DNA of 64,000 nt from Lachnospiraceae bacterium (GTDB lineage: Bacteria > Bacillota > Clostridia > Lachnospirales > Lachnospiraceae): positions 111,734 to 175,733 of the forward strand of contig JAFTKW010000003.1 in assembly GCA_017453065.1 (NCBI GenBank), given 5' to 3'. The position numbers and the translations under genes are program-made. Positions within the stretch are counted from its first letter, which is position 1. Every line of letters begins with the position of its first letter. Positions 1 through 64,000 of the stretch are shown here, piece by piece. Below the pieces are notes generated by a model, which did not search any database, was not told where the DNA came from, and saw nothing but the letters and a program-made list of their open reading frames with translations.

Positions 1-1
1 T

Positions 2-340
2 GATAAGATGGTTAAAAAGCTTATAGGCTTAAGAATATTTGATGATTCTGAAGGTAAGACGAATTTAGATTTAAAGACGGTAGATGGTTCCTTGCTTTTG
101 GTATCACAATTTACTTTGTACGCAGATTGCAAAAAAGGATACAGACCATCCTTCATAAACGCTGGTGCACCAGAAATGGCAAATGCATTGTATGAATATA
201 TAATTGATGAATGCAAAAAAGAAATCCCTGATCTGCAAACCGGAAGCTTTGGTGCAGATATGAAGATATCTTTAGAAAACGACGGCCCATTTACCATAAT
301 CCTGGATTCTGCTGAAATTACAGGACCAACTATTCGTTAA
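2..340 (+). CDS. dtd: D-aminoacyl-tRNA deacylase, 5' end cut by the window
   Basis: Hydrolyses D-amino acids (D-Tyr and others) off mischarged tRNA in the cytoplasm, a translation quality-control step. The visible 112 codons include the family motif SQFTLYA and the second motif NDGPFT, which together form the active site across the dimer; FGADM lies between them. Family members are about 145-150 residues, so roughly 35 N-terminal residues lie upstream of base 1. The frame is open from base 2, so the internal ATG at base 8 is not the true start. It is convergent with the SbcD-like gene. Confidence 0.93.
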
Positions 341-426
341 ACTTGTGTTTTGCGCATAGTTGAATATCTATCTTCAATCATGTAAAACAACACTTTTCAT
401 CGCTTAAACCACTATTTACGCAGGAT

Positions 427-1359
427 TTAATCCTGTAATTCTACTAGATTACAATTATGTTTTTGGACGTACTCCATTATAAAATCCAAATTCAAAACAA
501 CCTCTGAATTAGCCGCGCCGATTAATTTAACGATGTACATATGTTGTAATCCATTTAAATTTGCAAAGTTTAATATTAAATCACATATAGAAGTTTCGTC
601 CATATCAGGCGTAACTTCTATATGATGATGAATGTATTGACGTTTGGCATGACTAACAAATTTCCAACATATCCTTGAGATATTACTGTTGTCCTTAATG
701 ATCTCCCCTTCTATATATCCCTTCTGCCCTACTTCAGTACGCAAAAAAGGCTCAAATCCACCTGTATAAGCTATTCTACCGCTAATTTCTATGCGAGTAT
801 GTAAATGTCCTAATGCAATGTAATCAAATCCGGCCTCAGAAAGAATCTCTAAATGAATCGGAATACTTTTGTCACCACCATGAACATTACCGTGTGCTAA
901 CAATATATTGATATGGGACAAGTTATCTGGTCTAAAATCATCATATCTAGGCTCTGAAATTTGTTCCTGCTCATAGCTTAGGCCAAAAATCTCCGTATTT
1001 ATTTCATTAAAAAAAGTTTTGGAGCTGGTTCTATCCGTTAAAAATCTTACATTTGATGGGATTTTAACCTTATGATAGGCTGAATCATTCAATAAACAGT
1101 CGTGATTGCCCGCAATCATAACAACTTTTGTAAATTTCAGTGCACCGAAAAGCTGCATTACCCGGTCTGCATCATCATAACTTGGCTGACCATGGAATAA
1201 ATCTCCTGGAATCAAAAGCAAATCTACCTTTTTGTCATCGCAGATTTTTAATACATCTTCAAATGCATCCCATATTTCTTGTTTTCTGTTAATTCCCAAG
1301 TTTGTTCCAGCCTCAGGTTCTACACCCAAATGAACATCAGCCATATGAATAAATTTCAT
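427..1359 (-). CDS. SbcD/YhaO-like metallophosphoesterase (DNA repair exonuclease family)
   Basis: Predicted 310-residue calcineurin-like phosphoesterase of the SbcD/Mre11/YhaO group, which usually acts as a Mn-dependent nuclease with an SMC-like ATPase partner. Metal-binding motifs run in the usual order: ADVHLG near the N-terminus, PGDLFHG, AGNHD, LLAHGN and LGHLH. The ATG at 1359 is preferred because GAGAGG precedes it at good spacing; an upstream TTG at 1374 would overlap rng. The start lies 1 base beyond the rng stop, so the two are probably co-transcribed. No SbcC/YhaN-type ATPase partner is seen in the window. The exact substrate is inferred. Confidence 0.85.
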   Translation of the reverse strand: MKFIHMADVHLGVEPEAGTNLGINRKQEIWDAFEDVLKICDDKKVDLLLIPGDLFHGQPSYDDADRVMQLFGALKFTKVVMIAGNHDCLLNDSAYHKVKIPSNVRFLTDRTSSKTFFNEINTEIFGLSYEQEQISEPRYDDFRPDNLSHINILLAHGNVHGGDKSIPIHLEILSEAGFDYIALGHLHTRIEISGRIAYTGGFEPFLRTEVGQKGYIEGEIIKDNSNISRICWKFVSHAKRQYIHHHIEVTPDMDETSICDLILNFANLNGLQHMYIVKLIGAANSEVVLNLDFIMEYVQKHNCNLVELQD

Positions 1360-1360
1360 T

Positions 1361-2581
1361 TTATATCCTCTCAAGCAGTTCTTTTAAGGTTTTGTTTTTC
1401 TTTTTACGTGTCACCTCTACAAGCCCTAAGCTAGTCATCCCAACAACATTCGTTTGAATAGGATCCTTTGCTGTTTCATTTTTAAATACCGAAAGAAGTT
1501 TTTGTATATCTTTATCTGCCTTCATATTGATAAAGTCTACAATAATAATACCGGATAAATTACGCAATCGAATCTGATGTTCAGCTTCTATAGCAGCTTC
1601 TAAATTGATTTTTAGTATGGTTTCTTCGAAAGTATTCGATTTGGCGTCGAATTTGCCCGAATTTACGTCTATTACTGTTAAGGCTTCCGTTGGTTCAATC
1701 ACCAAATAACCGCCCGATTTGAGCCAAATACGCGTTTCTAGAGCCTCTTTAAGTCTAGATTCCAGGCTATAGAGGTTTATTAACGACAATTGCTCATCCT
1801 GATATAGGCGAATTGGCACATCTATTTTCTTCTCTTGATGAAGTATTATCAACTCATCATAAATGTCCTTTTGATCTGTAACTATTTCCTCATATGAACC
1901 TTGATAAAATTGATCCAACCCATAAGAATTTGGTTTAGAATACAACTTGGTAAATGCAGGTCTATGTGTAGCAACAGAGATTATTTGGTCATAGATTTGT
2001 GTCACATTCTCTAGTTCTGAAGTGATTTTATAAAATTCTTCCTCTATAAGAACGCTTGTATTGGTTCTGAGTACAACTCCATAACCTAAATCTTCAGCCA
2101 ATCTCACATATTTTGTTAATACAAAGCTTTTTAATTTCTCTCGAAGTTCACTAGTGATTTTAGAGGAAACTCCAAGCCCATTACCGCCATGATTAAGCAC
2201 CACAAATTCTCCAGGAATGGAAAAATTGGTTGTTACAGCTGGTTGTTTGGTTTTGAGTGCATCTCTTGTAACCTGTACAATCAGTTCATCCCCAATACAT
2301 AAAGGTCTATCAGGAAAAGACGAATTCACACCCAAACGATTGGTGAAAACAGGATTCTTTAAATCATTTAATGGTAGATAGCAAACAAGACCTTTGCTGA
2401 TTTCAACAAAGGCCGCTTCTATATTCTTGACAATATTCTGTACACGCCCTACATATATATTACCAATGAGGGACGTATTCTTTTCATCGTTAACATGCAC
2501 TTCAAGCAAAGTTCTATCTTGCATAAGCGCAGTTAAAAGTTGATTATCTCTCTTAAAAATAAGAACTTTATTGTCTACCAT
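1361..2581 (-). CDS. rng: RNase E/G family ribonuclease
   Basis: Predicted 406-residue endoribonuclease of the RNase G type, acting in rRNA maturation and mRNA decay. It has an S1-like RNA-binding segment (about residues 38-120) and the catalytic aspartates in VIDVNSG (Asp305) and IVDFINM (Asp349). The usual zinc-link CPxCxGxG that should follow the catalytic domain is absent: the protein stops at TLKELLERI. It follows the radical-SAM and DUF2344 genes, a common clostridial order, but the L21/L27 ribosomal genes often found next are replaced by an SbcD-like gene. GGGAGAAG precedes the ATG. Confidence 0.9.
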   Translation of the reverse strand: MVDNKVLIFKRDNQLLTALMQDRTLLEVHVNDEKNTSLIGNIYVGRVQNIVKNIEAAFVEISKGLVCYLPLNDLKNPVFTNRLGVNSSFPDRPLCIGDELIVQVTRDALKTKQPAVTTNFSIPGEFVVLNHGGNGLGVSSKITSELREKLKSFVLTKYVRLAEDLGYGVVLRTNTSVLIEEEFYKITSELENVTQIYDQIISVATHRPAFTKLYSKPNSYGLDQFYQGSYEEIVTDQKDIYDELIILHQEKKIDVPIRLYQDEQLSLINLYSLESRLKEALETRIWLKSGGYLVIEPTEALTVIDVNSGKFDAKSNTFEETILKINLEAAIEAEHQIRLRNLSGIIIVDFINMKADKDIQKLLSVFKNETAKDPIQTNVVGMTSLGLVEVTRKKKNKTLKELLERI

Positions 2582-2593
2582 ACTCTTCTCCCA

Positions 2594-3295
2594 TTAAATT
2601 TCACTTCCAATATAATCTAATGGTTCAAATCTAGGTGCTTCTACAGTGCCGGCATTCAGATATGTTTCTTCCCTGGTCACAGTAAAGGCATTCTTTGGAA
2701 GGCTAAGTCCACACATATCCACAAGTGCATTTACAACCATAGAAGGCTTAATATTTCCAGAACTGCTGGCATCAACCATCATACTAAGCCCATCAGAAAT
2801 AGCTTCCAGGTTATATATTCCAGGTTTTAAATCAATTTCTAGTGTGCTTTTTTTGGTTTCTTTGCTTACTAAAATCTGTTCTTGTGAAAGAAATCTTTTT
2901 ACTGCATCTTCCAAATTGATTTCAGGTTGTCTTCCATCTCTGAACAAAACAGTATATTTGGCTGCAGCAACAGTTGCCATTGCATTTCCAGCATCATCTG
3001 GTAAAACCTTTGCAGAAAGCACTCTTATACCATCACAGGAAACTTTATTTAAGCGCTCCACCACATCTTTTGAACTAACCATGGAATTTAAGACCACATC
3101 CATGTATTCACCATTGCTTTCCAAACCCACACCTAAAGGAGCAGCAAACGTCATGATCTGATGAGGACTAAAGCCTGTGGTATAAGCTATATCTATCTCG
3201 CTTCTTCGCATTGCTTTTTGAAAAAAACGCATGACATCTAAATGTCCAATATATCTGACAGCGCCTTTTTTGCTAAACTTAATTCTAACCTTCAT
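2594..3295 (-). CDS. DUF2344 protein, partner of the radical SAM gene (TIGR03936 family)
   Basis: Predicted 233-residue protein of the DUF2344/TIGR03936 family, which is encoded next to, or fused to, the TIGR03960 radical SAM protein in many bacteria. The N-terminal KFSKKGAVRYIGHLD and the following FSPHQI segment are typical. Its biochemical role is not established; the conserved pairing suggests a joint RNA or protein modification. The ATG at 3295 overlaps the end of the upstream gene by 11 bases and has GAGGAAAGG before it, implying translational coupling. A longer frame to 3349 would run deep into the neighbour and is less likely. Confidence 0.88.
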   Translation of the reverse strand: MKVRIKFSKKGAVRYIGHLDVMRFFQKAMRRSEIDIAYTTGFSPHQIMTFAAPLGVGLESNGEYMDVVLNSMVSSKDVVERLNKVSCDGIRVLSAKVLPDDAGNAMATVAAAKYTVLFRDGRQPEINLEDAVKRFLSQEQILVSKETKKSTLEIDLKPGIYNLEAISDGLSMMVDASSSGNIKPSMVVNALVDMCGLSLPKNAFTVTREETYLNAGTVEAPRFEPLDYIGSEI

Positions 3296-5171
3296 TTGAT
3301 TCTGACCTTTCCTCAAAACATACTCCGCCACCAAAACGGTTGGCGCCACAGCCCTGACAGGACTGATAACAGTTTGGAGATGTCTGTTCTCCCTGGGCCT
3401 TTAACCATTCTCTCTTAAAGAATTCTTTGGTCACACCACAATCTATGAAATCCCATGGGAATATCTCATCTAAATCCCTTTCCCTAGTGGTATAAAAATT
3501 TACATCTAAGCCACATTCTTTAAAGGAATCCATCCATTTATCATTGTCGAAATACTCGCTCCATGCATCGTAAATGCCACCTTTTTCATAAACCTTAAGG
3601 ATAACATCACCAAGTCTACGGTCTCCTCTAGCTAAAGCGCCTTCAATAACAGAGGTATCTGCTTCATGCCAATTGTATTTGATGACACGCTGATTTAATT
3701 GTTCCGTAATCGCCCTCTTGGTCTGGTAAGCCTTGTCCAAAAACTCTTCCTTGGTGCACTGTTTTGCCCACTGAAATGGCGTAAATGGCTTCGGAATAAA
3801 AAAGGATGTGCTACTTACAATCTGCACTTTACCATTCTTTCGCTCTTCCTTTGGCACAGTTTCATAAAAGACAGCAGCAATCTTATTGGAAAGTTCTGCA
3901 ATACCTCTGATGTCTTCTTCTGTTTCTGTTGGTAATCCCAACATAAAATACAATTTCACCCTAGTCCAGCCACCTTTAAAGGCCATAGCTGCACCATTTA
4001 AAATGACTTCTTCAGTCAATCCTTTGTTTATAACATTTCTTAACCTTTGGCTACCAGCTTCTGGTGCAAATGTAAGACTAGATTTCTTGATATCCTGCAC
4101 TTTGCTCATCACGTCTAAGGAAAAGGCATCGATACGAAGGGATGGCAAAGAAATATTGATATGTTTTTCATTGCATTTATCAATCAAAAAGTCTACTAAT
4201 TCAGGTAATTTACTATAGTCACTGGAACTTAAGGAGCTTAAAGAAATTTCTTCGTGACCTGTGTTCTTCAGCATTTCCATAGCATATTGCTTCATCAACT
4301 CTACATCGCGCTCTCTAACTGGGCGATAAAGCTGACCAGCCTGACAAAATCTGCAGCCTCTGGTACAACCACGCTGAATTTCAAGCACTACTCTGTCCTG
4401 AGTAACTTTGATATATGGAACTACAGGTTTCATAGGGTAATAGGTATTGGAGATGTCCATTTGAATTTCCTTCAATATAGATACCGGAATACCTTTTTCC
4501 TTTGGCATAAAACTTTTGATGGTTCCATCTTCTTTATAAGTCACTTCATACATAGCTGGAACATAAAGGCCCGGTATACGCGCTGCTTTACGAAGAAATT
4601 CAGTCCTGCTCTCTCCAGCCGCTTTACTAGCCTTGTATGCATCCAAAAGTTCTCTATAACGAGTTTCGCCCTCACCAATATAAAAAATATCAAAGAAATC
4701 AGCCAATGGTTCTGGGTTGTAGGTGCAAGGTCCACCGCCAATAACGATAGGATCCTCTTCTGTTCTATCCACTGTTTTGAGCGGAATGCCTGCCAAATCA
4801 AGAACCTGTAAAATATTGGTATAGCACATCTCGTACTGAATCGTAATTCCAAGGAAATCGAAGTTTTTTATTGGATCTTGAGATTCCAAGGCAAAAAGCG
4901 GAATTTGTTGTTCTCTCATCACCTTATCCAAATCAACCCACGGACTATACACGCGTTCACACCAAACATCATCCCAAGAATTCAGCATATCATAAATAAT
5001 CTGAATGCCTAAATGAGACATTCCGATCTCATATACATCTGGAAAACACATAGCAAATCGAACATCAATTTTGCTTAAATCTTTTACTACAGAATTCACT
5101 TCATGACCAATATATCTGGCCGGTTTTTCTATTTCCATCAAAATATCATCTGATAAAGCTAGCTTACTCAT
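3285..5171 (-). CDS. Radical SAM protein with B12-binding-like N-terminus (TIGR03960 family)
   Basis: Predicted 628-residue radical SAM enzyme. A cobalamin-binding-like Rossmann region occupies the first 170 residues, followed by the 4Fe-4S motif CTRGCRFC (Cys269, 273, 276). The C-terminus is cysteine-rich (CYQSCQGCG, then GGGVCF), as in this family, and may hold a second cluster. The reaction is unknown. It opens an operon with DUF2344, rng and the SbcD-like gene, and has its own sigma-A promoter upstream. GAGG lies 6 bases before the ATG. A 23-codon open frame in the leader ends by overlapping this start. Confidence 0.9.
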   Translation of the reverse strand: MSKLALSDDILMEIEKPARYIGHEVNSVVKDLSKIDVRFAMCFPDVYEIGMSHLGIQIIYDMLNSWDDVWCERVYSPWVDLDKVMREQQIPLFALESQDPIKNFDFLGITIQYEMCYTNILQVLDLAGIPLKTVDRTEEDPIVIGGGPCTYNPEPLADFFDIFYIGEGETRYRELLDAYKASKAAGESRTEFLRKAARIPGLYVPAMYEVTYKEDGTIKSFMPKEKGIPVSILKEIQMDISNTYYPMKPVVPYIKVTQDRVVLEIQRGCTRGCRFCQAGQLYRPVRERDVELMKQYAMEMLKNTGHEEISLSSLSSSDYSKLPELVDFLIDKCNEKHINISLPSLRIDAFSLDVMSKVQDIKKSSLTFAPEAGSQRLRNVINKGLTEEVILNGAAMAFKGGWTRVKLYFMLGLPTETEEDIRGIAELSNKIAAVFYETVPKEERKNGKVQIVSSTSFFIPKPFTPFQWAKQCTKEEFLDKAYQTKRAITEQLNQRVIKYNWHEADTSVIEGALARGDRRLGDVILKVYEKGGIYDAWSEYFDNDKWMDSFKECGLDVNFYTTRERDLDEIFPWDFIDCGVTKEFFKREWLKAQGEQTSPNCYQSCQGCGANRFGGGVCFEERSESNEG

Positions 5172-5247
5172 AAATACCTCATGAAACTCTTTCTAATATT
5201 ATTGGGCGAATGAAAGAAAGTTTTTAACTCTCTTAACATCTCTCCTA

Positions 5248-5276
5248 AGTATACGAAATTTCAGTTCTAAAAGCAA
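5248..5276 (-). promoter_or_regulatory. Sigma-A promoter for the radical SAM/rng operon
   Basis: Read on the minus strand: TTGCTT, 17 bases, TATACT. It lies about 77 bases upstream of the radical SAM start and just outside the his operon terminator. Confidence 0.7.
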
Positions 5277-5298
5277 TTATAAAGACATTTATAAACAT

Positions 5299-5350
5299 AA
5301 AAAACGCGTGGAGTCTACATAATTTTTTTATGTAAACCAACGCGCTTTTT
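5299..5350 (-). terminator. Terminator of the his operon
   Basis: On the minus strand a GC-containing stem (GCGTTGG...ACATAA paired with TTATGTAGACTCCACGC, small mismatches) encloses an A-rich loop and is followed by a run of six T. It lies 38 bases beyond the hisIE stop codon. Confidence 0.8.
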
Positions 5351-5387
5351 ATAGTAAAAATTCAATTATTATATGCAATTAATCCAA

Positions 5388-6677
5388 TTAACGATTGGCA
5401 AGTTCTCGAATGACTTCTTCCCAGGAAACATCTTTTACTGCCATCAAAACCATCATATGATAAAGGAAATCACTCATCTCATATACTACTTCATTGCTGT
5501 TTGGATTTTTGGCTGCAATTACAATTTCGGTAGCCTCTTCTCCAAGCTTTTTTAGTATTTTATCGATGCCTTTGTCAAACAGGTAATTAGTGTAAGAACC
5601 TTCTTTTGGGTTCATCTTGCGATCTAAAATCACATCATAAACATCCTGAAATACTTTAAGTGGATTTGTTTCTGATTCATTACTTTCTGGATTTACAACT
5701 TCATTAAAGAAGCAAGAATATGCTCCTGTATGGCATGCAGCACCAACCTGATGTACCTTTGCAAGCAAAGTATCCATATCACAGTCTGCAGATAATTCTT
5801 TTACATACTGATAATGTCCACTGGTGTCTCCCTTAAGCCACAAAGACTGTCTACTGCGACTAAAATAAGTCATTTTTCCCGTTTTGATGGTGTTTACATA
5901 AGCTTCTTCGTTCATATATGCAACCATCAAAACCTCACCTGTTTGATAGTCCTGAACCACTACAGGAAGCATACCATCAGAGTTGAGTTTAAACTCAGAC
6001 CATTCATATCTAGCTTCCAAAGAAGAAACCCTAATATTGTTCTCCTTACATAGCTGAATCAAATCTGGGAGGTGCGAAATATTCTGATTGATTGTATTTC
6101 CTGTAAGTCCAGCCACCTCAGAAATATTTAGAATCTCAAGTAATTTATTCAGTGCCAGTTGATGGACTTGGATAATCTGAGGCATAGTGGTCAATTCTGC
6201 CACTTCGCGAATCATATGTACATTCATATCAAGAAGTAAAGAGGAATAGGTTTGCACCTCTTCCAGCACATTTTTTAATGTTTCTACTTTGTCAAAAGCA
6301 CATATGATTTTGTCTTTGCCAAATTTCAGTGATACTTCTTGTAAAATTTGAACATTAGAAGGAATCTCAATGTTTATGATTGCTTTCTTACAACCGGCAT
6401 AAAGAATCTTTTTCACATCTTCCATGCGTCTTACGTTGCTAGAACCATATACATCCACTCCAACACTTTGGCAAATCTCTTTTAAAATATCCAGTGCCGC
6501 TTCTTGCTCCTGATCTGTCTGGGACATATCAAAAACAATAAGACCATCTACCTGCCCACTGCAATAATTCGCCGCAAGTCGAACAGGATCTGTATCTACA
6601 ATAGTCTGATCGCTTAATTCCAGAATTGCATGTTCATGATACAAATACAAACTGGCAATAAACTTCTTAATATTCAT
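5388..6677 (-). CDS. hisIE: Phosphoribosyl-AMP cyclohydrolase / phosphoribosyl-ATP pyrophosphatase with HisF-like N-terminal domain
   Basis: Bifunctional enzyme for steps 2 and 3 of histidine synthesis. Residues 1 to about 220 resemble half or more of a HisA/HisF (beta-alpha)8 barrel ([21 protein letters not shown]), but the HisF catalytic Asp near position 11 is lost (SLYLY) while an Asp near 129 remains (AFDK), so it is probably not catalytic. The HisI domain (about 225-330) has the Mg/Zn motif DCDMD and ACHTG...SCFF (Cys315, Cys322). The HisE domain (about 340-429) has KLGEEATE and [15 protein letters not shown] lies 6 bases before the ATG. It is the last gene of the his operon. At 429 residues it is twice the usual HisIE length. 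Confidence 0.93.
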
Positions 6678-6687
6678 ACTCTACTCC

Positions 6688-7275
6688 TTAAAGGGTTCCT
6701 TTTGTACTAAGTACACCACTGATGCGAGGATCTACCATAGTTGCCTCATCCAAAGCCTTTGCAAAAGCCTTAAACAAACTTTCAATCATGTGGTGTGAAT
6801 TGCTACCAGATAACATCTTCATGTGTAAATTCATGCCTGCGCTATAAGATACAGCGTAGAAAAACTCTCTGACTAATTCTGTATCCATATAACCAACTCT
6901 CTCGGTTGGAAACTCACATTCAAAAGAAAAATATGGTCTGCCACACAAATCAATAGAACAAAGAGCAAGAGCATCATCCATTGGTAAAATAAAATATCCA
7001 TAACGTTTGATACCTGCTTTGTCTTTTAATGCCTCTTTGATTGCATTGCCTAGAACAATACCTGTATCCTCTACTGTATGGTGACCATCCACCTGTAAAT
7101 CGCCCTTTACTTTCAAATCTAGATCAAAAAAGCCATGTTTGGCAAAGCCTTCCAACATGTGATCAAAGAAACCGATCCCAGTATCTATTTGACTGTTTCC
7201 ACTTCCATCTATATTCAGCTTCATGGATATAGATGTTTCTTTGGTGTTTCGATTGATTTCAGCATATCTAGCCAT
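6688..7275 (-). CDS. hisB: Imidazoleglycerol-phosphate dehydratase
   Basis: Step 6 of histidine synthesis: converts imidazole glycerol phosphate to imidazole acetol phosphate. The 195 residues match the monofunctional family length. Visible metal-binding motifs are FFDHML, DGHHTVED and, near the C-terminus, GSNSHHMIES. There is no phosphatase domain, so histidinol-phosphate phosphatase must be encoded elsewhere. It sits between hisD and hisIE with a 10-base gap to hisIE, consistent with one transcript. Confidence 0.96.
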   Translation of the reverse strand: MARYAEINRNTKETSISMKLNIDGSGNSQIDTGIGFFDHMLEGFAKHGFFDLDLKVKGDLQVDGHHTVEDTGIVLGNAIKEALKDKAGIKRYGYFILPMDDALALCSIDLCGRPYFSFECEFPTERVGYMDTELVREFFYAVSYSAGMNLHMKMLSGSNSHHMIESLFKAFAKALDEATMVDPRISGVLSTKGTL

Positions 7276-7296
7276 ATAATTATCCTCTCATTATTA

Positions 7297-8586
7297 CTAT
7301 TCAAATCTCACTTTAATAGAATTTGCATGCGCTGTCAAACCTTCACTCTCGGCAAAAAGTTCGATATCTTTGTGTACCAATTCAAGCGCTTCTCTAGAAT
7401 ACGAAATAATACTGGATTTCTTAATAAAATCATCTACATTAAGTGGTGAGAAAAAACTAGCAGTCCCATTGGTAGGCAAAATATGGTTTGGACCAGCAAA
7501 ATAATCTCCCAATGGTTCTGATGAATATTCTCCAAGGAAAATTGCTCCTGCATTCTTAATCTTAGGCATAATATCAAACGGATTTTGAGTCAAGATCTCT
7601 AAATGTTCTGATGCGATCTCATTGGCTGCCAAGATGGCCTCTTCCATATTAGAAGCAACCAGTATGTAACCATAATTGTCCAAAGACTTTTGCATGATTT
7701 CTTGTCTTGGCAGCTGGGAAACAAATACATCAACCTGCTCAGAAACTTGATTTGCAAGTTCTTTGGATGTGGTAATCAATATTGCAGAAGCAAGCTCATC
7801 ATGTTCTGCCTGAGACAACAAATCAGCCGCTATATATCTAGGATTTGCCTTTTCATCTGCCAAAACTAATATTTCACTAGGACCAGCAATGGAATCAATA
7901 CTTACATGTCCATAAACTGCTTTTTTCGCTAGCGCTACAAAAATGTTGCCAGGCCCCGTAATTTTGTCTACCTTAGGAATGGATTCTGTACCAAAAGCCA
8001 TGGCAGCAATGGCCTGTGCTCCACCTACTTTGTATATCTGATTTACTCCTGCGATGTCTGCAGCAACTAAAGTGCCTGGATTAACTTTTCCCTCTGCATT
8101 ACATGGAGTACACATGATAATCTGTTCCACGCCAGCTACCTTTGCTGGAATTACATTCATAAGTACGCTGGAAGGATAGGCTGCTTTTCCACCTGGCACA
8201 TATACTCCCACTTTTTCGATAGCAGTAATTTTCATTCCAAGAATGGTGCCATCTGGTCTAGCATCAAACCAACTATTGCGCAATTGTTTCTGATGATAGG
8301 AAGTAATATTTGCTGCAGATTTTTTGATTACTTCAATTAACTTTTCATCTAAGAGATTATACGCTTCTTCAATCTCTTCTTTCGTCACCTTTATATTCTC
8401 TAAAGTCAACTGAAACTTATCAAATTTAAGTGTATAATCAAAAACTGCCTGATTCCTTCTTTGTTTTACGTCTTCAATAATATCTGCTACAACAGATTCG
8501 TATTCACCATAATTATTAGGGCTTCTCTGAATCAAATCATCTAAAACACCCTGTTTTGTCTGTGCATTTAATTCAATAATCTTCAT
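7297..8586 (-). CDS. hisD: Histidinol dehydrogenase
   Basis: Catalyses the last two steps of histidine synthesis, NAD-dependent oxidation of histidinol to histidine with zinc. The 429 residues match the family. Visible signatures are VYVPGGKAAYPSSVLM, GPGNIFVA, SIAGPSEILV, LLSQAEHDE and GPNHILPTNG. ATG at 8586 is chosen because GAGGAGAG lies 5 bases upstream; a TTG 15 bases earlier has no site of its own. Gaps to hisG and hisB are 31 and 21 bases. Confidence 0.96.
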   Translation of the reverse strand: MKIIELNAQTKQGVLDDLIQRSPNNYGEYESVVADIIEDVKQRRNQAVFDYTLKFDKFQLTLENIKVTKEEIEEAYNLLDEKLIEVIKKSAANITSYHQKQLRNSWFDARPDGTILGMKITAIEKVGVYVPGGKAAYPSSVLMNVIPAKVAGVEQIIMCTPCNAEGKVNPGTLVAADIAGVNQIYKVGGAQAIAAMAFGTESIPKVDKITGPGNIFVALAKKAVYGHVSIDSIAGPSEILVLADEKANPRYIAADLLSQAEHDELASAILITTSKELANQVSEQVDVFVSQLPRQEIMQKSLDNYGYILVASNMEEAILAANEIASEHLEILTQNPFDIMPKIKNAGAIFLGEYSSEPLGDYFAGPNHILPTNGTASFFSPLNVDDFIKKSSIISYSREALELVHKDIELFAESEGLTAHANSIKVRFE

Positions 8587-8617
8587 AATATCTCTCCTCA
8601 AAACAGCCTTAAATTTG

Positions 8618-9262
8618 TTAAAGTGCTGCTTTTAAATCTGCAATCAATTTCTTGATTCTGTCCGCCTGCATCTGCATGCTTACCTGATTGACAATCACTC
8701 TGGCAGACAATGGGCAAATCTCTTCCAACACATCTAATCCATTCTCGCGAAGTGTAGAGCCCGTCTCAACAATATCCACAATCACATCTGAAAGTTCGAC
8801 CAATGGCCCTAATTCGACAGAACCATTTAATTTAATGATATCTACCGTTTGATGCTTTTTGTTGTAAAAATAATCTTTGGCAATCAATGGATACTTTGTT
8901 GCCACGCGAATTCGTTCATGATGCTGTAAAAGTTCCTTCGCATGGGCAGGTCCACAGACACACATTCTACATTTGCCAAAGCCCAAATCCAAAACCTCAT
9001 AAACTCTTCTGTCTTCTTCCAATATGGTGTCTTTGCCTACCACACCTATATCAGCAGCACCATACTCTACATAGGTTGGGACATCTGGACCTTTGGCCAA
9101 AAAGAATTTCAATTTTAATTCTTCATTTACAAAAATCAACTTGCGAGAGTCTTTATCCTTCATTTCCTCGCAGGTTATGCCTATTTTTTCAAATAGTTCC
9201 AGGGTTTGTTTTGCCAATCTACCCTTGCCAAGTGCAAAGGTCAAATATCTATCTCCACTCAT
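8618..9262 (-). CDS. hisG: ATP phosphoribosyltransferase, short catalytic form
   Basis: First, committed step of histidine synthesis: ATP plus PRPP to phosphoribosyl-ATP. At 214 residues it is the short HisG-S form, which lacks the C-terminal histidine-binding domain and needs HisZ; hisZ is immediately upstream, in agreement. ALGKGRL near the N-terminus and [15 protein letters not shown] in the PRPP-binding region are family signatures. Histidine feedback would therefore pass through HisZ. Confidence 0.96.
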
Positions 9263-9280
9263 AATAATACTCCAGTAACA

Positions 9281-10393
9281 TTAAGATTTCTTTTCCAGAG
9301 AAACACTAATCCCTGCCTTGCGAAGCTCTCTTGCTTTAAGCAATGTGCTTTCAAAATCTTCCTCTGTATAATACAAAATCTCAGGCTTTTCAGGCAATTT
9401 AATCTCAATCTTTTGTCTAGTAATCGCTTCCATAAGGTCATCCAACTGAATTACAAATCCGATAGCTGGCGCCTCTTTGCCAAAATAATTCAGCAAATGA
9501 TCGTATCTGCCACCCTTCACAATTGCGTCGCCCACACCATAGGTATATACCTTGAAAATGACGCCTGTATAATAGTTGTATTTGCTAAGCATGCCCAAAT
9601 CAAAAGAGACATACTGTTCATATCCATACATCTTCAGCACTTCATACAATGCTTCCAAGCGTTTGATTGCATTTATGGATTTCTCATTGTTGGCGCTATT
9701 TACTGCCTCTTCCAAAAAATCAATTCCGCCAAACATGTCTGCTGTTTTTAATAGAGCTTTTGCATGTTCACAGGATACATTTCTGCTTTGCAACAAATCT
9801 TCTGCTGCAAATAAGTTTTTAACAGATATTAATTCCCTAAGTTCTCTCTCCGTATCCTCATCCAAACCAGCGTCTTGGCAAATACCTCTAAAATACTCCA
9901 CCTGTCCTACACTTACCTGGAAATTTACAAGTCCACACTGAAGCAAGCTTTCAATTACAAGACTTATCATTTCTGCATCTGCATAGACACTATCATCTCC
10001 AATTAACTCTGCGCCAACCTCTGTAGTTTCTTTTAATTTACCTTGCAAATTTGAAGTATTTGTGAAGGTGTTTCCAATATAAGAAAAACGAAGTGGGGCT
10101 TTTGACTCCATAAAATACTTGGCAGCGCATCTGGCAATTGCTGGTGTAAAGTCTGGCCTGAGAACTAAAGTCTCCCCTTCTTTGTCAAAAAACTTATACA
10201 AATCCTTGGACGCTGTAGTTCCAGTCTCCTTGGAAAAAACATCGAAATATTCAAAGGTAGGGGTCTGTATCTCCATAAAGCCATAACTTGCTAGTTTTAA
10301 GTGGAGTAAATCCTCTACCACCAATTTCTTCTTATATTCTGTTCCATAGATGTCTCTGACACCTTCCGGTGTATGTAACAATTTCTGATTCAT
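9281..10393 (-). CDS. hisZ: ATP phosphoribosyltransferase regulatory subunit
   Basis: A histidyl-tRNA synthetase-like protein (370 residues) that activates short-form HisG and carries histidine feedback control. The N-terminal TPEGVRDIYG, the motif-2-like LVLRPDFTPAIAR and the later KGGRYDHLLNYFG come from the class II synthetase fold; the anticodon-binding domain is reduced, so it is not HisS. It is the first gene of the his operon, 62 bases downstream of a good sigma-A promoter with a palindrome in the leader. GGAG lies 9 bases before the ATG. Confidence 0.93.
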   Translation of the reverse strand: MNQKLLHTPEGVRDIYGTEYKKKLVVEDLLHLKLASYGFMEIQTPTFEYFDVFSKETGTTASKDLYKFFDKEGETLVLRPDFTPAIARCAAKYFMESKAPLRFSYIGNTFTNTSNLQGKLKETTEVGAELIGDDSVYADAEMISLVIESLLQCGLVNFQVSVGQVEYFRGICQDAGLDEDTERELRELISVKNLFAAEDLLQSRNVSCEHAKALLKTADMFGGIDFLEEAVNSANNEKSINAIKRLEALYEVLKMYGYEQYVSFDLGMLSKYNYYTGVIFKVYTYGVGDAIVKGGRYDHLLNYFGKEAPAIGFVIQLDDLMEAITRQKIEIKLPEKPEILYYTEEDFESTLLKARELRKAGISVSLEKKS

Positions 10394-10422
10394 AATTTAT
10401 CGCTCCACTTTATTACTGCACA

Positions 10423-10440
10423 GTGCTAATTAGGTAGCAC
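10423..10440. promoter_or_regulatory. Candidate operator of the his operon
   Basis: An 18-base inverted repeat, GTGCTA-N6-TAGCAC, begins about 8 bases after the predicted his transcription start. Length and arms resemble the TrpR operator layout GTACTA-N6-TAGTAC, so a TrpR-family repressor (the HisR/YerC type predicted for Firmicute his operons) is a plausible ligand. This is inference; no such regulator gene is in the window. Confidence 0.55.
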
Positions 10441-10454
10441 ATTAAACTAAATGT

Positions 10455-10483
10455 AGTATAGTAAATAAAAGTCTCTTTGTCAA
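10455..10483 (-). promoter_or_regulatory. Sigma-A promoter of the his operon
   Basis: On the minus strand TTGACA and TATACT are separated by exactly 17 bases, 62 bases upstream of hisZ. The leader is too short for a T-box. Confidence 0.85.
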
Positions 10484-10499
10484 CATGAAAATAAATCAA

Positions 10500-11033
10500 T
10501 TATTCTCTCTCATTTAAATCTTTTTGAAGCAAATCCAAATATGGAATCATCAAGCCATTTTTCCTCGGAATCACATAATCCATAGAAAGTTCATCAAATC
10601 GAAAACTTTTTCTTCCACCCTGCTTTGCCCTATCCCAGAAAACAAGCAAATCCTTGAAGGTTAAATAGTAAAAGAGATCTCTATGCGTATAGTAAATCAG
10701 AAAAAATGCAATTCCCTGTTGCTTTTCAAAATTACGCATGAATTCCACCTGGTGCTCATGAATATTTTGAAGTGAAAAAGTATCCACTGCACATTCCTTT
10801 GCATCAAAGCAAACTGGAATTCCTTGAACCGCACCTATATAGTCAACTGTACTCTTTTGATCAAAGTAAGCTAAGGTAATGTGTCTATTCTCTTTATCGA
10901 TTTTGATTGGCGTAATTGGAGTTGGCACCTTTTGAATCAGTGCCAAGCCATTTTCCAAATATTTCTCGTTGGTTCGATTAATCAGATCTTCTAATGTGGA
11001 TCCTCTTAACCCTCTTGAATTCCAAGTAGCCAT
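10500..11033 (-). CDS. recU: Holliday junction resolvase RecU
   Basis: Cleaves four-way DNA junctions during recombinational repair in Firmicutes and modulates RecA; works with RuvAB, whose genes are elsewhere in this window. The 177 residues contain the family start NSRGLRGSTLEDLINRTN and the nuclease core STVDYIGAVQG...CFDAKE, followed by NIHEHQVEFM. In Bacilli recU is next to a penicillin-binding protein gene; here it ends a run of RNA-modification genes. The his promoter lies just past its stop codon. Confidence 0.92.
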   Translation of the reverse strand: MATWNSRGLRGSTLEDLINRTNEKYLENGLALIQKVPTPITPIKIDKENRHITLAYFDQKSTVDYIGAVQGIPVCFDAKECAVDTFSLQNIHEHQVEFMRNFEKQQGIAFFLIYYTHRDLFYYLTFKDLLVFWDRAKQGGRKSFRFDELSMDYVIPRKNGLMIPYLDLLQKDLNERE

Positions 11034-11054
11034 AGTAATTCCTCGTAATTTATA

Positions 11055-12050
11055 TCAATGAATTTTTTGAAATATTGTAGGCTCTTTTGCAACAAACACC
11101 TTCTCACTTAAAGATGTCAGTCCTTCTGTAATAATTGGAAATTCTAATCTATAAGCATGCAAAAGTTGCCATTTAAGTCCCACTGTTTTCTTATATTGTA
11201 GATTCACAGTGGTATCGCCATATTTATCGTCGCCTAAAATGGGATGGCCAATGGATGCCAAATGTGCTCTAATCTGATGAGTTTTACCAGTGATAAGTTC
11301 CACTTCCAACAAAGTATTCCCACCGATCATTTGAAGGGGCTTATAAGCAGTCTCAATGGCATCAGCATCCTTCGGTATATTCGGTGCATCTTTCTGATAA
11401 ACAGTAACTATATTGTTTCGCTCATTCTTAAAAAGATAGCCATCAATCAAGGCACTCTTTTTCATCTGTCCAATTACAATGGTGCGATAAAACTTACGAA
11501 GACTTCTCTGACGAATCATCTGCGCCAATTCCTGACTTCCTTTCAATGATTTACCACCAAGCACCAATCCACTGGTATTTCGATCCAAGCGATTGCATAT
11601 AGACGGTTTAAAGGTCTGAAGTTCCTGCTTGGATATAGCTTTTGTATGAAGCAAATATCCTATCATCCATTCATTTAAACTTACGTCCTCTGCTTTTGCT
11701 TTTTGAGATAAAATTCCAGCGGGTTTATTTAATATGATCACATCATCATCTTCATATACAACCTCAATGCCTTTTAACAGTTGAAATGCCTTTTCATATT
11801 CTTTACAAAAATCTTCCTCTAAAAGACTTGTTCCCCTAAATTTTTGAAAGGTTTCCTCGGAAAAGAAGAAGGAAATCTGATCCCCTTCTTTTAACATTTC
11901 TTTCCCTTCAACCTTTTTTCCATTGAGCGTAATATTCTTTTTACGAAGCATCTTATAGAAGAAACTGGTGGTTGCTTCTGGCATAAATTTGTGTAGAAAT
12001 TTATCCATTCTTTGTCCAGCTTCTTTGGTACTAATCACATGATTTTGCAT
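11055..12050 (-). CDS. RluA-family pseudouridine synthase with S4 domain
   Basis: Predicted rRNA or tRNA pseudouridine synthase of 331 residues. An S4 RNA-binding domain spans about residues 10-75 (GQRMDKFLHKFMPEA), and the catalytic motif is NRLDRNTSGL, where Asp is the nucleophile; the usual leading His of HRLD is Asn. GKTHQIRAHLASIGHPILGD is the conserved C-terminal signature. Target site cannot be read from sequence; RluC or RluD-like activity is likely. It lies 21 bases upstream of recU and 12 bases after the membrane-protein gene. Confidence 0.9.
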   Translation of the reverse strand: MQNHVISTKEAGQRMDKFLHKFMPEATTSFFYKMLRKKNITLNGKKVEGKEMLKEGDQISFFFSEETFQKFRGTSLLEEDFCKEYEKAFQLLKGIEVVYEDDDVIILNKPAGILSQKAKAEDVSLNEWMIGYLLHTKAISKQELQTFKPSICNRLDRNTSGLVLGGKSLKGSQELAQMIRQRSLRKFYRTIVIGQMKKSALIDGYLFKNERNNIVTVYQKDAPNIPKDADAIETAYKPLQMIGGNTLLEVELITGKTHQIRAHLASIGHPILGDDKYGDTTVNLQYKKTVGLKWQLLHAYRLEFPIITEGLTSLSEKVFVAKEPTIFQKIH

Positions 12051-12062
12051 ATCAATTACCTA

Positions 12063-12653
12063 TTATAAAGATACACTGAGAAGCGTTTTTGCAACATTTA
12101 AACTAAGTTCCCTGTCTTCTTCTAATTCCTGCATTTGAGAAGTTCTCTGAATGTATTTGTCCAAATCAGTAAATATCTTGATGGTTACATTCTTAATTCC
12201 ATCTAAAGCTAGTGTGTTTTGTAAATGTTTTAAACAAGCCTGTTCATCTAATTTAGACATAGTACTGTACAGGGCAACTGTATTTCCACAAATAGTTCCG
12301 TGGGCAAACTCATAATTCTTATCATAAGTTGTAAAAACCAAATCAAAAACTTTGAGACATTTTTCGCATTTTTCTAGCACAGACAATCTTTCTACGTCTT
12401 CTTTGCTACAGCCTTTATAACGAAGAAACATAATCATGGTAACAGCACTTTTACATGCTGGTAAACATCCCAAAATTGCTACGATTGTAAGCAAATTCAT
12501 CTTGTCACCAGTGGCAACAATTCCTGCCACAAAAAGAGAAATCGAAATGGCAAAATAAAGAACCGTTCTTACAATCTCATATTTGCTCTGTGTCTTTAAA
12601 TAGAAAGCTTCGCCCTTATAATCATCATAGTCAAATAGTCTTTTTAATTTCAT
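12063..12653 (-). CDS. Conserved membrane protein of unknown function
   Basis: Not recognised by function. The 196 residues have two adjacent hydrophobic stretches (about residues 30-47 and 53-77) after a charged N-terminus, then a soluble C-terminal half of about 110 residues with a CEKC pair. The topology suggests both ends in the cytoplasm. GGAGTG precedes the ATG by 5 bases. It is tightly packed between the SDR gene and the RluA-type synthase, so it is probably co-transcribed with them. No enzyme motif is apparent. Confidence 0.8.
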   Translation of the reverse strand: MKLKRLFDYDDYKGEAFYLKTQSKYEIVRTVLYFAISISLFVAGIVATGDKMNLLTIVAILGCLPACKSAVTMIMFLRYKGCSKEDVERLSVLEKCEKCLKVFDLVFTTYDKNYEFAHGTICGNTVALYSTMSKLDEQACLKHLQNTLALDGIKNVTIKIFTDLDKYIQRTSQMQELEEDRELSLNVAKTLLSVSL

Positions 12654-12679
12654 ATCAGCACTCCAAATCTATTGCGTAA

Positions 12680-13441
12680 TTATCTAAGTCCTCTTAAAAA
12701 AAGTAAAATAAGCTTGTGTGGCACCAACTTAGACCACCACCAGAACAATTTCATTGGTAAACTGTAGACAGAGACTTCTTTTTTGAAATAAGAATCTCTA
12801 AGGGCTTTGTCTACCACTGCTTCTGGAGTCGCCATCACATATTTCTTAATGGCAAGCATTTCACCGCCTTTTTCTGCAATATCAAAGAAAGCGGTATCTA
12901 CAGGCCCTGGACAAACTGCTGTTACATATATATGTTTTTTGTACAGTTCATTGTTCAGAGCTCTAGAAAGGCTCATTACATAAGCCTTGGTTGCTGCATA
13001 AACTGCAAAGCCAGACTGTGGCATAAAGGCTGCGCTAGAAGCCAAATTAATCACACGGCTGTTTGGTCTCATGTAAGGAAGACATAAATAGGTCAATCTG
13101 GTCAATCCTTCACAGTTGGTGGTAAGCATACCCAGCTGGCCTTCCATATCTAAATCTTCAAACTTACCAATCAGTCCATAGCCAGCACAGTTTACCAAAA
13201 CTCGAACCGTCACATCCTCCTCATATAGAAGCTGTTCCAAGTCATCCATGGCATATTCATCTGTCACATCCATAGCCAGGATGCGAACTTTATGGCTCAT
13301 TTCCTTCGCCAACTGTTCTAAAGCATCCTGTCTTCGTGCAATCAGCCAAAATTCATCCACGTTTGTAAAACCTGCATCCATTTGCAATGCAAACTCTCTT
13401 CCCATTCCTGAAGAAGCACCTGTAATGATAATAACGTTCAT
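12680..13441 (-). CDS. Short-chain dehydrogenase/reductase
   Basis: Classical SDR of 253 residues, NAD(P)-dependent. The cofactor motif TGASSGMGRE is at residues 6-15, NCAGYG follows the fourth strand, and the catalytic Ser and YxxxK appear as SSAAF and YAATK. The C-terminal tail (LPMKLFWWWSKLVPHKLILLF, about 20 residues) is hydrophobic and may bind membrane. The substrate is unknown. AGGAG lies 6 bases before the ATG; the gene sits between ygiQ and a membrane-protein gene. Confidence 0.9.
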   Translation of the reverse strand: MNVIIITGASSGMGREFALQMDAGFTNVDEFWLIARRQDALEQLAKEMSHKVRILAMDVTDEYAMDDLEQLLYEEDVTVRVLVNCAGYGLIGKFEDLDMEGQLGMLTTNCEGLTRLTYLCLPYMRPNSRVINLASSAAFMPQSGFAVYAATKAYVMSLSRALNNELYKKHIYVTAVCPGPVDTAFFDIAEKGGEMLAIKKYVMATPEAVVDKALRDSYFKKEVSVYSLPMKLFWWWSKLVPHKLILLFLRGLR

Positions 13442-13470
13442 CTTTTACTCCTGATTAATCTTTGTATCTT

Positions 13471-15423
13471 TTATGATTGTTTCTTTTTGTGTATATTTCG
13501 AATCGTTTTCTTCTTTGCTGGTTTCTGACTAGTTGGTTTTGGACCATTGCCCCTTGTTTTTACCCCAGCTTTTTGTCCATTTGGTTTCTGTTCGTATGAC
13601 TTTGAACTATTTCCTTTCGCTGTGTTTACGCTTTGTCTTGGGCGAATCAAACACTTCTTGTCAAACCCAATCAAGTCTTCTCTGCCAGCTTTTATAAGCG
13701 CTTCTTTTACCAACTCATAATTCTTTGGATTTCGATATTGAATCAATGCACGCTGCATTGCTTTTTCGTGAGGGTTTTTACATACGTAAACTGGTTTCAT
13801 GTTTCTTGGATCCACACCAGTATAGTACATAACAGTAGAAACAGTAGATGGAGTTGGATAAAAATCCTGAACCTGTTCAGGCATATATCCTAAATCTCGC
13901 AAATATTCTGCAAGTTCTACAGCTTCTTTCAAGGTAGACCCTGGGTGTGAAGACATCAGATATGGCACCAAATACTGTTCTTTTCCTAATTGTTTGTTTA
14001 TGCGTTTGTATTTCTCCACGAACCGGTCATAAACCGCCCTAGAAGGTTTGCCCATCTTACTAAGAACCGTATCCGAAATATGTTCCGGTGCTACTTTTAA
14101 CTGGCCGCTGACATGATGCTCAACCAACTCTCTAAAAAAGGTGTCATCCGCATCTGCGAGTAGGTAATCAAACCGAATACCCGAGCGAACAAATACCTTC
14201 TTTACCTTTGGTAGTTCTCTAACTTTGCGAAGCAAGGCCAAATAATCTTTGTGATCCACTTTCATATTTTTACATGGAGTTGGGAATAGGCATTGTCTAT
14301 TCTTACATACACCTTTTGTCAGCTGTTTGTCACAGGACGGATGACGGAAGTTAGCCGTTGGCCCTCCCACATCATGAATGTAACCTTTGAAGTCTGGATC
14401 TTGGGTCAAAAGTTTGGCTTCTTCCAATATGGATTCATGACTTCTAGTTTGAATAATTCTTCCCTGATGAAAGGTCAGCGCACAAAAACTACATCCTCCA
14501 AAGCAACCGCGATTACTGATTAATGAAAACTTAATTTCTCGAATAGCTGGAACTCCTCCTGCCTCTTCATAGGAAGGATGATAAGTTCTCATATAAGGTA
14601 AAGCATAAACCTTATCCATTTCCTCTGTAGAAAGAGGTGTCATTGGCGGATTCTGAACCACATAAACCCCATTTGGATATGGTTCAATCAAATATTTCCC
14701 ATTAAAAGGATCCGTGTTATTGTACTGTATATCAAAACTTTTTGCATAAGTAAGGGGATCTGCTTTCATGGTATCATAATCAGGCAGTATGATTTGATCA
14801 TAGACACCGCTGATATCCTTGGTCTTGTATACGGTGCCAGGGATAAAAGTAATATCCTTCACTGCGATGCCGCTGTTTAAAGCATCTGCAATTTCAACAA
14901 TGGACTTTTCTCCCATGCCATAGGATATAAGGTCCGCCTGACTGTCCAAAAGTATAGACCGCTTGAATTTGTTGGACCAATAATCATAATGCGCCATGCG
15001 GCGAAGACTTGCTTCAATGCCACCAATAATAATAGGTACATCTTTGTAAGTACGACGAATCAGATTACAATAAACAACAGTAGCATAATCAGGTCTTTTA
15101 CCAGCCACACCACCTGGGGTATAAGCATCCATATCACGTCTCTTTTTGGAAACCGAATAATGATTCACCATACTATCCATGTTTCCTGCAGAAACCAAAA
15201 AACCTAGTCTAGGCTTTCCTAAGGCGCTGATGCTGTCCTCCTGTTTCCAGTCTGGCTGCGCCAAAATACCAACTGTATAGCCATGGGATTCTAGGACTCT
15301 TCCAATAATTGCATGAGCAAAAGAAGGATGATCCACATAGGCATCCCCAGTGACAAAAACAAAGTCCAGCTGCTCAATATTTCTTTTGATTAAATCTTCT
15401 TTACAAACAGGTAAAAAATCCAT
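13471..15423 (-). CDS. YgiQ family radical SAM protein
   Basis: Predicted 650-residue radical SAM protein of the YgiQ (UPF0313) family, found widely and without an established reaction. The cluster motif is CFGGCSFC (Cys307, 311, 314), preceded by [13 protein letters not shown] at the N-terminus and [15 protein letters not shown] are family signatures. The last 60 residues are basic and rich in Lys, Asn and Gln ([10 protein letters not shown] type), a low-complexity tail that could bind RNA. It starts 2 bases after the RsuA-HAD stop codon. Confidence 0.93.
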
Positions 15424-15425
15424 CT

Positions 15426-16826
15426 TTAAACAATTCCTCTAAAATCATCAATGTAATAATCTGCTGCTTTTTCCTTTTCCGCTCTCTGATAAACGGAATA
15501 CTCATCTTCCACAGCGCAAACCTTCATTCCTGCATTTTTACCAGCCATAATCCCTGGCACAATATCTTCAAACACAAGACATTTGGCTGGATTAACACCT
15601 AATCTTTCAGCCACTGCCAAATAGATGTCTGGAGCAGGTTTGCCCTTCGCCACCTCACAGGCTGTCATAATGCAGCTAAAATAGTCATCTAGGCCATGTA
15701 CATTCGCAATGCTTTCCACCAGTTCTCTAGAGTTGCTTGTTGCAATCCCTAGTTTAATTCCTTTGTTTTTGCATATATTCAAAAATTCAGGTATTCCTTG
15801 CTTAAATGGAACTTCATGTAAATATTTGTCCCTTGCCATTTGATTCCAAGTTGCTTTAATCTCATCTAAGGAGTGGGGAATAGAAAAACGCTCTTTAAAA
15901 TAAACAGCAGTTTCACTAAAACTCATCCCTTCAATAGCTGCCTGTATATCATCGGGACACGGAATTCCAAGATTCCCCAAATATGCAATATCTATATCCT
16001 TCCAAATCCACATGGAATCTACTAAGGAACCATCCAAGTCAAAAATAACTGCTTCAACACCATCCAAGGTTGGTTTATGAATATTAGGCATCTTAGAAAA
16101 ATCTGTGCTTGTCTGACTATTCATAGAACGATGTATTAATGCCTCCACTTCTTCCTGCGTCAATGGTCGAAATTCTCCAGTTTTTAAAGAATCATCCAAT
16201 GTAAGGGGACCCATACTTATGCGTTTTAAATAGGTGACATGACTTCCCACTGCTTCCATCATTCGTTTCACTTGATGAAATCTACCTTCATGAATAGTTA
16301 GATGATAGGTTAAATCATTTACTTTGACTATCTTTGCAGGCAATGTTGGTTTGTCATCTCCAATATCTACACCTTGCTCAAGCTTTTCCATATCTTCCAA
16401 TGACAACGGTTTATCTACTTCTACATAATATGTTTTGTCCACATGCTTTTTGGGGGACAAAAGTTCATGTGCAAGCATTCCGTCGTTGGAAATTAGCAAA
16501 AGACCTTCCGTATCCTTGTCCAGTCTTCCCACTGGAAAAAGATTCTTCATTCCTGGATTGCCAAGCAGTTGTAGCACGGTGTCTGAAACATTGTCTTTGG
16601 TAGACGAAACCACTCCAGCAGGCTTATTTAACATAAAATAACCATATTTCACATAAGAATAAGACCTACCTTGAAAATAGACCGTGGAATTTGTCTCATC
16701 CAATTTTAAATCGGGTTGTTTTACAACCGTACCATCTATAGATACTTGCCCTTTTTTAATGAAGTTTTTCACTTCACTTCGAGTGCCAACACCCATATCG
16801 CAGAGAAATTTGTCTAATCTAATCAT
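15426..16826 (-). CDS. Fusion of RsuA-type 16S rRNA pseudouridine synthase and HAD phosphatase
   Basis: One uninterrupted 466-residue frame with two enzymes. Residues 1-235: an S4 RNA-binding domain ([18 protein letters not shown]) and an RsuA/RluB core with FMLNKPAG, catalytic Asp103 in [10 protein letters not shown], and [10 protein letters not shown]. Residues about 258-466: a HAD hydrolase of the beta-phosphoglucomutase/YjjG type with FDLDGSL (Asp263, Asp265), [15 protein letters not shown] and FEDIVPG. The linker is about 20 residues. ATG 16826 has AAGGAG 7 bases upstream and overlaps the thioesterase stop by 8 bases. The HAD substrate is unknown. Confidence 0.9.
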
Positions 16827-17250
16827 TACATTGCTCCTTACTCCAGGCAAAAAGTCCTTCATACAAATCCGGATAATCTTTCTTCAATCGAAGCAACTTC
16901 ATCTCTTTGTCTGTAAAACAATGACTTGTCTCACCTGTAGCATGCAAAGCATTCGTTTCTTTGTGATATATTTTGTAGGATATCTTTAATTTCACACCAT
17001 TAAATTCCTGCGGACAAATACGAACTACAAAAGAATCACCAAAACGAAATGCCAAACGATATTGACAACTAGCCGTCAATACAGGAATCAATATGCCTTC
17101 CTCTTCCATCTTGTCATAAGGTAAACCAATCTCCGCCAAAATGGCAATTCGAGCTTCTTCCATCCATCTGATGTAGTTGGAATGATGAACAATCCCCATC
17201 TGATCTGTCTCATAATAATGAACTTCACGTTCATAACTAAACTTAGCCAT
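16819..17250 (-). CDS. Acyl-CoA thioesterase of the YbgC/FadM type
   Basis: Hotdog-fold thioesterase of 143 residues. The catalytic loop YETDQMGIVHHSNYIRWMEEAR carries the family Asp, and the rest follows the 4HBT pattern. It probably releases free acid from short or medium acyl-CoA or acyl-ACP; the substrate is inferred. It is the first gene of a seven-gene run down to recU. AAGAGG lies 7 bases before the ATG, and the ylbJ-like gene diverges 35 bases away. Confidence 0.88.
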   Translation of the reverse strand: MAKFSYEREVHYYETDQMGIVHHSNYIRWMEEARIAILAEIGLPYDKMEEEGILIPVLTASCQYRLAFRFGDSFVVRICPQEFNGVKLKISYKIYHKETNALHATGETSHCFTDKEMKLLRLKKDYPDLYEGLFAWSKEQCND

Positions 17251-17285
17251 ATTTCAACCTCTTTTACATATACTTAAAATAAAAA

Positions 17286-18191
17286 ATGAAATTCAAGAAA
17301 ATAACATTAACATTATGTTTTAGTCTATTAATCGCACTCTTATTAACTTATCCATCTGAGAGTGTTTCTTTTGCGAAGGACGGATTATTAACCTGGTTTA
17401 ATACCATGTTACCAACTCTCATGCCTTTTATGATTCTTTCAACACTCATGATTTCTCTTCATCTGACTGATTTTTTAGGTGCACCAGCATATTGCATAAT
17501 AATGGGGTTTCTGTGCGGTTTCCCAATGGGTGCAAAAGTAGTCAAAGATTTGTATCAAAAAAATGCGCTTACATTAAATCAGGCAAATGATTTGCTTGGA
17601 TTTTGCAACAATTTAGGCCCCATATTTATCCTAAACTTTGCTCTTCCAACTTTAGGTGTACATAACCGTCATTGGTGTGTCTTAGGTTTCTATGGAATAC
17701 CTCTTATATATGGTTTAATACTACGAAATCTTCACAGAAATGAATATCTAAATTCCACTGTAGAATTACCAAAAGCGCAGTTATATAATACAAAATTATT
17801 ATACCATATCGATGATGCCATTCAATGTGCAATTAGCAGTATAACAATTCTAGGTGGATATATGATTTTCTTTAATTTATTGAATATCATTCCCTATGCG
17901 ATTTCACAATTAAATTCATTGATATTAACACTTCCATATTTTGATTTGTTGTTACCGCAAATAAGATGCTTTATTGAAATCTCTGGTGGATTGGCATCAC
18001 TGCAAAGTTTTTCTCCATTTGCACTTTGTCTAATCCCTCTAGGTGGTTTGTCCTGTCTGGCACAAACCTATAGCATACTCAAAGAAACTGACTTATCTTT
18101 TACTCTTTATTGCAGACACAAAATAATCCAAACTGCTTTTACTTGTCTATATTTTATAATTCTCACTTTTTGCGGGATTTCTTTCTATTAG
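17286..18191 (+). CDS. YlbJ-like integral membrane protein
   Basis: Polytopic membrane protein of 301 residues with about eight hydrophobic segments. CGFPMGAKVVKDLY and LLGFCNNLGPIF match the signature of sporulation protein YlbJ and its nucleoside-recognition (Gate) relatives. B. subtilis YlbJ is about 400 residues, so this is a shorter version. In B. subtilis ylbH(rsmD)-ylbI(coaD)-ylbJ are neighbours; here rsmD and coaD lie 2-4 kb away, which supports the call. No Shine-Dalgarno sequence is visible before the ATG. The last 29 bases overlap the amidase gene tail to tail. Confidence 0.75.
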   Translation: MKFKKITLTLCFSLLIALLLTYPSESVSFAKDGLLTWFNTMLPTLMPFMILSTLMISLHLTDFLGAPAYCIIMGFLCGFPMGAKVVKDLYQKNALTLNQANDLLGFCNNLGPIFILNFALPTLGVHNRHWCVLGFYGIPLIYGLILRNLHRNEYLNSTVELPKAQLYNTKLLYHIDDAIQCAISSITILGGYMIFFNLLNIIPYAISQLNSLILTLPYFDLLLPQIRCFIEISGGLASLQSFSPFALCLIPLGGLSCLAQTYSILKETDLSFTLYCRHKIIQTAFTCLYFIILTFCGISFY

Positions 18192-19488
18192 TATTTAATC
18201 CTTTAACCACTATAAGCGACAAGAATAGTACAGTTACAAGCACTAAAATAACAAGCATAAATCCAAGAAAGCTATTGTCAGACTGAAATAGAAGGCTATT
18301 AAATGATGAATTTGTTTGCTCTTCTTTAGAACTAGTATCTACAAATACATCCTGCGACTGATCCATAACTTCATTTGAACTTTCAGGGATTGAATCCTTT
18401 GTTCTAGTCGGAAAAACATGAAAATCTGAGAGCAAATTACTATCTGATGTTACATTGTATTTATTGTGCACTCGAACCACAATCTTTGGAGATGTTTCCT
18501 GTTTTACCGTGAAAGAGAAAGTAAAGTAATCTGGACTAGTTTCCGATAACATATCCACCTTGGGCCAACTAATCAAAGGAGTAAAAGTTTCTCCACCGTC
18601 TACACTATATTGATAATACAACATTGGAGTATCAATATCATAAGCCATAAGTGACAACGTAATTTCACCCGTTTCATAATCACAAGATTCCACTTCTACA
18701 TAACACATGTCAGGCGAAGTGGAATCTACCGCCATATATTGTTCTCCTGGCGTAATCTCTACCAAAGGATAATCTGAATAATCTATACCTAATTCTTTGC
18801 TGGACAGGCCAAAATACTTTGCTACTGCCTCTGCATCCAGTATACCTAAGCTAATCAAATCCTCTTCACTATCTGCAAATCCAGAGTCTGCAAGATGATC
18901 CAAATGGCAATGTTCAATTAGAGCTGCTGGAATACTAAACTCTTTACAATGTCTCAATATACCATAGTAATCTGTCCCTTTTGAATTTAATCTGGTTTTG
19001 ATTCCACGTAAATATAGGCCATGATCTTTGATATCTGAAAGCCATATAGAACCAAACCGATATCCTTCTTGGTTTTCTATACCTTGGGATTGAATCCATA
19101 CTTCTGCACCATAGAGCGTATGATATTCTGACATATTAAAATGCAGACAAAACAAATAATCTGCATTGACAGACTGCGCAAACTGGGCTCTTTCAAGTAA
19201 ACTTAAATCTTTATCTTCCTCTCTTGTCAAATATACCGTAACATCTTCATATTTTAACAAATGTTCCTTCATGGCATTGGCAACTACCATTGTAATTTCT
19301 TTTTCTACAGTGCCTTCATAGTCGGCACCTAAATTTTCTCCGCCATGTCCCGGATCAATTACAATAACTAATTCACCGTCCGTATCTGGTTCAAATCGAA
19401 AGCCCTTGGCAGATACATTTTCTTTAGTTAAAACAAACATTGAGACTAAAAGGAATAATGTCATCCATAGACATGTTCTTTTCTTCAT
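18163..19488 (-). CDS. Membrane-anchored N-acetylmuramoyl-L-alanine amidase (Amidase_3)
   Basis: Predicted cell-wall amidase of 441 residues. An N-terminal signal segment (about residues 5-25) precedes a zinc amidase core starting at VIDPGHGGENLGA, with LFCLHFN and AALIEHCH carrying the other expected ligands. A beta-rich region (about 240-350) follows, then a Ser/Glu-rich linker and a C-terminal transmembrane helix ending in KSRKK. The catalytic part should face outside and be held at the membrane. ATG 19488 is chosen for AAAGGG 6 bases upstream; the frame extends to 19539 without a better start. It ends the parE-parC-rsmD-coaD run. Confidence 0.88.
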   Translation of the reverse strand: MKKRTCLWMTLFLLVSMFVLTKENVSAKGFRFEPDTDGELVIVIDPGHGGENLGADYEGTVEKEITMVVANAMKEHLLKYEDVTVYLTREEDKDLSLLERAQFAQSVNADYLFCLHFNMSEYHTLYGAEVWIQSQGIENQEGYRFGSIWLSDIKDHGLYLRGIKTRLNSKGTDYYGILRHCKEFSIPAALIEHCHLDHLADSGFADSEEDLISLGILDAEAVAKYFGLSSKELGIDYSDYPLVEITPGEQYMAVDSTSPDMCYVEVESCDYETGEITLSLMAYDIDTPMLYYQYSVDGGETFTPLISWPKVDMLSETSPDYFTFSFTVKQETSPKIVVRVHNKYNVTSDSNLLSDFHVFPTRTKDSIPESSNEVMDQSQDVFVDTSSKEEQTNSSFNSLLFQSDNSFLGFMLVILVLVTVLFLSLIVVKGLNTNRKKSRKK

Positions 19489-19525
19489 ATATACCCTTTC
19501 TATTTTAAAAATCCCATATACAAGT

Positions 19526-19553
19526 ATGACCGGCTTCAAAAGAAACCGGTCAT
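19526..19553. repeat. Inverted repeat between coiled-coil gene and amidase
   Basis: ATGACCGGcTTC and GAaACCGGTCAT pair with one mismatch around an AAAA loop. There is no T run directly after it on the minus strand, so it is either a weak terminator or a processing hairpin. Confidence 0.5.
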
Positions 19554-19563
19554 TTTGATTACA

Positions 19564-20178
19564 CTAAATTAAATCAATACCTTCATCACTATCTGTTGAT
19601 GTATCAGACAAATCAACCTCAACTAAGTCGTCCTCCTCGGAAGGATGAAGTTCTGCACGATTGGACTGAACAATATCAAGATACTGCTTCATAGAACTAA
19701 TCAGCCCATCGTAATGAGCTGTAGCGCTCTGTGTACTTGCCGCAAGAATGTTTTCCAAATTCAGGAGCATATCGTCCATATATTGCATCGCTGCTGTTCG
19801 AACAGTGTTTGCTTCGATTGTAGCATTGTCCAGAATTTGCTGTGCTTGCATAGTAGCAATAGTAACAATCTCACTTGCCTGTGCATGTGCTTGTTGCATA
19901 ATCTCATGCTCGCTTATAAGTTCATTGGTATGAACAGTCGCTTCATTAATCAAAGCCTCAGCTTTAGATCTTGCATCATTCAGAATCGCTTCTTTGTTGC
20001 TGATAATCTTCTGATAACGCTTAATCTCGTCAGGGGTCTTCAATCTCAATTCACGAAGTAATTCATCAATTTCTTCTTTGTTTACAACAATTTTTGTATT
20101 AGATAATGGATAATATTTACAACTATCAATATAATCTTCAATGTCGTCAATTAATTGTTCGATTTTACTAGTCATCAC
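19564..20178 (-). CDS. Coiled-coil protein encoded after coaD
   Basis: The 204 residues are largely alpha-helical with a long Ala/Glu/Gln heptad-like region (about 55-165) resembling the stalk subunits of ATP synthases or DivIVA-type proteins (ARSKAEALINEA, AQASEIVTIATMQAQQIL). The tail is acidic, rich in Asp, Glu and Ser. A protein of this sort is commonly found next to coaD in Lachnospiraceae; its function is not established. The start overlaps the coaD stop by 1 base. A structural or scaffold role is inferred only. Confidence 0.82.
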   Translation of the reverse strand: MMTSKIEQLIDDIEDYIDSCKYYPLSNTKIVVNKEEIDELLRELRLKTPDEIKRYQKIISNKEAILNDARSKAEALINEATVHTNELISEHEIMQQAHAQASEIVTIATMQAQQILDNATIEANTVRTAAMQYMDDMLLNLENILAASTQSATAHYDGLISSMKQYLDIVQSNRAELHPSEEDDLVEVDLSDTSTDSDEGIDLI

Positions 20179-20675
20179 TAACCCCTTTCATGCCTTATAC
20201 TAAACTTTTCATAGGTTTGTTTTGCAACAAAATCAGGAACACATTGACTAATGTCTCCACCAAAACTCGCAATTTCTTTGACACTGGAGGAACTGAGATA
20301 GGAATATTCCAAACTAGTATTAAAAAATACCGTATCTACATCTCCGCCAGAAAGAATGCGATTGGTTTGTGCAATCTGTAGTTCATATTCAAAGTCCGTG
20401 ATAGCTCTAAGACCTCTTACTATAACATGAACATCTTTTTCCTTAGCGTAATCGATAAGTAATCCACTGAAGGAATCCACCTTTACGTTAGGCATATCTT
20501 TTGTTGCTTCTTCTAGTATCTTAACACGTTCAGAGACAGAAAACAACGGTGTCTTTGTTTTATTATTCAGAACACTTACAATAAGTTCATCAAAAACTTC
20601 TGATGCTCTGCGGATAATATCCAGATGACCATAGGTCATTGGATCAAAACTTCCAGAATATATAGCGCGCTTCAA
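20178..20675 (-). CDS. coaD: Pantetheine-phosphate adenylyltransferase
   Basis: Fourth step of coenzyme A synthesis: 4'-phosphopantetheine plus ATP gives dephospho-CoA. The 165 residues match the family. The nucleotidyltransferase motif [16 protein letters not shown] carries the T/HxGH site in [17 protein letters not shown] is the substrate-binding segment, and the [13 protein letters not shown] signature lies near the C-terminus. It follows rsmD with a 3-base gap, the same order as ylbH-ylbI in B. subtilis. Confidence 0.97.
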
Positions 20676-20678
20676 TAT

Positions 20679-21233
20679 TTACGCCTCCTTTGGTTGTAAA
20701 AATACGTGTTTGTTGGTCTTATAAATCTTTTCTTTTACAATTTCAAAACCAAGGTCTTGTGCATAATCAAACTCTGTTTCCAGAGAAGCTTCCACTACAA
20801 TCAAAGTGTTTTTCGTCACATATTTCATACCTTTTAACTGCTGTAATACCTGCTGTTCAATCATAGTATCGTATGGAGGATCCATGAAAATAATATCCAC
20901 TTCTTTTTCATATATTTGAAAAAGAGATGCAAGCACATCCTGTTTAAGAATAACAGCCTTATCCGCCATTTTTGTAAACATCAGATTTTCCATAATGCAA
21001 TTGATGGACGAAGGAGCATTGTCTACAAAATAAGCTTTCTTAGCTCCGCGACTTAGCGCTTCGATTCCAATCCCACCACTTCCACTAAACAAATCAACAA
21101 AAACAGCATCACAAAGATCGCCTTGCAATACATTAAAAAGGGTTTCTTTAATTCTATCGGTAGTAGGTCTAGTATCCATACCAGCTGGAGTCTTCAAAGG
21201 AAGACTTCTCGCAGTACCTGCAATCACTCTCAT
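20679..21233 (-). CDS. rsmD: 16S rRNA (guanine(966)-N(2))-methyltransferase
   Basis: SAM-dependent methyltransferase of 184 residues acting on the small-subunit rRNA. The N-terminal MRVIAGTARSLPLKTP and DTRPTTDRIKETLFNVL are family signatures; the SAM site is VDLFSGSGGIGIEALSRGA and the catalytic motif is MDPPYDT. It sits directly between parC (2-base gap) and coaD. Confidence 0.96.
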   Translation of the reverse strand: MRVIAGTARSLPLKTPAGMDTRPTTDRIKETLFNVLQGDLCDAVFVDLFSGSGGIGIEALSRGAKKAYFVDNAPSSINCIMENLMFTKMADKAVILKQDVLASLFQIYEKEVDIIFMDPPYDTMIEQQVLQQLKGMKYVTKNTLIVVEASLETEFDYAQDLGFEIVKEKIYKTNKHVFLQPKEA

Positions 21234-21235
21234 AA

Positions 21236-23476
21236 CTATGCCCTCACTTTTACGCCTTTCGTGTCTCTCTTTCCAAGTTTAATTGAATTTAATACCAAGT
21301 TTTTGTTTTTATATTTAATTACAAATTCTACTGCATTCTGCGTGAAATATACAGCTTCAATGCCAGCACCAGCAGACATTTTCATTCCTCTGACACCAAT
21401 AGCAGTTTTTTTCTTTTCAGGTATTTCGTCTATTGGGAAACGAAGGAAATATCCATCTGTGGTCTGAAGAACAATATTTTTCTGCTCTTTCATAATTGCT
21501 ACACTAACCACTGTATCATTATCTGCTAATTTGGTTGCAGCAACCGTACGCTTTGCAACATCAAATTCACCGCCATCTACTACTTTCATCATAGATTGAT
21601 TTGTAACAAAAATCAACCTGTAAAGATTAAGCTCCGACTGACTTGCTATCAGCACAATATTCTCTTTGGTGGAATCAAAATTACTTACATTGTCCAGCGG
21701 CAAACCACGATCCCTAAATTTACCAAATGGCAAATCCAAGACCTTCACTGTATGAAGCATACCAGTGTCTGTAAAGATACAAATCTTACCAGTGTTTTTA
21801 CATTTCACAAGGTATTTATTCTCAGAATCCGCAGCTTCTTTATTTCGTTCATAGGTAGCCATATCAACTGTTTTTGCATAACCAAAGCGGTCTACCAAAA
21901 GCATAACTTCCATTTCTTCAATCTTTTTCTCTTCATAGACTGCTTCCTGCGCATTTTCAATAACGGTTCTACGAGGTCTGGAATACTGCTTTTTAAACTC
22001 ATCTAACTCATTCATAATTACCTGAGCCATGGAATCTCTTCTAGCCAAAATATCCTCATAACGATAAATGTTAGCCATGGTCTCTTCATGGTCATTGATT
22101 AATGCCTCAATCTCCAAGCCAATCAACTTATACAGACGCATCTCTAGAATGGCATTTGCCTGTTTTTCGGTAAAATTGAGCTGAGTCGCCATAATTTTAG
22201 ATTCTTTGGATTTAAAGCGAATGCCTTCAATTTTGCCTTCTACCAGGCAAGCCTTCGCCATATTTCTATCTTTCGAACCTCTCAGGATTTCAATAATCAA
22301 ATCGATTACATTGCAGGCTTTAATTAAACCTTCCTGAATCTCTTTCTTTTCAAGCTCCTTGGCAAGCAAATTGGTGTATTTGCGCGTAGCTACTTCATAC
22401 TGAAAATCTACATTGGCCTTCAAAATCTGCTTAAGACCCATAGTCTCCGGTTTGCCATCATAGATAGCCAGCATATTAACACCAAAGGTATCTTCCAATT
22501 TGGTCTTTTTGTAAAGCATATTGGTGAAGTTATTTACATCCGTATCTTTACGAAGTTCAATAACAATTCGAATTCCTTCTTTAGAAGACTGGTTAGATAT
22601 ATCTACCACGTCCATAGTCTTCTTGCTTTCTGCAAGTGCAGCTACATCAGACAAGAATTTGGCTATATTAGCACCGATCATAGTGTAAGGAATCTCTGTC
22701 ACTACCAGATTCACTTTTCCACCTTTGGCTTTTTCTACTTCCACTTTACCGCGGATTTTAATTTTACCTGCACCAGTTTCATAGATTTCTAAAAGCTCAT
22801 CTTCATTGATTACTATACCACCAGTTGGGAAATCAGGACCCTTAACATAGCGCATCAACTCTCTGGTGCTAATGTTTTCATCCTTCATATAGGCCTTCAT
22901 AGCATCAATCACTTCACCTAAATTGTGTGGTGGAATGCTGGTAGCCATACCAACCGCAATACCTTCTGAACCATTGATAAGAAGGTTTGGAATCTTTACT
23001 GGCAAAACGGAAGGCTCTTTTTCTGTCTCATCGAAGTTTGGGACAAAATCAACAACATCTTTGTCCAAATCAGCCAAGAAAGCCTCCTGCGTAATCTTTT
23101 GCAATCTAGCTTCCGTATAACGCATTGCAGCAGCGCCATCGCCTTCAATATTACCAAAGTTACCATGTCCATCAATAAGAGGAAGGCCTTTTTTAAAATC
23201 CTGAGACATTACAACCAGCGCATCATAGATGGAGGAATCACCATGTGGATGATATTTACCCATGGTATCACCCACAATACGCGCACTTTTACGATGTGGT
23301 CTATCATATTTAACGCCTAGTTCGTGCATATCATAGAGCACTCTTCTCTGTACAGGCTTTAGTCCATCCCTTACATCTGGAAGTGCTCTGGCAACAATAA
23401 CACTCATGGCGTAATCGATAAAGGATTTCTGCATTACGTCAGAATATTCAGTTCGGAGGATTCTTGATTCATCCAT
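21236..23476 (-). CDS. parC: DNA topoisomerase IV subunit A
   Basis: Breakage-reunion subunit of a type IIA topoisomerase, 746 residues. The active tyrosine is Tyr120 in AMRYTE. The quinolone region reads HPHGDSSIYDAL, with the Ser and acidic residues usual in susceptible enzymes. The C-terminal beta-propeller lacks a clear GyrA box (QRRGGKG-like), favouring topoisomerase IV over gyrase. The partner subunit is the next gene upstream, 28 bases away. Gyrase-type annotation is the alternative. Confidence 0.88.
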   Translation of the reverse strand: MDESRILRTEYSDVMQKSFIDYAMSVIVARALPDVRDGLKPVQRRVLYDMHELGVKYDRPHRKSARIVGDTMGKYHPHGDSSIYDALVVMSQDFKKGLPLIDGHGNFGNIEGDGAAAMRYTEARLQKITQEAFLADLDKDVVDFVPNFDETEKEPSVLPVKIPNLLINGSEGIAVGMATSIPPHNLGEVIDAMKAYMKDENISTRELMRYVKGPDFPTGGIVINEDELLEIYETGAGKIKIRGKVEVEKAKGGKVNLVVTEIPYTMIGANIAKFLSDVAALAESKKTMDVVDISNQSSKEGIRIVIELRKDTDVNNFTNMLYKKTKLEDTFGVNMLAIYDGKPETMGLKQILKANVDFQYEVATRKYTNLLAKELEKKEIQEGLIKACNVIDLIIEILRGSKDRNMAKACLVEGKIEGIRFKSKESKIMATQLNFTEKQANAILEMRLYKLIGLEIEALINDHEETMANIYRYEDILARRDSMAQVIMNELDEFKKQYSRPRRTVIENAQEAVYEEKKIEEMEVMLLVDRFGYAKTVDMATYERNKEAADSENKYLVKCKNTGKICIFTDTGMLHTVKVLDLPFGKFRDRGLPLDNVSNFDSTKENIVLIASQSELNLYRLIFVTNQSMMKVVDGGEFDVAKRTVAATKLADNDTVVSVAIMKEQKNIVLQTTDGYFLRFPIDEIPEKKKTAIGVRGMKMSAGAGIEAVYFTQNAVEFVIKYKNKNLVLNSIKLGKRDTKGVKVRA

Positions 23477-23504
23477 AATTTAACCTCTATTTCAAAATAG
23501 TATT

Positions 23505-25427
23505 TTAAATATCTAATTCTGCATCATTTGCATGTTCGTAAATAAATGCACGTCTTGGTGGAACATCGGTACCCATCAAAAGTTCAGTGATGTTGGACGC
23601 CATTCGGCCATCCTCAATTTCCACTTTTTTGAGTAATCTGGTCTCTGGATTGAGTGTAGTCTCCCACAACTGCTGAGCATCCATTTCACCAAGACCTTTG
23701 TATCTTTGTAAAGTGAAAGGCCCCTTATGGGATTTACGATATTTTTCAAGAGCTTTGTCATCGTAAAGGTATTCTTCCTCACCTTTGGAAGGAACTGCCT
23801 TATAAAGAGGAGGCATCGCTATATATACATGTCCTTCATAAATAAGTTCCGGCATAAAACGGTAGAATAAGGTCAGCAACAAGTTGCTGATATGTGCACC
23901 ATCTACGTCCGCATCGGCCATGATAATAATCTTGTCATAGCGAAGTTTGCTGATATCAAAGTCATTGCCATAACCTTCAGAAAAACCACATCCAAAGGCA
24001 TTGATCATAGTCTTGATTTCGGCATTGGCCAACACTTTGTCGATACTAGCTTTTTCTACGTTCAAAATCTTACCACGAATAGGCAAGATAGCCTGGAACA
24101 TTCTGTCTCTGGCAGACTTTGCACTACCACCCGCGGAATCACCCTCTACGATAAAGATTTCACATTTATCAGCATCTTTAGAGACACAGTTGGCAAGTTT
24201 GCCATTGCTATCAAAAGAAAACTTCCGTTTGGACAGCATATTGGTTTTGGCTTTTTCCTCTGATTTGCGAATCTTGGCTGCTTTTTCCGCACAGCCAATA
24301 ATGGCTTTCAGTGTTTCTAAGTTACGGTCAAAGTAACGAACAATTTCATCAGAAGTAACCTTTGCAACCGCTTTGGCTGCATCTTGGTTGTCCAGCTTTG
24401 TTTTGGTCTGACCCTCAAATCTAGGATCTGGATGTTTCACAGATACTACAGCAATCATACCATTACGTACATCTGCGCCGGTAAAATTCACATCTTTTTC
24501 TTTGAGGATATTTAACTCTCTTGCATAAGTATTAATAATATTGGTAAATGCAGTCTTGAAACCAGTCAAATGGGTTCCGCCTTCAGAGTTATATATGTTG
24601 TTACAAAAGCCCAAAACATTTTCATGGAATTCGTTGATATACTGAAGAGCCACTTCTACTGCCACACCTTCGGATTCGCCACTAAAGAAAATAACATCAT
24701 GTACGGCTTCGGAGGATTTGTTCATATCTTTGATAAATCCAACAATGCCTTCTGGCTCGTGGAATTCTACATGTTCCACTTCCTCTTTGCGCTTGTCTTC
24801 AAATATAATCGTCAGATTTGGATTTAAATATGCAGTTTCGTGCAGCCTGCTCTTTACATCCTCTTCTCTGAATCTAGTCTTGTCAAAAATAGTATCATCA
24901 GGAAGGAAATTAACCCAAGTACCTGTCTCCTTCGTTTTGCCAATGACCGGAAGGAGCCCAGAAATCAATTCCGTTGTGGGAATTCCTCTTTCATAGGTAT
25001 CCTGATAAATGCTTCCACCGCTCTTGACTCTAACAGTCAATCTTGTAGAAAGAGCATTTACTACAGAAGAACCAACACCATGAAGACCACCACTGGTCTT
25101 GTATGCAGAATTGTCAAATTTACCTCCTGCATGAAGGGTTGTAAATACCAAACGTTCTGCACTAATTCCCTTTTCGTGCATACCAACAGGGATACCTCTA
25201 CCATTGTCTTCAATGGTCGCAGAACCATCCGCTTCTAAAGTTACCCATATAGTACTACAGTGACCAGCTAGATGTTCGTCCACTGCATTGTCTACAATTT
25301 CATAAATAAGATGATTCAAACCCTTGGTTGAAACACTACCAATATACATTCCCGGTCTTACACGAACCGCTTCTAAGCCTTCTAAAACGGTAATACTTGA
25401 CGCATCATAGGTGTTTGTTTTTGCCAT
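23505..25427 (-). CDS. parE: DNA topoisomerase IV subunit B
   Basis: ATPase subunit of the type IIA topoisomerase, 640 residues. The GHKL ATP-binding motifs are visible (EIVDNAVDEHLAG, DNGRGIPVG, GGLHGVGSSVVNALS), followed by the TOPRIM motifs VEGDSAGGSA, IIMADADVDGAHI and the C-terminal LQRYKGLGEMDAQQLWETT. It decatenates chromosomes with ParC. It is the first gene of its operon; AGGAGAAAG precedes the ATG, and a promoter and an inverted repeat lie in the upstream 110 bases. Confidence 0.9.
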   Translation of the reverse strand: MAKTNTYDASSITVLEGLEAVRVRPGMYIGSVSTKGLNHLIYEIVDNAVDEHLAGHCSTIWVTLEADGSATIEDNGRGIPVGMHEKGISAERLVFTTLHAGGKFDNSAYKTSGGLHGVGSSVVNALSTRLTVRVKSGGSIYQDTYERGIPTTELISGLLPVIGKTKETGTWVNFLPDDTIFDKTRFREEDVKSRLHETAYLNPNLTIIFEDKRKEEVEHVEFHEPEGIVGFIKDMNKSSEAVHDVIFFSGESEGVAVEVALQYINEFHENVLGFCNNIYNSEGGTHLTGFKTAFTNIINTYARELNILKEKDVNFTGADVRNGMIAVVSVKHPDPRFEGQTKTKLDNQDAAKAVAKVTSDEIVRYFDRNLETLKAIIGCAEKAAKIRKSEEKAKTNMLSKRKFSFDSNGKLANCVSKDADKCEIFIVEGDSAGGSAKSARDRMFQAILPIRGKILNVEKASIDKVLANAEIKTMINAFGCGFSEGYGNDFDISKLRYDKIIIMADADVDGAHISNLLLTLFYRFMPELIYEGHVYIAMPPLYKAVPSKGEEEYLYDDKALEKYRKSHKGPFTLQRYKGLGEMDAQQLWETTLNPETRLLKKVEIEDGRMASNITELLMGTDVPPRRAFIYEHANDAELDI

Positions 25428-25452
25428 TTTCTTTCTCCTAATTTGCTAATTC

Positions 25453-25499
25453 GCTGATTGTTAATTCGAAATTTATATTGGAAACTTTAGCCAATCAGC
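25453..25499. repeat. Inverted repeat in the parE leader
   Basis: GCTGATTG (25453-25460) and CAATCAGC (25492-25499) are perfect complements 31 bases apart, lying between the parE promoter and start. As RNA they could close a leader hairpin. Function unknown. Confidence 0.5.
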
Positions 25500-25508
25500 C
25501 TATGTTAT

Positions 25509-25536
25509 ATTATACCATATATTTAGTGTTATTCAA
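25509..25536 (-). promoter_or_regulatory. Sigma-A promoter of parE-parC operon
   Basis: On the minus strand TTGAAT, 16 bases, TATAAT, with a TGG just before the -10 (extended -10). It lies about 85 bases upstream of parE. Confidence 0.75.
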
Positions 25537-25573
25537 ACAATTTTTATACAATATGTGCCATTTTAAAGCACAT

Positions 25574-25601
25574 AAAAAGAGCAGAAAACATTCTGCTCTT
25601 T
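25574..25601 (-). terminator. Terminator after degV
   Basis: An 11-bp perfect stem (AAAGAGCAGAA / TTCTGCTCTTT) with a 4-base loop is followed on the minus strand by a T run, 24 bases past the degV stop codon. Confidence 0.85.
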
Positions 25602-25625
25602 CCTAAGATATATTGTTTATAAAGT

Positions 25626-26492
25626 TTATTCTGGAATCTTTTGTGTGCAGGCAATCGCCAAAGCACCAGGTCCAATGTGACATGCCACAGACAAAGACAA
25701 AGGATCAATATGAATCTCATATCCTGGAAACTCTTCCATCAGCTCCTGTTTCAGTGCCTCTGCAGCTTCGTGATTCTGTGTATGCGCAATTTGAAGCCAT
25801 ACGTTGTGGGCATCCACACCACCGAAACGATTGTTGATATCATTGCGAATAGCGTTGATCATCATGTTTTTACCTTGAAGTGAAGTTCTAGCCTTTGCAA
25901 ATGCATCTAGTTTTTCACCCTGAATCTGAAGAACAGGTTTTAACTTGAGCATTGTGCCAATGGCTGCGGCAGCAGGAGTAATTCTACCACCTTTTTTGAG
26001 ATAAAACAAAGTGTCTAGCATAATGTAAATGCTGCTGTTAAATCTGTCATTCTCCATAAATTCTTTGATTTCTGCAGCACTCATTCCTTTGCCTGCCATA
26101 TACTTAGCATCTAATGCGGACTGTCTTTGAGTGACAGAAATTCGCTGATTGTTTACTACCTGAACTTTTCCGTCATAGTCCTGTGCAAGCATCATGGCAC
26201 TCTGACAAGATCCAGACAGACCACTGCTCATAGGGATATGAACAATTTCATCATAGTCCTTCAAAATCTCATCCCAAAGTTTCATAACAGACTCTGGAGA
26301 AGGCTGGCTGGTAGAAATATTTTCTCCAAGCTGAAGCTTTGTATAAAACTCTTCCTGTGTCAAATTAATATCTTCAAAATAAGTTTCTTCACCAATCATA
26401 AATGGCATCGGCAAAACAAAAATTCCAAGTTCTTTCGCCTGCGCCTGTGTGATTCCACTATTACTATCTGTAACAATTGCAATCTTAGCCAT
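25626..26492 (-). CDS. DegV family protein (FakB-like fatty-acid-binding protein)
   Basis: 288-residue DegV-fold protein. KIAIVTDSNSGI near the N-terminus, STSQPSPE and PMSSGLSGSCQSA are the conserved lipid-head-group-binding motifs, and LKKGGRITPAAA is also typical. DegV proteins of the FakB type present fatty acids to the kinase FakA; fakA is encoded 2 kb upstream in the same run, so a FakB role is likely. ATG 26492 is chosen (AAGGAG 12 bases upstream) over a TTG at 26501 that would touch the ribosome site. Confidence 0.9.
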   Translation of the reverse strand: MAKIAIVTDSNSGITQAQAKELGIFVLPMPFMIGEETYFEDINLTQEEFYTKLQLGENISTSQPSPESVMKLWDEILKDYDEIVHIPMSSGLSGSCQSAMMLAQDYDGKVQVVNNQRISVTQRQSALDAKYMAGKGMSAAEIKEFMENDRFNSSIYIMLDTLFYLKKGGRITPAAAAIGTMLKLKPVLQIQGEKLDAFAKARTSLQGKNMMINAIRNDINNRFGGVDAHNVWLQIAHTQNHEAAEALKQELMEEFPGYEIHIDPLSLSVACHIGPGALAIACTQKIPE

Positions 26493-26542
26493 AAAACTCA
26501 AATCTCCTTTGTGTATTTTGAAACAACAGCCATATTTTACTG

Positions 26543-28600
26543 TTATATGCTCTTAAAGTCAATGAAATTAAATGCATCTTCATCAAAATACCCTTTTATA
26601 CAGTTATATTTTTCACATGACAGTAAAGGATCTTCCTGTAATATTACATCTGCCCATTCACTGGATGCTTTCAGCATATCAGAATCGTTATAGATATCTC
26701 CTATCTTAAAAGAAAATGCACCACTCTGTCTGATACCAAATAAATCACCAGGACCTCTCATTTTAAGATCTTCTCCGGCAATAAAGAAACCATCGTTGGA
26801 TTTGTTTAGGATTTCTAGACGTTTCAGCGTATCTTCTTCCGTTTTTGCACTGACAAAAATACAATAACTCTGGTGTGCTCCTCGCCCCACACGTCCTCTC
26901 AGCTGATGAAGCTGTGCTAGGCCAAATCTTTCTGCATTTTCAACCATCATCACTGTTGCATTTGGTACATTAATTCCAACTTCAATAACAGTAGTAGATA
27001 CTAACACATGTATGTGCCCCGCTCCAAAGCTTTCCATAATCTGATTTTTGTCTGCAGGACGCATTTTACCATGTAAATAAGCGACATTAATTTCCGGCGG
27101 TAGAGCGGCTTTTAGTTTCTCGGCATAGTCTACTACATTTTCAAGATCTTCCATTTCTCCTTCTTCCACCATAGGACAAATGACATAGGCCTGTCGTCCT
27201 TTGGACACTTCAGAGGCTATGAATTTATAAGCCGTATTTCTATAATTGGTCCCTACAACACAGTTTTTGATAGGTAATCTTTCACCCGGCAGTTCGTCAA
27301 TCACAGAAATATGTAAGTCTCCATACAAAATAATTGCCAAAGTTCTAGGGATTGGAGTCGCACTCATAACAAGAACATGAGGTTGCATCCCTTTTTCAGC
27401 TAATGTTTCGCGCTGTCTGACTCCAAAACGATGTTGCTCATCCGTAATCACTAAGGCAAGGTTTTTAAATTCTACCTTGTCTTGTATGATTGCGTGTGTT
27501 CCAAGTACTACATTGGCCTGGCCAGAGGCAATCTGACTGTAAGCCTCTCTTTTGTCCTTAGCAGACATTGACCCCACCAAAAGAACCGGTTTGAAAGGTA
27601 AATTATATTTCTTAGTCATGCTAAGAAAAGATTCGTAATGCTGTCTCGCCAGCACTTCCGTAGGCGCCATCATGCTTCCTTGATAACCATTGGATACACA
27701 CATAAGTAAAGCCAGCATTGCTACCACCGTTTTACCAGAGCCTACATCCCCTTGAATCAAGCGATTCATACAAATGCCACTACTTAAATCCTGGCAAATC
27801 TCTTGCCAAGCTCTCTGCTGTGCATTCGTCAATTGATATGGCAATTGTTCCATCAATCTAGTGCATTGAGATACTTCTATCATAGGAAAATCAGATGTCT
27901 TTTCCTCCACAAGTTCCTTGCTTCTACGCAGTTGCAAGATAACGGAAAAGAAATCATCAAAGGCAAGTCTTTTTCTTGCTTTTACTAGCATTTCACGGTT
28001 GGAAGGGAAATGAATTTGCCATAACGCTTCTTTCAACGGAAGCAGTCCTTCCTTATCCCTAATAAAATCAGGCAAAGGGTCTGCCGGCATAGGACAAACG
28101 TCCAAAACCTGAGACACCGCCTTCGTAATGGCTTGATTGGTGATTCCCTTTGTCAGTGGATACTTAGGCCAAATCCCCTTCAAAAGCTGTGCATACTCAT
28201 CCTCTTTGTACATCTTTGGATGTTCCATTACAAGGTTTGTTCCTTTTGGCAGAACCTGTCCTCGAAAGATATATGTAGTACCTCTTTTAAGAGTATTTTT
28301 TAAATATGCCATATTAAAAAAGGTAAGCTGTACTACTCCTGTATCATCTGCTCCTGAAACATTCAAGATCGTTAAATTTCGAATTTTACGAATCTTACAA
28401 TCATCCACAATTCGAAGTTTAAGTGCACAAAGGCAAGGCGCATTTACTTCTGAAGCCTTAATACAAGGCACAAAAGTCTCATAATCCCTTGGATAATAAA
28501 AAACTAAATCCTTTAAAGTTTCAATATTCAACTTACGAAAAAGATTGGCTGATTTCTCGCCAATCCCTTTCAACTCTAAAATATGATCTTTTAAATTCAT
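26543..28600 (-). CDS. recG: ATP-dependent DNA helicase RecG
   Basis: Branched-DNA helicase of 685 residues that regresses stalled forks and processes Holliday junctions. An N-terminal wedge/OB region (residues 1-230) precedes the helicase core: Walker A GDVGSGKT, the DEQH box ITDEQHRFGVRQRE, MSATPIPRT, and QLRGRVGRG in the C-terminal lobe. ATG 28600 has AAGGAA 5 bases upstream; the frame extends 18 bases further without a better site. It follows fakA by 18 bases, as in the B. subtilis yloU-yloV-recG region. Confidence 0.97.
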   Translation of the reverse strand: MNLKDHILELKGIGEKSANLFRKLNIETLKDLVFYYPRDYETFVPCIKASEVNAPCLCALKLRIVDDCKIRKIRNLTILNVSGADDTGVVQLTFFNMAYLKNTLKRGTTYIFRGQVLPKGTNLVMEHPKMYKEDEYAQLLKGIWPKYPLTKGITNQAITKAVSQVLDVCPMPADPLPDFIRDKEGLLPLKEALWQIHFPSNREMLVKARKRLAFDDFFSVILQLRRSKELVEEKTSDFPMIEVSQCTRLMEQLPYQLTNAQQRAWQEICQDLSSGICMNRLIQGDVGSGKTVVAMLALLMCVSNGYQGSMMAPTEVLARQHYESFLSMTKKYNLPFKPVLLVGSMSAKDKREAYSQIASGQANVVLGTHAIIQDKVEFKNLALVITDEQHRFGVRQRETLAEKGMQPHVLVMSATPIPRTLAIILYGDLHISVIDELPGERLPIKNCVVGTNYRNTAYKFIASEVSKGRQAYVICPMVEEGEMEDLENVVDYAEKLKAALPPEINVAYLHGKMRPADKNQIMESFGAGHIHVLVSTTVIEVGINVPNATVMMVENAERFGLAQLHQLRGRVGRGAHQSYCIFVSAKTEEDTLKRLEILNKSNDGFFIAGEDLKMRGPGDLFGIRQSGAFSFKIGDIYNDSDMLKASSEWADVILQEDPLLSCEKYNCIKGYFDEDAFNFIDFKSI

Positions 28601-28618
28601 GTGTATTCCTTCTATCAA

Positions 28619-30298
28619 TTATTCAGCGGAAACAACATAATAGTAAATTGGCTGACCGCCATACTGTAACTCAACATCACAGTTTGGATGTCTGCTCTCT
28701 ACCTCTTCTCTAATGCTCTCAGCTTCCTCTTCCTCAACATCACTACCATAATAGATGCTGATTAATTCATCATCCTCTGAAAGCATCTCATCAATCATGC
28801 TTAAAGTAATCTCTCGCATATCTGTACCTACAGCAAGGATTCCCTTATCACCGATTCCCATATAGTCGCCCTGAGAAATCACCTTGTCATCAATCTGGGT
28901 GTCACGTACAGCATAAGTGACCTGTCCAGTCTTAACATTTCCGATTTCAGCAAGCATAGTCTCTTCATTTTCTTCTACAGACAAATCTGGAACGTAGTTA
29001 ATGATTGCTGTAATGCCCTGAGGAACTGTTTTGGTTGGAAGTACAACAATCTTTTTGTCCTTCACTAAAGTTGCAGCCTGATTTGCTGCCAAGATAATAT
29101 TCTTGTTGTTTGGAAGGATAAAAATAGTGTCTGCATGTACAGCATCAATTGCATCCAGCATATCTGCAGTACTTGGATTCATAGTCTGACCACCCTCGAT
29201 CAAATAATCTACGCCAAGTCCTTTGAAGATTTCATTCATACCTTCACCGATAGAAACAGCAACAAATCCAACAGGTTTATTTTCCACTGGTTCTTCTTTC
29301 GCTTCCTGTGCCTGCTGTATCGCCTGCTTTTCAGCTTCTTTAAACAATTTCTCCTGATGCTCTAATCTCATATTGTCAATCTTCATATTAGAAAGCTGAC
29401 CATAAGTCAAAGCTTTTTGAATAGCCAAACCAGGGTCATTGGTATGAACATGTACTTTTACTACATCATCATCTGCAACACAAACAATAGAATCACCAAT
29501 TGATTCCAAGAATGCCTTGAAATCCATCTCATGCTTGATATTGAAGGTCTTGCTAAGTAAAATGATAAACTCTGTGCAATAACCAAATTTAATATCTGCA
29601 TCATCTGTTGTATCCATCACCTTAGGACCTGTTCCTACGGAAGATGTTGCCTGGATTGTAGAATAATCAATTTCTTTGCCAAGGAAAGCATCATAAGCAC
29701 CGTTGAAGACTTCAACAAGCCCTTGTCCGCCCGAGTCTACTACACCAGCCTGTTTCAATACTGGAAGCATTTCTGGGGTTTGGCTAAGAACATATTTTGC
29801 ATGTTCAATTACAGTAGACAAAAATACATCCAAATCAGCCACGCCTTCATCAGAAAGTTCTCTTGCTTTGTCAGCTGCACCTTTGGCAACTGTCAAAATA
29901 GTTCCTTCCTTAGGTTTCATTACTGCTTTATATGCTGTTTCAACTGCCTTTTCAAAAGCATCTGCCAAAACAGTTACAGTGACCTGATCTACGTCGGCAA
30001 CAACCTTTGTAAATCCTCTGAAAAGCTGAGAAAGAATAACACCAGAGTTACCTCTCGCACCTCTAAGGGAACCACTGGAGATTGCCTTACACAATGGAGC
30101 AAATTCAACATTGTCTCCTAGGCCAGCAACTTCCTTTGCCGCAGACATAATCGTCATAGTCATATTGGTTCCGGTATCGCCATCAGGAACAGGGAAAACG
30201 TTCAATTCATTGATCCATTCCTTCTTGGCCTCCAAATTTTTCGCACCAGCTAAGAACATCTTCGCAAGCATCTTAGCGTCGATTACTGATACTGCCAC
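28619..30298 (-). CDS. fakA: Fatty acid kinase FakA (DAK2 domain, YloV family)
   Basis: Phosphorylates exogenous fatty acids bound to FakB/DegV proteins, feeding phospholipid synthesis. The N-terminal DAK2 domain has the ATP/Mg motif PDGDTGTNMTMT and GARGNSGVILSQL; a central domain and a C-terminal EDD-like domain complete the 559 residues. The start is GTG at 30298: AAGGAGG lies 8 bases before it, whereas the longer frame to 30319 begins with TTG inside that site. asp23 ends 13 bases upstream, matching yloU-yloV order. Confidence 0.88.
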   Translation of the reverse strand: MAVSVIDAKMLAKMFLAGAKNLEAKKEWINELNVFPVPDGDTGTNMTMTIMSAAKEVAGLGDNVEFAPLCKAISSGSLRGARGNSGVILSQLFRGFTKVVADVDQVTVTVLADAFEKAVETAYKAVMKPKEGTILTVAKGAADKARELSDEGVADLDVFLSTVIEHAKYVLSQTPEMLPVLKQAGVVDSGGQGLVEVFNGAYDAFLGKEIDYSTIQATSSVGTGPKVMDTTDDADIKFGYCTEFIILLSKTFNIKHEMDFKAFLESIGDSIVCVADDDVVKVHVHTNDPGLAIQKALTYGQLSNMKIDNMRLEHQEKLFKEAEKQAIQQAQEAKEEPVENKPVGFVAVSIGEGMNEIFKGLGVDYLIEGGQTMNPSTADMLDAIDAVHADTIFILPNNKNIILAANQAATLVKDKKIVVLPTKTVPQGITAIINYVPDLSVEENEETMLAEIGNVKTGQVTYAVRDTQIDDKVISQGDYMGIGDKGILAVGTDMREITLSMIDEMLSEDDELISIYYGSDVEEEEAESIREEVESRHPNCDVELQYGGQPIYYYVVSAE

Positions 30299-30311
30299 AA
30301 GTACATCCTCC

Positions 30312-30671
30312 TTAATCAATCACTCTTACACCTTCAACAAAGATGTTGATTTTTTCAATTTTAATTCCTGTAAATTCTTCCACTTTATATTTCACATTGC
30401 TAATCAGATTGTCGGATACAGCCAAAATACTTACGCCGTAAGCAACAATCACATGGAAATCTAAAGTGAGTTTATTATTATTCAAAGTGACATTAATACC
30501 TTTTGTAAGGCTATCGCTTTTCAATAGACGAACCAAACCATTCTTCACACTGAAACCAGCCATACCAACAATACCAAAACACTCAACAGCAACACTACCT
30601 GCGTACTGAGCGATTACTTCATTATCAATAATGATATTACCTAAATGGGTATTTAATGATGAACCTTTCAT
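30312..30671 (-). CDS. Asp23/Gls24 family envelope stress protein (YloU-like)
   Basis: 119-residue Asp23-fold protein. The pattern NHLGNIIIDNEVIAQYAGSVA-like N-terminus (here HLGNIIIDNEVI), VECFGIVGM and GVSILAVSDNLISNVKYKVEE are typical of the small YloU members, which lie upstream of fakA in Firmicutes and are linked to cell-envelope stress and fatty-acid kinase function. AAGGAGG precedes the ATG. It opens the asp23-fakA-recG-degV run. Confidence 0.9.
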   Translation of the reverse strand: MKGSSLNTHLGNIIIDNEVIAQYAGSVAVECFGIVGMAGFSVKNGLVRLLKSDSLTKGINVTLNNNKLTLDFHVIVAYGVSILAVSDNLISNVKYKVEEFTGIKIEKINIFVEGVRVID

Positions 30672-30708
30672 ATCAAACCTCCTTAAGGATTTTTACATAC
30701 ATATCCGT

Positions 30709-30737
30709 ATTATAACTGTTTTTCTTAAAAAAAGAAA
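30709..30737 (-). promoter_or_regulatory. Probable promoter of asp23-fakA operon
   Basis: On the minus strand a perfect TATAAT lies 38 bases before asp23; the -35 (TTTCTT at 17 bases) is weak and embedded in an A/T-rich tract. Confidence 0.45.
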
Positions 30738-30778
30738 CAAAAATTTAAAAATTCTTAAAAAATACAAATAAATTTTGC

Positions 30779-30807
30779 TTGCAATCTCATTCCATATCTG
30801 TTAAGAT
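30779..30807 (+). promoter_or_regulatory. Probable promoter of rpmB
   Basis: TTGCAA, 17 bases, TAAGAT, 77 bases before rpmB. The leader contains a short palindrome, GCGAAT-GA-ATTCGC, at 30817-30830. Confidence 0.6.
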
Positions 30808-30884
30808 ATCAATGTTGCGAATGAATTCGCATGTATTTTGATAAGAAGATTACACGTACACAAGTATGTTGAGGAGGTGTCAAG

Positions 30885-31070
30885 ATGGCTAAGTGTGATG
30901 TTTGTGGTAAAGGCGTTCATTTCGGAAATAACGTAAGCCATTCTCATAGAAGATCCAATGCTATTTGGAATGCAAATGTTAAAAGTGTTAAATGTAAAGT
31001 TAATGGCGGAGCAAAGAAAATGCACGTTTGCACAAGTTGCTTGAGATCTGGTAAAGTTGAAAGAGCTTAA
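30885..31070 (+). CDS. rpmB: 50S ribosomal protein L28
   Basis: Large-subunit ribosomal protein of 61 residues. Two zinc-binding cysteine pairs are present, CDVC near the N-terminus and CTSC near the C-terminus, so this is the C+ form of L28. HSHRRSN and the basic middle are typical. GAGGAGG lies 8 bases before the ATG. It is divergent from asp23-fakA and followed by its own terminator. Confidence 0.97.
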   Translation: MAKCDVCGKGVHFGNNVSHSHRRSNAIWNANVKSVKCKVNGGAKKMHVCTSCLRSGKVERA

Positions 31071-31085
31071 TATTTAGCAACTGTT

Positions 31086-31121
31086 AAGGGGTAAATCGTT
31101 AGATTTTCCCCTTATTTTTTT
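31086..31121 (+). terminator. Terminator of rpmB
   Basis: AAGGGG-T-AAATC pairs with GATTT-T-CCCCTT around GTTA, followed by seven T. Confidence 0.85.
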
Positions 31122-31147
31122 CTCTTTTTTACGGAAAGGGTTATCTT

Positions 31148-32071
31148 ATGAAAAAATATATTTCTTCCCTTCTTATTCTATCTCTTCTTACCTTTTTCAT
31201 GTATGGTTGTCAATCGACTCCTAAGTGGGAAACAAACATAATTTATGAAGAAATAGACATCGAAGAAGTTACCACAGAATATAATTTTCTGTTTCTGACA
31301 GATACGCATATGATTGTCATGGATGAATCAGACACACAGCAGATGAAGGACAATGCACTCCCCCGCTATGCTGAATTTCAAAATAAAGAAGGCATTGCAT
31401 CTGCGGATCAGTTTGAAACCTGGATAAAATACGCAAATGACAATTCTATAGATGGAGTGTTGTTTGGCGGAGACATCATCGATTATCCATCACAGGCAAA
31501 TATAGACCATTTTGAAAAAAACTTACAGAATCTATCGGTCCCTTATCTTTATACTCTGGGCAATCACGATTGGACATATCCTTGGGATTATATGACTGAA
31601 TCTGGCAAAACAACTTATATCCCCATGTTAGAAACTTTTACAGGCTCCAATCCTACAATACACTCCATGGAATATGATGAATTTATCATCGTAGCCATCG
31701 ACAATAGCACCACTCAATTCAGCCAAGAGGCTTTGAATTCATTTAAAGAAATCATTGCCAAGGGAAAACCCGTTATTCTAATGATACATGTCCCCCTTTT
31801 AACGCAGTCTGTTTTGGGAAGAGCAAGAGAAATCCGTGGTGCTGACAAAAGAATTGTATTGGGCGGTGGAAATTATGGTGGTATATATCCCAATGAAGTG
31901 TCTACAGAATTTATGAATCTAATTGTAAGTGAAACAAGTCCTGTTGAGCTGGTTTTAGCTGGACACGTACACTTTTATGACAAAGATTATATTGAGGGTG
32001 CTCACCCAGTTCTTCAGATTGTTGGAGATGCAGGTTACAACGGAAGTGCCATTCATTTAACCATCAAATAA
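31148..32071 (+). CDS. Lipoprotein metallophosphoesterase
   Basis: Predicted exported calcineurin-like phosphoesterase, 307 residues. A signal peptide ends in a lipobox-like YGC (Cys21), so the mature protein should be lipid-anchored outside the membrane. Metal motifs: TDTHM, FGGDIID, LGNHDWTY, MIHVP and AGHVHFYD. Substrate is unknown; nucleotide or phospho-ester hydrolysis at the cell surface is possible. It is a single gene between two terminators, with GGAAAGGG before the ATG. Confidence 0.88.
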   Translation: MKKYISSLLILSLLTFFMYGCQSTPKWETNIIYEEIDIEEVTTEYNFLFLTDTHMIVMDESDTQQMKDNALPRYAEFQNKEGIASADQFETWIKYANDNSIDGVLFGGDIIDYPSQANIDHFEKNLQNLSVPYLYTLGNHDWTYPWDYMTESGKTTYIPMLETFTGSNPTIHSMEYDEFIIVAIDNSTTQFSQEALNSFKEIIAKGKPVILMIHVPLLTQSVLGRAREIRGADKRIVLGGGNYGGIYPNEVSTEFMNLIVSETSPVELVLAGHVHFYDKDYIEGAHPVLQIVGDAGYNGSAIHLTIK

Positions 32072-32078
32072 TAAAGGG

Positions 32079-32117
32079 AAACGCCATGAAGTACTTATTC
32101 TTCATGGCGTTTATTTT
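32079..32117. terminator. Bidirectional terminator
   Basis: A 13-bp perfect stem AAACGCCATGAAG / CTTCATGGCGTTT with T-rich flanks serves the phosphoesterase gene (+) and possibly the J-domain gene (-), whose stop codon it touches. Confidence 0.85.
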
Positions 32118-32658
32118 AAAAATTCTCCGCTCTCTTTCGGCGTTCATATTCCTGATTGATGAGCTGAACCAATTCCGCATCACCACACAGATTGTCAGGA
32201 TGAAAAATCTTCATCAAATCCTTATATCTCTTGCGCAAGGTTAAAGGATTGTCTGCGCCTCGAAACAGCACCGAAATCAAACTATCCGGTCCATAATCAT
32301 AGTCGTAGTCGCTCCGCTTACTTGCGCGAACTTCTCTCTCAGCCTCAAATCGATATCTTTCTTTGTCTAATTTTTGTCTGTCCAAATCAAGCTGCTTAAA
32401 ACCATCCTGGAGAATTTGCATCTTCTTTTCAAAAAAGGCATGTTCATCTTTAAGGCGTTTCTTTTCTAGAACTATTCTATGATTTAATAGGTCCATCTCA
32501 TCTCGAAACTGCGCACGCTCTTTTACAAGCTTGTCCTGTCTTTGCTTTAAATCCTTACGCTCATTTTCAAGTCTGGCATTTTCGCGAAAAAGAAACAATT
32601 TTAATTCTCTAAGTTGGTCTTCACTTTCTGCTTGAAATACCTTTTCCCAATCTATCAT
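32116..32658 (-). CDS. Coiled-coil protein with C-terminal J-like domain
   Basis: 180-residue protein. Residues about 10-110 are a highly charged coiled coil (RENARLENERKDLKQRQ and similar). The C-terminus, LRKRYKDLMKIFHPDN...INQEYERRK, reads as a short J domain with the HPD tripeptide needed to stimulate Hsp70 (DnaK). Unlike DnaJ it lacks Gly/Phe and zinc-finger regions and has the J domain at the end. The role is unknown; a dedicated DnaK co-chaperone is inferred. ATG 32658 has GAGGG 5 bases upstream. Confidence 0.8.
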   Translation of the reverse strand: MIDWEKVFQAESEDQLRELKLFLFRENARLENERKDLKQRQDKLVKERAQFRDEMDLLNHRIVLEKKRLKDEHAFFEKKMQILQDGFKQLDLDRQKLDKERYRFEAEREVRASKRSDYDYDYGPDSLISVLFRGADNPLTLRKRYKDLMKIFHPDNLCGDAELVQLINQEYERRKRAENF

Positions 32659-32667
32659 AGGCACCCT

Positions 32668-32811
32668 CTATTCGCAAAACAAACAGCTATAGCCCAAAAA
32701 GGCGAGCAAAATAATGATAAAAATCCCAACAAGTTCACTGTGCAAAAATAACATCAAAAGCATCCCGAATGCCATTGCAAAAGCAAGCATACCAACAAGT
32801 TTTCGAGACAT
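32668..32811 (-). CDS. Small membrane protein of unknown function
   Basis: 47 residues made almost wholly of two hydrophobic helices (MLAFAMAFGMLLMLFL and GIFIIILLAFLGYSCLF) after a short basic N-terminus. ATG 32811 is chosen because GAGG lies 8 bases before it; a longer frame into ytfJ has no better site. Not recognised; found just after ytfJ. Confidence 0.65.
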   Translation of the reverse strand: MSRKLVGMLAFAMAFGMLLMLFLHSELVGIFIIILLAFLGYSCLFCE

Positions 32812-32875
32812 AAAAGACCTCGGATTTCTTTGCTTTATAATATGCACAAATGTCAAGAATGTTACATAGAATTTC

Positions 32876-33289
32876 TTATTTAGATTCTTCAACGATAGTT
32901 GTCTCTGTTGCGAAGGCTACTTCCACAGCTTCTTCATCAGAAATCGTATCTTCCTTTGGTCCAGTAAACTTGTCAATTAAATCTGGAACCATATCCAGCA
33001 ACTTAGTAACTGTATCCTGATTCTTGATGTTAACAAGTCTAATATTGCCATTTTTGATTACAAGAACAGCACTTGGAGTCATTTTGCCGCCCATACCGCC
33101 TGCACCGCGGTTTGTCTTTTTGTCAGCATTGAGGCCAGCACCCGCACCTACACCGAAGCTAACATCTACAAGTGGTAAAATAATCGTATCTCCAATTTGT
33201 GTTGCTTCACCTACTACAGTCTTTGTTGACAAGACGGTGTCCATTCCCTTCATCAAAGATTCTACAACACTGTTAAATTCGTTAGCCAT
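32876..33289 (-). CDS. ytfJ: Sporulation protein YtfJ (GerW family)
   Basis: 137-residue protein of the YtfJ/GerW family, needed for correct spore germination in Bacilli. The Gly-rich GVGAGAGLNADKKTNRGAGGMGGK and TPSAVLVIKNG are family hallmarks. It follows the DUF2953 gene (B. subtilis ytfI) without a gap, the same order as ytfI-ytfJ. Confidence 0.92.
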   Translation of the reverse strand: MANEFNSVVESLMKGMDTVLSTKTVVGEATQIGDTIILPLVDVSFGVGAGAGLNADKKTNRGAGGMGGKMTPSAVLVIKNGNIRLVNIKNQDTVTKLLDMVPDLIDKFTGPKEDTISDEEAVEVAFATETTIVEESK

Positions 33290-34219
33290 TTATTGTTCCT
33301 CCCTTTTTAATTCCTTAAGTAAAACAAATAATTGTTTGTCAAAAACAAAACCTAAAATACAAACTAAAACTGTAATCAGATAAATCCTTCCCTTAATTAA
33401 CAGCTTGCCTTGACATATCGCTTCTTCAAAATCTGGTTCAAGATAAAAATCCTTGTCCAAATATGGAACAAACATTCCATATATAGCCAAAAGATACCCT
33501 GTAGTATCTGGGGAACCAGTGCCAACTCTAAGTTGCCCTTTGCATCGTTTGGGGGCAATTCCTTTTAAAAGTTTAAAAATTCGCTTCTTACTTCTCTCAA
33601 AGAATTGGCGATTCGCTTTTTTATTCAGCAAATCCTTATAATACTCTATATTGTTCCATATCTCCTTTATTTTAACACATAGGTTCTTGATTGTGTATAA
33701 AATCTTCTCATACCATTTCTGTTTTGGCTCTTCTATGGATCTTTCTTTTATGTCTTCTTTTTCTTCTACTTTTTCTTCTACTTTTTCTTTTACTTTTACT
33801 TCTTCTTTGACTACTTCTTTTACTTCTAGCTTTTCTTTTGCTTTTTCTTTATCCTCTTTTACTTCTATTTCATCATTAATTTTGACTTGTTCTGTACTTT
33901 CTGCTGTAGGCTCCTTAGAAGAAGGTATTTCTTCCATTTCTTCTGTTTTATTAAAGTCAATTTCCTTAACTATGATTCCCAAAACACGTACAGTTAATTT
34001 GGCTGGTTCTGGGTATGTTACATGCAGTGTAAGAAGTTTCAAAAGCCAAGATGCTTTTCCTTCCCCAGAATATTTCTTACAAGCTGTATCGACATCCAGT
34101 AATGCCTTATATCGAATTGGAACAAATAATACCAAAAGGGCCACAACCAAAATAAGTCCTATAATTGTCAGCAGGATTATTCCTATAATGGCCAAAATCT
34201 GCAATATGATTTGCCACAT
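33290..34219 (-). CDS. DUF2953 membrane protein (YtfI-like)
   Basis: 309 residues. An N-terminal transmembrane helix (about 8-34) precedes a DUF2953-like domain; between them (about residues 95-165) is an extremely Glu/Lys-rich stretch with repeated KVEEK and EVKE units. The C-terminus has a second hydrophobic segment (GRIYLITVLVCILGFVF). It is paired with ytfJ, so a sporulation or envelope role is likely but unproven. The repeat region may vary in length among strains. Confidence 0.82.
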   Translation of the reverse strand: MWQIILQILAIIGIILLTIIGLILVVALLVLFVPIRYKALLDVDTACKKYSGEGKASWLLKLLTLHVTYPEPAKLTVRVLGIIVKEIDFNKTEEMEEIPSSKEPTAESTEQVKINDEIEVKEDKEKAKEKLEVKEVVKEEVKVKEKVEEKVEEKEDIKERSIEEPKQKWYEKILYTIKNLCVKIKEIWNNIEYYKDLLNKKANRQFFERSKKRIFKLLKGIAPKRCKGQLRVGTGSPDTTGYLLAIYGMFVPYLDKDFYLEPDFEEAICQGKLLIKGRIYLITVLVCILGFVFDKQLFVLLKELKREEQ

Positions 34220-34226
34220 ACAAACC

Positions 34227-34541
34227 TCACTTTGTTTCTTTATCTATTAAAAATTGTTTCAATCTTCCTTCGTAGCCCTGGGTTAAAGAATCTTTTGTGA
34301 TTTCTAGAAGTAACTCCACGGCCTCTTCATAGTCAGCTGCAATTCCAATAATTGTTCTAGGGTTGCTTTGGTAATACCGCTGTCTCAGCACTTTTGCATC
34401 AAAAATCTCTAATTGATCCTCATTGCACGCCAGAGTGATAACATAAGCATTCACAAAAATGCTTCTGTTTAATATTTGTTTTTTAATTTTGTTTACTTTG
34501 GTAACCTTTTGTCCCAAATATAGTGTCTCGAAAAATTGCAT
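34227..34541 (-). CDS. Conserved hypothetical protein
   Basis: 104 residues, no recognised domain. It has a short basic N-terminal part (KVTKVNKIKKQILNR), one beta-rich middle (YVITLACNEDQLEIFDA) and an acidic helix (DYEEAVELLLEITKD). ATG 34541 is preferred because TAGGTG precedes it; a longer frame starts at 34589. It lies 7 bases before ytfI, so it is likely the first gene of that operon. Confidence 0.7.
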   Translation of the reverse strand: MQFFETLYLGQKVTKVNKIKKQILNRSIFVNAYVITLACNEDQLEIFDAKVLRQRYYQSNPRTIIGIAADYEEAVELLLEITKDSLTQGYEGRLKQFLIDKETK

Positions 34542-34600
34542 CACACACCTACTTTCGAGTGCTCTATGTCCACCGAAAAATTCATACAAAAATCTAGTTT

Positions 34601-34609
34601 ATTATATCA
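34601..34609 (-). promoter_or_regulatory. Extended -10 promoter of the ytfI-ytfJ operon
   Basis: On the minus strand TGA-TATAAT forms an extended -10; the -35 is not clear. It lies 60 bases before the first start codon. Confidence 0.5.
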
Positions 34610-34638
34610 TATATACATACAATTCAAAAGTAAAATTG

Positions 34639-34666
34639 TTGACATATTTGTAGAATATTTTATACT
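34639..34666 (+). promoter_or_regulatory. Sigma-A promoter of the HD-GYP gene
   Basis: TTGACA, 16 bases, TATACT, 54 bases before the start codon; back to back with the divergent promoter. Confidence 0.8.
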
Positions 34667-34720
34667 TTAAATATATGATTTAGGGAAAGTTTGTTTATTA
34701 CCAGACAAAAGAGGTTACAT

Positions 34721-35779
34721 ATGAAAGATATTGCCAGAATGGCTTTACAAAACGGAATGATTCTTGCCGAGGATATTACCGGACATGACAATCAAGTGAT
34801 TTTCCCAAAAGGTACCCAAGTAGACGAGCAGGTTATTGCCAAATTAGCGCGACATTCCATTATGGTGGTTCGCATTATGGAAAAAATCGACTTTGCTACC
34901 ACACATTTTGAGAAGGTGCGCATCAGCGAGGGGTTTCTCCGTTTTCAAAATGCCTACAATATTTGCTTTGAGGAATTCAAGAAACGCATGGAAATGCTGG
35001 TCAACGATCAAGTAAGTATTGATCCAGTGTTTTTGCTTAATATTCACCACTCTATTAGTTCTGTAGTTCCTTCCAGCACCTTACTTTTAGATTATCTATA
35101 CAATATGGTTCCTGGTGAAGACACACTTACCTATGCTCATTTTTTAAACTCCGCCCTTATTGCAGGTGTTTTGGCAGATTGGATGTCCCTTTCTCCTGCG
35201 GAAAAAGGAATCCTCATCCTTTCTGCTTTTTATTATGATGTCGGCAAGCTCAAGCTTCCAAATGAATTACTATGGAAACCAGAGCGTCTTACTTTTGATG
35301 AATACAAGCTAATCCGCACACATACCGAACTTGGATATGACATTGTAAAAGACATGCGCTTAGACAGACATATCATCAGTTCTATTTTGATGCACCACGA
35401 AAGATGCGATGGTTCAGGTTATCCTAACAGACTCAAAAAAGAAGAAATTGACGTATACGCTAAATTCATTGCAATCATAGATGCCTATGAAGCCATGACA
35501 TCTCCTCGAACCTATCGTCAGTCTCTCACACCTCTGCAAGTTATAGATCGTTTTGAAAAAGAAGGCTACAACAAATATGATGAATTCTTGTTGCGTGCCA
35601 TCCTAAAAAGAATCGCTGATACACAAATTGGATTGATGGTCAAACTCAATGACGACTCTATCTGGGAAATATTCGTCATCAATCCAGCTGCATTGTCTAG
35701 ACCAATCCTAAAACAGGACAACAAAGAATTTTTAGATTTAAGCACAAGACCAGACTTACATATTGTATCAATACATTAA
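34721..35779 (+). CDS. HD-GYP domain protein with altered HD motif
   Basis: 352 residues. An N-terminal region of about 125 residues resembles the PilZ-less N-termini of HD-GYP proteins, then an HD-GYP domain. The GYP motif is intact (MHHERCDGSGYP) and so is RTHTELGYDIV, but the central HD reads YYDVGK, with Tyr172 where the metal-binding His is expected (codon TAT at 35234). Catalysis of cyclic di-GMP hydrolysis is therefore doubtful; it may act as a binding or signalling protein. ATG 34721 has GAGG 6 bases upstream. Confidence 0.85.
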   Translation: MKDIARMALQNGMILAEDITGHDNQVIFPKGTQVDEQVIAKLARHSIMVVRIMEKIDFATTHFEKVRISEGFLRFQNAYNICFEEFKKRMEMLVNDQVSIDPVFLLNIHHSISSVVPSSTLLLDYLYNMVPGEDTLTYAHFLNSALIAGVLADWMSLSPAEKGILILSAFYYDVGKLKLPNELLWKPERLTFDEYKLIRTHTELGYDIVKDMRLDRHIISSILMHHERCDGSGYPNRLKKEEIDVYAKFIAIIDAYEAMTSPRTYRQSLTPLQVIDRFEKEGYNKYDEFLLRAILKRIADTQIGLMVKLNDDSIWEIFVINPAALSRPILKQDNKEFLDLSTRPDLHIVSIH

Positions 35780-35813
35780 AAAAAGAGAGAAGCTTTTGCT
35801 TCTCTCTTTTTTT
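35778..35813. terminator. Bidirectional terminator
   Basis: AAAAAAGAGAGAAGC and GCTTCTCTCTTTTTT pair perfectly around TTTT, between the convergent HD-GYP and NUDIX genes. Confidence 0.85.
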
Positions 35814-36264
35814 AATAATACTTCTTTGTGCCCCAAAGATTGTTCTTTTTTAACTCCAAGTACTCAGCATAAGCTTTTTCCAAAATTTGCTTTTCATTGG
35901 CAAATTTAAGCAAATGGATCGCTTCATGATACTTATAAAATCCCGAATCAACAAAGTACTCTTCCTTTTGTGGTTTACTATAATAGCTATCTGCCATCAT
36001 AAGATACCAATGCACTTCTTTCTCAACGGTGTCTTCCGGTACATTAAATGTGTATTCACTTTTTCCTACATATTTAACTATAGTAGCCTGGGCACCAGAC
36101 TCCTCTAAAACCTCTCGAAGGGCTGTATCTTTATACTCTTCCCCTTCTTCCACGGTTCCCTTCGGCAAAACCCATCCTTCGTACTTATTTTTGTAGTTCT
36201 TGTACAAAAGCAGAATTTTCCCCCGGAAAATAACCACACCGCCACAACTGGTTGCCTCAATCAT
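35812..36264 (-). CDS. NUDIX hydrolase
   Basis: 150-residue pyrophosphohydrolase. The Nudix box is complete: GTVEEGEEYKDTALREVLEESGA. The N-terminal SCGGVVIF and WVLPKG are typical of the MutT/Ap4A hydrolase-like group; substrate is unknown. ATG 36264 has AGGAGG 7 bases upstream. A separate promoter lies 50 bases further up. Confidence 0.9.
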   Translation of the reverse strand: MIEATSCGGVVIFRGKILLLYKNYKNKYEGWVLPKGTVEEGEEYKDTALREVLEESGAQATIVKYVGKSEYTFNVPEDTVEKEVHWYLMMADSYYSKPQKEEYFVDSGFYKYHEAIHLLKFANEKQILEKAYAEYLELKKNNLWGTKKYY

Positions 36265-36313
36265 TGCAATTCCTCCTAGTTTTGGTGTGTCAAATAAAAA
36301 CTGACCTGATAAG

Positions 36314-36342
36314 AGTATATCCCAAATTGACAGATTAAGCAA
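36314..36342 (-). promoter_or_regulatory. Sigma-A promoter of the NUDIX gene
   Basis: On the minus strand TTGCTT, 17 bases, TATACT, 50 bases before the NUDIX start codon. Confidence 0.7.
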
Positions 36343-36359
36343 TACAATTTCACTATAAG

Positions 36360-38579
36360 CTAGAGAGCACCTTTCTTTTCATGACCTGTTGTGTAGTCTG
36401 CGAAAGGAATATCTTTTTCTTTTGAAACTGTTCCGATTTCTATGGCCCAAAAGTAATCCAACACTTTTTTTGCTTCTTCTTTCGTCTCGACAGTCAAATT
36501 CAAACGTTTTCCAATCTGCATACCCGCTTTCACCTTGTCATGCAGGGAAAGCACAACCGGATTGTAAATTACATTGTAGCAATGTTTACAATTGGTGTGG
36601 ACTGGCAATCGTTTATTCATACGATCTACCAAACTGTAATCATATTGCTCTTTTAAAGAATCTGATTTCCCAACAGTTTTGAGACATTGATTTGAGGTCT
36701 TCGCAATACAGTTTGCGGTCACCATCATTGGCATGTGGCCATATACAATCTGTTCAAATCCACGGTGGGTAGAAAGCAACGGAGCTTGTTCTTTTTTGGA
36801 CAATTCCAAAGGTAGGCATAGTCCTGTAAATTCATTAAGATACTGAACACTCTCTGTATTCCAACAATAAAAGCCCGCATCTCCATACAGCAAACCTTTA
36901 TAATTATTTTCTTTCAAGAATGCATAGGTCTCCAGGTTTCGAACCAGAACGCCATCGATATCCCTAAAAGATAATTTAGAAGTCAAATTGGAAAGCCATG
37001 AGTAATCTCTTTTTCGAAGAATATAAGGCAACGCAATTAGTAGTTTTGGAATACGACTTTTTCTCCTTAAAATTTGATTTTTAAACTCCTTTAATTGATC
37101 GTCTAGACTCTGCTCCTTAAGCAAATGGCTTTCTATGATTAGGTGACTTACTTCTATATCCGATTCTAAATAAGCTTCCATCTGCTCATTTTTAGAAATC
37201 AGTAAACGACACTCTGCAGTTTCATCAATAACAGTCTTTTCTTTAGATGTGTTATCTTGAATATCATTTCTTTCAAGTCGCGCATCATCACGATTAGGAC
37301 ACAACTTATCCGTAAGCATAGTTATTGCTTCTCTACGAAGTTCTTTGATTGCCTTTAATGAATAAAAGATTTGTTCATCCATAATTAATGTCAAAGAATC
37401 ACAGGCATAAAAGGAATCTCCCAATCCAAGCAAACCCTTCTGTATATTTTCTTTCGTAATTGGCGCTTTAAGTGCAGGCTGCACAACCTCTCCAAAGGCA
37501 GTAACTTGAAATCCATTCGCCGAAACAGTAAGCTTCGCTTTTTCACCCAAGGAAAAATTAGCTTCCATCGAAATCTTAACTTTAGGTTCTTTTTCTAAAT
37601 ATTTCTTTCTAATACTAATAAGCAGTTGCTCATCGCTTCCTGAATAACTCGGAGAAGTCAACGTAATCATTTCTCTGCCGTTATGTCTGAAATAATATCC
37701 ATCCAATATTTCAGAACGAATATACAGCGCTCTTAATTTGTCCATATCGCTTTGATCCACCTTATAGGAATGCGGATCAGCATAATATAAGTCTATATAT
37801 TTACGGTATATTTCTGTAACCCCGGCTACATATTCAGGTTTTTTCATTCGTCCTTCTATCTTAAAGGAGTCAATGCCTGCTTCTATTAGTTGAGGTAAAT
37901 GCTCAATTGTACACATATCTTTCAAACTCAATGGATAAGAAATACCTTTGATGTTTCCTTTTTGCTTGTGAACAATTTCATAAGGAAGTCTACAAGGCTG
38001 CGCACACTTACCTCTGTTTCCACTTCTTCCGCCAAGATAACTACTAAACAAACATTGTCCTGAATAGCAATAACACATGGCCCCATGAACGAAGGTTTCA
38101 ATATCAAGACCTGTTTCCTGCTTTATATCTTTTATTTCATTTAAAGATAATTCTCTTGCGGGAACAATTCGATGGGCTCCCATCTCTTTTAACAGTTTCG
38201 CCCCATAGGTTCCTGTAATTGTCATCTGTGTACTAACATGCAATTCCATATCTGGAAAATGCCTTTTGATAAACTGAAAAACACCTAGGTCCTGTACAAT
38301 AACAGCATCCAATCCAGCCTTATAAAAGGGATAAATGTAATCATAAATTTCATCAAATTCCTTTTCCTTAACCAGTGTGTTGACCGTTAGAAAAATCTTT
38401 TTCCCAAGAGCATGGGCATACTTGATGCCATGACACAAAGTTTCTGTTGTGAAATTTTCCGCAAAAGCTCTTGCTCCAAACTTTTCTCCACCTAAATAAA
38501 TAGCATCTGCACCAGCATGCAGTGCTCCGATCAAGCTTTCATAACTTCCTGCAGGAGCTAACAACTCAACTTTTCCCAT
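36360..38579 (-). CDS. U32 family peptidase-like protein with DUF3656 (RlhA/TrhP-like)
   Basis: 739 residues. The U32 core starts with VELLAPAGSYESL and carries the cysteine set CYCYSGQC...GNRGKCAQPC that in TrhP/RlhA holds an iron-sulphur cluster; a middle DUF3656-like region and a C-terminal part with CKHCYN follow. Though named peptidases, bacterial U32 proteins of this type hydroxylate RNA (TrhP on tRNA, RlhA on 23S rRNA C2501), so RNA hydroxylation is the best guess. GGAGG precedes the ATG. It follows zapA, a common clostridial pair. Confidence 0.85.
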   Translation of the reverse strand: MGKVELLAPAGSYESLIGALHAGADAIYLGGEKFGARAFAENFTTETLCHGIKYAHALGKKIFLTVNTLVKEKEFDEIYDYIYPFYKAGLDAVIVQDLGVFQFIKRHFPDMELHVSTQMTITGTYGAKLLKEMGAHRIVPARELSLNEIKDIKQETGLDIETFVHGAMCYCYSGQCLFSSYLGGRSGNRGKCAQPCRLPYEIVHKQKGNIKGISYPLSLKDMCTIEHLPQLIEAGIDSFKIEGRMKKPEYVAGVTEIYRKYIDLYYADPHSYKVDQSDMDKLRALYIRSEILDGYYFRHNGREMITLTSPSYSGSDEQLLISIRKKYLEKEPKVKISMEANFSLGEKAKLTVSANGFQVTAFGEVVQPALKAPITKENIQKGLLGLGDSFYACDSLTLIMDEQIFYSLKAIKELRREAITMLTDKLCPNRDDARLERNDIQDNTSKEKTVIDETAECRLLISKNEQMEAYLESDIEVSHLIIESHLLKEQSLDDQLKEFKNQILRRKSRIPKLLIALPYILRKRDYSWLSNLTSKLSFRDIDGVLVRNLETYAFLKENNYKGLLYGDAGFYCWNTESVQYLNEFTGLCLPLELSKKEQAPLLSTHRGFEQIVYGHMPMMVTANCIAKTSNQCLKTVGKSDSLKEQYDYSLVDRMNKRLPVHTNCKHCYNVIYNPVVLSLHDKVKAGMQIGKRLNLTVETKEEAKKVLDYFWAIEIGTVSKEKDIPFADYTTGHEKKGAL

Positions 38580-38604
38580 ACTTCCTCCAAAGGATATAAT
38601 AAGA

Positions 38605-38631
38605 AACGCCACCCTTTCCTAAGGCGGCGTT
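38605..38631 (-). terminator. Possible weak terminator between zapA and the U32 gene
   Basis: AACGCC-g-CCTT-AGGA-AAGG-gt-GGCGTT forms a hairpin 4 bases after the zapA stop codon, followed only by TTTCTTATT. It may reduce rather than stop read-through. Confidence 0.4.
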
Positions 38632-38635
38632 ATGA

Positions 38636-39043
38636 TTAGTGTCTGTGATCACCTAATTCTGTCTCAAGACGAACAATTTTCTTTTCGCTTTCATTGACCT
38701 GTGTCTGCAACTCTCTCACTGTTTTTTCTGTATTTTCCAGTTTGATTTGTGCTGCAATCAGTTCATGTTTGAGATCATACAGTTCCTTCTCTTTCGCTTG
38801 AATGTCTTCCTCCAACATAGCAATCTGCTTCTTTGCTTTGAAATAGTCATCTGCTATATTCAACTGCAAAAGTACATTCTGAGTGTCGGAAGGTTGACGG
38901 CGAAATCCATCTAATTTGCTGTATTCCTCTATCTTACTATTAATGTAGGATGCAATGCGCTGCAAATACTCTTCGCTTTCGTATCCGCTCAATGTAAAAA
39001 TTTTACCACCGATAATTACTTCTGTATCTGTTTTAGAAGCCAT
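38636..39043 (-). CDS. zapA: Cell division protein ZapA
   Basis: 135-residue FtsZ-associated protein. The N-terminal domain (TEVIIGGKIFTLSGYESEEYLQRIA) and the following long coiled coil (about 60-130) are typical of the longer Firmicute ZapA. It bundles FtsZ filaments at the division ring. ATG 39043 is preferred for GGGGATGAG upstream; the frame continues to 39061. Confidence 0.88.
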   Translation of the reverse strand: MASKTDTEVIIGGKIFTLSGYESEEYLQRIASYINSKIEEYSKLDGFRRQPSDTQNVLLQLNIADDYFKAKKQIAMLEEDIQAKEKELYDLKHELIAAQIKLENTEKTVRELQTQVNESEKKIVRLETELGDHRH

Positions 39044-39156
39044 AATCTCATCCCCCTGCAAAAGGCAAAAACACTATATATGCCATCAAACAAAAGTTCA
39101 TATACCAAATATATTATATATCAAGGTTGTAATGCAGGCAAGACAAATCTTGATAT

Positions 39157-40053
39157 TTAAGGTTTTTTTAACCAAATACCATCTTCCGTGTACTCAATTA
39201 ATATTTTTTTGTCTGAAAGGCCAAGTTTCTCCCATAGTTCTTTTGGAATTTGAACCCTTCCATGTCGATCTACAATGGCATATTCCACCTGAGTTTCCCC
39301 TTCGTACCCCCAAGTATCTTCCAAGTCTCGCTCTGAAGACGAAACAAAAAAGTCATCTCTAATAATCTTTTCACTACTTATCTTTCCATCTCTGATTGCT
39401 GCAACTCGAGGAACCTGCTTGGACAATGATACATCATGTGTTACAACAATAATGGTCTGTCCTAGCTGCTCATTCAAATTCTTGAATACATCATACACAT
39501 ATTTGGCGGTCTTACTGTCAACACTTCCTGTAGGTTCATCTGCCAATAAAACTTTAGGATCGTTTGCCAACGCAATGGCAATGGCTATCCTCTGCTGCTC
39601 CCCACCCGACAATGTGTGTAACTTGTGATTCTTCTTGTCTGAAAGACCGACCATATTCAAAAGCATAGTTGCTCTTTCTCTCTTGTGTCTTTCTTTTTTG
39701 CCATTAAATCGCATGGGCATAAGAATATTTTCATAAGCAGTCAAATAAGGAATAAGATTGCGGCCATTATTCTGCCACACAAAGCCAACTGTGTTTCTCT
39801 TATATTCTACCAATTCATTTTCGGTCATAGTAAAAAGATTTTGTCCATTTACAAACAGTTTACCAGCGCTAGGTCTATCCAAACCTCCCAGCATATTAAG
39901 AAATGTCGATTTCCCACTGCCAGAACTTCCAATGATAGCCATAAACTCGCCTTTTTCTACAGTCAAATCCAGCCCTTGAAGTGCAACAACTTCCAAATCT
40001 TTAGTCTTATATATTTTGACTAGATTGTCCGCCTGAACCATCCATTCACTCAT
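39157..40053 (-). CDS. ABC transporter ATPase with AbrB-like C-terminal segment
   Basis: 298 residues. Residues 1-230 are a LolD/MacB-type ATPase: Walker A GSSGSGKST, signature LSGGEQQR, Walker B VLLADEPTG and the switch His in VTHDV. Residues 256-298 (IVDRHGRVQIPKELWEKLGL) resemble the AbrB/SpoVT swapped-hairpin fold, which is unusual on a transporter ATPase and may dimerise it or bind DNA. Start overlaps the previous ATPase stop by 4 bases (ATGA). It is the last gene of the adaptor/permease cluster. Confidence 0.88.
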   Translation of the reverse strand: MSEWMVQADNLVKIYKTKDLEVVALQGLDLTVEKGEFMAIIGSSGSGKSTFLNMLGGLDRPSAGKLFVNGQNLFTMTENELVEYKRNTVGFVWQNNGRNLIPYLTAYENILMPMRFNGKKERHKRERATMLLNMVGLSDKKNHKLHTLSGGEQQRIAIAIALANDPKVLLADEPTGSVDSKTAKYVYDVFKNLNEQLGQTIIVVTHDVSLSKQVPRVAAIRDGKISSEKIIRDDFFVSSSERDLEDTWGYEGETQVEYAIVDRHGRVQIPKELWEKLGLSDKKILIEYTEDGIWLKKP

Positions 40054-40718
40054 ATTAGTTCTCCATCCTGTAATTCAAACACCAAATCACCTGCGCCCAT
40101 GAGTCCTGGGTCATGTGTGGTCATCAAAATAGTAATCCCTTCTTTTTCCACTAACTTTTGAAAAAGTTTGATGACCGATAAAGCAGTAGTAGAATCCAGC
40201 TCGCCTGTTGGCTCATCTGCAAAAATAATTTGTGGTTTGTGTGCCAAAGCCCTCGCAATTGCAACTCTCTGTTGTTCGCCACCAGACAATTCCTGTGGCA
40301 TATGATACATTCTGTTCTCAAGACCAACCATGCGCAGCACTTCTTCTGTTCTTTCTTTTCTATATTCTTTCACGCCAGCCATACGAAGACTAAATTCTAC
40401 ATTTTCATAAGCACTAAGCAAAGGTAGCAAAGAGACAGACTGAAACACAAATCCTAGTCTTTGTCTACGTAGGGCCTCTCTTTTACCCTCCGACATAGCT
40501 GAAATATTTTGATCTTTATACCAGACCTGACCAGACGTTGGCTGATCTAAGGCACTCATAATATTTAATAATGTTGTTTTGCCAGAGCCGGATTTACCTC
40601 GTAAAATAGCCAAACGTTGATCTGGAACCTCCAAAGTAATCCCTTTCAACGCATGAAATTCTTGACCAACTTTGCCAGGGACAGGAAAACTTCTTGTAAC
40701 GTCAATGGTTTTTATCAT
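40050..40718 (-). CDS. ABC transporter ATP-binding protein
   Basis: 222-residue MacB/LolD-type ATPase. Walker A is GKSGSGKTT, the signature is LSGGEQQR and Walker B is IIFADEPTG, followed by TTHDP. It has no extra C-terminal domain, unlike its downstream neighbour. Start ATG 40718 overlaps the permease stop by a few bases. Two ATPases with one permease suggest a heterodimeric motor. Confidence 0.93.
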   Translation of the reverse strand: MIKTIDVTRSFPVPGKVGQEFHALKGITLEVPDQRLAILRGKSGSGKTTLLNIMSALDQPTSGQVWYKDQNISAMSEGKREALRRQRLGFVFQSVSLLPLLSAYENVEFSLRMAGVKEYRKERTEEVLRMVGLENRMYHMPQELSGGEQQRVAIARALAHKPQIIFADEPTGELDSTTALSVIKLFQKLVEKEGITILMTTHDPGLMGAGDLVFELQDGELI

Positions 40719-40722
40719 ATCC

Positions 40723-43515
40723 CTAATCCTCCCCAAGTTTCAAAGCTTTGGTAATGTTCATATGTGCAACAATTCTAGCTATCACAAACAAACATACAAG
40801 CATTACAATTCCAACAATAGCATAGAGTTGTGTCACATCGCTTTGGCTTGTAATCAGTTTAAGCGGTAGCACTTGATTTGTAGATGTATAAGCATTCTGA
40901 ATGATTGGCACAAATAGTCTGGCACCCCAAATGCCTACAATGCCACCCATAAGCATAGCGTATCCACCACAGGAAATCTGTTCAAAAAGCAACATCTTCG
41001 TAATTTCTCGTTTCTTCATGCCCATAGCTCTGAGCACACCAAACATAAGCTCCCTTTGTCTGATACTTAAAATAAAATAAATCAGATATCCAACACCATT
41101 CAAGATGAGAATAACGATGAAACTCATTGTCAAGATACCATTGGTTCCTTGGAACAAGGTATCCTGACTTATCTCTGCAGAAGTCTCTCTGATGTCTTCA
41201 AACATAGCAAACTTTGTTTTGGGGTTTGCTTTGATATAATCATATATGCTTTCACCCTCGTCTGATGTGGTAACCCACATTTCATAAGGAGTCACACCAA
41301 CATTTGACTGAACAAAACTCAAATTGGCTACTAACATATACTTATCTTCCTGTTTTAGAGACCCATCTTTTTGATATTCATAATAATTAGGATCATAGGA
41401 AGGCCAATAATTAAAAAAACCTACGATGGTACATTTCATCTTTCCGCCTTTACCATCGGGTAGGGCAATCACATCTCCCAGTTCATATCCTTTTTTCGTC
41501 ATAAAGTTCTCTGAAGCCAGTACATTGGCTTTGTCAGCGGACAATATTTTTAAGTATTCTACGAAATCATAAGGCAGCAGTCCATCCGGCATATAAGCAA
41601 CACGTGCAAAATCACTGGCACGTATACCCATCACAATTATTGGATTGTCAAATTTGGAAACCGAAAACTCTTTTTTTAATACTTTAGCACTGTTTATAAC
41701 CCCATCCAGTACCGTAAATCTGGATGCATCAGGTTCATAATACTCAATCGGTTCCTCTGATGTCTTGAAAGAAATATTATTACTCCACACCTCTTTAAAA
41801 GTGATCTCACTGCCACTGATATATTGATTGTTCGCTTCCGCATTGGCAACAATAGTACGTGCAATTGTGGTGCTATGAATACCGAGAGCAACGGTAAGAG
41901 TGACAAACAAAAGAACAAACTCCTGCCTATGCCCGCCTCGAATTTGATCCGTCAAAGCCACATAGGTAGAGGGGGACAATCTCTTTTTGCTTACTAAAAA
42001 CAAAAGCTGCATAATCCAGGGTCTGATTCGAACAGTAAACAGCCCCATTCCAAACAGAAACAAAGAAGAACTTAAATATAATAACGGGTCTAGGGATTCC
42101 CCTGTTAAAACCTGCTCCATAATATTCCCTTGATTTTTGGAAAAAGTATAGTAACCATACAGGGATAGTCCTATGCATATAAAATCAAGGCATATCAATT
42201 TCCACCAAGTTCTATGCTTTTGACCCTTTGACTGTTTCAGGTTCACTATGGAAATCTTGCTTGCTGAGGCAGCAGGAATCAGAGTCATAGCCAAACTGAT
42301 ACAGAGTGCAATAAGTCCATATAGATATGCATCCTGCGAATATCTGGCTTCTAAAACACGGTTTCCGTTAAATTCCATAAAGTTCGTAGCAGTACCAAGC
42401 GCATTACAAATAAGCTTGCCCAAAGGCAAACCCGCCACAAAAGACAAAACGCTCAGAATTACATTTTGTCCCAAATATAGTCCTAAGATCTGATAACTTT
42501 TGGCTCCTCGACTTTTCATAACAGATATCTCATTCGCTTCCATAGAAAGCATTTGAGAAGAAATCATATAAATAAAGGAGAACAAAAGAAGCAAAACAGG
42601 AATCTGTAATATCACTAGAGAACCTTCTATTCGACTCTCTTTGATGACATAATTCTCCAAGATGCTCTCATATACATTCTTTTCCAAGATTTGTTTGTAT
42701 ACATCCTTTTCATAGTAATCCTCGGACAATTCAAGTACCCTGGACACATCCGATGGTTCCATTTGAGTGTAGTCAATCAAAACATTAGTCAGTTTACGAA
42801 GTCCATAAGTATCCTGTGCTTCCTCTGTAAGAAAGTAATCCTGGAAAGTTTGCGGGCTAACAAATAAATCTTTGTTTAAGTTTTCAACTTCTTCCACCCA
42901 ATACTCGTCTTGACTATTTAATGGAGAAAACACTCCAACCACTTGGATTCTAAGAGGTGTTTCGCTGGTCAAGAACTCATAGCCATCAAACTCATATACT
43001 TCATTTAAGAGCACATCCAAGGCTCCCGCAGCCGCATCCGAAATCATCACTTCTATGTACTGGGTGGTTCCATCGTAATCTGCTGGCTCCCTTCCCATTA
43101 CAATTTCCACATGCTCTGACAAATCATTCATAGTGGAAATTCTGGCCAATCTATGTAACTTCTCGCTTCTTTCAATGACTGGACTTATTTCCTTTAAAGA
43201 AGTAGACAAAAATGAATTGGATTGATACACCGGCACACCAAAATCAGCCACCATCTGATCTATCATCTTCATGTAATTGTCATATGGCAAAGAAGCTCGT
43301 CCAATGCTACGAGTGTGTTTTACTGTTATTTGAAATGGCCATACTCCCATTTCATCCTCATAGGCAGCAAACTCACTGGTAAGCATTTGTTTGAAAGAGG
43401 CATCACGATACATTGGATAGCTAACTGCAATTGCCACAAGCAACATATTTCCTATTAACAGGCAAGCTGCCAACCACTTTTTGTGAAAAATCTTCTGAAT
43501 AATTAAGGTAAACAT
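40723..43515 (-). CDS. ABC transporter permease, FtsX/MacB type with duplicated core
   Basis: 930 residues, about ten predicted membrane helices. An N-terminal helix (about 10-32) is followed by a large extracellular MacB_PCD-like region (to about residue 300), a first set of helices (about 305-520), a second extracellular region (about 560-790) and the C-terminal three-helix FtsX core (LRAMGMKKREITKMLLFEQ). This layout fits mechanotransmission permeases that move or extract lipids, lipoproteins or peptides. Three adaptor lipoproteins are encoded directly upstream. The substrate is unknown. Confidence 0.9.
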   Translation of the reverse strand: MFTLIIQKIFHKKWLAACLLIGNMLLVAIAVSYPMYRDASFKQMLTSEFAAYEDEMGVWPFQITVKHTRSIGRASLPYDNYMKMIDQMVADFGVPVYQSNSFLSTSLKEISPVIERSEKLHRLARISTMNDLSEHVEIVMGREPADYDGTTQYIEVMISDAAAGALDVLLNEVYEFDGYEFLTSETPLRIQVVGVFSPLNSQDEYWVEEVENLNKDLFVSPQTFQDYFLTEEAQDTYGLRKLTNVLIDYTQMEPSDVSRVLELSEDYYEKDVYKQILEKNVYESILENYVIKESRIEGSLVILQIPVLLLLFSFIYMISSQMLSMEANEISVMKSRGAKSYQILGLYLGQNVILSVLSFVAGLPLGKLICNALGTATNFMEFNGNRVLEARYSQDAYLYGLIALCISLAMTLIPAASASKISIVNLKQSKGQKHRTWWKLICLDFICIGLSLYGYYTFSKNQGNIMEQVLTGESLDPLLYLSSSLFLFGMGLFTVRIRPWIMQLLFLVSKKRLSPSTYVALTDQIRGGHRQEFVLLFVTLTVALGIHSTTIARTIVANAEANNQYISGSEITFKEVWSNNISFKTSEEPIEYYEPDASRFTVLDGVINSAKVLKKEFSVSKFDNPIIVMGIRASDFARVAYMPDGLLPYDFVEYLKILSADKANVLASENFMTKKGYELGDVIALPDGKGGKMKCTIVGFFNYWPSYDPNYYEYQKDGSLKQEDKYMLVANLSFVQSNVGVTPYEMWVTTSDEGESIYDYIKANPKTKFAMFEDIRETSAEISQDTLFQGTNGILTMSFIVILILNGVGYLIYFILSIRQRELMFGVLRAMGMKKREITKMLLFEQISCGGYAMLMGGIVGIWGARLFVPIIQNAYTSTNQVLPLKLITSQSDVTQLYAIVGIVMLVCLFVIARIVAHMNITKALKLGED

Positions 43516-43528
43516 TCATTTCTCCCAC

Positions 43529-44698
43529 TTAATGCTCTATTACAATCTGCGTTCCTTCCGTCAATCCATCAAAAACCCAATAATACTGGCTGTTATTTCC
43601 GCCCGCAATAAAACTTCTTTTTTCCAACTTTCCATCTTCTCTCAGTACTACTACGTAGGTATATTCACCCTCTTTTTTAACGGCATCAAATGGCACCAAC
43701 AATACATGATTCATCACATTGGTTTCACCGACAGCCACGATGTCATTGCTTTTAAGTAGTTTGTCGGCCGGAATATCAGTCTTTAATTTTGTGGATTTGC
43801 GATTCCATGCTGCAGTCAATTGTTTGCCAGAAACACTAACCACATTGGCATTTCCATTTAAAATCGTTCTATCCACATAAACATTCAGATTACAGGACAT
43901 ACCATAACCGTAGTGCAAAAGAGTGTCATCAAATTCAAGACATATTTGGTCAGATGTCACATAGGTTGCCAACACTTGTCCATCATTTAATTTGTCACCC
44001 GCTCTGTTGTAGCTTATAGACATAATATATCCATCCTCAGGAGCTACAATCTCTGTGATTTTTTGGTTTTTTTTCAACTCAGAAATCTGTTTCTTTAACT
44101 CAGAAATCTGCTTTTGATAGTTTGCATTGGTACGCCCAAAATTCAGTTCTGCTTTTTGATATCTTAAATCCCGTATCTTGGCGCGAATACTTGTCATGAC
44201 ATATTCATTCATCAAATCTTCCTGAGATTTCAAATATGCATCCACCGCTTCTTGATAAGATTCCTCCATTCTAGTTAGGCGAATATTTAATTCTTCCAAA
44301 TCAATATCATCAATTTCCATTCGTACTTTTGCAATGACATCTCCTTTTTTAACCTCTTGCATTCTACGCACTTCAAGAGATATAAATTCCATTTCGCCTT
44401 CTTCAAATTCAGCTTTAATCGGATTGGGCGTAATCATTGACGAAACAGATATCTTGATAGGTGTCATGACTGTGCTAAACGTCCCATACTCCAATGTATA
44501 TACTTCAAAATCTCTAGAAGCAGTTTCTTCTTTTTTGTTTACAGCATTGAAATCTAAATATGCTTCTTTGTCCGATATCTGTCTCCCAGCAGTGTACTCT
44601 GATTGACCAAATAAATTTCCACACCCGCTAAAGCATATAGAAAGAAGGACAAGAAGGATACATGTAGCGCTCTTATTAATCTTCAATATAAACCACAT
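43529..44698 (-). CDS. HlyD-like adaptor lipoprotein A
   Basis: 389 residues. A signal peptide ends in FSGC, so it is a lipoprotein outside the membrane. A coiled-coil hairpin (about 175-215) sits between two halves of a lipoyl-like domain (APEDGYIMSIS), followed by beta domains typical of MacA/RND adaptors. The start is uncertain: ATG 44698 is hard against AAGGAG and overlaps the previous gene by 23 bases; TTG 44686 is the alternative. First partner of the permease. Confidence 0.82.
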   Translation of the reverse strand: MWFILKINKSATCILLVLLSICFSGCGNLFGQSEYTAGRQISDKEAYLDFNAVNKKEETASRDFEVYTLEYGTFSTVMTPIKISVSSMITPNPIKAEFEEGEMEFISLEVRRMQEVKKGDVIAKVRMEIDDIDLEELNIRLTRMEESYQEAVDAYLKSQEDLMNEYVMTSIRAKIRDLRYQKAELNFGRTNANYQKQISELKKQISELKKNQKITEIVAPEDGYIMSISYNRAGDKLNDGQVLATYVTSDQICLEFDDTLLHYGYGMSCNLNVYVDRTILNGNANVVSVSGKQLTAAWNRKSTKLKTDIPADKLLKSNDIVAVGETNVMNHVLLVPFDAVKKEGEYTYVVVLREDGKLEKRSFIAGGNNSQYYWVFDGLTEGTQIVIEH

Positions 44699-45833
44699 CT
44701 CCTTCCTTTAACCCAGAAACAACCTCAGTATGAATATCATCTCTAAGCCCAATCGTAATAAATACTTTTTCTTTCTTGCCCGCTCTATCAACATAACAAT
44801 AGTACTGGCTGCCGTCTCTGATAACACCTAGATTAGAAACCATAAGCACATCCTCGGCCATATTTTTCGTCACCACTACCAGTACAGAATGTCCATATCC
44901 ATAGATTTCTGCCAAGTCTAATTCTTCTATCAGATAGGTTGAATAAGGATTCTCTGATTTCTGTATTAAATCACTATAAATTTCCGAATCCAAAGTCTGA
45001 TAAATAGCCGCATAGGTTTGACCATCCACAAACACTTCTATTTGTAATGCTTTCTCGGCTGTTTGCATCGGCAAATAATCGGATACAGCGCAACATTTTT
45101 GTGTGTCAGCAATTACAATACAAGGTTTATTTTTGTCAAATCGATCTCCCTTGAGCATATCACTAAGCTGAACAACCACTCCATCAAATGGTGCCTTGAT
45201 AATATTGTTTTTCATTTCTTTTTTCAGTTCTTTAATCTGAGTTTCAAGATATGGTTTTTCAAAATCATAGTCTTCCTGGTACTGTCTCATCTTAAGTTCT
45301 GTTCTCTGTATATCCCCATCCAGCAATCCAGCCCGAGTACAAGCATTGCTAAATGCCTTGGATGGATAGGACAAAGTATCAATAAGAGCATAACATTCTT
45401 CCAATTCCAGTTTTAATGTCGCTATCTGATTCTGAAACAGTGCCATTTGGTATGTATAGTTGTCCTCTAAATTCTGCAATTGTTCTTCCAACGTATCTAA
45501 TCTAACCTGCGCAGACTCTATATCTGTCACAGCTAAAACTTCCCCAGCCTTTACTTCCTGCCCAAGAGTAACATTAAACGAACCAAAAACACCCTCTGCC
45601 GGAAAACATAATTCTTCCACATAGGGTGTCAAAATACCAGAATAAAGTTCTCTTTCAAGAACGTCTCCTCTGATTACAGATGTAGTTTGTTGCACAGTTA
45701 AAATAGGCTCTGAAATATCTTCAGCTCCTTCCAACTCTGCATAAATATCTATTTGTTTTTCCTCGATTTGATTGCATCCTACAAGCAATATCACAGGAAG
45801 AAGAAAACAACCCAAAAATCTCTTAAATCTCAT
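44676..45833 (-). CDS. HlyD-like adaptor lipoprotein B
   Basis: 385 residues. Signal peptide with lipobox LLVGC, then a lipoyl half (LGQEVKAGEVLAV), a helical hairpin (about 110-205), the second half (IKAPFDGVVVQL), and beta domains ending in GLKEGDVVYIED. It is clearly related to the adaptors on either side but differs in most positions. Adaptors of this kind link inner-membrane permeases to exported substrates; in a Gram-positive cell the partner outside is unknown. Confidence 0.85.
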   Translation of the reverse strand: MRFKRFLGCFLLPVILLVGCNQIEEKQIDIYAELEGAEDISEPILTVQQTTSVIRGDVLERELYSGILTPYVEELCFPAEGVFGSFNVTLGQEVKAGEVLAVTDIESAQVRLDTLEEQLQNLEDNYTYQMALFQNQIATLKLELEECYALIDTLSYPSKAFSNACTRAGLLDGDIQRTELKMRQYQEDYDFEKPYLETQIKELKKEMKNNIIKAPFDGVVVQLSDMLKGDRFDKNKPCIVIADTQKCCAVSDYLPMQTAEKALQIEVFVDGQTYAAIYQTLDSEIYSDLIQKSENPYSTYLIEELDLAEIYGYGHSVLVVVTKNMAEDVLMVSNLGVIRDGSQYYCYVDRAGKKEKVFITIGLRDDIHTEVVSGLKEGDVVYIED

Positions 45834-45850
45834 GTCTGCTCACCCAGAAG

Positions 45851-46927
45851 TTATTCTATAATTACATTGTCCGTCAGAGAAAGTCCTGATGTTATTTCTA
45901 TGACGTTCTCCCCCTCAATACCAACTTCTACATACTGCATAATACGTATTCCTTGATTGTTAAGCAGATATACATAATTTCTGCCACCTGCTTCATGAAC
46001 GGCATACTTGTCCAAACACATAACATCTTCAGCCATCGAGGTATAAAGAGTAATCTTACCCGTTGCGATATTGAACGGATCGTATTCTTCATCTAAAAGC
46101 GCAAAATATATCTCCTCTTTCCATTCATCCATGCGAACTGGAACCACTGAATATTCCCTCATCTGATTTCCCAATCCACAGACAACCGAATAAATCTCAT
46201 CTGAATCCAAATAAGGTATGGCTTCTGTAGTTGACGAGTGAAACATGCAATCTGTTGGGTCGTACATGGACATAATACGTTCGTCTTTTACAGTTAATGT
46301 CCCCTCCAATTCGCTTTTCACCATGAGCATAATGCCATCCATAGGTGCATAAATCTTTCCATCACTTACTATTTGTTTGGCCTGCTCATATTTCAATTCC
46401 ATGATATAAAGCGCATCCTGAAGTTGGGTTAATTTAGCCGCATAAGACTCATTGATAGACTGTTTTGTCTCCTCCAAATCTTCCTTGTCTTCCTCTTTCA
46501 TATATGTGTAAAGGAACATTACATCTGCTCTTTCCAGTTCAAAATCCCGCTCTTCAATCAAATGCTTGATAGCCAATTGTTGTTTACTGATTTCGTGCTC
46601 CATCTGTGACAAATTGGTTTCCATATCTTCCAAGTCCACAACAGCAAGAAGATCGCCCTTTTTCACATGGTCACCTTTTGATACATACACTCGTTCTATC
46701 AATAGTCCATCTACTCCAAAGGAAAGATCTGTCTCCTTGGTTTGAGAATAAAAACAGTTAATCACCAGCGGTTCTTTCACCGTTCCGATATATGGATGAA
46801 TGATATCATATTCTTTTTGAATCACTTCACTGCTGGCAACCACTTCTACTTCAAAATCTTCTTCCTGTTTGAAGCAGCAAGCAGTCAAAAAAAGGGCCAG
46901 CACAAGTATTAGAACAAACTGTTTCAT
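45851..46927 (-). CDS. HlyD-like adaptor lipoprotein C
   Basis: 358 residues. Lipobox LTAC near residue 17, lipoyl half VSKGDHVKKGDLLAVV, a helical hairpin (about 115-175), the second half IYAPMDGIMLMV and a C-terminal beta domain ending in GLSLTDNVIIE. Its ATG shares one base with the ruvB stop, so it is read from the ruvAB transcript. It completes a set of three tandem adaptors for the single permease. Confidence 0.85.
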   Translation of the reverse strand: MKQFVLILVLALFLTACCFKQEEDFEVEVVASSEVIQKEYDIIHPYIGTVKEPLVINCFYSQTKETDLSFGVDGLLIERVYVSKGDHVKKGDLLAVVDLEDMETNLSQMEHEISKQQLAIKHLIEERDFELERADVMFLYTYMKEEDKEDLEETKQSINESYAAKLTQLQDALYIMELKYEQAKQIVSDGKIYAPMDGIMLMVKSELEGTLTVKDERIMSMYDPTDCMFHSSTTEAIPYLDSDEIYSVVCGLGNQMREYSVVPVRMDEWKEEIYFALLDEEYDPFNIATGKITLYTSMAEDVMCLDKYAVHEAGGRNYVYLLNNQGIRIMQYVEVGIEGENVIEITSGLSLTDNVIIE

Positions 46928-47928
46928 TAATTTCCCTCTGGTTTTAGTATTCCAAGATGAGCGTATGCCAATTCTGTCACAACACGACCTCTTGGAGTGC
47001 GTTGAATCAAACCATTTTTAATTAAATATGGTTCGTATACATCTTCAATTGTTCCTGCATCTTCACCTATTGCAGCAGACAATGTATCTAGCCCAACCGG
47101 GCCACCAGCAAATTTGTGAATCATGGTGTTTAAAATATTCCTATCCAAATGATCCAGTCCAAGCTTGTCTACATCCATTAAATCCAGCGCAATATTCGCA
47201 ACCTCTTTCGTAATAACCCCATCGTATCTTACCTGGGCGAAATCACGAACTCTCTTCAAAATACGATTGGCAAGTCTAGGTGTACCTCTACTTCGTCTCG
47301 CAAGTTCAATCGCGCCATCCGGATCCACTTTAACGCCCAACACCTTGGCAGATTGTACAATGATATTGGTCAATTCTTCTATGGTATAAAACTCTAATCT
47401 ATGTATCATTCCAAAGCGATCTCGAAGGGGTGCAGTGAGCATACCCGCTCTGGTGGTGGCTCCGATTAAGGTGAACTTTGGAAGGTCCAATCGAATGGAT
47501 CTTGCAGAAGAACCTTTGCCAATCATAATATCAATCGCATAGTCTTCCATGGCAGGATAGAGAACTTCCTCTACTTGCCTGTTTAAACGATGAATCTCAT
47601 CCACAAACAAGACATCCCCCTCCTGAAGGCCATTCAATACTGCAGCAATTTCACCAGGTTTTTCAATAGCTGGCCCACTTGTAATCTTGAGATTCACTCC
47701 CATCTCATTGGCAATAATACCAGCCAATGTGGTCTTGCCCAATCCAGGTGGTCCATAAAAGAGCGCATGGTCTAATGGTTCTCCTCTACCTTTGGCCGCA
47801 TCAATATACACACTTAATATTTCTTTGATTTTTTGTTGACCTATATAATCTTTTAAATACTTCGGACGTAAAGACCCTTCAATCTTTACATCTTCCGCTG
47901 TCAAATTCGTTTCGATTGTTCTTGCCAT
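46927..47928 (-). CDS. ruvB: Holliday junction branch migration ATPase RuvB
   Basis: 333-residue AAA+ motor that drives branch migration with RuvA. Walker A is GPPGLGKTT, Walker B is FVDEIHRL, the sensor segment GATTRAGML and arginine finger region PLRDRFG are present, and the C-terminal winged helix ends in [13 protein letters not shown]. It follows ruvA with an 11-base gap. Together with RecU and RecG in this window it covers junction processing. Confidence 0.97.
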
Positions 47929-47939
47929 GATTTCCCATC

Positions 47940-48548
47940 CTAAAATAGATTCTTAAGTGCAATCTTGAGTAACTGACCCGAATCTAGTTCTTCTGCATGT
48001 TCAATGCTTCCAACTGCCTTCGTTGCTTCTGCCTGTCCATAACCAAGTGCAACCAATGCCTCTATGGCTTCTTTCACATTCACATCGTCTAGGGAAGCAG
48101 ATGCCACCTGAGGTTTGGAATCTAATCCTCCATAAAGTGCTTCTTCTATAGAAATCTTGTCTTTCAAGTCCAAGATGAGTCTCTCTGCAGTCTTGCCGCC
48201 AATGCCTGGTGCTTTGGATATAGCCTTTGCATCACCTGAGACAATCGCTATCCGAAGTTCACTTGCATCCATCACTGACAAAATAGCCAAAGCGCCTTTC
48301 GGTCCAATTCCGTTTACTGTAATACACTTTTTGAAGATGTCTAAATCATCTCTAGACAAAAAGCCATAGAGCATAAAGGCATCCTCTCTCACGAGAGTGT
48401 ATGTATGCATCTTAACACTCTGTCCAATCCCGGGCAAAAGTCTTGCCGTAGATTCTGATATTTTGATATTGTAACCAATACCTCCCACATCAACCACTAC
48501 GGTATCATCTGTAATACTGTCAATGATTCCTTTTACATATGCAATCAT
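47940..48548 (-). CDS. ruvA: Holliday junction DNA helicase subunit RuvA
   Basis: 202-residue junction-binding protein. The N-terminal OB domain starts [12 protein letters not shown]; helix-hairpin-helix motifs lie at [12 protein letters not shown] and [13 protein letters not shown], and a flexible linker leads to the RuvB-binding domain (about 155-202). It is the first gene of the operon that continues through ruvB, three adaptors, the permease and two ATPases. Confidence 0.97.
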
Positions 48549-48579
48549 ATAAATCCCTCGCTTAAATTATATTAAAATA

Positions 48580-48608
48580 ATTATAGCATAATCGAACATG
48601 TGTTTCAA
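48580..48608 (-). promoter_or_regulatory. Sigma-A promoter of ruvA operon
   Basis: On the minus strand TTGAAA, 17 bases, TATAAT, 32 bases before ruvA; the -35 overlaps the MATE gene stop codon. Confidence 0.8.
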
Positions 48609-49957
48609 GTTTTCCTACATAGTTTGTAATACACTACTCCAAAACAAAGCAAATGAACCAATGATGTCACTGTCCATGTAAATGGGTAAGACAAATACAA
48701 AACTTTTAAACTTCTATATTCCTGAAAAATAGTATAAATCCATATCACTCGAAGTAGACATGCCCCTGACAATGATACAATCATCGGCATAACCGCATAT
48801 CCCATGCCACGAATGACTCCCACTAAAGTATCCATCAAACCACACAAGAAATATGGTAAACAGATATAAAAAAGACGGTTTATTCCATAATCAATTACAA
48901 CCGGATCATCAGAATACAATTGTAACAGACTACCACTTAAAAGATAAAATACACTTCCTAAGACTAGACCAACCACTGTAACAGAAAGACAGCATATGAG
49001 CAAAATTCTTCCTATACGTTTATAGTTACGAGCCCCGTAATTTTGACTTGTAAAACTAACGGCTGTCTGATGGAAGGTATTCATAGCCGTATAAACAAAG
49101 CCCTCTAAGTTGGCTGCCGCAGAGTTTCCTGCCATCGCCAAAGAACCAAAGGAATTCACAGAGGATTGAATTAATACATTAGAAACCGAAAATACTGCGC
49201 CCTGAAAGCCTGCCGGGAGACCGATTCGTACCATCATACCCAGTTTGTGTTTTGAAATACGAAGCGCTCTCAAATCCAACTTGTATGGACCATCTGAATT
49301 CATAAGACAGCGAACCACCAATACCGCTGAAACAACTTGAGAAATCGTAGTCGCAAGTGCAACGCCAGCTACACCAAGATGGAAAACAATGACAAATACT
49401 AGATTTAGAACAACATTAATCACCCCTGCCGCACTCAGATAGTACAGAGGTCTCTTCGTATCACCTACTGCTCGCAGAATGGAGGAACCGAAATTGTAAA
49501 GCATCATGGCTGGCATGCCACAAAAATAAATGCGAATATACAAAACCGCCTGAGGCAATACATCTTCTGGTGTTCCCATAAGGAGCAGTGCTTTAGGAGC
49601 CACAAAACATCCAATAAAAATTAGCGCAATACCAGAGATAACAGAAACAAAAATCGCTGTATGAACCGTATCTGACAATTCCTTATCCTGGCCACCTCCG
49701 TAATATCTTGCTACCAATACATTCGAGCCTACTGACAGACCAATAAAAACATTGACTATCAGATTCACCAGCGAACCAGTGGAGCCTACTGCAGCAAGTG
49801 CACTGCTTCCGGCCCATCTGCCTACTACAATCATATCCGCAGCATTAAACAAAAGCTGTAATATTCCCGAAAGCATAAGCGGCAGAGAAAACAGAACTAT
49901 CTTGCCAAACAAAGGACCATTACACATATCAATTTCATATTTTTTAGAACTACTCAT
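48605..49957 (-). CDS. MATE family multidrug/toxin exporter
   Basis: 450-residue membrane protein with about twelve hydrophobic helices in the duplicated MATE pattern (GPLFGKIVLFSLPLMLSG at the start; ARYYGGGQD after the second helix). Ion-coupled drug or metabolite export is likely, substrate unknown. It is preceded by a terminator for leuCD, so its expression must rely on another promoter or read-through. Confidence 0.92.
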   Translation of the reverse strand: MSSSKKYEIDMCNGPLFGKIVLFSLPLMLSGILQLLFNAADMIVVGRWAGSSALAAVGSTGSLVNLIVNVFIGLSVGSNVLVARYYGGGQDKELSDTVHTAIFVSVISGIALIFIGCFVAPKALLLMGTPEDVLPQAVLYIRIYFCGMPAMMLYNFGSSILRAVGDTKRPLYYLSAAGVINVVLNLVFVIVFHLGVAGVALATTISQVVSAVLVVRCLMNSDGPYKLDLRALRISKHKLGMMVRIGLPAGFQGAVFSVSNVLIQSSVNSFGSLAMAGNSAAANLEGFVYTAMNTFHQTAVSFTSQNYGARNYKRIGRILLICCLSVTVVGLVLGSVFYLLSGSLLQLYSDDPVVIDYGINRLFYICLPYFLCGLMDTLVGVIRGMGYAVMPMIVSLSGACLLRVIWIYTIFQEYRSLKVLYLSYPFTWTVTSLVHLLCFGVVYYKLCRKT

Positions 49958-49973
49958 ACTGTCGCCTCACACA

Positions 49974-49999
49974 TAAAAATCCCCTGGCTAGGCCAGGGG
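49974..49999 (-). terminator. Terminator of leuCD
   Basis: CCCCTGGC and GCCAGGGG pair perfectly around a 3-base loop, followed on the minus strand by ATTTTTA, 7 bases after the leuD stop codon. Confidence 0.88.
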
Positions 50000-50005
50000 A
50001 ACTCT

Positions 50006-50491
50006 TTATTTTTTATTGATATAATTAATCAGGCCCTCCGCTGCTATAATATTCTGCATGAATTCAGGAAATGCCTGACCTTTATACTCCGTGCCCTTTG
50101 TTCTATCATAAATCATTCCGGAGTCAAAATCAATCTCTACTTCATCCCCAGCTTCAATTGCTTTTGCAGCTTCTGGGCATTCAATAATAGGAAGTCCAAT
50201 GTTAATTGCGTTGCGATAGAAAATTCGTGCAAAAGTTTCTGCTATCACACAACTTACTCCAGCTGCCTTAATCGCAATAGGAGCATGTTCTCTAGAAGAA
50301 CCACAACCAAAATTTTTGTTAGCCACAATAATATCACCTTTGTGAACTTTGTTGACAAAATCTTTGTCTATATCTTCCATGCAATGTGTGGCCAGTTCTG
50401 CAGGATCCGAAGAATTCAAATATCTTGCAGGAATAATTACGTCTGTATCCACGTTGTCTCCATATTTAAAAACCATTCCCTTAGCTTTCAT
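50006..50491 (-). CDS. leuD: 3-isopropylmalate dehydratase small subunit
   Basis: 161 residues; the short LeuD form that pairs with the 420-residue LeuC. Isomerises 2- to 3-isopropylmalate in leucine synthesis. [14 protein letters not shown] and [17 protein letters not shown] are the swivel-domain signatures. ATG 50491 is chosen for AAGGAG 9 bases upstream; the frame extends into leuC without a better site. leuC lies 20 bases upstream. Confidence 0.95.
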
Positions 50492-50511
50492 ACTCTCTAT
50501 CTCCTTCTTCC

Positions 50512-51780
50512 TTAATCTGTAAGCTGACATGGACATGCAATCTTACCTGCCACAGCAGTTGCTGCTGCTACAGCTGGACTTGCAAGATATACTTCTGATT
50601 TTACATGACCCATTCTTCCCACAAAGTTTCTATTTGTGGTGGAAACACATCTTTCACCTTCTGCCAACACGCCCATATATCCTCCAAGGCAAGGTCCGCA
50701 GGTTGGTGTACTTACAATTCCGCCCGCTTCAATAAATATCTTAAGCAGGCCTTCTTCCATGGCATCCATATAAATCTGCTGTGTTGCAGGGATAACGATC
50801 AATCTCATACCCTTTGCCACATGTCTGCCCTGAAGAACTTCTGCTGCAATACGAAGGTCATCCAATCTTCCATTTGTACAGGAGCCAATCACAACCTGAT
50901 CCACCCAAACTTCTTCTGTGATTTCGTCGATAGTTCTAGTATTTTCAGGCAAATGTGGGAATGCAATTGTTGGTCTTAGGGTACTCAAATCAACTGTATA
51001 TTCTGCTTCATATTCCGCATCATCATCGGCTGTATATATCTTGTATTCTCTTTTAGAATGCTCTTTCATATAAGCCTCAGCAATATCATCTACAGGGAAA
51101 ATACCATTCTTTCCACCTGCTTCAATCGCCATATTAGCAATCGTAAATCTATCATCCATAGAAAGATTTGCTACGCCTTCTCCCACGAATTCCATAGATT
51201 TGTAAAGCGCACCATCAACGCCGATCATACCGATGATATGAAGAATTACATCTTTGCCGCTAACCCATTTGGATGGTTTGCCAATAAGATTAAATTTGAT
51301 AGCTGAAGGTACCTTAAACCAAGCCTTTCCTGTAGCCATACCAGCAGCCATGTCTGTACTTCCAACACCTGTGGAGAAAGCTCCCAACGCACCGTATGTA
51401 CAGGTATGGGAGTCAGCACCAATGATTACATCTCCTGCAACAGTCAAACCTTTTTCAGGAAGAAGTGCATGTTCAATTCCCATTTCTCCCACTTCGAAAT
51501 AATTGGTAATCTGATTTCGTAATGCAAATTCACGAACACATTTGCAGTGCTCTGCTGATTTAATATCTTTATTTGGCACAAAGTGGTCTGGAACAAGAGC
51601 AATTTTGTCTTTGTCAAACACACCACTTGCATTCATTTTTTCCATTTCTTTAATGGCAACTGGACTTGTAATATCATTTCCAAGAACCAAGTCCAAATCC
51701 GCTTCTATCAATTGACCAGGAACCACATAATCAAGTCCTGCATGAGCTGCTAATATTTTCTGGGTCATCGTCATTCCCAT
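50512..51780 (-). CDS. leuC: 3-isopropylmalate dehydratase large subunit
   Basis: 422-residue aconitase-family subunit holding a 4Fe-4S cluster. [30 protein letters not shown] and [11 protein letters not shown] supply the three cluster cysteines. It is the shorter (archaeal/clostridial type) form. AGGAGG lies 8 bases before the ATG. The promoter and a LysR-type palindrome lie in the 139-base gap to the divergent lysR gene; leuA and leuB are not in this window. Confidence 0.96.
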
Positions 51781-51820
51781 ATCTAAGTCCTCCTAACCTG
51801 TACAACCTTAAATTTACTTC

Positions 51821-51849
51821 ATTTTATCATATAGTTTATTATGCTTCAA
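51821..51849 (-). promoter_or_regulatory. Sigma-A promoter of leuCD
   Basis: On the minus strand TTGAAG, 17 bases, TAAAAT, 40 bases before leuC. Confidence 0.75.
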
Positions 51850-51865
51850 ATACATATAATTCATA

Positions 51866-51894
51866 TTTACTATAACGTGTTGTTATGATAATAT
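51866..51894 (+). promoter_or_regulatory. Promoter of the LysR regulator gene
   Basis: TTTACT, 17 bases, TAATAT; the 17-base spacer begins with the whole ATAAC-N5-GTTAT palindrome, so a bound regulator would block it (auto-repression inferred). Confidence 0.6.
51872..51886. promoter_or_regulatory. LysR-type operator, leuC-lysR intergenic
   Basis: ATAAC-GTGTT-GTTAT contains a T-N11-A LysR box, centred about 65 bases upstream of the predicted leuC start of transcription, the usual position for the recognition site. The same arms recur upstream of ilvN. Confidence 0.7.
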
Positions 51895-51919
51895 ATATAA
51901 GCCAGAAATGAGGTGTATT

Positions 51920-52840
51920 ATGGAAAATCAAAATCTAAATTTGTACTATATCTTTTATGTTACAGCAGGCTGTGGGAACATTTCCTCCGCTGCCAAGGAG
52001 CTTTATATCAGTCAGCCGGCGATATCAAAGGCTATATCTAAGCTGGAAAACAATCTTGGCTGCATTCTGTTTACACGTAATTCCAGAGGCGTAAAACTAA
52101 CCAGCGAAGGACAGCTTTTGTACAAACAACTAGAAACCGCTTTTCATGCCATCTCTGCTGGCGAAGAGACCTTAAAAAGAAACGGAGAACTTGGTGTTGG
52201 TGAGCTGTCTATCGGAGTCAGTTCCACTCTCTGCAAGTATGTCCTTTTACCATATCTAAAAACTTTTGTACGGGAGAATCCCTATGTAAAGATTTCTATC
52301 TCCTGTCAATCCACCAACGAAACGATTGCAGCATTGGAAAATGGATCCCTAGACATTGGATTGATTGGCGAAACAGATCGATTGGACAACCTAACCTTTG
52401 CTCCTCTTTCCGAAATTCAGGATACATTCGTAACCACGAAAGAATACATGGATTTCCTCTGTAAAAAATGCGATATTTCCGGTCCAATCAAAAATAAAGA
52501 TGCTGGCAAATTGCTTTCCAACGCCACTCTTTTATTGCTCGACCAAAACAATATCACCAGACAATACATAGACAAATATATGATATTGCAAGATATTTCC
52601 GCCGAACAGCAAATAGAAGTTACCAGTATGGAACTGCTGATTGAATTTGCCAAAATTGGTTTGGGAGTCGCTTGTGTGATTGATGGCTTTGTCAAAGAAG
52701 ACTTGGCAGACGGTTCTTTAGTACATTTCCCCTTAAAAGCACCTATACCAAAGCGTAAAATTGGTATCGCAATGAAAAACAAGGTGAATCCAACCGTTTC
52801 CATGAACAAATTTATGGAAGTAGTAACCAGAGAAAAATAA
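51920..52840 (+). CDS. LysR family transcriptional regulator of branched-chain amino acid genes (inferred target)
   Basis: 306 residues. An N-terminal winged helix-turn-helix (about 5-64: GNISSAAKELYISQPAISKAI) is followed by a periplasmic-binding-like effector domain (about 90-295). Divergence from leuCD and the shared palindrome suggest it activates leuCD and ilvN-ilvC; the effector may be a pathway intermediate such as an isopropylmalate, but this is inference. ATG 51920 has GAGGTG 4 bases upstream; an earlier frame start at 51908 is weaker. Confidence 0.9.
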   Translation: MENQNLNLYYIFYVTAGCGNISSAAKELYISQPAISKAISKLENNLGCILFTRNSRGVKLTSEGQLLYKQLETAFHAISAGEETLKRNGELGVGELSIGVSSTLCKYVLLPYLKTFVRENPYVKISISCQSTNETIAALENGSLDIGLIGETDRLDNLTFAPLSEIQDTFVTTKEYMDFLCKKCDISGPIKNKDAGKLLSNATLLLLDQNNITRQYIDKYMILQDISAEQQIEVTSMELLIEFAKIGLGVACVIDGFVKEDLADGSLVHFPLKAPIPKRKIGIAMKNKVNPTVSMNKFMEVVTREK

Positions 52841-52854
52841 ATTATAGAAAGAGT

Positions 52855-52882
52855 TTTACACGGCATAAAATTGTGCTATACT
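52855..52882 (+). promoter_or_regulatory. Promoter of tRNA-Pro
   Basis: TTTACA, 16 bases, TATACT, about 20 bases before the tRNA. Confidence 0.7.
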
Positions 52883-52901
52883 TTAAGCCGTAGACTTTTT
52901 G

Positions 52902-52975
52902 CGGCGCGTGGCTCAGTTTGGTAGAGCGCCACGTTCGGGACGTGGAAGTCGCAGGTTCAAATCCTGTCGCGCCGA
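52902..52975 (+). tRNA. tRNA-Pro (anticodon CGG)
   Basis: Complete cloverleaf: acceptor CGGCGCG/CGCGCCG with discriminator A, D stem GCTC/GAGC, anticodon stem CCACG/CGTGG with loop TTCGGGA (anticodon CGG at 52936-52938, reading CCG), and T arm with loop TTCAAAT. The CCA end is not encoded, so it must be added after transcription. Single tRNA gene between lysR and ilvC. Confidence 0.96.
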
Positions 52976-52996
52976 TATAATTTAACCCATTACATT

Positions 52997-53031
52997 AAAA
53001 AAGCCCAGAAACAATTTTGTTTCTGGGCTTT
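52997..53031. terminator. Terminator shared by ilvC and tRNA-Pro
   Basis: AAAGCCCAGAAAC and GTTTCTGGGCTTT pair perfectly; the minus strand follows with six T (ilvC), the plus strand has a weaker T tail (tRNA). Confidence 0.88.
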
Positions 53032-53039
53032 CAGTTTTA

Positions 53040-54095
<1,056 letters not shown>

Positions 54096-54128
54096 TTATA
54101 TAACTTTCAGGATCCACCTGTAGCTAAC

Positions 54129-54629
54129 TTAATCTAAATAGATTACACCATCTGCTCCTCTGGAAAGACCAGCAATACCTGTTCTGGCAATCTCAAGGAT
54201 TTCATAACCATCAAGCAATTTGATAAAAGCTTCAATCTTAGACTGGTTACCAGTAAGTTCAATAATCAAACTATCTGTAGCGACATCAATAATCTTTGCT
54301 CTGAAGATATCAGCCACAGAAATCACTCCCTGTCTCTGCTCCGCCTGTGCTCGAACTTTGATTAAAACTAGTTCTCTATAAACACTCTCATCTGGTTTTA
54401 GTTCCTTGATATCTCTAATATCTACCAGCTTTGCAACTTGCTTTTCAATCTGTTCCAAAATGTCATCATCACCAGAGGTGACAATTGTAATTCTGGAAAA
54501 TCTAGGATCTGCAGTCACACCAGCTGTAATACTTTCAATATTGTATCCTCTTCTGGAGAACAAGCCTGAAATTCGGCTCAGTACACCTGATGTATTGTCT
54601 ACCAATAATTGAAATACTTTTTTCTGCAT
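54129..54629 (-). CDS. ilvN: Acetolactate synthase small (regulatory) subunit
   Basis: 166 residues. Two ACT-type domains: the first begins QLLVDNTSGVLSRISGLFSRRGYNIES, the second includes ELTGNQSKIEAFIKLLDGYEI. It binds valine or another branched-chain amino acid and controls IlvB. ATG 54629 has GGAGGG 4 bases upstream. It has its own promoter and LysR-type box, separate from ilvB, and leads into ilvC. Confidence 0.93.
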   Translation of the reverse strand: MQKKVFQLLVDNTSGVLSRISGLFSRRGYNIESITAGVTADPRFSRITIVTSGDDDILEQIEKQVAKLVDIRDIKELKPDESVYRELVLIKVRAQAEQRQGVISVADIFRAKIIDVATDSLIIELTGNQSKIEAFIKLLDGYEILEIARTGIAGLSRGADGVIYLD

Positions 54630-54671
54630 ATTTCCCTCCGTGCCTATCAACAAATCCTCTTATTAGTCCAT

Positions 54672-54700
54672 ATTTTAGCAACATTAAAATACGATGTCAA
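54672..54700 (-). promoter_or_regulatory. Sigma-A promoter of ilvN-ilvC
   Basis: On the minus strand a perfect TTGACA, 17 bases, TAAAAT, 42 bases before the ilvN start codon. Confidence 0.82.
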
Positions 54701-54725
54701 CGTATGTAAATATGTCATGATAGAC

Positions 54726-54740
54726 ATAACATGAGGTTAT
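54726..54740. promoter_or_regulatory. LysR-type operator upstream of ilvN
   Basis: ATAAC-ATGAG-GTTAT has the same arms and spacing as the leuC-lysR site and lies about 68 bases upstream of the predicted ilvN transcription start. A second inverted repeat, ATGTC-N6-GACAT, adjoins it at 54712-54727. Confidence 0.6.
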
Positions 54741-54772
54741 GATATTCTTTCTAAAGTTTCATCTGCGTTATA

Positions 54773-55264
54773 CTAATTCTTTTCGCTTTCGCTACATTTA
54801 GGAAGTGCCAATGTTCCAGTTCTTGCAACTTCCACAATACTTATGGACGCAAGCATACTAATCAAAAGTTTTGTTCGTTCTGGAACATCACATATCTGAA
54901 GCATCATATAATTCTTAGACATATCAACAATCTCAGCCTTCATGATGCTGGCAATCTCCATTACATCTCTGCGATTGCCCTTGTTGTACTTTACCTTGAC
55001 AAGCATCAACTCTCTGCTGACACTTGCATTTTCATGAAAGGTTTTCACCTTAATAACATCTAGTTTTTTGTTTAATTGTTTTTCAATCTGTTCAATGGTT
55101 CTTTCTGTGCCAGTTGAAACAATAGTCATACAGGAAACAGAAGGATCATCCGTTTCACCAACTGTCAAAGAATCAATATTGAAACATCTTCTTGAAAAAA
55201 GTCCCGCAACTTTACAAAGTACACCAGAGCGGTTTTCTACTAATACAGAATAAATTCTTTTCAT
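54773..55264 (-). CDS. Second IlvN-like ACT-domain protein
   Basis: 163 residues, with the same two-domain layout as ilvN (YSVLVENRSGVLCKVAGLFSRRCFNID) but clearly diverged (about 40% by eye). It lies just after ilvB (18 bases past the natural ilvB end), so it may be the native regulatory subunit of this IlvB. ATG 55264 is chosen for AAAGGAG 8 bases upstream; a GTG 9 bases earlier overlaps that site. Its last residues are polar and short. Whether both regulators bind one catalytic subunit is open. Confidence 0.85.
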   Translation of the reverse strand: MKRIYSVLVENRSGVLCKVAGLFSRRCFNIDSLTVGETDDPSVSCMTIVSTGTERTIEQIEKQLNKKLDVIKVKTFHENASVSRELMLVKVKYNKGNRRDVMEIASIMKAEIVDMSKNYMMLQICDVPERTKLLISMLASISIVEVARTGTLALPKCSESEKN

Positions 55265-55282
55265 TTTCGCCACTCCTTTACT

Positions 55283-55360
55283 TTATACCAGATCCATTGG
55301 ATCAATAATGCATTCCATAAGGGCTGCGCCTTCTTCTTTTAGGAAAGCATCAATCTTGTC
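55283..55360 (-). other. Detached 3' end of ilvB beyond an in-frame TAA
   Basis: After the TAA at 55361-55363 the same frame continues for 25 sense codons (DKIDAFLKEEG, then MECIIDPMDLV) to a second TAA. The sequence matches the normal C-terminus of acetolactate synthases, so this is the separated tail of the gene rather than chance. Confidence 0.85.
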
Positions 55361-56896
55361 TTATACACCATCCATATCAAATACTCGAATAAAAGGCATA
55401 TCATAGGCCGCTGCTAATTTTTCCAAATCAGGACTTCCAGACAAATCTACTACAGAATAATTATCTTTGTAAGTAAAGTGCTGATACTGTCTAACCATGC
55501 CCAAATAACCATTTTTGAGTACAATAATCTTCACAGGGATATGGTGCTGTTTGATGGTCGCAAGCTCCATCATAGACATTTGGAACGAGCCATCTCCGCA
55601 GACCGCCACAACCAGTCTGCTTGTATCTGCTAATTTGGCACCCATTGCCGCTGGAATAGAATAACCCATAGTTCCCATTCCACCAGAAGTGAGGAAATCT
55701 CCTTCTTTCACCACATGATAACCACAGGACCAAATCTGATTTTGACCCACATCCGCTACATATACAGAATCTTTTGGCATCTTCTCTGACAACAGTGTGA
55801 TAAAAGCTGCTGGATCCACAAATTCTGGATTTGGATTTCTCTTTAAAGCCATAGACTCTCTATACTCTTCTAAGGATGCAATCCACTGTTCATAATCACT
55901 TTCAAAATCTTGTTTCAAAAACTCTGCAAAAATATTTTTGGCATCGCCTACAAGTGGAATGGTTGGTCCTGCATTTTTGCCAATTTCTGCAGGGTCTACA
56001 TCAATATGTACCAAAACCTTATTTTGTGTAATTAAATCAGGCTGACTGACTGCTCTATCTGCCACTCTGGCTCCAACCATAATCAACAAATCGGACTGGT
56101 TCATGGCTTTGTTGGCATAAGGCTTACCATTGTTACCAACCATACCATAGTACAAAGGATGATTGGTTGGCATTGCACCGATTCCCATCATAGTCGAAAC
56201 CACAGGAATCTGATGGGCCTGCGCAAAAGCACGCAGTTCCTCTTTTGCGTCGCTGAGAAGCACGCCGCCACCTGCACAGATAATAGGTCTTTTTGCTTTT
56301 TCTAATTCTTTGATTACTTTCTGAATCTGTACCGCATGCCCCTTCACTGTTGGCTTGTAAGTACGCATACTGATCTCTTCAGGATATTTAAATTTGTTGA
56401 TCGTTGCATTCTGAATATCAATAGGAACATCAATTAACACTGGCCCTTTTCGTCCAGAATTCGCAATGTAAAAAGCTTCTTTAAAAATACGTGGAATATC
56501 TGCAACATCCTTTACCAGGTAGCTATATTTTACAAAAGATTCTACCGCACCTGTAATGTCTGCTTCCTGGAAAACATCACTTCCTAAAAGTTCACTATTT
56601 ACCTGTCCTGTGATGCAAATAAGTGGAATGCTGTCTGCAAAGGCAGTTGCAATACCAGTAATTACATTGGTAGCACCTGGGCCTGAGGTAACAGCGCAAA
56701 CACCAGGTTTGCCAGAAATTCGTGCCTGTCCGCTTGCTGCATGAGCTGCGTTCTGCTCTGTGCGGATTAAGATGGTGCGAATATCTGATTGAAGGATACT
56801 ATTATAAAAAGGGCAAATTGCGACACCAGGATAACCATAGACTATGTCTACTCCTTCAGCCTCAAGACATTTGATCATTGCATCTGCTCCGTTCAT
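55361..56896 (-). CDS. ilvB: Acetolactate synthase large subunit, shortened by in-frame stop
   Basis: 511 residues read to the stop; 25 more codons follow in frame, and with one sense codon in place of the TAA the gene would give 537. ThDP-dependent condensation of pyruvate (or pyruvate and 2-oxobutyrate) starts valine, leucine and isoleucine synthesis. Catalytic Glu47 in RTEQNAAHAA, the FAD/quinone-binding middle and the ThDP motif GDGSFQMS...KNGYLGMVRQ are intact; the missing tail normally closes over the active site. It has a sigma-A promoter and a leader hairpin. Strain mutation, assembly error or read-through are all possible. Confidence 0.9.
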   Translation of the reverse strand: MNGADAMIKCLEAEGVDIVYGYPGVAICPFYNSILQSDIRTILIRTEQNAAHAASGQARISGKPGVCAVTSGPGATNVITGIATAFADSIPLICITGQVNSELLGSDVFQEADITGAVESFVKYSYLVKDVADIPRIFKEAFYIANSGRKGPVLIDVPIDIQNATINKFKYPEEISMRTYKPTVKGHAVQIQKVIKELEKAKRPIICAGGGVLLSDAKEELRAFAQAHQIPVVSTMMGIGAMPTNHPLYYGMVGNNGKPYANKAMNQSDLLIMVGARVADRAVSQPDLITQNKVLVHIDVDPAEIGKNAGPTIPLVGDAKNIFAEFLKQDFESDYEQWIASLEEYRESMALKRNPNPEFVDPAAFITLLSEKMPKDSVYVADVGQNQIWSCGYHVVKEGDFLTSGGMGTMGYSIPAAMGAKLADTSRLVVAVCGDGSFQMSMMELATIKQHHIPVKIIVLKNGYLGMVRQYQHFTYKDNYSVVDLSGSPDLEKLAAAYDMPFIRVFDMDGV

Positions 56897-56910
56897 AAGC
56901 GCCTCCTTCT

Positions 56911-56930
56911 TTGGAAATTAAACTTTCCAA
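56911..56930. repeat. Inverted repeat in the ilvB leader
   Basis: TTGGAAA-N6-TTTCCAA is perfect and lies between the predicted start of transcription and the ribosome site. Operator or leader hairpin; role unknown. Confidence 0.55.
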
Positions 56931-56945
56931 TTTTGTCGTTGTAGT

Positions 56946-56974
56946 ATTTTAACACATTAAAGTTGTAAATTCAA
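56946..56974 (-). promoter_or_regulatory. Sigma-A promoter of ilvB
   Basis: On the minus strand TTGAAT, 17 bases, TAAAAT, directly after the metH stop codon. Confidence 0.75.
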
Positions 56975-59485
56975 CTACTGAAGTAGCCTTTTTGCAAGTT
57001 TTACTGCATCTGCCGCATCCTTAGAATAACCGTCTGCGCCAATTTCATCTGCGTAATCCTGGGTTGTAACAGCGCCGCCAATCATAACTTTCACAGCCAA
57101 GCCTTTTTCTCTCACTAAATCTACAACTTCTTTCATTCGAATCATAGTCGTGGTCATAAGTGCTGACAAAGCAATAATTCTAGCCCCTTCCTCCTTGGCC
57201 ACTTCAACGATTTTGTCCGCAGGAACATCCTTACCCAAATCAATCACCTTAAAGCCATGATTTTTCAGCATCAAAGCGACTAGATTTTTGCCTATATCAT
57301 GGATATCACCTTCAACCGTTGCAATGACGATTGTTTCTGAGTCTTGCGCATCAGTTGCCTTCAGCATATAAGGTTCCAAAACTTCAATACCCTGTTTCAT
57401 AGCTTCCGCACTAGAAATCAATTGTGGCAAGAAATATTTTCCTTTTTCAAAGAGAAATCCCACTTCACCTATGGCAGGCATCAAGACTCTATCTAACAAT
57501 CCTTTTGCGTCTATCTCATCCTCCATCGCTTGTTTGCACAGCTCAGTGGATTTCGATTGATTTCCTTTCAAAACAGCTTGATATAGATGTTTTTCAAATT
57601 CTGTATAGTTCGATTGTTGTGCAAGGTCTCCCTCTATATTTCCCTTCTCATTTAATGCATCAGCCGTGACTTGCTTTGCATCCGAATGAATAGTAAGCGG
57701 TTTTTGAGCCTGTAGTACTAAAGCTGCTTCTTTTCTTTCTTTGATATTGCCTGCCACTTCTATATATCTCATATCAGCCCCTGCTTTTGCCAGTAGCAAA
57801 TCTGTAGCAAAAGCACACCCCATCAAAAGATCCTGTGAAGGGTTGGCAATTGCCATGGTAAGTCCTTTCGAAATTGCCATGGTCAAAAAAGCAGTGTTTA
57901 CATAGCTTCGCTCGGGCATTCCAAAAGAAATATTGGATAGTCCACATATTGTAGCCAAATTATTTAACTTGCAATATTCTATAGTCTGAAGGGCTTGCAA
58001 TGCAGCCTCTTTATTTGCTCCAATTGTATTTACCAGAGCATCTACAACAATATCTTCTTTTTGGAGTCCACATTCCAAAGCTCTTTTCACTATTTTTTCT
58101 ATGATGTCAATCTTTTCCTCTATATTTGCAGGCAATCCTGCATCAGACAAAGGAAGCAGAATAAACATGGCTCCATATTTTTTCGCTATAGGAATCAATT
58201 TTTCAAACTTTTCTTTCTCAAAAGAAATAGAATTGATTAAAGCTCTACCCGGATAAATTCGCAAAGCATTTTCTATGACATCAACATGACTGGAATCAAT
58301 TGCAAGGGGCAAAGAGGTTGCCATGGATAATTGTTCAATGGCACTTAACATCATTGCTTTTTCGTCAATTCCACTCATTCCCATATTTACATCAAGAACA
58401 GAAGCGCCACACTCTTCCTGCTCTGCCGCAAAATTTAGCGCCATTTCTAGGCTTCCATTTCTTAATGACTCTTGAAACTTTTTCTTTCCTGTAGGATTGA
58501 TCCTTTCACCGACTACAACAAACGTATCATTCATCCGGATATCCAAGGTCTGTCTTTCAGAACAAAGATAACGAACCTTTGACGTATTTCTGGCCATTGG
58601 TTTGAGTCCTGCACAAGCCTTCGTCAAGGCTTCTATATAGACAGGTGAAGTTCCACAGCATCCACCTAAAATACTTGCCCCAGCTTCAATGAGAAGTTGT
58701 ATCTCCTGTGCAAATTCCTGTGAATCCATATCAAAATAAGTTTGCCCATTTGTATCTACCTTTGGCAGGCCCGCATTTGGTTTGGCAACAATAGGTATGT
58801 TTGTCACATTTGCCATTGCAGAAACAACTTCCACCATCTGTTTTGGACCAGCACTACAATTTACTCCCACTGCATCAACGCCTAAACTTTCAAGTACAAT
58901 TGCCGCTGTCTTGGCATCTGTGCCAAACAAAGTTCTTCCATTATTCTCAAATGTCAAGGTTGCAATAATAGGTAGGTCGCAGGTTTCCTTCGCTGCAATC
59001 ACACAGGCTCTTGTTTCCTGCAAACTCATCATCGTTTCAACCACAAGCAAATCAACACCTGCTTGAACCATATATGTAATTTGTTCCTTGTAAACAGTAA
59101 TCAAATCTTCAAAATCCAAATCACCAATTGGCCTTAATTGTCTTCCTGTCATGGTAAGATCGCCTGCAACGAAGGCTTTTCCATCTGCAGCCTTTTGGGA
59201 AAGAGATACCAGTTTAAATATCATCTCTTTCAGCGAATCTTCCAATCCATACTCTTGTAATTTGATCCTATTGGCTCCAAAAGTAGGGGCATAAAGAATA
59301 TTCGTTCCGGCTTTCACGTACTCTTTCTGTAATTGAATTAGCACTTCTGGATGCTGAAGTATCCATTGTTCTGGACATACACCAGGCTTCATACCTGCTT
59401 TCATTAAATTTGAGCCAGTTGCTCCATCCAAAAAAACGAATCGATTCTGTGTCAGTTCTTTAAATTCCCTTTTTGTCATAGCCAT
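56975..59485 (-). CDS. metH: Cobalamin-dependent methionine synthase, short form
   Basis: 836 residues. Transfers methyl from methyl-tetrahydrofolate to homocysteine through B12. Domains: homocysteine/zinc barrel (about 10-300, GVNCSAGP and GGCCGTSP), pterin barrel (about 320-570, VVGERINPTGKKKFQ), cobalamin cap and B12 Rossmann domain (about 717-836, DIHDIG at 727-732). The AdoMet-reactivation domain of E. coli MetH is missing, as in many Clostridia. ATG 59485 has AAGGAAG 8 bases upstream, better than 59506. No SAM riboswitch is visible. Confidence 0.93.
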   Translation of the reverse strand: MAMTKREFKELTQNRFVFLDGATGSNLMKAGMKPGVCPEQWILQHPEVLIQLQKEYVKAGTNILYAPTFGANRIKLQEYGLEDSLKEMIFKLVSLSQKAADGKAFVAGDLTMTGRQLRPIGDLDFEDLITVYKEQITYMVQAGVDLLVVETMMSLQETRACVIAAKETCDLPIIATLTFENNGRTLFGTDAKTAAIVLESLGVDAVGVNCSAGPKQMVEVVSAMANVTNIPIVAKPNAGLPKVDTNGQTYFDMDSQEFAQEIQLLIEAGASILGGCCGTSPVYIEALTKACAGLKPMARNTSKVRYLCSERQTLDIRMNDTFVVVGERINPTGKKKFQESLRNGSLEMALNFAAEQEECGASVLDVNMGMSGIDEKAMMLSAIEQLSMATSLPLAIDSSHVDVIENALRIYPGRALINSISFEKEKFEKLIPIAKKYGAMFILLPLSDAGLPANIEEKIDIIEKIVKRALECGLQKEDIVVDALVNTIGANKEAALQALQTIEYCKLNNLATICGLSNISFGMPERSYVNTAFLTMAISKGLTMAIANPSQDLLMGCAFATDLLLAKAGADMRYIEVAGNIKERKEAALVLQAQKPLTIHSDAKQVTADALNEKGNIEGDLAQQSNYTEFEKHLYQAVLKGNQSKSTELCKQAMEDEIDAKGLLDRVLMPAIGEVGFLFEKGKYFLPQLISSAEAMKQGIEVLEPYMLKATDAQDSETIVIATVEGDIHDIGKNLVALMLKNHGFKVIDLGKDVPADKIVEVAKEEGARIIALSALMTTTMIRMKEVVDLVREKGLAVKVMIGGAVTTQDYADEIGADGYSKDAADAVKLAKRLLQ

Positions 59486-59529
59486 CAAATTTACTTCCTT
59501 TTTCATCGGATTTTGCTTAATATTTAACT

Positions 59530-59558
59530 ATCTTAACACGTTTCAATTATATACACAA
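59530..59558 (-). promoter_or_regulatory. Probable promoter of metH
   Basis: On the minus strand TTGTGT, 17 bases, TAAGAT, 44 bases before the metH start codon. Confidence 0.6.
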
Positions 59559-59573
59559 CGCTTGTTTTTGTGG

Positions 59574-59602
59574 TTGATTTAAACCTATAAATATGATAGA
59601 TT
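59574..59602 (+). promoter_or_regulatory. Possible promoter of the small lipoprotein gene
   Basis: TTGATT, 17 bases, TAGATT, 33 bases before the TTG start. Other A/T-rich -10 candidates overlap. Confidence 0.4.
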
Positions 59603-59635
59603 TAGGATTAGGATATATTTACGGAGGACATCAAA

Positions 59636-60103
59636 TTGAAGAAGAAATTGTTACTTGTGATTACAGCCGTTGCCTTGGCCTTTTCTCTTACTGCATGTGG
59701 TGAAGATCCTGAGCTTGCCAAGTTCAAAAGCGAAATGGAAAACTTCTGTAATGCAGTTGCTGAAATTGACGAAGGTATTAACAGTATAGATGTTACACAG
59801 GAGGGTTACAGAGAGCAGCTTCTCGAATATTTAGACAAAGCTGAAGACGAATTCAAAAAGTTGGCTAGTATTTCTATCCCTGAAGAATTCTCCTATATTC
59901 AAGAATTAGTTATAAGTTCTAGTGAAGATATGACACAGGCCGTTGAGCAATTCCATGAGGCGTTTGGCACCGACTCTTACAATGAATATACTTTTGAATA
60001 TGCTAACGAATATTATCAGAGAGCATACAAAAAACTGACTTACATCATTACTCTCCTCCACGGTGATATTCCCGATGGAGATGATATTACAATCTACGAA
60101 TAA
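59636..60103 (+). CDS. Small lipoprotein of unknown function
   Basis: 155 residues. The signal peptide ends in the lipobox LTAC, so the rest is outside, lipid-anchored. The mature part is acidic and helical (EDPELAKFKSEMENFCNAVAE, then repeated Glu/Asp-rich helices), with no catalytic motif. The start is TTG, supported by GGAGG 8 bases upstream. It stands alone between a divergent metH and a terminator. Confidence 0.82.
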   Translation: MKKKLLLVITAVALAFSLTACGEDPELAKFKSEMENFCNAVAEIDEGINSIDVTQEGYREQLLEYLDKAEDEFKKLASISIPEEFSYIQELVISSSEDMTQAVEQFHEAFGTDSYNEYTFEYANEYYQRAYKKLTYIITLLHGDIPDGDDITIYE

Positions 60104-60118
60104 ATTTATTTTACACAC

Positions 60119-60154
60119 AAAAACCCCGCACATAAATGTGCGGGGTTTATTTTG
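60119..60154. terminator. Bidirectional terminator
   Basis: AAACCCCGCACAT and ATGTGCGGGGTTT pair perfectly around AA, with T-rich flanks on both strands. Confidence 0.88.
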
Positions 60155-60165
60155 GTTTAAACTTA

Positions 60166-60597
60166 TTAGGAAGCTAAATAGTTTCCGTTTCCATCTTTGT
60201 CAATCTTGCCAACCAAAATCATGATACCTTCTACAAGGCCCCAGATTTCAATACCAAATACAAGAATTGCACCAATACCGATGCAGCTAAGCAAGATACC
60301 TACAATGCAAAGTACCAACTGGATTACAGCTTTCTTTGTGTAACCAAGATAGAAGTTGTGAACACCAAATGTTCCAAGGAAAATACCAAGAAGACCAGCA
60401 ACAATTTTGCTCTTCTGCTGATAAGCGCTTGCATTTTTAAGTGCTACTCCACAGCTCATGCAAACTGCGCTTTCTGGATTTACTGGCTTACCACAGTGAT
60501 GGCAATAATTCACACCCTGACCTTTTGCTGTTCCACATTTAACGCAGATTACAGCTTCCTCTGTCTGATACTGTTCGCCACAATTTTTACAAAACAT
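60166..60597 (-). CDS. TM2 domain protein with two N-terminal zinc ribbons
   Basis: 143 residues. Two zinc ribbons (CKNCG...CVKCG and CHHCG...CMSCG) occupy residues 1-52; the rest is a TM2 domain with two membrane helices (LLGIFLGTFGVHNFYLG and a second at about 95-115). Such proteins are widespread and of unknown role. It follows the DUF4870 gene by 30 bases and probably shares its promoter. Confidence 0.88.
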   Translation of the reverse strand: MFCKNCGEQYQTEEAVICVKCGTAKGQGVNYCHHCGKPVNPESAVCMSCGVALKNASAYQQKSKIVAGLLGIFLGTFGVHNFYLGYTKKAVIQLVLCIVGILLSCIGIGAILVFGIEIWGLVEGIMILVGKIDKDGNGNYLAS

Positions 60598-60627
60598 ATT
60601 TATACCCTCCGTTATATGTATTTGTGA

Positions 60628-60930
60628 TTATTTCAAAATTTTGATGGATCCAACTACTGGAACTGGTTTTTCTTCGCCTTTGATTGCTCCAACGAGTCCA
60701 AGAACCCAGCAAACAAACAAAAGAATAGAAAGAACGGAGCTGATAATCCAACCAATAATAGGAATCAGTCCCAAAACTTTGCCAAGAAGTCCAAGAACGA
60801 TTTCAGCGATAGCCAAAACCAAAGCCTGATTCAAATGAAACTTTGCGCCGTTCTTGTCACCAGCAAGGTAAGCAATCAGCCAACCAACAAGTGTGAAATA
60901 AGCAACAATACCTGTAACTTTCTTATCCAT
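60628..60930 (-). CDS. DUF4870-like small membrane protein
   Basis: 100 residues with about three hydrophobic segments (GIVAYFTLVGWLIAYLAGD; then two long helices to residue 85) and the FHLNQAL signature of the DUF4870/Tic20-like group. Function unknown. GAGGAGG precedes the ATG. It is the first gene of a two-gene unit with its own promoter. Confidence 0.85.
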   Translation of the reverse strand: MDKKVTGIVAYFTLVGWLIAYLAGDKNGAKFHLNQALVLAIAEIVLGLLGKVLGLIPIIGWIISSVLSILLFVCWVLGLVGAIKGEEKPVPVVGSIKILK

Positions 60931-61008
60931 TTCTCATCCTCCTCGTAAGATTAAAATCTTTTGTATCCGTCATATCTTTATATACAACTTTGATACAACT
61001 TACTAATG

Positions 61009-61037
61009 ATTATATCGCAATAATTTAATAGGTGCAA
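61009..61037 (-). promoter_or_regulatory. Sigma-A promoter of the DUF4870/TM2 pair
   Basis: On the minus strand TTGCAC, 17 bases, TATAAT, about 78 bases before the start codon. Confidence 0.75.
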
Positions 61038-61082
61038 GGATTTATTTGTTATTCAAAGTAATATGAACAAAGAATATTTATA

Positions 61083-62168
61083 TCATATCAATTTCTTTAT
61101 TCCCGGTATCTTTTTCACGCAAAAAACTATCGAAAAAGTAACCACTATAACTACCATCCATCTTAATAATATACTAATCAGATACACTGGAATATAATTC
61201 ACCTTTGTAATCGTTTCAAATGTATTAATCACAAAAGGATGCAACAAATAAATGCCGAGTGTATAGGATGCAAAGTTTCGAATCACTCTCAACGCTTTCT
61301 GTGATTGAATCTTTGAACCAAGATGCTTTGCCAACAGAAAAATGCCTTGGCTGCCCACAGCCAAATTAATTGAAAACGGTGTGTTGAATAGAGAGGATGT
61401 GATTCCTGTTTTAAAGGAGTCCATCAAACAACCCGCATACGTTGCCAAAATAGCAATCACAGTTAAAGCAGCAACTATCACTCCCTTCTTACGATTCCAT
61501 TCAAATGTCACAAAAGAATGCAGGTAATGTCCTAACACAAAATATCCAACATAACCTGTAATCATGCCTACAAAATAATTATCCCTAAGGTGAGACAAAA
61601 ACCTATCAATTTGACCAGGAAGTTCAAATAACTGCAGTGTAGGCAATACAATTCCCGCAATGAAAAACAGTAGCAAAAAGTATTCACAGTTCTCTTTCTT
61701 TGCAAACGCTGTTCTTAATACAGGCAACAACAAATAAATACCCAGCAATACAGGAATAAACCATACATGATATAAGCCAATGCCATAAATGGTTCCTTCA
61801 AGCAAACATTCCTTGATATAATACCACTCAAATGGCACCCACCCTCTAAAAAAGGGAACTAAATTATAGAAAAAACAGGTCAAAAGATACGCAAGTAATA
61901 ATTTGCCAATCTTGTCAAAAAACAGTTTTTTGGTGGATAATTGGTATTCTGAATTTAAAAGTAAAGCTCCACTAATCATGAAAAAAAGCGGCACACCATT
62001 CATTCCAATGCAATTAATCAACCTTGCTATGCTCCATTCAAACGAAGTATAAGATAAAATATCAAAATCTACTGCTGAAACATGAATTGCTACAACTAGC
62101 ACACATGACAGTGCACGGATCAGGTCTAAATAATTATGTCTGTTTGCAGTTCTGCCTACCGTTTCCAT
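61083..62168 (-). CDS. Membrane acyltransferase (acyltransferase 3 family)
   Basis: 361 residues, about ten membrane helices. The N-terminal RHNYLDLIRALSCVLVVAIH carries the family His and NGVPLFFMISGALLL follows. These enzymes O-acylate cell-surface polymers or sugars; WecH and OafA are relatives. The substrate is unknown and no glycan genes adjoin it. GAGGGG precedes the ATG. Confidence 0.88.
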   Translation of the reverse strand: METVGRTANRHNYLDLIRALSCVLVVAIHVSAVDFDILSYTSFEWSIARLINCIGMNGVPLFFMISGALLLNSEYQLSTKKLFFDKIGKLLLAYLLTCFFYNLVPFFRGWVPFEWYYIKECLLEGTIYGIGLYHVWFIPVLLGIYLLLPVLRTAFAKKENCEYFLLLFFIAGIVLPTLQLFELPGQIDRFLSHLRDNYFVGMITGYVGYFVLGHYLHSFVTFEWNRKKGVIVAALTVIAILATYAGCLMDSFKTGITSSLFNTPFSINLAVGSQGIFLLAKHLGSKIQSQKALRVIRNFASYTLGIYLLHPFVINTFETITKVNYIPVYLISILLRWMVVIVVTFSIVFCVKKIPGIKKLI

Positions 62169-62218
62169 CTGTACCCCTCACTTTATGCTTTTTTGCTCTA
62201 TGTCTTAGATTTTAGTAT

Positions 62219-62257
62219 ATAAAAAAGGGTTTGACAAGATATCTTGTCAAACCCTTT
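62219..62257 (-). terminator. Terminator after the GGGtGRT gene, built on a 34-base perfect palindrome
   Basis: AAAGGGTTTGACAAGAT is followed at once by its exact complement (62224-62257). On the minus strand the stem is followed by T residues, 42 bases past the gene. Confidence 0.85.
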
Positions 62258-62299
62258 CATTCCGTATCTTAGAATATATTCTGATAAGATGCTGTCAAA

Positions 62300-63310
62300 T
62301 TAAAATTTGCCAGCGTCTGCAGCTTCCTGGATAGATACTGCAACTGCAACAGTCATACCAACCATTGGGTTATTTCCCGCGCCGATAAGACCCATCATTT
62401 CTACGTGAGCAGGTACGGAAGAGGAACCAGCAAACTGAGCATCAGAATGCATACGTCCAAGTGTATCTGTCATACCGTAGGAAGCAGGACCTGCAGCCAT
62501 GTTGTCTGGGTGAAGTGTACGGCCTGTACCACCACCAGAAGCAACGGAGAAGTACTTCTTACCAGCTTCAGTTCTCTCCTTCTTGTAAGTACCAGCTACT
62601 GGATGCTGGAATCTTGTAGGGTTAGTAGAGTTACCTGTGATGGAAACGTCTACGTTCTCTTTCCACATGATTGCAACACCTTCTGGAACGGAGTTAGAAC
62701 CATAGCAGTTAACCTTAGCACGAAGGCCTTCGGAGTATGCCTTACGAGATACTTCTTTAACTGTATTTGTGTATGGATCATATTCTGTCTCAACAAATGT
62801 GAAACCATTGATTCTGGAGATAATCTGAGCAGCGTCTTTACCAAGACCGTTAAGGATTACTCTAAGTGGTTTCTGACGAACCTTGTTTGCTTTTTCTGCG
62901 ATACCGATAGCACCTTCAGCAGCTGCGAAAGATTCATGACCTGCAAGGAAGCAGAAGCAATCTGTCTCTTCTTCCAAAAGCATTTTACCAAGGTTACCAT
63001 GTCCAAGACCTACCTTACGTGTGTCAGCAACGGAACCTGGGATACAGAAAGCCTGAAGTCCCTCACCGATTGCAGCAGCTGCGTCTGCAGCTTTACGGCA
63101 GTCTTTCTTAATTGCGATTGCAGCGCCTACGATGTAAGCCCAGCAAGCATTTTCAAAACAAATAGGCTGGATTTTCTTAACCTGATCATAAACATCAAGT
63201 CCAGCATCTTTTGTGATTTTTTCAGCTTCTTCGATAGAAGAAATTCCATAAGTATTAAGCACAGCGTTAATCTGGTTAATACGTCTTTCATAGGATTCAA
63301 ATAATGCCAT
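62300..63310 (-). CDS. GGGtGRT protein
   Basis: 336 residues, named for the conserved SGGGTGRT segment near residue 265. Other conserved parts are GLGHGNLGKMLLEEE and NSTNPTRFQHPVAGTYKKE. The family is found in anaerobes, nearly always beside a NifU-like scaffold gene, as here (18-base gap). The role is not established; iron-sulphur or selenium/sulphur chemistry is inferred from the partner. Confidence 0.88.
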   Translation of the reverse strand: MALFESYERRINQINAVLNTYGISSIEEAEKITKDAGLDVYDQVKKIQPICFENACWAYIVGAAIAIKKDCRKAADAAAAIGEGLQAFCIPGSVADTRKVGLGHGNLGKMLLEEETDCFCFLAGHESFAAAEGAIGIAEKANKVRQKPLRVILNGLGKDAAQIISRINGFTFVETEYDPYTNTVKEVSRKAYSEGLRAKVNCYGSNSVPEGVAIMWKENVDVSITGNSTNPTRFQHPVAGTYKKERTEAGKKYFSVASGGGTGRTLHPDNMAAGPASYGMTDTLGRMHSDAQFAGSSSVPAHVEMMGLIGAGNNPMVGMTVAVAVSIQEAADAGKF

Positions 63311-63328
63311 TGTCTCTACCTCCTTATC

Positions 63329-64000
63329 TTATTTCACTTCTTCATCTGTTCTTGGGTCGATAATCTTCACTGCATCATCTACACGTCCGTACTGTCCGCA
63401 AGCTTTTGCATAAGCAGTGTTAGGGTCATCACCCTTCTTGATGAAGTCTGTCATTTTGCCGAGGCTGACAAATTTATAACCAATGATCTGATTATCAGCA
63501 TCAAGTGCAATACCTGTTACATAGCCTTCTGCCATTTCAAGGTAACGAGGTCCTTTTGCCAAAGTACCATACATAGTACCAACCTGGCTTCTAAGTCCTT
63601 TACCAAGGTCCTCAAGACCAGCACCAATTGCAAGTCCATCCTCAGAGAAAGCACTCTGGGAACGAACGTAAACGATCTGAAGGAATAATTCTCTCATAGC
63701 AGTATTGATAGCATCACAAACAAGGTCTGTATTCAATGCTTCCATAACAGTAAGACCTGGAAGAATTTCAGATGCCATAGCTGCAGAGTGAGTCATACCG
63801 GAACAACCGATAGTCTCAACCAAAGCCTCCTGAATGATACCCTCTTTAACGTTAAGAGTCAATTTGCAGGCACCCTGCTGAGGAGCACACCAGCCAATAC
63901 CATGGGTAAAGCCAGAGATGTCTTCTACTTTTTTAACCTGAACCCATTTAGCTTCTTCTGGGATAGGTGCACAGCCATGATGAACGCCCTGTGCTACTGG
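63329..64000 (-). CDS. NifU-like iron-sulphur cluster scaffold protein, cut by the window
   Basis: At least 223 residues are visible and the frame is open to base 64000, so the N-terminus lies beyond the window; the TTG at 63862 is internal. Cysteines sit in GWCAPQQGAC and TIGCSGMTHSAA, then KACGQYGRV, the pattern of NifU/IscU-like scaffolds of this family. The C-terminus carries a YVTGIALDADNQIIGYKF segment. It probably assembles or delivers an iron-sulphur cluster for the GGGtGRT protein. Confidence 0.82.
   Translation of the reverse strand, partial: PVAQGVHHGCAPIPEEAKWVQVKKVEDISGFTHGIGWCAPQQGACKLTLNVKEGIIQEALVETIGCSGMTHSAAMASEILPGLTVMEALNTDLVCDAINTAMRELFLQIVYVRSQSAFSEDGLAIGAGLEDLGKGLRSQVGTMYGTLAKGPRYLEMAEGYVTGIALDADNQIIGYKFVSLGKMTDFIKKGDDPNTAYAKACGQYGRVDDAVKIIDPRTDEEVK

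Follow-up and report, generated by a model that had tools for sequence, protein, structure and literature searches.

Why does an acetolactate synthase gene stop 25 codons short of the usual end of its family, and what would this cost the cell? The question is raised by an ilvB on the minus strand of the 64,000-nucleotide stretch of Lachnospiraceae DNA that we analyzed (hereafter the window). In the ORF list, the gene runs from 56896 to 55361 and is closed, after 511 codons, by a TAA at codon 512 (55361..55363), which is evident from translation and is also flagged by the genome search as a single TAA inside the match. Beyond it, the frame continues unshifted for another 25 codons (55286..55360), ending in MECIIDPMDLV directly before a second TAA (55283..55285), which is where the ilvB genes of relatives end in the alignment. 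The whole frame thus spans 511 + 1 + 25 = 537 positions. The shortened gene is readily recognized as encoding an acetolactate synthase large subunit of the ilvBN-operon type, scoring 611 bits against TIGR00118, above the curated threshold of 538.35, and two small-subunit (ilvN) genes adjoin it downstream.

The gene was compared with 137 relative loci, that is, 80 named loci (the best 80 of 584, labeled mostly Lachnospiraceae), 29 loci of the genus and 28 more, which together represent 106 distinct proteins and in which some genomes recur. All 137 loci read past codon 512, none having a stop at or before that position, and their products are 537 (49 loci), 538 (79), 539 (7) or 543 (2) residues long. 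We therefore rejected a naturally short form of the gene; relatives ending at the same residue, which the first-pass annotation had named as a possible refutation, were not encountered. Among 87 close same-genus matches, four of which are cut by contig ends, no stop falls within the part aligned to residues 1-511. Column 512 itself is variable and mostly polar in the 106 relatives (E 37, D 33, Q 17, S 6, K 5, others). Past the stop, we picked 12 columns as conserved, their commonest residue being common to 95 to 106 of the 106 relatives, and the window has this residue in all 12. Judged from the alignment, this match is more than chance. Translation and alignment hence uphold the earlier description of an in-frame stop, followed by a genuine family C terminus, in a whole frame of 537.

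As for what the stop removes, the N and M domains of the window copy are complete (PF02776, positions 1-117 of 119; PF00205, 1-135 of 137), while the C-terminal ThDP domain, PF02775, is matched over positions 1-127 of 151. The intact relative L087 has this domain in full (1-151), ending at residue 529 of 538. The window gene, which has lost the last 18 residues of the domain, thus lacks the complete N, M and C set, and by its profile matches it is a TIGR00118 member by descent, but a truncated one. The lost segment, which by the known fold would be a helix and the last strand of the ThDP-binding domain, aligns to solved plant enzymes within one continuous match. Only 9 residues lie beyond the Pfam C domain in L087, of the ilvBN type, versus 33 in a second ilvB of the same assembly (domain end at 528 of 561), and the plant enzymes likewise extend past the aligned part. 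This extension is presumably the lid over the active site. The active site had been proposed to lie under the lost tail, but the ilvBN-type family, which ends at about 537-543 residues, is without the extension, and a lid is therefore not what the stop takes away. A literature search on C-terminal truncation of acetolactate synthase returned nothing usable.

The genes around ilvB are all on the same strand. Upstream lies a large methionine synthase-like gene (56975..59506, named by eye), which the tblastn neighbors show to be present in relatives too. Downstream come two intact ilvN genes (54773..55264, TIGR00119, 174.9 bits; 54129..54653, 196.7 bits), both recovered by the own-genome search, and an intact ilvC (53040..54059, TIGR00465, 458.1 bits). 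For the first ilvN, the ORF list gives a GTG start at 55273; we prefer the ATG at 55264, which is preceded by AAAGGAG and lies 18 bases past the second TAA and 96 past the first. For the second ilvN, the listed start is a TTG at 54653, and an ATG is present at 54629. A tandem pair of ilvN-like genes follows ilvB in 72 of the 80 named loci (again the best 80 of 584 matches), and a single one was seen in the remaining eight, five of which have a short flank. A pattern count of the ilvB-to-ilvN gap recognized 63 of the 137 loci only, and no result is drawn from it. Between 49000 and 60500, only a tRNA reached the gathering score in a search for regulatory RNA.

Would losing this gene mean losing the pathway? 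The second ilvB lies on another contig of the assembly (C18:214105-215787), encodes 561 residues with no stop inside the frame, shares 41% identity with the window copy and directly follows ilvD (TIGR00110). By eye, it has leuB upstream and serC and serA downstream. Two ilvN genes were found in the own-genome search, both in the window, and one class-IV aminotransferase is encoded on contig C44. Since the second ilvB is intact, the loss of valine and isoleucine synthesis suggested by the first-pass annotation is unsupported and was rejected; with this copy, ilvC, both ilvN and the class-IV aminotransferase at hand, it would be unlikely on gene content. Mis-binning of the contig bearing this spare copy is conceivable, though the best matches of the second ilvB are family genomes too. 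A side observation concerns substrate choice. The C18 copy (L145) reads GMVRQW, a motif whose Trp, we assume, governs 2-ketobutyrate preference and herbicide binding, and at the corresponding window codon 471 the 107 ilvBN-type sequences carry Tyr in 90 cases, Phe in 16 and His in 1; because of this, the two isozymes may differ in the substrates they choose.

The reading that we rank first, and consider probable, is that one of two ilvB genes, encoding an acetolactate synthase isozyme buffered by the other, has recently acquired a nonsense allele. The affected copy belongs to the metH-like/ilvB/ilvN/ilvN/ilvC cluster, with genes for the small, regulatory subunits beside it, and an intact second isozyme is encoded in the same genome, on C18. 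The 511-residue product, without the end of its ThDP-binding domain, would be unstable or inactive. Ribosomes would stop 96 instead of 18 bases before the first ilvN, the translation of which may drop. The solo IlvB encoded behind ilvD would supply acetolactate, so that valine and isoleucine synthesis would be kept, and the cell would lose the ilvBN isozyme and perhaps also its feedback control.

A survey of 397 family genomes, done at a strict threshold (E <= 1e-180) that makes the counts lower bounds, found the solo ilvB in at least 355 and the ilvBN type in at least 83. Of the ilvBN-type genes in 82 other family genomes, one more is broken. This gene, in genome G236 of another genus (L214:4280-5900), is interrupted in frame by a TAG at codon 476, where all 106 relatives have Tyr, and its frame past the TAG is open to the usual end. 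By eye, two ilvN-like genes and an ilvC-like gene are whole in G236, where leuB- and ilvD-like genes are also followed by a complete solo ilvB. Internal stops are absent from all 150 solo ilvB among the matches listed (355 of 397 genomes matched). Twenty of these 150 were flagged with one stop, always at the natural end: four from query position 556 of 561 onward and 16 past the end of a local match that reaches 555 or more. The excess of stops in the ilvBN type, 1/82 versus 0/150 listed solo genes, is not significant (Fisher p = 0.35), and p is 0.13 when the window, which was chosen for its stop, is counted. Separately, searches of G057, a 92% complete genome of the same genus in which the solo ilvB is present, recovered neither ilvN nor ilvC nor an operonic ilvB; a missing assembly piece is as likely an explanation as real loss. 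A broader reading, which we hold to be doubtful, is that in Lachnospiraceae with both enzymes the regulated ilvBN type is repeatedly silenced by nonsense mutations spreading within species, whereby acetolactate supply would shift to the solo enzyme encoded in the serine-BCAA operon, which may be free of feedback. The support for it consists of two stops, both young and of independent origin, which were found in two genera, each time in a genome with an intact solo copy.

How old could the stop in the window be? The closest relative found is 76% identical in DNA, and the conserved tail is nevertheless kept, so the stop would be young relative to the species split, or absent from living cells. 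In a neutral-drift simulation, the probability that all 12 columns are kept and no stop arises was 0.061 at 0.10 substitutions per site and 0.016 at 0.15. Nor is clear decay evident in the 511 codons ahead of the stop, where the window differs at 2 of 289 well-conserved columns, a count reached or exceeded by 37 of 107 sequences (the window counted). Such a body would fit both a very young stop and a sequence error.

Next in rank comes an error of base calling, consensus or strain mixture, with an intact ilvB in living cells. We find this rather unlikely, but it is the alternative that survives best. One substitution suffices to produce the stop, neither tail nor body is clearly decayed, and a broken form occurs in just one other of 82 family genes. 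The assembly (G000; 2.73 Mb, 84.7% complete) consists of 45 contigs and is 5.06% contaminated. When ilvB and the 58 other listed window genes were compared with one contig of G031, 39 had a syntenic same-frame match, and ilvB alone among them has a true internal stop. That it is the only broken gene of the 39 speaks for a clean assembly, but is still compatible with a single wrong or minority base, and it counts for an error as well. A second apparent case in this comparison, at 30312-31025 with two stops relative to the G031 frame, was rejected: the window gene (119 aa) is whole, and by eye the G031 frame fuses a real gene of ~119 residues with a stretch upstream of it that reads antisense to a ribosomal-protein-like gene. 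An error is made less probable by the position of the stop, which is outside a homopolymer on a contig that continues 8.6 kb further, by the general rarity of substitution errors in deep consensus and by the fact that G236 has a stop of independent origin in this gene. The residues of the tail are a little unusual (fifth lowest of 107), which counts weakly in the same direction because blocks 426-450 and 1-25 of this protein come second and sixth; with other blocks about as low, we draw no inference from tail drift and rejected it as proof of a real stop.

It is improbable that the stop is tolerated and the 511-residue enzyme still active. While the body is well conserved and the TIGR00118 score remains above the cut-off, the tail is kept in all 137 loci, with several columns fixed or nearly so in the 106 proteins, and what is missing includes the last 18 residues of PF02775, in a segment that is part of one continuous alignment to the plant structures. 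We give hardly any credence to read-through of the stop, by suppression or a programmed event yielding some 537-residue enzyme, which the earlier annotation had put forward: the frame does go on with a conserved tail to a second stop, but TAA is the usual stop here (it terminates 40 of the 58 other listed window genes), a TTA (ochre) anticodon is absent from all 43 tRNA matches typed in this 84.7% complete genome, folding gives the RNA flanking the stop no advantage over shuffled sequence (z = -0.20), column 512 is free of stops in all 137 relative loci, the G236 gene has a different stop codon in a different place, and with neither a suppressor tRNA nor a cis signal found, nor a stop kept in relatives, recoding of TAA was rejected.

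If the nonsense allele is real, it warns that a gut Firmicutes genome should not be called auxotrophic for valine/isoleucine on the strength of one broken ilvB, since the serine-BCAA operon can supply a second synthase for the step. The allele would then also offer a natural knock-out for probing the role of the regulated isozyme in the gut. Among the published accounts, the part of PMC5727371 that we consulted holds nothing decisive on the ilvB question. In Roseburia, two acetolactate synthase sets are described, one with a lone large subunit that is part of a combined serine-BCAA operon, the other with both subunits in an operon of their own (PMC7478625). The window genome has the same two-set arrangement; a broken copy is not described for Roseburia in the section consulted. 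The closest parallel is E. coli K-12, where a natural frameshift inactivates one large subunit, that of ilvG (AHAS II), and other isozymes remain, according to the portion of the account that we consulted (PMC6483228). In both cases, one large-subunit gene is mutated while others remain, the inactivation being established for ilvG and presumed for the window gene. The two differ in that ilvG has a frameshift whereas the window ilvB has a nonsense codon near its 3' end, and in that the window's broken copy adjoins its small-subunit genes. The window ilvB looks like a new example of a known phenomenon, the ordinary loss of an isozyme that the cell can spare, or else like an assembly slip, and not like a new mechanism.
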